Below are positions 1-32,313 of a stretch of 32,313 bases of DNA, in pieces. The notes under the pieces are model-generated. The model saw only the letters and a program-made list of their open reading frames with translations, was not told the origin of the DNA and did no database searches. Location of the stretch: the NCBI GenBank assembly GCA_902563095.1, contig CACEWA010000015.1, forward strand, positions 1-32,313, given 5' to 3'. Made by a program: the position numbers and the translations under genes. This DNA comes from an uncultured Candidatus Poseidoniales archaeon. Lineage in GTDB: Archaea; Thermoplasmatota; Poseidoniia; Poseidoniales; Poseidoniaceae. The first letter of the stretch is position 1, and the number at the start of each line of letters is the position of its first letter.

Positions 1-1
1 G

Positions 2-2464
2 GGTTGGAATATTCATTTCTTGGACGATACTATGGATTTGATGACTCCAACTGAATCTAGATATGCAACCTTACATGTTTCAATTCCGACCGATGCAGAT
101 CCTGGTTTCTATGGTTACAATCTATTTGCTGCGAGCGTGTTAGGTAATTTCTCGGTGAACTCAACCTTAGTTGTAGAAGTAACGGCAGTTCATGATTTGT
201 CTTTCTCGCATTCAAACGGTGAGATTCTACTACCTGGTGCCAACTCGACCTCAACTGTCGAGATAATCAGTCTCTCCTCTGCTGACGGAAATTGGACATG
301 GCAGACAATGGTTGATTCAGGAGATTGCTCGGCACACTTGGACGATTTGGAAACTCAAATTATGGAAGGTGATTCTTACGACCTTGACATCCTAATTTTA
401 GCAGGAATGAACACTCATGTGAATGATGAGTGCGCAATTTCTCTTCACGGTACTCTAGACCAAGATGTCACAATTACAGAAAATTACACATTTACTGTCA
501 CAATTGGAGAGTCATGGGGTCTTTCGATGGTTCTACCGACTTCAATCAAACTCGATGTCGATACTCCTGAAACATTCAATGTCGTAATCAATAACGATGG
601 CACTGAACAGGATACAATTTCTCTAATCGGTATTGATGCTGAAGGTGTTACATTCACGAATCCCGCTCCTGTAACATTAGACAGGGGTGTATCTCAGTAT
701 GTAGTGATGGAAGTTCTAATCGACTCATTTTTGGTTGGAAATATCACTCTTGATTTCACAATGTCTTCTACTAATAGCGGCAACAATAATGTAAATGATA
801 GTGGAATTTTCGAAGTTAAAGAATATGCAGAGATATCTATGACTGGCCCTCCAGACAATAGAATTACAATAATCCCTGGACAGAATTCTTCTATCGTGCT
901 TAACATTTCTAATGATGGAACTAAGGATCTAAACCTTAGTGCATCAATAAGCGGCCTACCGAATGGAATCACTGTGGTCGAAGGGCTTGAAGAAATTTCT
1001 TTGGCAGCAGGTAATGCGATTGATGTCGAATTAGAGTTATTAGCTGCTGCAGGATTACAACCCATGAGCGATACATTCACAATTACATTTGATGGAGGTT
1101 GGTCATCTACTCAATTAACAATCGACCTACAGGTTTCTGACCGCCATGAAGTAATGATTGACTCAAGTCAAGACCGAATTATTGCTTCACCAATTGGTGA
1201 ATCTAATTTGACACTGATGGTTACTAACTTAGGTACTGCCACAGAGACATTTGTTGCTGATATTAACAACAGCGCTTTGAGTGATTGGTTTACAATCAGT
1301 GTAGACACTCTCTCTTTGAGTATTGATCCAGGCCAGTCCGATAGCATTACTATATCCGTTAGAGAAATTGCTAATGGTGCTCCAATCACTGGCATAGACT
1401 TGACAATTACTGTAACTAGCACAGATGATTCAACTGTCACAGATTCCATCACTATTGCAGTGATACCACAAATTGCCGACGGTTTGATTACTGTAATGAG
1501 CGATAATGATGAAGCTAAACCTGGTGAGATGATCTATGGAAATGTCATCATCACTAATCTTGGTACTGCTTCCGATACCATGCGCATTAACTCTGTAGAG
1601 ATGGATTGTAATCTCGATGATGCAGAGGTGACTCTGTCGCCTAGTATGTCCTCCAGTCCAATCCCTTGGTCTTGTATGATTGCTGATGGAGAAGACGCCG
1701 GAATGAAAGCGCTAACTTTCAGATTAACTTCGACAGCGCGTTCCGACATGATGGTGACATTCAGTGAATCTTACACTGTTGAACCGGCGTGGAATGATGA
1801 AGTAATTTCATTCACATTTGACCAGGATGATTTGAAATTTGATGAAAGTATCGATCAACATACTGTCTCCCTAACTATTTGTAACAAAGCAAACACATTC
1901 GTAGAAGGAAGTCTAGAATTAATTGGGAAAAATGAACCACAAATGGATGGTGTGTTTTTCAGGGCTGGGGAAACTGGAATTAATTCCACATATAGTCTAG
2001 CCAGCAATGGATGTCAAGATTTCCGATTAATGCTTACTCCAATAAACTTAGATGGATTTGAAGCATCATTGACTGTTCATTCAGTGAGCCAAGTTCTAGG
2101 TCAGACTGTCCGTGACGAATCTTCTGAACTTAGAGCAGATGTGGCTGGACCTGTTCTGCCACCTAGTGGACTGGATCTAGGTTTATTTGAATTGGATAAC
2201 AAGAATTCAATCATCTTACTTTCAACCGGTTGGGCTTTAGCACTGATTCTCGTTTTGTACATTCGGTTATTCAGAAAACCTGCAGAGGTCGAGGAAGAAG
2301 AAGAAGAGGAAGTTCCATTAGGCCATAATGAGGTTAGAATCGATGAATACAACAAGGTTACTTGCAGTTCATGTGATGCACGATTAGGTGTGCCAGAAGG
2401 TAGTGAACCTCCATTCAGATTCACCTGTCCAAAGTGTGACGAAAGAATCAGAGTTGTAGAATAA
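2..2464 (+). CDS. Surface protein with Ig-like (CARDB/NEW3-type) repeats, C-terminal TM and cytoplasmic zinc ribbon (5' partial)
   Basis: The frame is open to the left edge of the window, so the N-terminus and any signal peptide are missing. An in-frame TTG at 20 is probably internal. The visible 820 residues are almost all beta-rich, Ser/Thr/Asn-rich sequence. A recurring (I/V)xNxGT signature (INNDGT, ISNDGT, VTNLGT, ITNLGT) appears about every 105-110 residues, near residues 190, 297, 403 and 512 counted from position 20. This fits tandem CARDB/NEW3-like extracellular beta-sandwich domains. One hydrophobic helix follows (about residues 729-751), then a basic stop-transfer, a run of seven Glu, and a compact CxxC...CxxC zinc ribbon (CSSC near 782, CPKC near 803) resembling the MJ0042-type finger. 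The expected topology is outside repeats and inside ribbon. The binding partner is unknown. The gene ends directly against the convergent trmI, without overlap. Confidence 0.85.
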   Translation, partial: GWNIHFLDDTMDLMTPTESRYATLHVSIPTDADPGFYGYNLFAASVLGNFSVNSTLVVEVTAVHDLSFSHSNGEILLPGANSTSTVEIISLSSADGNWTWQTMVDSGDCSAHLDDLETQIMEGDSYDLDILILAGMNTHVNDECAISLHGTLDQDVTITENYTFTVTIGESWGLSMVLPTSIKLDVDTPETFNVVINNDGTEQDTISLIGIDAEGVTFTNPAPVTLDRGVSQYVVMEVLIDSFLVGNITLDFTMSSTNSGNNNVNDSGIFEVKEYAEISMTGPPDNRITIIPGQNSSIVLNISNDGTKDLNLSASISGLPNGITVVEGLEEISLAAGNAIDVELELLAAAGLQPMSDTFTITFDGGWSSTQLTIDLQVSDRHEVMIDSSQDRIIASPIGESNLTLMVTNLGTATETFVADINNSALSDWFTISVDTLSLSIDPGQSDSITISVREIANGAPITGIDLTITVTSTDDSTVTDSITIAVIPQIADGLITVMSDNDEAKPGEMIYGNVIITNLGTASDTMRINSVEMDCNLDDAEVTLSPSMSSSPIPWSCMIADGEDAGMKALTFRLTSTARSDMMVTFSESYTVEPAWNDEVISFTFDQDDLKFDESIDQHTVSLTICNKANTFVEGSLELIGKNEPQMDGVFFRAGETGINSTYSLASNGCQDFRLMLTPINLDGFEASLTVHSVSQVLGQTVRDESSELRADVAGPVLPPSGLDLGLFELDNKNSIILLSTGWALALILVLYIRLFRKPAEVEEEEEEEVPLGHNEVRIDEYNKVTCSSCDARLGVPEGSEPPFRFTCPKCDERIRVVE

Positions 2465-3229
2465 TCATCTCTTTTGAGCAACTAAAAGAAATGCTGTATG
2501 GCCAAACGGTCCATTAACTGGCCTCATTCCTCCTTTGGAGGTCAATCCCCACTGCCTTTCCATTAATTCTCCAGCCCATTCTACAACTAAATCAGCTTCT
2601 TCACAGGCTTTCCAACATGCCTCTAACTGTGAAGTAGTAGGTGCATAGCATGCGATTCTTCCTCCAAACACAAGTTTTGGAGAACATGCTGCAATAGCAG
2701 GAGCGTGTACGGGCATGTCTAAAACGATGGCATCTAATTCTTCATCAGGCACTACATCCTCAACCATTCCTTCCAAATGAGTGTGCTTTGGGAAACCTGT
2801 GAAACACTCACTGGCTCTTTGTAAATTCGTTAGACCTACACTAGCATGTTCGTCCCTTGGCTCTGCAGTGATTAGATGTCCTGAATCGCCTAGAATCCTT
2901 GCAAGATGCAACGAAAGCCCTCCCGAGCCAAGGCCCGCTTCGAGAACTGTATCACCTGTTCCGATTCCCAATTTTGTAATGAAAAAACCTGCATCCTTTG
3001 CAGAAATAGTCTGTGCTCTTCTAGCCATTCCTGCGATTAATTCAGGCAATCTCGAAGGCATTACTGTGAGGTATTTTTGACCCACAAGAACCTCATCGCC
3101 AACCTTGCATCCGTCTAGCAATGTTGCAGTATTGATCACCCCGAGCCCTTTGTGCTTGACCATTTCGTCAACCACTTCAACAACATGGATTCTGCCTTCT
3201 TTTTCCATCAGGACTGAGTAGTCTGCCAT
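2465..3229 (-). CDS. trmI: tRNA (adenine-N1)-methyltransferase TrmI (positions 57/58)
   Basis: This 254-aa protein has the length and domain order of archaeal TrmI. A small N-terminal beta domain (residues 1-65) is followed by the linker ARRAQTISAKDAG and a class I methyltransferase fold. Motif I is VLEAGLGSGG (95-104), an acidic ribose-binding Glu sits in TAEPRDE (about 123), motif IV is DAIVLDMP (166-173), and the C-terminal RPVNGPFGHTAFLLVA matches the family end. The family methylates N1 of A57 and/or A58 in the T-loop using S-adenosylmethionine, which stabilises tRNA structure. The ATG at 3229 is preceded on the minus strand by a possible ATAAAT box (about 3270-3277), which would give a leader of roughly 18 nt. 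The gene is divergent from the thioredoxin-fold gene and convergent with the zinc-ribbon surface protein. Confidence 0.92.
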   Translation of the reverse strand: MADYSVLMEKEGRIHVVEVVDEMVKHKGLGVINTATLLDGCKVGDEVLVGQKYLTVMPSRLPELIAGMARRAQTISAKDAGFFITKLGIGTGDTVLEAGLGSGGLSLHLARILGDSGHLITAEPRDEHASVGLTNLQRASECFTGFPKHTHLEGMVEDVVPDEELDAIVLDMPVHAPAIAACSPKLVFGGRIACYAPTTSQLEACWKACEEADLVVEWAGELMERQWGLTSKGGMRPVNGPFGHTAFLLVAQKR

Positions 3230-3260
3230 GGTTCTGCGAGAAGGAATATGCCAAGAACGA

Positions 3261-3297
3261 TTCGCATCGATTTATGCGAAATACCCCCGTAGGGGGT
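3261..3297. promoter_or_regulatory. Two adjacent perfect dyads in the trmI / thioredoxin-protein divergent spacer
   Basis: TTCGCAT (3261-3267) and ATGCGAA (3274-3280) form a perfect 7-bp inverted repeat with a 6-nt spacer that contains the candidate trmI TATA element. Three bases further on, ACCCCC-GTA-GGGGGT (3283-3297) is a perfect 6-bp stem with a GTA centre. They could be operator sites or DNA/RNA hairpins; the bound factor is unknown. Confidence 0.55.
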
Positions 3298-3317
3298 GCT
3301 GACATTTTGTGCACATG

Positions 3318-3328
3318 TTCAAATACCA
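3318..3328 (+). promoter_or_regulatory. Candidate TATA box for the thioredoxin-fold surface protein
   Basis: TTCAAATACC is centred about 25 nt before the ATG at 3348, the spacing expected for a leaderless archaeal transcript. Similar boxes stand at the same distance before L40e, purA and other genes in the window. Confidence 0.5.
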
Positions 3329-3347
3329 TGTTTTGTAATCGAATCGC

Positions 3348-6300
3348 ATGACGACCGTACGTACGACTGCCTACTCGATTGTTGGATTGATGCTACTTAG
3401 CATTCTTGCTTCTTTTGGAGGACTAATCGCCGACAATGAAAACGTTGTTTCTGAACTAGAAAAAGAACCAACTGAATTCCAGGCTACAAGCCCTGGACAC
3501 CCTGTATTCGCAGAATATATGGGCGCACATTGGTGTGGACCTTGTATTACAGCTACAAATAATTTGAAAAATTTGTACAGCACTAACGGGGGAGGAGGAA
3601 GCCAATCCGCAGATTTTACTTTCGTATCATTTTGGGAATCTCAAACAACAGGATGGCCAGCTGATTCTCCAATCAATCGTAGATCCCACATCCAAAACGC
3701 TCCAGGATACACCGGCGGAATCCCAGTTACGGTCTTTGGCGATGCACCATCCGGCACATACTACACAGTAGGTGGGCAGTCATACGACAGTTACTATCAA
3801 AATGGTGGAAACATGCAAAATGCAAACGATTACGCATTATCTGTCATTCAATCCGAAAACGGCAATAACATGGATATCGAAATCACCGCTGTATACAGTG
3901 GAACGGGCTCAAAGAACGTATACCTTTACGCAGCAGTAACTGAAGAAAAGGGATACGAGCCGTACACAGCAGGCAGTGGCTCAGACCACCCGCCAAATTT
4001 GTGGAAGAAGTGGCTATTGAACAGCGGAAGTAGCGGATTCGAGACATTCACATTAACAGCAGGTACACCAGTGACCAAAACTTGGACAGTACCAACATCA
4101 ACAGCAAGAGCAGTCAGCGGAATTAGTTCAGCTGACAACTTCCTCACTGTTGCAGCACTATTAGACGGAGACCACACCTCTCACCGCAACGTGCTATCTG
4201 CCGCTGATTCTAACATGGCTCCTACAATCGATGTTGGAATTCAATCTTTTACTGCTGAGAATCCAAACGCTCCTAACGGCGGATACATCAATGGCGATAT
4301 AATCAATGTTGAAGCAACCGTTGTCAACAATGGTGTCGACGCTTACAGCGACGGAGGAGATGTCAGATTCTTCTACAAAGCAAACAACATGAAGAATTAT
4401 GTGGGCTCCACTCAATCTCTATCCAACTTTGCAAACAATGGTGACACTCAAACCTTCTCGGGACAGATTGATACTTCATCATTGCCAAGCAACGCTTACC
4501 AGACTACATTCGGAGTTGAGTTATCTAACCTAGTAGCTGATAAATCTGCAACTAACAACGAAGGTACCGAAATCACTCCTCACGACTTAGTTCCTGTTGC
4601 GCGCAAGGCACAAGTCATTGGTAACACTCAAATCGAGAGAGGAGATAACTTCCTAATCGAAGCGAAGACAACAATCAACGACGCTGTAGATATCAACACC
4701 TCCTTCTTTACTTTCGATGTAGAGGTGTCTCCTGCTGGCATGAACCAGTGGATGAGCGGCGACATGATAGTGGGTGGAGATCAGGTATTCCAAGAAGGAA
4801 CTTCTAACGAGCACCGACAATATCTTGTCAAGCCAAGTATGAACATGGGAGCTGGTGATTATGACATTCGTGTTCGTTCTATTGACTCTAGAATGCAAAC
4901 AAGCGATTGGCTAATTACTCAGAATGGATTTGAGTTGAAGAATGCTCTACCTGTTATCACAGCAGAGCCTGTTCCAACAGTGAAGGTTCAAACTTCCACC
5001 AAGGTATCAATAGTAAACAACATCGAAGATGCTGAAACCCAACTTGACCAATTGACAATCACAAGTAGCAGTCCAAACTTTGTTGCATGGCACCCTGCTA
5101 CTGAAGAAATTGAAGTATACTTCGAAAACATCCGTTTCGTCAATGGTGCACCTACAGCATCAGGAATTGAAATTTCAGTGAACGATGGTACAGACACTGC
5201 AGTGGGAACTCTTCTGTTCAATGTTATTGAAAATGGACAGCCACGATGGGCAGGTGTTGAGAAGCAGTATGTGGATGAAGCATCTACATCATCACTATAC
5301 TTGCTACCATACTTGTCAGACACTGACAACAATGGAAACATTGTTTCTTCTGAAGACTTAATGTTGGCGATTGTTGAAAACACAAACCCTGAACTTCTAG
5401 ACATCTCAATGAATGAATTCACCCTGAACTTCGCAACTAGCGATGAAGACATCAACGGTGAGACAACAATCACAGTCCGTGCTAGCGACGGTGAGCAATA
5501 CTCAGACCAATTGATTACAATCGCCATTACTCCGGTTAACGATGCACCTCGCCTAGACCTCTCAGAATTTGAGAACCTTCGTTTGAAGGTTGGAACACAG
5601 AAGGTCATCTTCTTGAACGAGATTCTGACAGATGTTGATGGAAACGTGAACGAAGTTACAGTTACTGCGAGTAACCCAACTCCTGGTGCTGCACGTGTGA
5701 ACTTCTTAGATAACACTCTGACAATGATTTGGGACACTGCAGGTTTGCAGACAGTTACAATCCAAGCAGAAGATCGCTACGATTCTAACATCTACACTCT
5801 AGTTGTAGATGTTTACGACAGCATGCCTCTGCTTGTTGGACAAGGACCTGACGCAGATGTACGAGTTGATGTATCGAATGTTTACATCGGAGAAGTTCCG
5901 GAATCCACAATGTTCCTAAACAAGAATGATGTTACTGTAACTTCACTAACCAGTACTTGGCAAATCTGCAACATTGAAGTCTGTATGATTAACGAAGTAC
6001 ACGAGCACGACATTACCATGAAGAGCCTTGGTTGGACATTCGACCCATCTAAAGGACAGCTTGACCAAGGAATGGGTTCACAATGGTACGTCAAACTGAC
6101 TAAGATTACTGCGATAGCATCTAACGGTGACAAGTTCGAATACAAGGATCCTGTTCTAATTTGGACTGCTGTAGATGCTGCGCCGGGACCAGATTCAATG
6201 ACTGAAGATGAAGTCAAAGAATTAGTTGCTGAGTTAGAAGATTCAATCGCAGCAAAGAAGACTGAAATCGAAGGTCTGGAGGAAGGTTCAACCGAACACA

Positions 6301-6731
6301 GCGATGCAGTCGCAGAACTGAGTGAACTAGAAGCAGACCTTGCAGAAGCATGCGAATACACAACATGCGTAGAACAAAACTCAGGTAACAGCGACGGTGC
6401 TGCTAGCGAAAGTGGACTTGACCTAACTGTTATACTAATCGTAGTTGGAGTAATCATCGCAGCTCTGCTAGCAGGACTAATGTTCATGCGTGGAGGAAAT
6501 GGAGGCGCTCCTGAAAAGATGGTAGATTGGGCTAATGAACTACCGGCCAATGATGCTGTTGCAAACTCAATGTATGGAGGAGCACAAGAAATCTTCCAGC
6601 AGCCTGTCGCAGCACCTGCTCCGGCAGTTGCTCAGGTTCCTCCAGGCGCACCTCCTCTACCACCAGGCGGTCTACCAGCAGGTTGGACTATGGAGCAGTG
6701 GGCGTATTACGGGCACCAATACCAACAGTGA
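3348..6731 (+). CDS. Secreted thioredoxin-fold / cadherin-like repeat surface protein with TM and proline-rich tail
   Basis: This is a 1127-aa protein with a signal peptide (hydrophobic core about residues 10-27). An extracellular thioredoxin-like domain follows, with the redox motif HWCGPC (Cys63 and Cys66) and a later cis-Pro candidate in GGIPVTVFG. Next comes a CARDB-like segment (about 295-395, VVNNGVDAYSDGG) and beta-rich domains. These include cadherin-like/dystroglycan-like modules around 630-825, marked by SDTDNNG and ITPVNDAP. An acidic coiled coil (about 951-1000) precedes one TM helix (about 1025-1048). The cytoplasmic tail is Pro/Ala-rich and ends GWTMEQWAYYGHQYQQ. CGPC suggests a thiol-disulfide oxidoreductase or disulfide chaperone tethered at the surface; Omp28-like proteins are a possible distant comparison. 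The substrate is unknown. The neighbouring LonB gene has its own TATA box. Confidence 0.85.
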   Translation: MTTVRTTAYSIVGLMLLSILASFGGLIADNENVVSELEKEPTEFQATSPGHPVFAEYMGAHWCGPCITATNNLKNLYSTNGGGGSQSADFTFVSFWESQTTGWPADSPINRRSHIQNAPGYTGGIPVTVFGDAPSGTYYTVGGQSYDSYYQNGGNMQNANDYALSVIQSENGNNMDIEITAVYSGTGSKNVYLYAAVTEEKGYEPYTAGSGSDHPPNLWKKWLLNSGSSGFETFTLTAGTPVTKTWTVPTSTARAVSGISSADNFLTVAALLDGDHTSHRNVLSAADSNMAPTIDVGIQSFTAENPNAPNGGYINGDIINVEATVVNNGVDAYSDGGDVRFFYKANNMKNYVGSTQSLSNFANNGDTQTFSGQIDTSSLPSNAYQTTFGVELSNLVADKSATNNEGTEITPHDLVPVARKAQVIGNTQIERGDNFLIEAKTTINDAVDINTSFFTFDVEVSPAGMNQWMSGDMIVGGDQVFQEGTSNEHRQYLVKPSMNMGAGDYDIRVRSIDSRMQTSDWLITQNGFELKNALPVITAEPVPTVKVQTSTKVSIVNNIEDAETQLDQLTITSSSPNFVAWHPATEEIEVYFENIRFVNGAPTASGIEISVNDGTDTAVGTLLFNVIENGQPRWAGVEKQYVDEASTSSLYLLPYLSDTDNNGNIVSSEDLMLAIVENTNPELLDISMNEFTLNFATSDEDINGETTITVRASDGEQYSDQLITIAITPVNDAPRLDLSEFENLRLKVGTQKVIFLNEILTDVDGNVNEVTVTASNPTPGAARVNFLDNTLTMIWDTAGLQTVTIQAEDRYDSNIYTLVVDVYDSMPLLVGQGPDADVRVDVSNVYIGEVPESTMFLNKNDVTVTSLTSTWQICNIEVCMINEVHEHDITMKSLGWTFDPSKGQLDQGMGSQWYVKLTKITAIASNGDKFEYKDPVLIWTAVDAAPGPDSMTEDEVKELVAELEDSIAAKKTEIEGLEEGSTEHSDAVAELSELEADLAEACEYTTCVEQNSGNSDGAASESGLDLTVILIVVGVIIAALLAGLMFMRGGNGGAPEKMVDWANELPANDAVANSMYGGAQEIFQQPVAAPAPAVAQVPPGAPPLPPGGLPAGWTMEQWAYYGHQYQQ

Positions 6732-6735
6732 GTGG

Positions 6736-6744
6736 TTTAAATAA
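6736..6744 (+). promoter_or_regulatory. TATA box upstream of lonB
   Basis: TTTAAATAA is a near-ideal archaeal TATA element that begins 5 nt after the previous stop codon. Initiation about 25 nt downstream would fall near 6761-6770. That leaves a leader of about 40 nt before the GTG start favoured for lonB. Confidence 0.7.
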
Positions 6745-6760
6745 GTCCGAATTAGGCTCT

Positions 6761-6796
6761 ATGGCGCTTGCCAAACGGCTAAAATGGACTGTGTAG
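6761..6796 (+). other. Possible 11-codon upstream ORF in the lonB leader
   Basis: ATG at 6761 opens a short frame encoding [11 protein letters not shown] and stops at TAG 6794-6796. Its stop abuts the GGAGGAG ribosome-binding site of the GTG start of lonB. It starts close to the predicted transcription start. It could be a leaderless leader peptide coupled to lonB, or chance. Confidence 0.25.
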
Positions 6797-8859
6797 GAGG
6801 AGTATCTGTGACCGAAGAGGAAATAACCGAAATCCCCGAGACTCAGGAGGAAGAAAATTCTCCTGAGGAAGAGGAAGCAATGGTTACTATTTGGAGTCCA
6901 GAATCTTCAGAAAACATCGAGTTGAACTCTACTCCTGTTGACGAATGGGTTCGTAGCATAGATTTCACCACTACTGAAGAAGTACCAATCCCTGAGAGAT
7001 TGGTAGATCAAGTAATAGGACAAGATGCTGGTTCAATCGTTATTCGTAAGGCTGCAGAGCAACGCAGGCACATGATGATGATTGGAGACCCTGGAACAGG
7101 CAAATCAATGCTTGCTAGGTCAATGACAGAACTTCTCCCTCAGGATAAGTTGGAAGATATTCTCTGTTATCCGAATGATGATGACGAAAATGAGCCTAGA
7201 GTCCGTACAGTACCTGCAGGACGTGGCGATAGAATCGTCAAAAGTCAGAAAGAGGCCGTCAAGATTCAACGTGAAAAGAGTCAGAAAATGTTGATGATTG
7301 GATTTGTCGCTATTGCTTTCTTACTAGCAGTAGTTGCTTTACAAAGCGGAGATATTCTTACTCTGCTATTCGGAATGTTGCTACTAATGTTTGGTTACAT
7401 GTTCCTTAGATCACGTATGGGTGGAGCAGATGAAGCACGTATTCCTAAGGTGTTAGTGAAGCATCAAGGACAAGACCCCCCTCCATTCGTGGATGCTACC
7501 GGTACACTGTCTGGAAGTTTACTAGGTGATGTAAGACACGACCCTTTCCAAAGTGGTGGCATGGAGACTCCTGCTCACGAAAGAGTAGAGCCAGGGGCAA
7601 TCCACCGAGCTCATGGTGGCGTTCTATACATCGACGAGATTAACCTACTCAGGCTAGAAGAGCAGCAGGCATTGCTGACAGCAATGCAAGAGCGTGCTTT
7701 CCCAATATCTGGCCGTTCTGAGCGCTCAAGCGGTGCATTGACCAAAACCGAAGCAGTTCCATGTGACTTTATCTTAATCGCTGCAGGAAATCTAGATGCA
7801 ATCCAAGGAATGCATCCTGCTCTAAGAAGCCGTATTCGCGGTTATGGATACGAAGTTTATGTCAATTCAAACATGCCAGATACAACTACAAATCGCAGAC
7901 GTCTAATTCGATTTATTGCCCAAGAAGTGCAGAGAGATTTGGGTACTTCTAGAGAGATTCCTCACTTTGATAGAACCGGAGTTTCTGTTATTCTTAGAGA
8001 AGCACAACGCCGTGCAGGCCGACGTGGCAAACTTTCTCTGAGGCTACGTGAATTGGGCGGATTGGTTAGAATTGCAGGCGATCTAGCTTGCGAGGAAGGC
8101 GCTCAATACACTACATCCCGACATGTACTTGCTGCAAGGAATATTGCAAAACCATTAGAGCAACAAGTTGCAGACAGAATGATTGAGAGACGTCAAGAAT
8201 ACTCTCTAGTTGTCAATTCCGGAAACAGAATTGGTCGTGTCAATGGATTAGCAGTACTAGGCGCAGATTCAGGATTATCAGATTACAGTGGAATAATGCT
8301 ACCTGTCGAAGCTCTAGTAACCCCTTCATTATCCAGTGGAGGGAAAGTTTACGCAACAGGTGGACTTTCAGACCTAGCTAAAGAAAGTGTAACAAATGTC
8401 AGTGCAGTAATCAAGAAATTGACCGGCAAGGATGTTTCGGATTATGATATTCATATTCAATTCGTAGACACCCATGGTGTTGACGGCGACTCCGCTTCGA
8501 TTACTATTGCAACAGCGATCATTTCAGCCTTAGAAAATATTCCAATTCGACAAGACTTAGCAATGACTGGGAGCCTGTCAGTGCGCGGTGAAGTACTACC
8601 GATTGGTGGAGTTACGGCTAAGATTGAATCTGCTGCTAAATCTGGAATTAAGACTGTAATCATCCCTCGTGCCAATGCTCAAGATGTTCTGCTAGACAGG
8701 CAGTTTGAGGACATTGAAGTAATTGCCGTAGATACATTAGACGAAGTTATGGAACACGCGTTACTAATTGGAGATATGAAGACTAGCCTAGTTGAGCGCT
8801 TGTCTGCTGTCATCGACAGATTAACTCCAGATGTTGCACCCAACAGTCAGGTCTCATGA
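6784..8859 (+). CDS. lonB: Archaeal LonB membrane-anchored ATP-dependent protease
   Basis: The 691-aa protein has the full LonB layout. Walker A is GDPGTGKS (101-108). A two-helix membrane insertion inside the AAA+ domain (about 169-186 and 191-208) is diagnostic of archaeal LonB. Walker B is LYIDEI (281-286). The C-terminal protease domain has the catalytic dyad Ser570 (in DGDSAS) and Lys613 (in GGVTAKIES); their 43-residue spacing matches Lon enzymes. It degrades misfolded and membrane proteins at the cytoplasmic face. Two starts are possible: ATG 6784, or GTG 6808, which follows a strong GGAGGAG (6796-6802) at a 5-nt spacing. The GTG is probably the real start (683 aa), because the Shine-Dalgarno sequence would otherwise lie inside the coding region. 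The extra acidic N-terminus is low complexity. Confidence 0.95.
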
Positions 8860-8930
8860 TGTTTCTGAACTCATTCGAATCTACTGATTTAGGTGAATAA
8901 CTCAAGTATTGGATATTTTTGTCCCAAAAT

Positions 8931-10352
8931 ATGGGAGAGAGCCTAATCGACACTAGCAATTCGTCTTTTCACAGAAGAATTGCTACCTTTTCGCATTCAG
9001 CAATCATTCTTACAGTATTCTGTCTAGCGATGATTCATCTAGAATCTGTACTTAAGCCATTCTTCATTGCTCTAGGTATTTACTTCGTCCTAAAGCCAGG
9101 TGCTGACTGGTTATCCAAGAATAATTTTCCAGTATTCCTTTCATATCTAACAATGCTAATGCTATTCATATTAATTCTAATTTCAACCGCTTTCTTTGCA
9201 TGGTCACAGGCTCAAGGACTTATTGAAGATGAAGACAGGCAAGATGAGTATAATGACAAACTCAACAAAAAATGGAAGAATCTGAAGAATGTTCCACTTA
9301 TCGGGCCAGCTATCACTGAGTCGGTAAAAGGAGACAGTGGAACGGTGGGAGGTGATTTGGAGAGTATAGGAATCGGTTCAGGAGGTTCTGCCACCGACCT
9401 AGTTGCTTCTGTAGTAAGTGAAGTTGGTGCATTTGTTACAACCAGCATAACTGTACTTTTCTTCCTAATCTTCATTATTTTCGAAGCACACTTGTTACCA
9501 GGAAGAATCGAAAGGGCTTGGCCAGGAAGTTCAACTGGGCGAGTTGAAATTATACAAACTCAAATTGAAGAGGGAATCAATACTTACATCATTGTAAAAA
9601 CTGGATGTGGTATAGGTAGTGCATTCATTGCAGCAATCATCATGCTAATGTTTGGCATCGATTTGTGGTTTGTATGGGCAGTTATGACATTCGTTTTGAA
9701 TTATGTACCATACATAGGATCTCTAATTGCCACTATTCCTCCTTTGATTCTCGGAGTTATTTTGCTAACACCAACTATGTTGCTGATAATGACATTATTG
9801 CTGCTCATCAATCAACAGGTATGGGGGAACTATATCGAAACGAAGTGGGCAGGAAGAGCACTGGATTTGTCTCCTGTGATTTTGCTGTTGATTACAGCAT
9901 TCTCATTTTGGCTATGGGGTATTACTGGGATGATTTTAGCAGTCCCTCTGTTCGCAATTGTGAAGATCGTCTTAGAGAATATCGAAGAAACCCGCCCAAT
10001 TGCAATATTACTTTCTGAAAGAGCACCAACATTGGAAGAAGCATGGCAAGATGCCCTAAAAGATGGTTACTTATCATCAGGCGAATTCCACAAACTTTCC
10101 GAATTACAGAAATCATTAGGAGTTTCAGACGAAGAAGTAGTAAGGATTTCATGTAGGTCTGCTGCTCAAACAATCCTGAAAAGAGGAAGAGCCCGTGCTG
10201 ATGAAATCGAGTTCATAATCGAGGCATTGGAAGGACGTGATGATTTCATTGAACTTAGAGATAAATTATCTCCAGGTAAGGTTCCAAAAAATCTACGTTC
10301 ACAACTGGAAGATCTCATCGATAAATTAGAAGATGAATCCGAAGAAGAATGA
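8931..10352 (+). CDS. AI-2E family (PF01594/DUF20) multi-pass membrane permease
   Basis: The protein is 473 aa from ATG 8931; a TTG at 8919 would add four residues but is less likely. It has the AI-2E transporter fold. Two N-terminal TM helices (FLAMIHLESVLKPFF, LTMLMLFILILIS) are followed by a hydrophilic segment rich in Gly/Ser/Asp and a C-terminal bundle of about six helices. The bundle includes the family signature NYVPYIGSLIATIPPL and LWGITGMILAVPLFAI. Family members are proposed exporters or ion/proton antiporters, so the substrate cannot be assigned. After the last helix there is a charged cytoplasmic tail of about 100 residues, longer than usual, predicted helical and ending EDESEEE. 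The gene lies 71 nt after lonB and is convergent with UPF0147. Confidence 0.88.
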   Translation: MGESLIDTSNSSFHRRIATFSHSAIILTVFCLAMIHLESVLKPFFIALGIYFVLKPGADWLSKNNFPVFLSYLTMLMLFILILISTAFFAWSQAQGLIEDEDRQDEYNDKLNKKWKNLKNVPLIGPAITESVKGDSGTVGGDLESIGIGSGGSATDLVASVVSEVGAFVTTSITVLFFLIFIIFEAHLLPGRIERAWPGSSTGRVEIIQTQIEEGINTYIIVKTGCGIGSAFIAAIIMLMFGIDLWFVWAVMTFVLNYVPYIGSLIATIPPLILGVILLTPTMLLIMTLLLLINQQVWGNYIETKWAGRALDLSPVILLLITAFSFWLWGITGMILAVPLFAIVKIVLENIEETRPIAILLSERAPTLEEAWQDALKDGYLSSGEFHKLSELQKSLGVSDEEVVRISCRSAAQTILKRGRARADEIEFIIEALEGRDDFIELRDKLSPGKVPKNLRSQLEDLIDKLEDESEEE

Positions 10353-10369
10353 TTAGAGAGTTTCTCTAA
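10353..10369. terminator. Hairpin at the convergent AI-2E / UPF0147 junction
   Basis: TTAGAGA (10353-10359) and TCTCTAA (10363-10369) form a perfect 7-bp stem with a GTT loop. It begins one base after the AI-2E stop codon and contains the TAA of the UPF0147 gene on the other strand. It may act as a bidirectional 3'-end structure. No T-tract follows. Confidence 0.4.
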
Positions 10370-10622
10370 GCAACTTTTCCAGCTCGGTGTTTATCATTAG
10401 TATGAGAGTACCGAACTCTGGAGGAATATTTGGATCTTCATACAATTCTTCCAATTTAGCTTGCGTAATTGCAATTCGAATATCCATTTCTTTAGATTTA
10501 TTCAGCAACCACTGTTCGCATGCTTCTTTAGCACTTTTACGAATATTCCTTGGAACTTTAGGATCGTCAATCTGGTTAATCACAGTGGCAATTTGCACCA
10601 ACTTAGTTTCAATGTCGGACAT
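10353..10622 (-). CDS. UPF0147 family protein
   Basis: This is an 89-aa, all-helical, charged protein. The sequence DDPKVPRNIRKSAKEA (about residues 20-35), the PNIPPEFGTLI segment and the C-terminal NTELEKLL are the hallmarks of the archaeal UPF0147 family, which is normally 85-95 aa. The family is widespread in archaea and its biochemical role is not established. There is no membrane helix or cysteine motif. It is convergent with the AI-2E gene and divergent from the prepilin peptidase. Confidence 0.88.
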   Translation of the reverse strand: MSDIETKLVQIATVINQIDDPKVPRNIRKSAKEACEQWLLNKSKEMDIRIAITQAKLEELYEDPNIPPEFGTLILMINTELEKLLRETL

Positions 10623-10670
10623 AACTCACACCTGCACAAAGTCTCGCGCACGCTTCTCTCAAGAGTGTCT

Positions 10671-10680
10671 CCTTTAAGGT
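10671..10680 (+). promoter_or_regulatory. TATA-like box for the prepilin peptidase
   Basis: CTTTAAGG is centred about 26 nt before the ATG at 10702. This suggests a leaderless transcript. Confidence 0.5.
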
Positions 10681-10701
10681 GATTGCCGCCACCCGAGTTG
10701 C

Positions 10702-11685
10702 ATGGATTCGGGGGAAGTCATATCCTGGACTCGCTTAATTGTCTTGTTTTGGGCTCTCGGAATTGCTGCATGGCTGGACCACAAAGAGCGGAGAGTACCG
10801 AATGAATTCTGGATAACTTGGGCCAAGCCGGCGATATTCTTGTGGGTTCTAGACCTGTTGAACTATGAGGCGCAGTGGTATGTTTTTGCCACTGCAGCCG
10901 GAATGGTAGCATATGCATCTGTAGCAGTAATTGGTAGACCGTCATTGAATGACATACGTTCAGGAAGTCGCCTTGATTTAGCAGTAAGCGCTTGGTACCT
11001 TGTGGGAATTGCTGGCGTTGTCCAAGGGTTGTTGCTTCACTCCGATGAATCTATTCTGTCTATTTTGTCAGGAGATGGAAGTGAAGAAGCAACACTTTGG
11101 TGGTCGACATTTGCGGTTTTCATCCCAATATTCTTGGTGGATATGGCATGGAGGATGCGTCTTATTCACGGAGGGGCTGATTGTAAAGGCTTGATGTGGG
11201 TCGCTATATTGGTTCCTTCTTGGTCAAGCATTCCGATCTTCTACCCTGGTGTTATGGAAGATGCTGTAATTGCAATGCCTCCTGCAATTGCTCTACTTGT
11301 ATGGGGGGGTTTAGCATTCTTGGTATTGCCAATCATTATGATTCTAAAGAACCTAAAGGACGGTAATACCACTCTCAAATTGATTTGGCATGCTGAGAAA
11401 ATGAGTGTAGACAATGTTCTAAGCAGTCATGTATGGCTTCTATCTACTATTGCTGAAATGCCAAATGGAGAAAAGAAAATTATTCATCGAACAAGGGCTC
11501 CTCGGAAAACACCTAGTGTAGAGAAGTTGATGGAAGAAATCTCAATTCTAAAGGAAAATGGAGTAGAGGAAGTATGGGTGACGAGAAAATATCCACTCTT
11601 AGTATTCCTATGGCCAGCAATAATTCCACTATTCTTAGTAGGAGGCCCTATGGCATATATCATGCCGTTGCTAGGAGTTTTGTAA
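10702..11685 (+). CDS. A24-family prepilin/preflagellin peptidase (FlaK/PibD-like)
   Basis: The 327-aa polytopic membrane protein carries the two active-site aspartates of GxGD-type aspartic proteases of family A24. The first is Asp26 in WLDHKERRVPN, on the cytoplasmic side after TM1. The second is Asp160 in IHGGADCKGLM, at the start of TM5. Six or seven hydrophobic helices are visible, the last near 300-322 (YPLLVFLWPAIIPLFLVGG). The enzyme removes class III signal peptides from archaellins and type IV pilins before assembly at the membrane. A hydrophilic stretch of about 80 residues (about 216-296) with basic and acidic patches precedes the last helices and is longer than in compact FlaK proteins. 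No archaellum or pilin gene is present nearby. A TATA-like box supports the ATG start. Confidence 0.9.
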   Translation: MDSGEVISWTRLIVLFWALGIAAWLDHKERRVPNEFWITWAKPAIFLWVLDLLNYEAQWYVFATAAGMVAYASVAVIGRPSLNDIRSGSRLDLAVSAWYLVGIAGVVQGLLLHSDESILSILSGDGSEEATLWWSTFAVFIPIFLVDMAWRMRLIHGGADCKGLMWVAILVPSWSSIPIFYPGVMEDAVIAMPPAIALLVWGGLAFLVLPIIMILKNLKDGNTTLKLIWHAEKMSVDNVLSSHVWLLSTIAEMPNGEKKIIHRTRAPRKTPSVEKLMEEISILKENGVEEVWVTRKYPLLVFLWPAIIPLFLVGGPMAYIMPLLGVL

Positions 11686-11835
11686 TCAAGCGCCCTTGCG
11701 CTCGACATTCTTTGGACGCAATCCCTTGTATCCACACTTGCGGCAGGATGTTGCACGCATTGCATTACGAGCATTGCATTTCATGCAAATCTTCACTTGA
11801 AGCAAACGTGCCTCTGCTTCAGGGAATCTAGCCAT
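11686..11835 (-). CDS. rpl40e: 50S ribosomal protein L40e
   Basis: The 49-aa basic protein begins [13 protein letters not shown]. It carries a C4 zinc finger CMKCNARN...[12 protein letters not shown], which is the whole archaeal L40e sequence pattern and usual length (about 48-50 aa). The open frame reaches 18 codons further upstream to 11889. The ATG at 11835 is chosen because homologues start there and because a TTAAATA box (11858-11864) is centred 26 nt upstream, which fits a leaderless mRNA. It is a structural protein of the large ribosomal subunit. The gene is convergent with the prepilin peptidase and divergent from the MBL-fold gene. Confidence 0.96.
11689..11702. terminator. GC-rich hairpin at the convergent peptidase / L40e junction
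   Basis: AGCGC-CCTT-GCGCT is a perfect 5-bp GC stem with a tetraloop. It lies inside the last codons of L40e and 3 nt beyond the prepilin peptidase stop. It is a possible 3'-end structure. Confidence 0.3.
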
Positions 11836-11857
11836 GATTCCGCCGACCCACTCCCTG

Positions 11858-11864
11858 TATTTAA
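11858..11864 (-). promoter_or_regulatory. TATA box of rpl40e
   Basis: TTAAATA on the minus strand is centred 26 nt before the ATG at 11835. It is one of the cleanest leaderless-promoter examples in the window and it fixes the start codon. Confidence 0.7.
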
Positions 11865-11921
11865 CCCAAACCGTATTCGAGATACCCATGTTTGAAGCAC
11901 TAAAGCCTCGTGGAGTAATTT

Positions 11922-12707
11922 GTGCGCATCATTAGATTGCCAGGAATACACCATGACGCTAATGCAGTCATATTCGCGGGTAGTGAGAGTAATGTATTGG
12001 TAGATTCAGGCACAACGTGGTACCAAATGCTACAGGTTGAACGAATCACAGGGCATCTGAACTACAAAAATACAGGAGAACAACTTAATCGAATCTTACT
12101 GACTAGTCGCCGTTATCCATTTTCAGGAGCTGCCAAACATATCTCCGAATCATTTGGCGATATTCCGATTCATATCCATAGCGACGCTGTTTCAGTTTTG
12201 GAAACCGGTGATTTTTACTCGACTTGGGCCAACAGATATGATTCTGATATGCCGAGTACTAAGTGTGAAACAATCGCTCAAGGGGATACTTTTGACTTGG
12301 GCGATGGAGAATTGTATGCATTATCTTTACCCGGACATTGCAGTGATGGCATGGGTTACTTCGAAAAGCAACGCGGCGTTTTAGTAACAGGTGCTGTTTT
12401 ACCCAGAGCAGACACTCCATGCAGATGGGATATGCCGGGAGGAAGCCTGCCAGAACTCATAACCTCTCTAAAGACGATTCACGACCTTTCACCAAAGAGT
12501 ATTGTTCCAGCCAGAGGCCCAACAATCAAAGGAACGCAGCGTATAGATGAGGTTCTCAATCAACATCTCAATTTCCTTGAAGAATGCCAAGATAACGATG
12601 GGGAAGTACCTAGGAGCTGGCCAAGACCTGCGAGGACCGCGTATTTCTTGACTTCAGATCCCCCTTGGCCGTTGAAAGAAAATGAAAAACTAAGCGACAA
12701 GAACTGA
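11922..12707 (+). CDS. Metallo-beta-lactamase-fold protein with degenerate metal site
   Basis: The 261-aa protein has MBL-fold topology. It contains [18 protein letters not shown] (about residues 14-31), the helix-strand [17 protein letters not shown] (58-74), [15 protein letters not shown] (135-148), [11 protein letters not shown] (152-162) and [11 protein letters not shown] near 197. At 61-68 the normal THxHxDH metal motif reads TSRRYPFS, so all three His and the Asp are replaced. The bridging Asp of the usual GD is Ala158, and the last His (PGHGP) is Arg. Only His139 remains. A hydrolase that uses two zinc ions therefore looks unlikely; a binding or structural role is more plausible. The start is GTG 11922, with GGAG (11912-11915) six nt upstream. 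The last 18 nt overlap the convergent gene. Confidence 0.8.
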
Positions 12708-13229
12708 TTTTTGACCAGTCCATGCTACAACTTTTCTTTCCCAACCTTGCTGTATATGCAAATCCTGGCCCACTATCTTTAGGGCCGATGCAGGCCCATC
12801 AAGATCAAACAAGTTCAAAACACGATTTGGAACATTAGTTCCAATCATGAATACTGAACCGTTCTCACAACCGACCAATATACTCTCACCACTAATCGAT
12901 GATGCACACAAAGAACGAATCTTGGTGTTTCCAACGACATATCTGTCTATTACTTCCATAGTGTCGAGTGAAATCAAGTTCACTCCTCCACATACATCTC
13001 CAGCAACAACTCTGTCCACCATCCCATTAGGGCCGATTAAGCCGAGCAATACACTAGCTGGCGCTGCGATTTTCACACGCCTTTGTCTATCATTCTTAGG
13101 TTTCCATACTATCGTTGCATCGTCCATTGCTACGACGCTACCACCTGCGGTAATCATCGAGCGGATCACTGTTCTCAATTGTCTCATGACAACTGAATTC
13201 ACTGCCGGGGGTCTACTTTCATTTCCCAC
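12690..13229 (-). CDS. Hypothetical protein with beta-propeller-like repeats
   Basis: This 179-aa protein is not assigned to a named family. After a short N-terminal part it contains several strand-turn-strand units typical of propeller blades: GGSVVAMDDATIVWKP, VDRVVAGDVCGGVNLISLDT, GESILVGCENGSVFMIG, and LHIQQGWERKVVAW. It could be a short WD40/PQQ-like partial propeller. There is no signal peptide or TM helix. The start is GTG 13229; an internal ATG at 13187 (residue 15, MRQLRT) is an alternative. The gene overlaps the MBL-fold gene tail to tail by 18 nt and lies 25 nt downstream of the zinc-protein gene on the same strand, so it may be in an operon with that gene and TFB. Confidence 0.65.
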   Translation of the reverse strand: MGNESRPPAVNSVVMRQLRTVIRSMITAGGSVVAMDDATIVWKPKNDRQRRVKIAAPASVLLGLIGPNGMVDRVVAGDVCGGVNLISLDTMEVIDRYVVGNTKIRSLCASSISGESILVGCENGSVFMIGTNVPNRVLNLFDLDGPASALKIVGQDLHIQQGWERKVVAWTGQKSVLVA

Positions 13230-13254
13230 AGACGGTGAGTGAAAGTGAAAGTGA

Positions 13255-13551
13255 TCAATAATGAGAGTTCATATCATCCTTGTTGTCTTTCTTCCAGATC
13301 TTGTAACATGATTTGCATACTCTAACTCGGTTTTTACGAACAGTGAATGCCCCTTCACCCCAAGTATCGATTGCATTCTCTTGACTTAGAGAACGTCCAC
13401 CCATATGTTTGTCAGCGAAACCATCACAATCCGCAATACCACAAGGTATCTCTCCGGGCTTGGCTTCTTTCTTAGCGCTAGACTTCTTTGACTTGCCAGA
13501 AGGAATCCTGACCTTGCGCTGGACACTGCTCGTTCGGCGGCTCATATACAT
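13255..13551 (-). CDS. Small basic putative zinc-binding protein
   Basis: The product is 98 aa from ATG 13551 (a TTG at 13569 would add six residues). An Arg/Lys/Ser-rich N-terminus (MSRRTSSVQRKVRIPSGKSKK) precedes a region with two cysteine pairs, CGIADC and, about 40 residues later, CKSCYKIWKK. In between is the conserved-looking GFADKHMGGRSLS. The pattern suggests a four-Cys zinc site in a nucleic-acid-binding or ribosome-associated protein, but I do not recognise a named family. A GATATAT box (13574-13580) is centred 26 nt before the ATG and sits just upstream of the TFB stop codon, which supports this start and a separate leaderless transcript. Confidence 0.7.
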   Translation of the reverse strand: MYMSRRTSSVQRKVRIPSGKSKKSSAKKEAKPGEIPCGIADCDGFADKHMGGRSLSQENAIDTWGEGAFTVRKNRVRVCKSCYKIWKKDNKDDMNSHY

Positions 13552-13573
13552 TGCAAGAATACCCGACAAATGA

Positions 13574-13580
13574 ATATATC
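13574..13580 (-). promoter_or_regulatory. TATA box of the small zinc-protein gene
   Basis: GATATAT on the minus strand is centred 26 nt upstream of ATG 13551. It lies in the short gap after the TFB stop (TGA at 13584-13582). Confidence 0.6.
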
Positions 13581-13581
13581 T

Positions 13582-14607
13582 TCAATTCTTATCAGCTACA
13601 CCTAGACTCTTGAATAGGCCTGCGATAATACGGTTAAGTTGACGAAGAGTGACTTCTGATACCTTTGCTACTGCACAGATTTCTGCTTGAGTTCTCTTGT
13701 GTCCGCTCTCAGCTGCTGCTTTGTAAATTAATGCGGCTGCCACTCCCATTGGCTTCTTACCTTGCCACATGTCCACATGTGGCTTGAGAAGGTTCCACAA
13801 GTGTTCGACCTGTAGAGAAGTGTTTGGAGGCAACTTTAGGTCGCTGATAAAGCGACTAAAGTAATCTGATGGACATGAGATTTTGTGCATGTTAAACTTG
13901 CGTGAGATGTGACGAATCATACGTGACAACTCCTTCTCATCCACTTGGAAAGTTTCTGCAATCTCCGGAATCTGACGAGGTACGCCTTCCTTACGGGCTA
14001 CCAGATATGTGCATGCAGCAGTAACTCCTGCAATAGAACGTCCAGTGACAAAGCCTTGGTGTGAAAGAAGTTTGTACAACCTGCAGACTTCCTCTTGCAT
14101 CGACCTTGGAAGACCTGATCTGTCACGAACCATCTGGTTCGCTTTTACCAGATTACGAGCACGGCTTGCACGAGTCTTGGAGCGTTCGTCCATAACTCTA
14201 CGGCGACGCCAATCACGACGAGCTTTTGCAGACATGCCTAATCTACCAGCTGCGCTTGAGGTCAAATCTGAATTTGAGATAGAAGTGTTCAAGCCTTTGT
14301 CAGCAAGAGTATGAGTTGCTGGTGCACCGATACGGGAACGGTCTGTAGTGCTGTCGTGGTTGGTCCAGTCGATACCTGGGTCAATCACGTTCTCCTCAAC
14401 GACTAATCCGCACTCATTACATGAGACTTCGCCACGGCTGTTATCGCTTATCCAATCTACTACTCCGCACTCGTCGCAAGGCTTAGTGTGTCCGTCAACA
14501 ACTCTGCGTTGGGGGCGGCTTGAACCTAGCCCCTTGCGGGCTACATTGTCTCTCTGCATATTCTTCTTCTGCTCCGCTTCACGGCGGACTGTCTCATCTT
14601 GGGTCAT
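13582..14607 (-). CDS. tfb: Transcription initiation factor B (TFB)
   Basis: The 341-aa protein has the canonical TFB/TFIIB order. An N-terminal zinc ribbon has Cys44, Cys47, Cys63 and Cys66 (CDECG...CNECG). The B-reader/linker region contains VIDPGIDWTNHD and the basic segment RRDWRRRRVMDERSK. Two cyclin-like repeats follow, about 150-240 (FVTGRSIAGVTAACTYLVARKEG) and 245-335 (QGKKPMGVAAALIYKAA, KRTQAEICAVAKVSEVTLRQ, which holds the BRE-recognition helix-turn-helix). It bridges TBP-TATA-BRE and RNA polymerase at archaeal promoters. The N-terminal extension before the ribbon is about 40 residues, which is long and rich in charge. Many archaea carry several TFBs; this window shows only one. 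A TTATAAA box lies about 40 nt upstream. Confidence 0.97.
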   Translation of the reverse strand: MTQDETVRREAEQKKNMQRDNVARKGLGSSRPQRRVVDGHTKPCDECGVVDWISDNSRGEVSCNECGLVVEENVIDPGIDWTNHDSTTDRSRIGAPATHTLADKGLNTSISNSDLTSSAAGRLGMSAKARRDWRRRRVMDERSKTRASRARNLVKANQMVRDRSGLPRSMQEEVCRLYKLLSHQGFVTGRSIAGVTAACTYLVARKEGVPRQIPEIAETFQVDEKELSRMIRHISRKFNMHKISCPSDYFSRFISDLKLPPNTSLQVEHLWNLLKPHVDMWQGKKPMGVAAALIYKAAAESGHKRTQAEICAVAKVSEVTLRQLNRIIAGLFKSLGVADKN

Positions 14608-14637
14608 CTCTTCTCAACTCCGAGTTATGTAGTTAGG

Positions 14638-14756
14638 CCACGGGTTTATAATTATATCGCTGGCAATCCCTCTGCCTCAGCAGCAGACTGCAAGTCACAG
14701 AACCTTTTTCATCCGGGAACAGTAGTTATGCGCTTGCGCCCTATTTAAACCCGTGG
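14638..14756. promoter_or_regulatory. Mirror-image promoter modules (11-bp inverted repeat) in the TFB-purA spacer
   Basis: CCACGGGTTTA (14638-14648) and TAAACCCGTGG (14746-14756) are exact reverse complements. Each copy fuses an AT-rich TATA-like box (TTATAAA on the minus strand; TATTTAAA at 14742-14749 on the plus strand) to a downstream CCCGTGG, and each points outward. The minus copy is the likely TFB promoter. The plus copy would start a transcript near 14770 towards purA. A T7 run (14757-14763) follows the plus copy. Confidence 0.55.
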
Positions 14757-14801
14757 TTTTTTTACTTCAAAATGTTCTATGGTTGAATCAAATTCGACCC
14801 T

Positions 14802-14843
14802 TTGACAATTAATGATTCTTCTGAGAGTTCAATAAATTGTCAA
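14802..14843. repeat. 9-bp inverted repeat TTGACAATT / AATTGTCAA
   Basis: The arms are at 14802-14810 and 14835-14843 with a 24-nt spacer. Each arm contains a palindromic TTGWCAA core, and the right copy extends to a 13-bp palindrome (14834-14846). It lies between the two promoter areas and is a candidate operator pair. Confidence 0.45.
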
Positions 14844-14852
14844 TTTTTACTT

Positions 14853-14883
14853 GCGCATAGTTCATGCACTATATGCTATGCGC
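14853..14883. promoter_or_regulatory. purA promoter: TATA box enclosed by inverted repeats
   Basis: ACTATATGC (14868-14876) is centred 26 nt before the purA ATG, the leaderless distance. It is enclosed by GCGCATAG (14853-14860) and CTATGCGC (14876-14883), a perfect 8-bp inverted repeat. The right arm is part of TATGCGCTTG, which recurs exactly at 14727-14736. The layout suggests a regulator competing with TBP. Confidence 0.6.
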
Positions 14884-14897
14884 TTGGTCTGAGAAGC

Positions 14898-16184
14898 ATG
14901 CCAGCCACAATTGTACTCGGCGCCCAGTGGGGAGATGAAGGAAAGGGGAAACTAGTAGACAGACTGGCAGAGAGTGCCACATGGGTTGCTAGATTCCAAG
15001 GAGGCAACAATGCCGGACACACAGTAGTTTTGGGAGACCGGGTGTTGAAATTCCATTTACTACCTTCAGGAATAACACGTGAAGAATGTGGTTTAGTTTT
15101 GGGAGATGGGATGGTTATCGACCCTTGGGTTCTCGACAAGGAACTGAACGACTGGGTCGAAGGCGGAGGGAAAGATCCTTCCGGAAAGCGACTATTCATC
15201 TCAAACCGTGCACATATTATCTTACCATACCATACATACATCGATGGTCTTGACAAGAAGATTGGAACTACGGGCAGAGGCATAGGCCCGACTTATGCTG
15301 ATAAAATCAACCGCATTGGTCTGAGATTTGCAGACCTAGCATATTGCGACTTCGAAGAGATGGCTGAGCGACAAAACAAGGCTCTTGAAAATGCGGGTTG
15401 CAGACAGAAAGTCAGTGCAGAAGAATTGGAAGAACAAATAACTTGGATTCGAGAAAGATTCGGAAGCGCAATCGCAGACACTGGGATTCTTCTTGACAAT
15501 GCAGTAAAGATGGGTGAAAGAATAATTCTAGAAGGCGCCCAGGGATGCTTGCTAGACATTGACCAAGGGACATTCCCCTTCGTTACATCATCTGTAACCT
15601 CTAGAGGTAATGCAACTCACGGCGCTGGGATTCACCCCGGTCACGTCGACACGGTTATTGGAATCACAAAAGCCTACATCACTAGAGTTGGCAATGGACA
15701 CATGCCTACAGAATTGTTTGATGATGTAGGTGAACATCTAACGAGCGTAGGTCACGAATTCGGAACAACTACTGGACGAAGAAGAAGATGCGGTTGGTTT
15801 GATGCAGTAGTAATGCGCCATTCCAATCGAGTGAATGGTTTCACTGAAATTGCTCTGACAAAGTTAGATGTGCTTGGAGGCCTTGATGAAATCAAAATTT
15901 GTGTTGGTTACAAAATGGGAGATGTAGAAATTAACGAAATGCCTGCAAGTGCAATCGCTCTAGAGGATTGTGAACCGGTGTATGTCACAATGCCTGGCTT
16001 TGCATCACATTCTCTTGAAGAGTGGCTTGGTATTGCACGGAAGTGTAACTCAGAAGGACTAGGATTCTCTGGATTGCCATCAGCTGCTCAAAACTACATT
16101 ACAAAATTGGAATCGATCTTAGGAGTAACCATCTCTTCAGTCGGCCTTGGACCTGACCGTGATGCAACGGTCGACCGCGTGTGA
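14898..16184 (+). CDS. purA: Adenylosuccinate synthetase
   Basis: The 428-aa enzyme converts IMP, aspartate and GTP to adenylosuccinate, the first committed step from IMP to AMP. The N-terminal GAQWGDEGKGK loop holds catalytic Asp13, and NNAGHT holds catalytic His41. TTGRGIGPTYADK and the C-terminal FTEIALTKLDVLGG base-binding region are also canonical. The open frame extends upstream to 14802, but that stretch is not family-like; ATG 14898 gives the normal length and has a TATA box 26 nt upstream. The tRNA-Ala gene follows 35 nt after the stop and may be co-transcribed. Confidence 0.97.
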   Translation: MPATIVLGAQWGDEGKGKLVDRLAESATWVARFQGGNNAGHTVVLGDRVLKFHLLPSGITREECGLVLGDGMVIDPWVLDKELNDWVEGGGKDPSGKRLFISNRAHIILPYHTYIDGLDKKIGTTGRGIGPTYADKINRIGLRFADLAYCDFEEMAERQNKALENAGCRQKVSAEELEEQITWIRERFGSAIADTGILLDNAVKMGERIILEGAQGCLLDIDQGTFPFVTSSVTSRGNATHGAGIHPGHVDTVIGITKAYITRVGNGHMPTELFDDVGEHLTSVGHEFGTTTGRRRRCGWFDAVVMRHSNRVNGFTEIALTKLDVLGGLDEIKICVGYKMGDVEINEMPASAIALEDCEPVYVTMPGFASHSLEEWLGIARKCNSEGLGFSGLPSAAQNYITKLESILGVTISSVGLGPDRDATVDRV

Positions 16185-16219
16185 ATCCTCAAAAGGGAGA
16201 AGCCTACCCGAGAGGACAG

Positions 16220-16295
16220 GGGCGCTTAGCTCAGCTGGAAGAGCGCTTGGTTTGCAACCAAGCGGCCGGGGGTTCAAATCCCCCAGCGTCCACCA
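16220..16295 (+). tRNA. tRNA-Ala (anticodon UGC), with encoded CCA
   Basis: A 76-nt cloverleaf can be drawn by hand. The acceptor stem is GGGCGCT/AGCGTCC with G3:U70, the alanine identity pair. The D stem is GCTC/GAGC, the anticodon stem is CTTGG/CCAAG around TTTGCAA (anticodon TGC), and the T arm is CGGGGG-TTCAAAT-CCCCC. The discriminator is A73, and CCA is encoded at 16293-16295. No intron is present. No separate TATA element is obvious in the 35-nt gap after purA. Confidence 0.97.
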
Positions 16296-16341
16296 TAAAA
16301 ATTCGTTATGCTGCAAGCATGTGATGTCAAAACGTCGATTT

Positions 16342-16364
16342 TTGGAAAATACAGTATTTTCCAA
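16342..16364. repeat. Perfect 23-bp palindrome between tRNA-Ala and the subtilase gene
   Basis: The arms are TTGGAAAATAC (16342-16352) and GTATTTTCCAA (16354-16364) around a single A. It lies 47 nt after the tRNA and 48 nt before the subtilase ATG. It may be a 3'-end hairpin for the purA-tRNA transcript or an operator for the protease gene. Poly-A (AGAAAAAATTCT) follows on the plus strand. Confidence 0.55.
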
Positions 16365-16411
16365 TTAGAAAAAATTCTTAGAATCAATGTATCAGCAGTC
16401 TTAAAAGAATC

Positions 16412-18967
16412 ATGCCTGTAAATTTCTCCATGACATCATCCTCTAGGCGCTATGTCATTTCGTCCGCAATTTTCATTCAATTGCTAATGGTTAGCGTAGT
16501 TGCTTCTCCTCTTGCTGATGGGATTAATCCACTCGGTGACTACGAGAAGATGAATTCTGATTTGATTGAAGAACTAGAAAATTCAGATGAATCAAAGGTT
16601 ATTCCTGTTATTTTCCAACTCAATTCACCAGTTACTCACAGCGATGAATTGGAACTCGAAACATTAGGTTTCGATTTGATTGGACGTGCACCTCTTGTCG
16701 ATGGAGGGTTGGTAGAGGGTACAATTGCCGATGTTAGGCACCTTTCAAATTGGGATAGAGTAGAGTATCTTGAATTGGACAAACCTCTAGATTTCTTTTA
16801 TCTCCCTGCTGAATGGGGAGGAGAGATAACTACCGACCCAGGAATAATGATGCATGAAACAACCCATGTAGTCACAGCTACTGATTCTTGGAGTAGAGCA
16901 ATCATTTCACCAACTGGAGAAGTAGAGTACGACATTGATCTATCATTTACTGAGTGGGATGGAGACGGTACTGCTATTGTAGATTTGGACACTGGAGTCG
17001 ATGCTGGACACCCAGATTATGATTACTTAGAACCGTGGACCGGAGACAAAGCAATCTATTCCGCTAAATTCGATGGCATAGGATGGACAGAGACTAGGAA
17101 TTCCGATACATCTTCAGGACACGGTACTCACGTAGGAGGAACAATCGCTGGAAATGGTGATGCATCAAGTGGCCGTAGAGCAGGCGTAGCAAAAGGTGGA
17201 CAATTGGTTGCATTGGGAACAGGAGATGGAGCCTCAATTTTCGCAGCAGAACAAGGATTAGAATGGACTTATGCCCATTCAATTCCAGGCCAAAACCAAC
17301 ATCATATCCGTGTCGTATCAAATTCATGGGGAACTGATGGAGACTACAACCCGAATGGGGTGATTGCACAACTAACAGATAGACTCACGTTTGAGAATGG
17401 GGTTGCGGTAATCTTCGCTGCATCTAACTCGGGTGGCTCAGGTTCTGAATGTTCTGGGGACTTGAGAACCAACGTGTATGCTAATACACCGGCTGCGGTT
17501 TCTGTCGCAGCTCTTACTCATGATGGAACTGCAGTCACTTCATTCTCGTCTCGCGGATGTATGAATCAACAACATACTTGGCCAGATGTTGGCGCACCTG
17601 GCCGCGATATTTGGGCAACTGCTCCTAGGGGAACGGCTATCGATGCATCTACAAGAACTCAAGGCGACTTGTACTACATGTCAATTTCTGGAACTTCAAT
17701 GGCAACTCCTCACGTTGGAGGAATCGCAGGGCTTGTCCTAAATGCAGCACCATCTCTTGGAGTTGCGGATTATCACAGAGACGACCATGACTTTGGAAGC
17801 AGCTTGGTCGGCGGTGATGATACAGCAGCATATGGGCAATATGAGAACTGGGATACTGAAAACTTCAGCCGTGTTCATGAGTTTGAATTGATTCTAGAAC
17901 TTACAGCGAGATATGATGGCATGGCAAACTCCTGTGAAGCAGGAAACGATGAAGATGCATGTAATGACATTCCTGAGGAATGCTACACTAGTGCAACTGG
18001 ACAATGTCATGACTGGAGAATAGGGCATGGACTTACTGACACAGACGCTGCAGTGGCATTGGCAAGAACACTTCAACTAATGCGTGACCAAGACGGAGAC
18101 GGCATAGTTGACCATCCCGAATATGACGTATGGGACGCTTTCGAAATCTATCAAGAAATGATGGGAGTGGCAACAATTCCAGTTAATACTGACAGAGTAA
18201 AGCATTCTTGGAAAGGAGACTGGAATCATTTCAACAATGGAGCAAATGGCGCTGTATACTACACTGAAGATTCCCATTATGTTTGGATCCCCAATGGAAC
18301 CGAGCGGCTTGAAGCTACATTCGCTGCCTCTGAATTCGAATTAGAGACTGCACAAGCAGGTCAACTTCAACTTGCAATAGATTTGGGAGAAGATGGAAGT
18401 AATGATGCACAAGGTGCGGGAATTCGTGTCGCAGATACTTGGTATTACGATTTAGATGTCGATAGTTCTGCATGGGGCAAGTGGGCTCATTTCGATGTAT
18501 CAGGTCAAGCAATAACATTGTTTGGAGTCATTGAAGACCCTGAATTCTTTGAATCGAGAATCCCATACACGGTGGATGTAATGCTAACATTAGACCTCAG
18601 TCAACCAATCGACATTGCTTTCGAGCAACGTCCTGATTTCTATACTGACTTAGACCCAGCTCCACCGTCGGATGTCTATGATTCTGACAATGATGGTAAA
18701 CTCACTTTCACCCGATTGGTTTACGACCAACATGCAATTGTTGGGTTGATTAAGCCTAAGGAAATCAGTAGTGATTCTTCAACTGAAGGATTCTTTGCTG
18801 ACCTTGGAGAGATGTTCTCTAAATATCCATTAGCCATGTCTTTCATGATGCTAATGCTTGTAGCGGCAATTATAGGAGTTGTAAATTCGATGAGGAACAA
18901 CAACAATCGTGTTATTCTTACTAACGATGACTCGGAAAGTGAAATCCTGGAAGCAGAAATAGTGTGA
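16412..18967 (+). CDS. Secreted, membrane-anchored S8 subtilisin-like serine protease
   Basis: The 851-aa protein has a signal peptide (hydrophobic core about 16-32, ending ASPLADG). A propeptide-like region (about 50-130) precedes the subtilase domain. The catalytic triad is Asp193 (DLDTGVD), His237 (SGHGTHVGG) and Ser429 (SGTSMATPHVGG); the oxyanion Asn lies in AASNSGG. After the protease domain there is a perfect EF-hand-type loop DQDGDGIVDHPE (559-570), then a beta-rich domain of about 200 residues. A second Asp-rich loop, DSDNDGKLTFTR, begins at 757, and a C-terminal TM helix (about 808-828) precedes a short acidic tail. It is likely a calcium-stabilised ectoprotease tethered to the cell. 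An alternative start at ATG 16430 fits a TTAAAAG box 26 nt upstream. Confidence 0.95.
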   Translation: MPVNFSMTSSSRRYVISSAIFIQLLMVSVVASPLADGINPLGDYEKMNSDLIEELENSDESKVIPVIFQLNSPVTHSDELELETLGFDLIGRAPLVDGGLVEGTIADVRHLSNWDRVEYLELDKPLDFFYLPAEWGGEITTDPGIMMHETTHVVTATDSWSRAIISPTGEVEYDIDLSFTEWDGDGTAIVDLDTGVDAGHPDYDYLEPWTGDKAIYSAKFDGIGWTETRNSDTSSGHGTHVGGTIAGNGDASSGRRAGVAKGGQLVALGTGDGASIFAAEQGLEWTYAHSIPGQNQHHIRVVSNSWGTDGDYNPNGVIAQLTDRLTFENGVAVIFAASNSGGSGSECSGDLRTNVYANTPAAVSVAALTHDGTAVTSFSSRGCMNQQHTWPDVGAPGRDIWATAPRGTAIDASTRTQGDLYYMSISGTSMATPHVGGIAGLVLNAAPSLGVADYHRDDHDFGSSLVGGDDTAAYGQYENWDTENFSRVHEFELILELTARYDGMANSCEAGNDEDACNDIPEECYTSATGQCHDWRIGHGLTDTDAAVALARTLQLMRDQDGDGIVDHPEYDVWDAFEIYQEMMGVATIPVNTDRVKHSWKGDWNHFNNGANGAVYYTEDSHYVWIPNGTERLEATFAASEFELETAQAGQLQLAIDLGEDGSNDAQGAGIRVADTWYYDLDVDSSAWGKWAHFDVSGQAITLFGVIEDPEFFESRIPYTVDVMLTLDLSQPIDIAFEQRPDFYTDLDPAPPSDVYDSDNDGKLTFTRLVYDQHAIVGLIKPKEISSDSSTEGFFADLGEMFSKYPLAMSFMMLMLVAAIIGVVNSMRNNNNRVILTNDDSESEILEAEIV

Positions 18968-18998
18968 TAATAGGGCTAGGATTTAGATAATTCAATCA

Positions 18999-20066
18999 AT
19001 GTCCGCTATCTCAGAACCAATTGGTGAGCAGGCAATGAAGTACTTCAGACCTGCTGAAATCGTGGTTGTTTTCCTCGTAATATTCTCCACCGCCTCTCTT
19101 GAGTTCAAAGATGAAACAGAAGACTTTGAACTCCTTCAAGTAAACTCCATTGATGGAACACTCGACTTGAAAACTAGGACCTCAATGGATTCCCTTGGAC
19201 TTAGTGAGTTCAAACCAGGCGCACTGGTTGAAATCAACCTTAATGTCACATCTATTACCACAACTGAATGCCAAATTTGCATTACAAACCCATTAGGAGT
19301 TTTACTACAGGGAGATGTAAATGTGTCTGGCCTAAGGCCAATTGATTCAGGAGGACAAGTCAGAGTGGAAGGGAAAATCAATGTGACGCACTTGCAAGAG
19401 TTTTCTGATGATGAACTAATTTTACGCGAATGGCTGATTATAGATTGGGATCTTGATGAGTTTTCAACACAATGGGATATTTTCATCGAACATGACCCTC
19501 CTAAGTGGGCTCCTAGTAATCGTTATGATGCATCATTAGTCGATTCAGATGATTCAACAAAGAGTCGAGTAGGCCCGGTAATTTACGTTGAAGAATTGCT
19601 CGAAAATTCGCTCAACATTCATGGTTGTATGCCGAATAGTCTGAATTGTGACGGAATTAATCGTGAAGAAATGAATTTGACAACTACTCTCTCATTAGCG
19701 CAAGAGCCAATTGTAGTAACATTTCAAAACAATTGGAATGAATATAATGCATCCGATATTAACCAAACTGGAACAGACCATATTGGCGACATAAGAAATC
19801 TGTTTGAAATTGAAGAAACTACTAATCAACATCTAGCATACTGTCTTGAAGGCTTGGAAGGTGTTGAAGCAGTTCAATCATGGACGGTGTCCGGTGAAAT
19901 GTCTTCCAGTATAGCGCCGATGGGTTTGTGGCTTTCCTCAATTGGTTTACCCAGCTCATCATTTTCACCTACTAATGGAATTTGGACTGAAATCGATTTC
20001 TTGGATCATGGCTGTGGTGCATTTACAAATGAAGGTAAACTGCTTTTGGGTGTTTCAAAATCATAA
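18999..20066 (+). CDS. Exported protein of unknown function
   Basis: This 355-aa protein has one N-terminal hydrophobic segment (about residues 19-34) that could be a signal peptide or anchor. The rest is hydrophilic and beta-rich. It has several N-glycosylation sequons (NVT, NVS, NLT, NAS) and paired cysteines (ECQIC; HGCMPNSLNC; YCLEG with HGCGAF) that could form extracellular disulfides. No catalytic motif or known family is recognisable. The ATG at 18999 opens the frame. An ATG at 19035 (MKYFRPAEIVVVF) preceded by GGTGAG would give a more typical signal peptide and may be the true start. It lies 31 nt after the subtilase gene and 56 nt before the giant surface protein, so the block may be co-expressed. 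Confidence 0.7.
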   Translation: MSAISEPIGEQAMKYFRPAEIVVVFLVIFSTASLEFKDETEDFELLQVNSIDGTLDLKTRTSMDSLGLSEFKPGALVEINLNVTSITTTECQICITNPLGVLLQGDVNVSGLRPIDSGGQVRVEGKINVTHLQEFSDDELILREWLIIDWDLDEFSTQWDIFIEHDPPKWAPSNRYDASLVDSDDSTKSRVGPVIYVEELLENSLNIHGCMPNSLNCDGINREEMNLTTTLSLAQEPIVVTFQNNWNEYNASDINQTGTDHIGDIRNLFEIEETTNQHLAYCLEGLEGVEAVQSWTVSGEMSSSIAPMGLWLSSIGLPSSSFSPTNGIWTEIDFLDHGCGAFTNEGKLLLGVSKS

Positions 20067-20069
20067 TTG

Positions 20070-20078
20070 AATATATTT
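20070..20078 (+). promoter_or_regulatory. TATA box of the giant surface-protein gene
   Basis: AATATATTT is a strong TATA element. A start about 26 nt later would lie near 20100 and give a leader of about 23 nt that contains the start-codon hairpin. Confidence 0.55.
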
Positions 20079-20110
20079 CCTACCCCCCCAACAAGTAAGT
20101 AGTAGTTTTC

Positions 20111-20125
20111 CATGCCGTAGGCATG
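20111..20125 (+). promoter_or_regulatory. Start-codon hairpin
   Basis: CATGCC-GTA-GGCATG is a perfect 6-bp stem with a GTA triloop. The initiation codon at 20123-20125 forms the 3' arm, so folding would bury the start. It has the same GTA-centred design as the dyad at 3283-3297, upstream of the other large surface protein. Confidence 0.45.
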
Positions 20126-23100
20126 GCTCGCAGCGCAATTGCAGTAACGATTCTATTTTTATGTATGATTGTACAACCTGTAGTAGGAAATATCTCAGCA
20201 CCAAATGACAGTGAAGTAGTGGGTAATTCTGTCTCTACATTGAGCATTGATGGTTTCGTAACCACTAAATTTGCAAGTGTTGGTTCTGAAGTAGACATCC
20301 AAGCATACACAATGGGTCACTCAACTAACACATTCGTTAGTGCTGATATCGTAAAATACGACATAGACCCCCTAGATTCTGTAATCAGTACTGCTTTCCC
20401 AGGGGAAGGACAATTCGTTGATAGAGTCGTACTTGTTTCAACAGGTGTTCACGAAGATGATTCCAATATTATGACTTGGCAAGGATCCTACACAATACCA
20501 GTTTCGGCTATGGGTGGAACATATGGTGCTCGAATCTTCGCAGAAGATGGTACAAAGTATGCCCTAGATGATCCAACTCAGTTGAGGGAAGTATTCCGTG
20601 GAGAATTTGAGAAAGTACTGCAAGCGGTTGATACCGCTTGGGATTCGGCTAATCCACTCTCTCTAATCGCTGATGAGTTCTTTGAACTAGAATCAAAGGG
20701 CACTTCCAATGGAGGATGGTCTAATTTCGTTGCTGTGGCTACTGAGGGTAGTGGCGCAGGAGGCAGCCAACAGTTGTGGAACAGCATGCTAAATGCTGGA
20801 CACACACAATACAACATGTCTGCTGGAGCAAACTTCCTTGAAGCATTAATGGTAATGCTAGATTCAGATGATGCTGAGGCAGGAATTCTGTTTATGACTG
20901 GATTAATGATGTATCTACATGACATCCCTATACCACGATCAATGTATCAATTTGAGGATTTAGCAGAATATATCCAATCATACGACCCAATTGAAAACTT
21001 TACTCGTTTCGAAGGTACCGACCAGTTTGAAGCAGCTTACAATGGCATGATAGGAAGTAACCAATGGACTGCAATGGAAGAAGCAATCGACAATCTTGCG
21101 AACAACGTCAAACCATTCGAGTCTGCACAGACAATAATGCACAACATTGCATTACTAGCGGTTTCCGACCACCCTCAAGCAATAATCGATGGTCTAACGG
21201 CTTTTGCAGAACCTCTATTCGAAGGTGACTTTGACAATATGACGCCTTTCCAACAATTTGTTCTAAGGTTTGCTGAGATGGCAGGAGAGATCTCTGAAAC
21301 CGACATCCAAGACCTTGATGGAGACGACATCCCAGATGTCATTAGATTCCAATACGAAAACCTACTTGATACCCAAGAAGGACAAGCATGGACTTTGAAG
21401 ATGCAAACTGACGCACCGTGGGTAAATGATGCATTTGATGACTTCAATACTCTACCTGAAGATATCCTTGAGATTGTAATCGATTCTACAGAAAACCCAG
21501 TATGGGAGCAAACTGGAGAAGTATTGGGAGAATTTGGTTCTTGGATGAATAATGCTACAAGGTCAAGCATGGAATCTGAGTGGCCTAACTATGATGAAGA
21601 GGGCGAAGAGGATCAAGATGGTGGAAATGATGATTCAGGCCCAGAACCTGTTATCTTCGATGAACTACATCCAATGCAAACAATGGACCATGATTCTCAC
21701 TTGTTAGAAGTAGGAATTTCTCTAAGGTTTGATACTGACGCATATTGTGATGGCGAGGAACAACGCTCTGATGAAGAATGGAGAAATGAAGTAATCAGCA
21801 TATCCATGACTAATGACAGAGGGTACCAAGTTTCTACTGAACTAGTCAAGAGAAATCAATGGGGAGATGAATACTTAGGATTGTTAATTGCTCCAGAAAT
21901 GGAGTCTACAACTTGGACTCTATCGCAACCGCTTGAAGATTATGATAGCTGCGAGATATCTTATGCTAGAATCGAGGTCGATTCCCAAAGGCCATCTATG
22001 CTTGAATCGATGGCAATCGAAAATAATGATGAAATATTCATGGTCTCCGCTCTAGGAGTTTTAGTCGAGCAGGACGAAATTTCACAATTTGGAGATTCTG
22101 TCACAGTTACTTCACAAACCTATGACTCAGCGGGAGTATATACTGAAGCTGAAGCAGACATCGCAATACTTCGTATCTCTCCGCAACTAGGTCAATCTGC
22201 TGTAGAATCCCTGTCTCCACAAGGCGACCATGACTTCACTGTAAATTATCCAAATACACTGGAAGGAATGTACACTGGACAAGACCTAGACGGAGATATG
22301 ACCATTGAAATTATGCCGATGGGAGAATATAATGACTATAGTCGTGACAGAGATCATCCACAATCCTATGAATTCGAAGCAATTGAGTTGACATCTAATG
22401 GTATAAGTTGGGATGCTAGTAATTATCTTCCAAACGAAAGAGGGGTTGTTGATTTAGTAATTTCAGGAACTACAACTGAAGGAATTGAATTCACTGAAAT
22501 GAGACAGATGCCTCTTCCTGGAAGTCTAGGCTGTACTGTTTCTGAAGGAAGCGCTAATGGTAATAATGTGAATGTTGGATACAACTATCGCACCTTTGAA
22601 GCAGATGAAGGAGAACGATTTTACAAACCAGGTTTAGATGGTGTAACAGTATCTTGGGGCGATGGTCAAGAAACTGAATATAATGTAAATGAATGGGAAG
22701 AAGACCCTAGTGGTTGGGAAGGTCATGATTATGCTAGCTCTGGAGAGTATTACATTAGTGTTGAATACGAAGATGAAAATGGTATGACACATACTGACAA
22801 CCTAAGGTATGATACCGACATGGGATTCTGGCAGGAAGACTCTGAGTCGGATGAAGGCGGATATTGGACTGACTGGATGGGTGATACGGATTGCTGGCTA
22901 GAAAGTGAAGAATCCAGCACACCATCTCCTGAAATAATTGATAATTTCATTACAGGAGGACCAGCGGAAGTGATTACTGAACAGGTAATGGATGTCGATG
23001 AAAATGGACTCGCAAGCCTAACATTCAGTCCAAACCACCCAGGAATGTACATCACAATCGTTCAATCAAAGGCAGTAATGGATGATGGAGAAACTAAGAC

Positions 23101-25345
23101 TGGAATCGGTCTAAACTTTGTTTATGTAACTCGAGGTACCTTAGAAATTACAGGCCTAAATCAAGTTACTACCTTTGCTGGGCTCCCAGTTTATACTAGG
23201 GAATCAACTTCTGAATTACAAGCCTTAACAGTCACAACATCAGGCATTTCTAGCGATGAGTACAATGTCACATTAGGAATTGCTCCTTTAAAAATCGACG
23301 TTGCGTTCCCTGACTTTGATTGGGATTCGATTAACGATGCTGACACGCATGAGTTAGAATTCCAACAAGGAGATACATCGAGAACTCAAGAGGTTAGATT
23401 CGATGCTCCAATTTCATTCATTGGTGCTGCAGTTACTGCACCTGATGGAGGAATAGAGTTGGAAGCCGCTCACTTTGGAATTGTTCTAAACAATCCTGCT
23501 CAGTTGGACATGCTGGGCTCATTAGGGCCTGGTCAAACCACCAACGTAGCTCTAAACGAAGAGTTTGGTGAAGCGACTAGGATTTTGTCAGTTGCTGTTC
23601 CACAAGAAGGGTTTGACCCTGCAACGATTGATTTTGCATCTTTTACCTCTTTCATCTATGATGAAGGCGTCAGACCAGATGTAGGATGGGTTGCTGAGGA
23701 TGAAAAATCAGTCGAAATCTGTGAAAGAATGCAAACTGAACCGGTATATGATTCGAGTAACTATAACTTAAGAATCAGATTAGAACACAGATACGACAAT
23801 AGATTCAAGATTGCTGAAGACCTGATAGATCCTTCAAATTCAATTCTAATGGACAATGATGGAAACGAAGTCCAGCCTGTTCCCCAAATGAATGATGACG
23901 GGGAATCTGTCGATTGGCGACAGGAATGGGAAGGTTCTACTGAAATGGTAGCGCACTTCAATCTGGATTCTGATAACGAATACACATTACATACCGGAAC
24001 AGAGGTCGACTCCGAATTCGAGGTTATGCCATATGATTCGAGGGATGAAGAAAATTGCGGTTCTGATGATGAACTGACTGAAGAAGAAACATTCGATATG
24101 TTCGATGATTTGTTTGGAAATGTCAAGTCCATAGCATGGGGAATCGGTTCCAGTGCTGACCTTTCATTACCTGATTTGGCATCACCGATTAGTAACTATA
24201 CCGTACTAGGTCTTGTTCAGCAAGGCACTGGAGATTCTGCAACAATCACCGCTGCAATCGGTTCACAAGTTGCTGAGCCAAACCCTGAACCTCTGGTAAT
24301 GAAAGATCTAGTGATTGAATACCTGCCAGAAAACCCTTCAGCAGGAGATACTATGCTGATTACCTTAACAGAAGAAGAAACGGGATTGCCTGTAGAAATG
24401 CTATCTGTTGTAATCATAGAAGATGATTTCACAATAGGAAGCGCCCTGACCGATTACAATGGCCAAACTGCATTTGTTCTACAAGAAGGTACATTCCTAA
24501 TCAGAGCATCTGGAGGAATGTACAATGCTATTGAATTCACAATTACTGTGACTCAAGACGGCAGCCAAGAAGAAGAAACCACCGATAGTGACGGTGATGG
24601 AATCCCTGATAGTTTAGATTACGATGATGACAACGATGGAGTTGAAGACATCTATGATTTGTGCCCTAAGACCGCTCCAGGAGTTACTGTTGATAATGAC
24701 GGTTGCCCAGTAGATGGAATTATTCCGGGTTGTACCGACTCAAGTGCGGCAAATTATGACCAAGATGCTACTGAAGATGATGGAAGTTGCGTATACTCAA
24801 ATCCAGATGACATCCTAGGTTGTACTGATTCTACCGCTATGAACTACAATCAAGATGCCACTATAGATGATGGAAGTTGCGAATTCCCAGGTGTTGATGA
24901 TATCCCAGGTTGTACTGATTCTACAGCTGGTAACTTCGATGCCAGTGCCACCTATGATGACGGTAGTTGTGATTTGGCAGATGCAGATAATAGCGACTCT
25001 ACTTCAGATTCATCTGAAAATAAGATTCTAGGGATGAGCCCGATTACATTAGGTGCCTTATCCATCGGTTTGATTTTGGCAATTGTCGCTGCGACAATGT
25101 ATATCCGTAGAGGAAGAGATGGAAGCGAGGGTGATTGGTATGAAGAAGAGAATACAATGTTCGATGAACCATACAAAGAGGTGCCACCTGTATCTACTGG
25201 ACCTGTTTCAAGAGCTCCTACAAGCCCTCCACCAAACCATCAAGGATACATGCAAGATGGATACGAAGTCTCAGAGTATCCGGAAGGTAGTGGCAAATGG
25301 TGGTGGAAGGACGCTCAAACTGGTTCTTGGAATGAGTGGAAATAG
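20123..25345 (+). CDS. Giant modular cell-surface protein (PKD-like, TSP3-like, Cys-rich repeats, TM, WW-like tail)
   Basis: The 1740-aa protein has a clear signal peptide (MARSAIAVTILFLCMIVQPVVG). A long, acidic N-terminal region of about 470 residues looks largely helical and includes the calcium-type loop DLDGDDIPD near 394. Beta-rich domains follow, including a PKD-like unit (VSWGDGQE...HDYASSGEYYISV, about 840-890). Near 1489-1530 is a thrombospondin type 3-like segment (DSDGDGIPDS, DDDNDGVEDIYDLCP). Three Cys-containing 21-residue repeats (GCTDS...DDGSC) follow with a 30-residue period. One TM helix lies at about 1640-1662. The cytoplasmic tail is proline-rich and ends in a WW-like GKWWWKDAQTGSWNEW. 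It is probably a calcium-binding adhesin or polymer-capture protein; no enzymatic motif was found. The RND-type gene follows on the same strand. Confidence 0.85.
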   Translation: MARSAIAVTILFLCMIVQPVVGNISAPNDSEVVGNSVSTLSIDGFVTTKFASVGSEVDIQAYTMGHSTNTFVSADIVKYDIDPLDSVISTAFPGEGQFVDRVVLVSTGVHEDDSNIMTWQGSYTIPVSAMGGTYGARIFAEDGTKYALDDPTQLREVFRGEFEKVLQAVDTAWDSANPLSLIADEFFELESKGTSNGGWSNFVAVATEGSGAGGSQQLWNSMLNAGHTQYNMSAGANFLEALMVMLDSDDAEAGILFMTGLMMYLHDIPIPRSMYQFEDLAEYIQSYDPIENFTRFEGTDQFEAAYNGMIGSNQWTAMEEAIDNLANNVKPFESAQTIMHNIALLAVSDHPQAIIDGLTAFAEPLFEGDFDNMTPFQQFVLRFAEMAGEISETDIQDLDGDDIPDVIRFQYENLLDTQEGQAWTLKMQTDAPWVNDAFDDFNTLPEDILEIVIDSTENPVWEQTGEVLGEFGSWMNNATRSSMESEWPNYDEEGEEDQDGGNDDSGPEPVIFDELHPMQTMDHDSHLLEVGISLRFDTDAYCDGEEQRSDEEWRNEVISISMTNDRGYQVSTELVKRNQWGDEYLGLLIAPEMESTTWTLSQPLEDYDSCEISYARIEVDSQRPSMLESMAIENNDEIFMVSALGVLVEQDEISQFGDSVTVTSQTYDSAGVYTEAEADIAILRISPQLGQSAVESLSPQGDHDFTVNYPNTLEGMYTGQDLDGDMTIEIMPMGEYNDYSRDRDHPQSYEFEAIELTSNGISWDASNYLPNERGVVDLVISGTTTEGIEFTEMRQMPLPGSLGCTVSEGSANGNNVNVGYNYRTFEADEGERFYKPGLDGVTVSWGDGQETEYNVNEWEEDPSGWEGHDYASSGEYYISVEYEDENGMTHTDNLRYDTDMGFWQEDSESDEGGYWTDWMGDTDCWLESEESSTPSPEIIDNFITGGPAEVITEQVMDVDENGLASLTFSPNHPGMYITIVQSKAVMDDGETKTGIGLNFVYVTRGTLEITGLNQVTTFAGLPVYTRESTSELQALTVTTSGISSDEYNVTLGIAPLKIDVAFPDFDWDSINDADTHELEFQQGDTSRTQEVRFDAPISFIGAAVTAPDGGIELEAAHFGIVLNNPAQLDMLGSLGPGQTTNVALNEEFGEATRILSVAVPQEGFDPATIDFASFTSFIYDEGVRPDVGWVAEDEKSVEICERMQTEPVYDSSNYNLRIRLEHRYDNRFKIAEDLIDPSNSILMDNDGNEVQPVPQMNDDGESVDWRQEWEGSTEMVAHFNLDSDNEYTLHTGTEVDSEFEVMPYDSRDEENCGSDDELTEEETFDMFDDLFGNVKSIAWGIGSSADLSLPDLASPISNYTVLGLVQQGTGDSATITAAIGSQVAEPNPEPLVMKDLVIEYLPENPSAGDTMLITLTEEETGLPVEMLSVVIIEDDFTIGSALTDYNGQTAFVLQEGTFLIRASGGMYNAIEFTITVTQDGSQEEETTDSDGDGIPDSLDYDDDNDGVEDIYDLCPKTAPGVTVDNDGCPVDGIIPGCTDSSAANYDQDATEDDGSCVYSNPDDILGCTDSTAMNYNQDATIDDGSCEFPGVDDIPGCTDSTAGNFDASATYDDGSCDLADADNSDSTSDSSENKILGMSPITLGALSIGLILAIVAATMYIRRGRDGSEGDWYEEENTMFDEPYKEVPPVSTGPVSRAPTSPPPNHQGYMQDGYEVSEYPEGSGKWWWKDAQTGSWNEWK
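24728..24970 (+). repeat. Three in-frame 63-bp Cys-rich repeat units, 90-bp period
   Basis: Units at 24728-24790, 24818-24880 and 24908-24970 each encode 21 residues beginning GCTDS and ending DDGSC. They are separated by 27-bp linkers rich in Asp and Pro. Copies 2 and 3 share longer identical DNA at their 5' ends, which suggests recent duplication. Confidence 0.85.
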
Positions 25346-25399
25346 ATATTGAACATAAATTCCAACCCAACAAAAGTCTTGCTTTGAAGAGGAGAATTT

Positions 25400-27613
25400 A
25401 TGCAAATAGAGAAAATCAGGTTCGCCATCATGGCATCCTTAGCCTCTTGTGCTTTGATTGCCATTGCAATGCCAGTAGAATTAGTTTTGAACACTGACTC
25501 AATATTCATTGATCCTGCCAAAGAGAGAATCAGAGAAGAAGGCCTAGCAGATAATTATCAAGGACAACTTATTCTAAAAATTAGTCATGATAATGATGAT
25601 GTGTCTGTAACTAGTAATTTCTCTTTAGTCAAAGAACTGATTCAACTAGAAGCCGAACTTCTCGACGGCACTAATCCTGACACCTCTTGGGAGTATAGTA
25701 GCACCGTTATTGTCAAACTAGAAACTCCTTTTGCTGCATGGGAAGAGGCTTTCAATTCAAGGAATAAGAGTTTTGAAAATTCTACAAAATGGTCAGAGGT
25801 TTTAGATTCAAATAATACCGGTGGATGGTGTGGCAATCAATCTACAGCAGAAGAAAATAGTGCATTTCAAACCACAATGCTCCTTTTGCCAAAAGATTCC
25901 AATTATGGAATTGCTTGCCCTTCATTCCCAGGAGCTGATGAAAGATTACCTCCTGATGCAAACGAAATCTTGTGGATGGTTTGGCTTGATTCTTCAGACC
26001 CAGATGATCGTACAACAAACTGGAATACTCTGGACCTTTGGGCTTCAAAGGTTAGTGAGAATACAGAATTTCAAGTCGATGCTGTTGGAGTGAATATGCT
26101 ATTCCAAAAATCAAAAGGTATTGCTGAAAATGACCTCAACTCTGTTCTGATACCTTCTTTGTTCATCCTAATTGTGGTCATGTACCTCATTATTCGCGAC
26201 ATCAAAGTCTGTGCTGTAACTCTAAGTAGCGTAGGATTAATTATTGCAGCAGAAATTGGAATTATGTCAATTGCGAATATCCCGCTATCAATCATTGATG
26301 CGATTGCGTTTCCAATTATTCTTGCCGTTGCTGTTGATGGGGCTTTTTGGTACTGCAAATCTTCTCGAAGCCGCGAGGAAGTTCGTTCGGTTTTACTGTT
26401 AGCGATGGTAACAACATTAGCCGCAGTATCACTTTCCCTATTCTCTCCAATCAAGGCACAGAGTTCATTAGCATTGATTATGATAATTGGAGTATTCTTA
26501 GATTGGCTTGTTACCAGATTCGTTCTTGAAGAGTTCTACATGAGTCGAAGAAATAATTCTGAGATTAAACCATTGGAAATACCTACTGAAAGCAATGCTA
26601 AAATGAAATGGGGGTGGCCTTTATCTCTTACATTCTTAGCAGTAATTACTTTGATTTCTCCAACAGGTGTTGAAGTCCTAGATATTCACCAATTTCTTGC
26701 AGAAGACGACCCTGCATTAGAAGAATTTGAGGATTTGCAAGAACAATACTTAATCGCTTCCAGTGCTATTTCTTGGATAATTATTGATGTTGAAGGCGAT
26801 TCTCATGACGATTACGTAAAAGTTGTAAACATCCAAAAACAACTCGGACAACACCCCAGTATTATTTCATTTGAAACCGGTTTGTATGAAACTCCTCTAG
26901 TGATGGGTATACAATTTGGTTTTGAAAATCAACAAAATGCCACAATTGATTCTGTTTCGCTTAGTGATGCCAAGACCCCTGTTATGGATGACCATAGATT
27001 ACAAAGAAATGGAAAAACCACTGGATACATTATTGCTGTATTCATCGATGGTAGTAATGCTAATGCTGCCCTGAGATTACAAGATGATGTTTCAGATTTG
27101 ATAGAAAGATATGATGCTGAATATACAATTGGGGGTGAACTGGTTACAGGTGCATCTTTAGCAGAAGATTTTGACAATACTAGAGTGTTTCAAATTTTAG
27201 CTGCAGGAATATGTGTATTCCTAATTGCAACGTTTGTCTCAAAATCGCCGGTTAGAGCGATGAGAATCGCGATAGGAACCGTTGCTATCGGCTCAGCAGT
27301 AGATGGTTTCGCCAGTCTAATTGGTGAACGCGGAGTAAGCACTGCTCCAGCGGTTTTACTGGGCATGGGCTTTGCTGCTGACTATTTATCTCATGCTAGT
27401 GCTGGACATAATGAAACTAGAAATGATAATTTCGCAAGATGGGGAGCAGCAATAACATCGATCTCGGTATTCATGCTACTTACTCTAGCAGAGTTCCCTC
27501 CTGCTAAACAAACCGGACAATTATTAGCAATCAGCATAATGTTGTCCGTAATCTTGGCTACCTGTTTAGCAAAATTAGATTTAGAGCAAAAACAACTTGA
27601 CTGTGAAGAATAA
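25400..27613 (+). CDS. RND superfamily (MMPL/SSD-type) membrane protein
   Basis: The 737-aa protein has the duplicated RND layout: TM1 (about 8-30), an extracytoplasmic domain (about 40-240), and a five-helix bundle (about 247-380). The second half repeats it with a TM helix (about 410-428), a second extracytoplasmic domain, and a helix bundle (about 595-730). Each bundle has an Asp in the expected mid-helix place (LAVAVDGAFW; LGMGFAADYLSH), typical of proton-driven MMPL/patched-like proteins. The substrate could be lipid, hydrophobic compounds or a partner of surface-protein export. It is smaller than bacterial HAE1 pumps, as in archaeal HAE3/MMPL types. A strong AGGAG (25389-25394) precedes the ATG, and it lies 54 nt after the giant surface gene, so they may share an operon. 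Confidence 0.85.
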   Translation: MQIEKIRFAIMASLASCALIAIAMPVELVLNTDSIFIDPAKERIREEGLADNYQGQLILKISHDNDDVSVTSNFSLVKELIQLEAELLDGTNPDTSWEYSSTVIVKLETPFAAWEEAFNSRNKSFENSTKWSEVLDSNNTGGWCGNQSTAEENSAFQTTMLLLPKDSNYGIACPSFPGADERLPPDANEILWMVWLDSSDPDDRTTNWNTLDLWASKVSENTEFQVDAVGVNMLFQKSKGIAENDLNSVLIPSLFILIVVMYLIIRDIKVCAVTLSSVGLIIAAEIGIMSIANIPLSIIDAIAFPIILAVAVDGAFWYCKSSRSREEVRSVLLLAMVTTLAAVSLSLFSPIKAQSSLALIMIIGVFLDWLVTRFVLEEFYMSRRNNSEIKPLEIPTESNAKMKWGWPLSLTFLAVITLISPTGVEVLDIHQFLAEDDPALEEFEDLQEQYLIASSAISWIIIDVEGDSHDDYVKVVNIQKQLGQHPSIISFETGLYETPLVMGIQFGFENQQNATIDSVSLSDAKTPVMDDHRLQRNGKTTGYIIAVFIDGSNANAALRLQDDVSDLIERYDAEYTIGGELVTGASLAEDFDNTRVFQILAAGICVFLIATFVSKSPVRAMRIAIGTVAIGSAVDGFASLIGERGVSTAPAVLLGMGFAADYLSHASAGHNETRNDNFARWGAAITSISVFMLLTLAEFPPAKQTGQLLAISIMLSVILATCLAKLDLEQKQLDCEE

Positions 27614-27690
27614 GTATGTCAAAGCAATATATTCGCAACCTGGGTTAAGAAAGATTTTGTAATGTCTATCTATTAAATTTTGAATAAGGG

Positions 27691-28161
27691 ATGAAGATGG
27701 TTACAGTAACCGAAGTAGAAAGTGCGCAGAAAGCATGGGGTGAAGGCATCGTTGCGATTGCTCATGCACATAGCACTGGTGGAGATTATGTCTCAATCGC
27801 TCGCAATCATGTTGATAGTTTGTATGCGTATGGACTTACTGAAGTTCTTTTCAAACCAACAATGGCTGCTGTTGAACAGTTTCGACCAAACTTTGAGAGT
27901 GCCTTATCATATTTTGTAGCTTCAAATAATGAGTGCCCAGAAGACAAAGGGTTCGCAATCAAGGGCTGGACTAAAGTTAGATTTGAGAATGCAGACATCA
28001 TCCTAAATGATGCAACGGCACTGGCGATGGGAAACTATTTTTTCACATCACCAGAAGGAGATGAACTCAAGGTAGAGTACACATTCGGATACATGGTTGA
28101 TGTTTCAGGTAATCTTCGAATCCAATTACATCATTCATCAATGCCTGCTATTGGCGATTGA
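27691..28161 (+). CDS. NTF2-like/SnoaL-fold small protein
   Basis: This 156-aa soluble protein matches the pattern of an NTF2-like family common in marine bacteria and archaea. An N-terminal helix (ESAQKAWGEGIVAIA) is followed by DYVSIARNHVDSLYAYG and VLFKPTMAAVEQFR, then GFAIKGWTKVRFENADI and ALAMGNYFFTSPEGDELKVEYTFGYM. It ends with LRIQLHHSSMP. Some members carry doubtful names (phosphoribosyl-AMP cyclohydrolase or CaMKII-association-like), so no reaction is assigned. The ATG at 27691 and a second ATG at 27697 compete; the latter is about 22 nt from a TATTAAAT box. A 7-bp hairpin overlaps the stop codon. Confidence 0.75.
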   Translation: MKMVTVTEVESAQKAWGEGIVAIAHAHSTGGDYVSIARNHVDSLYAYGLTEVLFKPTMAAVEQFRPNFESALSYFVASNNECPEDKGFAIKGWTKVRFENADIILNDATALAMGNYFFTSPEGDELKVEYTFGYMVDVSGNLRIQLHHSSMPAIGD

Positions 28162-28176
28162 AGATTTTATTCAATC
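28156..28176 (+). terminator. Hairpin across the stop codon of the first NTF2-like gene
   Basis: GATTGAA (28156-28162) and TTCAATC (28170-28176) are perfect 7-bp arms with a 7-nt loop, and the TGA stop is in the 5' arm. A related GATTTTATT...CAATC string recurs at 28201-28216. Confidence 0.35.
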
Positions 28177-28218
28177 TTGATGAGATGTTAATTCAATAAT
28201 GATTTTATTTTCAATCAA

Positions 28219-28227
28219 ACTATATGC
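28219..28227 (+). promoter_or_regulatory. TATA box of the second NTF2-like gene
   Basis: ACTATATGC is centred 26 nt upstream of ATG 28249. It is identical to the purA box at 14868-14876 and supports a leaderless transcript. Confidence 0.65.
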
Positions 28228-28248
28228 CTCTGCTATTTCGAGTGAAAT

Positions 28249-28599
28249 ATGTCGATTATATCCGCATACAACGAGGCTTGGGAAAAGGGAGACGTAGCAG
28301 CTCTTGCAGAAATTATTCACGATGATTGTGTATTCAATCCACATGTGGGTGGAATTACAATGAGCAAGTCCGACATTCTAGGATTTGCTGGAGGAGATGG
28401 TGCTCCACGATCTGAGAATGAAAGAATTCTGTTTGAAAACGATGAAGTTGGTGTAGCGCATTCTATCGTTCACTTTGCTAACGGATCAACCTCAGAGGCT
28501 GTCATGTCATTCATGAAATTCAAGGACGGCAAAATCATTCTAATGGAAACCGGTGCAACACCACTTTCTGATGACTACAAACTAGTCGGCCAAGAATGA
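28249..28599 (+). CDS. SnoaL-like/NTF2-like domain protein
   Basis: The 116-aa single-domain protein has the usual SnoaL-like order. SIISAYNEAWEKGDVAALAEIIHDDCVFNPHVGG (start helices and first strand) is followed by MSKSDILGFAGG. The strands VGVAHSIVHFANGSTSEAVMSFMKFKDGKIILMETGATPL come after. Members include isomerases, hydrolases, ketosteroid-like enzymes and binding proteins. The pocket residues here do not identify a substrate. It follows another NTF2-like gene by 87 nt but has its own TATA box, so the pair is probably tandem but separately transcribed. It shares no obvious sequence with its neighbour beyond fold. Confidence 0.8.
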   Translation: MSIISAYNEAWEKGDVAALAEIIHDDCVFNPHVGGITMSKSDILGFAGGDGAPRSENERILFENDEVGVAHSIVHFANGSTSEAVMSFMKFKDGKIILMETGATPLSDDYKLVGQE

Positions 28600-28616
28600 G
28601 ACTTGACCTAAGTCTC
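28598..28616 (+). terminator. Hairpin at the stop codon of the second NTF2-like gene
   Basis: GAGACTT (28598-28604) and AAGTCTC (28610-28616) are perfect 7-bp arms with a 5-nt loop, starting within the TGA stop. A short CTTAATT stretch follows. Confidence 0.4.
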
Positions 28617-28628
28617 CTTAATTGCCAA

Positions 28629-28648
28629 CACCAATAATCTAATTGGTG
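28629..28648 (+). other. Second hairpin in the gap before gatD
   Basis: CACCAAT (28629-28635) and ATTGGTG (28642-28648) are perfect 7-bp arms with a 6-nt loop. It follows 12 nt after the stop-codon hairpin. The rest of the 132-nt gap to gatD shows no clear TATA element. Confidence 0.35.
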
Positions 28649-28731
28649 GGGAAAATGTATTGCTCTAGTATTGCCATCTAAGGCTTGATTGAATCACTAA
28701 CATTCAAGAGTCTTCAGAATTAGGCTACAAC

Positions 28732-30045
28732 ATGGTAGATATGCCATCGGTTGGGAAACGCGTCAAGTTAGTGGCCGATGGACCAGCAGGAAGTACATCT
28801 CATGAAGGAGTTGTATTACCCGGAGCAGCACAAGACCATATTACAATCAAATTAGCAAATGGATACAATGTAAGTTATCCATTCGACATGGTCAAAACTA
28901 TCGAAGAAATTGGAGATACATCTTCTTCCGAATCTTCTATGTTAACAGTAAAGCAAGACCAGCAACTACCTAAAGTTACGATTATCCATACAGGTGGAAC
29001 TATTGCATCAAAAGTAGACTATGCCACCGGTGCGGTTATCGCTCGGTTCGAGCCCGAAGAACTTCTAGCAAGCGTTCCTGAAATTCTGGAAATCGCAAAT
29101 ATCGATGCCAAAAAAATAGGTAACATGTGGTCTGATGACATTAGACCAGTACATTGGAACATGATGATTGATGCTTGTCAAGAGGCTTTTGATTCAGGTT
29201 CGGTCGGAGTTGTGATTACCCACGGAACTGATACCCTACACATCAGCGCTTCCGCACTGTCATACGCTTTTGCAGGAAATGGAGGGAAACCTGCGGGACG
29301 AATTGTCTTTACTGGCTCTCAGCGTTCTTCTGACAGAGCCTCCTCAGATGCGACAGAGAACTTACTCTCCGCTGTTTATTGGGCTGCAAATGGGGCAGAA
29401 GTTTCCGGAGATGGCGACGCTGCAGTAACGGTAATGCACGCTGGGTCTGGTGACGGAGTTTGTGCCGTAAGCCCCGGAGTAGGTGTTCGGAAAATGCACT
29501 CTACTCGCAGAGATGCTTTCCAAATGGTAAACGGTGAAACAATCAGTGAAATTACAATAACTCGAGAAGGTCTGTCTCATACACCCGTTTCTATTTCACA
29601 TAACAGAGAAATTACAATTCCTACCAAGTATGATACGGGCATCAAGATCGCTCAATTCATAGCAGGACCGCACCTGCATTCGGATCTTCTAGAAGCCGCT
29701 CAGAAAGCAAATTACTCAGCGATTATAATCCATGGAACAGGATTAGGACACCTACCGATTGAGAATTCTAATGGGGATGCTCCAGAAAATGAGGAACTAG
29801 CTAACACTATTCAACATTCCACTATACCCGTCATTGTTGCAAACCAGTGCATCAATGGACCTGTTGATTTGAATGTATATTCCAAGGGTAGAAATCAACA
29901 AGAAATAGGAGTTTTGGGACATGGCTCAACTGCATCGCCTGAAGCATTGCTAGCCAAGGTTCACTGGGCATTATCAAATGGCAAGGACCTGAGCATATTG
30001 TCTGAAAACCTATGTGGGGAGAATCAACCCTCGCTGAGAACCTAA
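28732..30045 (+). CDS. gatD: Glutamyl-tRNA(Gln) amidotransferase subunit D
   Basis: The 437-aa protein has the GatD-specific N-terminal beta-barrel of about 75 residues (VGKRVKLVADGPAG...GYNVSYPF) fused to an L-asparaginase-like fold. Active-site Thr90 is in IIHTGGTIAS, and THGTDT (163-168) carries the second Thr and Asp. GSQRSSDRASSDATENL is the family's substrate loop. With GatE it releases ammonia from glutamine and amidates Glu-tRNA(Gln) to Gln-tRNA(Gln), the archaeal indirect route. GatE is not in the window, so it must be encoded elsewhere. The length is close to the usual 420-440 aa. The carboxyltransferase gene follows within 38 nt on the same strand. Confidence 0.95.
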   Translation: MVDMPSVGKRVKLVADGPAGSTSHEGVVLPGAAQDHITIKLANGYNVSYPFDMVKTIEEIGDTSSSESSMLTVKQDQQLPKVTIIHTGGTIASKVDYATGAVIARFEPEELLASVPEILEIANIDAKKIGNMWSDDIRPVHWNMMIDACQEAFDSGSVGVVITHGTDTLHISASALSYAFAGNGGKPAGRIVFTGSQRSSDRASSDATENLLSAVYWAANGAEVSGDGDAAVTVMHAGSGDGVCAVSPGVGVRKMHSTRRDAFQMVNGETISEITITREGLSHTPVSISHNREITIPTKYDTGIKIAQFIAGPHLHSDLLEAAQKANYSAIIIHGTGLGHLPIENSNGDAPENEELANTIQHSTIPVIVANQCINGPVDLNVYSKGRNQQEIGVLGHGSTASPEALLAKVHWALSNGKDLSILSENLCGENQPSLRT

Positions 30046-30083
30046 CCGTTTCAATCAATAACCGCAAAGGAGTGGACAAAGAT

Positions 30084-31646
30084 ATGTCAAGAGATTCAAC
30101 CGACGCTCTTGAGGACCTGAAATACCGTCGTGAAAAAGCCCACATGGGTGGAGGAATTAAGCGACAAGAGAGCATTCGTGTATCCGGAAGAGGAACTGCT
30201 AGGGACAGAATTCGTAACCTCTTAGACGAAGATTCATTTGTAGAGATTGATACTTTTCTTACTCACAGAACTACCGACCATGGAATGTTCATGCACGAAA
30301 CGCTTGGAGACGGGGTAGTTTGTGGCCACGGGATGATTGACGGAAGGAGAATCTATTGTTTCGCTCAAGATTTCTCAGTTCATGGAGGCTCAATGGGTGA
30401 AATGCACGCTAAGAAAATCTCCAAGGTTGTCGAGATGGCAGAGCGTTCAAAGGTGCCTATCGTTGGAATATGGGATGGTGGAGGACAAAGAGCGCAAGAC
30501 GGTGTGGCATCATTAGGAGGAACTGGAGAACTGCTGGACAGGTTGGTTCAGTGCTCAGGACGTATTCCGATGATTTCTCTGGTCTTGGGACCAGTTGTTG
30601 GAGTTTCAGCATTGGGTGCTAGCCTAGCAGACTTCACAATTCTTGGCAATGATCACGGCCAACTGTTTATGTCTTCACCTCTAGAAACACCAGAATGCAT
30701 CAACGGAGAAGTTGACGCAGCAGGATTAGGTGGAGCTACACTTCATGCTAGCCGTTCAGGTATCGCTTGTTTGATTGCAGATGATGAAGAAGAGGCCTGT
30801 GCTCTAGCAGCCGATATTCTTGGGTTCTTGCCGGACAACAATATGTCTAGTCCGCCAATTGAACTAACTGCTGATGACCCGACTCGCCTTAACCCAGACC
30901 TTACATCTCTAGTTCCAGATAACCCGAACAGACCTTACGATATGGTGAAGATAATCGAAGAGATTGTTGATGATGGCATATTCATGGAATTGTTCAACTC
31001 ATATGCCGAGAACATCATCATTGGATTCGCAAGATTGGATGGGAAAACGATTGGTGTTGTTGCTAACCAACCAAAGGTGTTGGCGGGATGTCTAGATATC
31101 GATGCATCGATTAAGGCTGCAAGATTTATCAGAACCTGTGATGCATTCAACATACCATTGGTTACTTTCGAAGATGTACCTGGATTCTTACCTGGTGTTG
31201 TACAAGAATGGGGTGGTATTATTCGGCATGGAGCAAAGTTGCTATTCGCTTATGCTGAAGCGACTGTTCCAAAAATGACTTTGGTAACAAGAAAGGCATA
31301 CGGTGGAGCATATCTTGCAATGAGTTGTAAGCACCTTCAATCTGATTATAACATCGCATGGCCAACAGCAGAATTAGCAGTAATGGGCGCTGAAGGTGCT
31401 GTAAATATCATTCATAGAAGAGAGATTGCTGCTGCCGCAGATGACAAGAAAGAGGAAACTAGGCTGCAGTTGGTTGAAGAATACAAAACAAAATTTGGCG
31501 ACCCATATGTTGCAGCACGTAACGGATGGTTGGACGATGTTATCGAACCTGAAGAAAGCAGAATGCGCCTAATCCGTGCCCTCAGAATTCTGTCATCGAA
31601 GAGAGAATGGTCCCCTCCTAAGAAGCATGGTAATATTCCATTGTGA
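30084..31646 (+). CDS. Acyl-CoA carboxylase carboxyltransferase subunit (propionyl-CoA carboxylase beta-like)
   Basis: This 520-aa protein is a biotin-dependent carboxyltransferase with two crotonase-like halves. The N-terminal lobe has RVSGRGTARDRIRNLLDEDSF and SVHGGSMGEMHAKKISKV. The C-terminal lobe has VPGFLPGVVQEWGG, IRHGAKLLFAYAEATVPKMT and RKAYGGAYLAMSCKHL. It transfers CO2 from biotin to propionyl- or acetyl-CoA, or is the alpha subunit of methylmalonyl-CoA decarboxylase. The usual DSGG(A/G)R loop reads DGGGQR. The biotin carboxylase and carrier subunits are not in the window. ATG 30084 is preferred: the frame opens at 30012 inside gatD, but homologues start at MSRDST-like sequence and AAGGAG (30067-30072) stands upstream. 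Confidence 0.92.
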   Translation: MSRDSTDALEDLKYRREKAHMGGGIKRQESIRVSGRGTARDRIRNLLDEDSFVEIDTFLTHRTTDHGMFMHETLGDGVVCGHGMIDGRRIYCFAQDFSVHGGSMGEMHAKKISKVVEMAERSKVPIVGIWDGGGQRAQDGVASLGGTGELLDRLVQCSGRIPMISLVLGPVVGVSALGASLADFTILGNDHGQLFMSSPLETPECINGEVDAAGLGGATLHASRSGIACLIADDEEEACALAADILGFLPDNNMSSPPIELTADDPTRLNPDLTSLVPDNPNRPYDMVKIIEEIVDDGIFMELFNSYAENIIIGFARLDGKTIGVVANQPKVLAGCLDIDASIKAARFIRTCDAFNIPLVTFEDVPGFLPGVVQEWGGIIRHGAKLLFAYAEATVPKMTLVTRKAYGGAYLAMSCKHLQSDYNIAWPTAELAVMGAEGAVNIIHRREIAAAADDKKEETRLQLVEEYKTKFGDPYVAARNGWLDDVIEPEESRMRLIRALRILSSKREWSPPKKHGNIPL

Positions 31647-32313
31647 TCAATCCTTTCTGGATAGTAACATGTAACCAATGAGTAGTAGAACTACTAGGCC
31701 AAGTCCAATCGGTAAAACCCACTCGCCTATCTCAACTTCGGATTCAGCATCATCTTGAGAATTGGAATTTGTGACAACTTCAAACTCTTGCGATGCATTA
31801 TTTGACCAGACCTGAGCAGCACTATCCCAAACTTTAGCATCTACTGTATGTACCCCTACCGATGGAGTTACAGCTGTGGTCAGACAGGTAAGAAGTATTG
31901 TCCCGGTACACTCGGTTCCGAGTTCAATCGATTGATTATTCATATTCACAGAATACACTAAACCAATATTTCCATCTCTATCAGAAATTGTCCACAATAC
32001 TGAGACTGTGTTTCCATCAACATCAATAGTTGAGATTCCAACAGTCGGTAAATCGGGAACAGAATTAATCTTGACATTTAGAGTAGAAGAACTCGAATTT
32101 AATCCATCGCTGACATTGATTGTGTAACTGGCTACTCCGAATAAATCAGGATTCCCTGCCAGAATTAATTCGTTCCCTGAAAGTGAATAACCTATGATTT
32201 CAGATTGACCGCTAATCGTGTAAACTAGAATATCATCATCTACATTTACAGTGTAATTGTCTAAATTGACCGTCAGAACTCCATCCTCATCCATTTCAAT
32301 CGAGATTGTATCT
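31647..32313 (-). CDS. C-terminal part of a membrane-anchored surface protein (5' partial)
   Basis: The frame continues past the right edge (codons upstream of the ATG at 32294 are open), so the N-terminus is missing. The visible 222 residues contain cadherin-like/Ig-like beta modules (GVASYTINVSDGLNSSSSTL, NSVPDLPTVGIS). They also contain a pair of cysteines (GTECTGTILLTCL), a linker rich in Ser/Asn/Asp and a C-terminal TM helix (WVLPIGLGLVVLLLIGYMLL) with a short Ser-Arg-Lys-Asp tail. It lacks the long cytoplasmic tail of the two other surface proteins. It abuts the carboxyltransferase gene tail to tail. Confidence 0.85.
   Translation of the reverse strand, partial: DTISIEMDEDGVLTVNLDNYTVNVDDDILVYTISGQSEIIGYSLSGNELILAGNPDLFGVASYTINVSDGLNSSSSTLNVKINSVPDLPTVGISTIDVDGNTVSVLWTISDRDGNIGLVYSVNMNNQSIELGTECTGTILLTCLTTAVTPSVGVHTVDAKVWDSAAQVWSNNASQEFEVVTNSNSQDDAESEVEIGEWVLPIGLGLVVLLLIGYMLLSRKD

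Follow-up and report, generated by a model that had tools for sequence, protein, structure and literature searches.

We found that a gene at positions 11922-12707 (plus strand) of an uncultured Candidatus Poseidoniales genome (contig CACEWA010000015.1, of which the 32,313 nucleotides analyzed are referred to here as the window) encodes a protein that, as judged from its sequence and predicted structure, is probably an MBL-fold pseudoenzyme comparable to CPSF100 and INTS9: the fold is kept, the metal ligands are lost, and the gene is under selection. The Poseidoniales are among the commonest archaea of the surface ocean. We consider it probable that the protein has been retained as a pseudoenzyme whose former pocket and C-terminal tail bind a ligand or a partner, the main rival to this reading being metal-free chemistry in the same pocket.

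The frame runs uninterrupted from a GTG start to a TGA stop (coding part without the stop codon, 11922-12704, plus strand) and specifies 261 amino acids. A Pfam search of the protein returned Lactamase_B alone (PF00753, residues 13-195; E = 4.6e-7, 30.4 bits, above the curated cut-off of 22.7) and no second family. The AlphaFold2 model, for which 28 orthologues served as input, had a pLDDT of 81 and a pTM of 0.84, and its order of strands and helices was that of the MBL fold. Foldseek assigned it to alpha-beta-beta-alpha structures with a probability of 1.00 and a target-normalised TM of up to 0.82, the best compact matches being TTHA1623, BLEG-1, YcbL, and S. aureus GloB (E about 1e-12 to 1e-13). 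The original prediction, which concerned the stretch 12102-12520 (residues 61-200 of the protein), had proposed an uninterrupted frame and retained fold landmarks, and both were borne out.

Small MBL hydrolases of the GloB/YcbL type (PDB 2xf4, 7l0b, and 2zwr; TIGR03413 neighbourhood) were the best sequence-profile matches as well as being among the best fold matches, and they share the core and the order of motifs with the window protein. However, they retain the dinuclear metal set, whereas the window protein is without six of the seven ligands and carries an extra tail. Membership in GloB (TIGR03413) was rejected, as the window protein scored 18.1 bits against a cut-off of 200.8 and has no dinuclear metal site; an outgroup protein (L130) matched GloB with E = 1.4e-23, likewise below the GloB cut-off.

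Alignment with canonical homologues, in a motif register relative to the solved GloB/YcbL structures that was confirmed by HMM alignment, identified S62, R64, P66, F67, A158, and R198 as replacements of six of the seven canonical ligands, with H139 alone left. Specifically, T61-S-R-R-Y-P-F67 (12102-12122, plus strand, as for all protein features below) stands in place of THxHxDH, with S62, R64, P66, and F67 at ligand positions H116, H118, D120, and H121. A158 (12393-12395) replaces the bridging Asp at the D221 position, which is A, S, C, T, P, or G across the crown clade of the window's family, and R198 (12513-12515), in PARGP, replaces the last His at the H263 position, which is R, Q, K, or H across the same clade. 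H139 (12336-12338), the last ligand residue, occupies the H196 position in a PGH motif. The protein thus departs from the HxHxDH + His + Asp + His pattern of metalloenzymes in the MBL superfamily and presumably holds no metal in the old site. These residues had all been named exactly in the original prediction, and its statement that only His139 remains is correct for the window protein; it does not describe a fixed feature, since several orthologous clades have Pro, Cys, Phe, or Ile at this position. The weak matches included HARLDQ-motif MBL-fold proteins (NF000405, PDB 6nc5); these too have an altered metal motif, but only some of their ligands are different, and their motif bears no relation to TSRRYPF.

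Because dozens of independent assemblies contain orthologues with the same replacements, they do not stem from chance or sequencing error. These explanations and that of a pseudogene were ruled out by intact orthologues, by dN/dS (see below), and by the further MBL proteins that this genome encodes, in which HxHxDH is retained.

The ligands were lost stepwise. In a family-profile search over the phylum, most genomes outside the order had a single full match (E 1e-45 to 1e-23). These canonical homologues, the nearest relatives found outside the order (about 210-260 amino acids), carried the full HHDHHDH set in 20 of the 20 sequences aligned, which were sampled from many families; they are without a Poseidoniales-like tail and were not beside the gene for ribosomal protein L40e in the stretches checked. 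Within the order, the ligand set of the sister family, which we take to be the Thalassarchaeaceae, was HHD[TS]HD[HR] (five or six of seven ligands), while early branches of the window's family, the Poseidoniaceae, had [CS]RNHH[PS][HFY] (two or three of seven). The crown clade had SRPFHAR and similar sets, with one ligand or none, and eight of its members had SLPFIGQ, in which all seven are gone. For an orthologue with none of the seven ligands, the MBL fold was still predicted (pLDDT 82; Foldseek E about 1e-13 to MBL structures). The sister-family loci L083-L093 and L097 have HxHxD[TS], the last His being Arg in genera g15 and g19, and represent candidate single-metal intermediates.

When the ligand columns were omitted and the 20 outgroup homologues served as the root, the resulting tree recovered the order Poseidoniales (support 100/100) and the window's family (97/94), and the early branches fell where expected. 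On this tree, H118 and D120 changed twice each, H116 four times, H196 five times, and H121, D221, and H263 eight to 12 times. Based on these counts, H118 and D120 were lost early, after which new residues became conserved at their positions, and D221 and H263 drifted. Under parsimony, a full ligand set is probable for the order's ancestor, because H121 persists in the early branches of the window's family and H116, H118, D120, and D221 persist in the sister family. The alignment of orthologues for shared substitutions, a check named in the original prediction, found them fixed in the whole family; since canonical HxHxDH homologues occur only outside the order, the substitution is not unique to this sequence.

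Purifying selection was evident in the window's genus, with dN/dS of about 0.02-0.07 in pairs with unsaturated dS, several pairs with saturated dS having been left out. Among the residues that took the place of ligands in the crown clade, P66 (100%), S62 (96%), and R64 (96%) were conserved, whereas A158 and R198 were not. For the crown clade, the mean entropy of the metal-edge loops, defined from the secondary structure of the model and with the ex-ligand columns excluded, was 0.62 bits, versus 1.52 for the remainder of the domain (Fisher p = 2e-9, which is descriptive as the rows are related). The same contrast was equally strong in the sister family, in which most ligands are kept (0.57 versus 1.29).

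It is this concentration of conservation at the edge of the former active site, and not over the core or another surface, that makes a pure structural scaffold, in which the folded MBL shell serves as an inert subunit and its pocket is without function, a very doubtful explanation. Such a scaffold does have a precedent in CPSF100 and INTS9, whose MBL domains are without the HxHxDH ligands but persist in non-catalytic subunits, dimerising with active partners (PMC4819959). However, CPSF100 and INTS9 belong to eukaryotic RNA-processing complexes and carry a beta-CASP domain, which the Pfam search did not find in the window protein. PqsE, which appeared among the PDB matches, combines the MBL fold with a second role that is regulatory and non-catalytic (PMC9715718), but it is described as an enzyme, has a different C-terminal part, and is not a metal-less family.

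Several residues, namely R5, I9, H10, H11, W33, Q35, R41, R105, S108, D109, H215, W233, and W249, were strictly conserved across the order but not beyond it, and these predate the ligand loss, as the sister family has them. H10-H11-D12 (11949-11957) is an invariant loop on the pocket side in which H10 and H11 are Poseidoniales-specific, as are the invariant W33 and Q35 of W33-Y34-Q35 (12018-12026). R105-Y-D-S108-D109-M-P111 (12234-12254) is an order-specific conserved, lid-like loop of low pLDDT. Fixed only in the crown were Q38, P66, R162 (with A163, D164, and P166), and an acidic end, E253; within R162-A-D-T-P-C-R168-W-D170 (12405-12431), the crown clade has fixed R162-A-D-x-P, and R168 and D170 are ancestral. 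The C-terminal tail (residues 225-261; 12594-12704) has no outgroup counterpart and is of low pLDDT, with W233, P236, and W249 conserved. The clustering of conserved residues in the pocket is argued from loop positions and the topology of the model.

Counting against a role in binding only is the conserved polar set in the region of the old pocket (H10, H11, D12, R105, D109, D164, R168, and D170), because a new metal-independent active site, or one with a relocated metal, would be expected to look the same. We regard it as unlikely that a new acid-base site in the old pocket (H10, H11, D12, R105, D109, D164, and D170) still catalyzes, and as no less doubtful that H10/H11/D12, R105, D109, R162-A-D164, and R168/D170 took over catalysis after stepwise metal loss and made this a new metal-free MBL-fold enzyme. 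An enzyme of this sort would be consistent with the order-specificity of H10 and H11, with the fixation of R162-A-D-x-P only after the metal ligands were gone, and with conservation in the protein being highest at the metal-edge loops. However, sister-family members with most ligands already had H10, H11, R105, and D109 as invariant residues, so that these four did not arise to replace the metals. Moreover, we know of no metal-free MBL-fold enzyme. Still less probable is a relocated or single metal site, with a metal held at a shifted position by H10/H11/D12, perhaps together with H139 or D164, by which the protein would still be a metalloenzyme. Although the loop that carries the invariant HHD triad is on the same side as the old site and H139 is retained in most members, several lineages dropped H139 yet kept the gene, and HHD is just as invariant where most of the old site survives.

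The gene was present in 57 of the 59 genomes of the Poseidoniaceae, with ligands substituted in every aligned copy, and in 11 of the 40 genomes of the sister family, all within four genera (g15, g17, g19, and g22). At nearly all loci of both families it adjoined L40e and was near AdSS, often with prepilin peptidase and transcription factor B (TFB) as well, and synteny with all four was kept through the Poseidoniaceae; the exception was g19, in which TFB is the neighbor of the MBL gene and L40e is not beside it. The conserved genomic place that had been predicted is thus a block that is syntenic across the loci of the family. In the window, L40e (11686-11835, minus strand) is indeed the direct, divergent neighbor, but TFB (13582-14607, minus strand), also described as beside the gene, is three genes downstream, with WD-like and small Zn-ribbon-like ORFs between. 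Eight sister-family genomes without the MBL gene all had AdSS next to the small Zn-ribbon gene, and L40e was beside them in seven of the eight; since the flanking genes are still adjacent, the MBL gene was cleanly lost there, or was never present. A function drawn from the neighbors L40e and TFB was rejected, as synteny of the block does not depend on the presence of the MBL gene and nearness to them therefore says little on function.

That several sister-family genera are without the gene while AdSS and the Zn-ribbon gene, and usually L40e, are still adjacent indicates that it can be lost, as would be expected of a gene in decay. Against decay or an assembly artefact are the intact frame in dozens of species, the low dN/dS, and the near-universal presence in the Poseidoniaceae; its probability is negligible overall, and for the window's family it is already refuted.

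Other features of these loci were also noted. The ORF at 12690-13229 (minus strand) shares 18 bases with the 3′ end of the MBL gene, evolves faster than its neighbors, and encodes a beta-propeller-like protein of 179 amino acids, with a weak WD-repeat match (E = 2.9e-5, below the cut-off) and too short for a full propeller. The small protein at 13255-13545 (minus strand) has two cysteine pairs (CGIADC...CKSC) and no Pfam family, and adjoins AdSS/L40e order-wide, including in genomes without the MBL gene. Two near-identical copies of the gene and its neighbors (L091 and L092) were on two contigs of one assembly (G074), probably a strain duplication. Finally, the matched stretch in three g19 genomes (L122-L124), which have no L40e beside the gene, was reported to contain one stop.

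The fixed substitutions, purifying selection, synteny, and retained predicted fold uphold the original prediction of either a retained pseudoenzyme or a metal-independent protein. In the scenario that we favor, that of a binding pseudoenzyme, the ancestor would have been a dinuclear GloB/YcbL-like MBL hydrolase, mostly in one copy and widespread in the Thermoplasmatota. On the stem of the Poseidoniales, the pocket may have been re-tooled first (H10, H11, W33, Q35, R105, S108, and D109) and the C-terminal tail acquired, with most ligands still there. The dinuclear site would then have decayed stepwise, from seven ligands to five or six, to two or three, and to one or none, as hydrolysis became dispensable. 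Selection would now keep the former active-site pocket and the tail, the most likely action being metal-free binding of a small molecule or a macromolecular partner without catalysis; the tail may provide the partner contact, and the protein may act as a sensor, chaperone, or subunit. A switch to binding would fit these data, with loops and tail changing first, the metals decaying, and the pocket staying.

Searches of one literature collection found precedents only and no paper on such a protein, which is a new family of a known kind, the MBL-fold pseudoenzymes such as CPSF100 and INTS9. It offers a nearly complete natural series, from a full dinuclear site to no ligands at all, within one mostly syntenic gene family, and in this series the pocket loops were altered before the metals were lost. 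The order in which an enzyme changes into a pseudoenzyme, and what selection keeps as it does so, thereby becomes testable.
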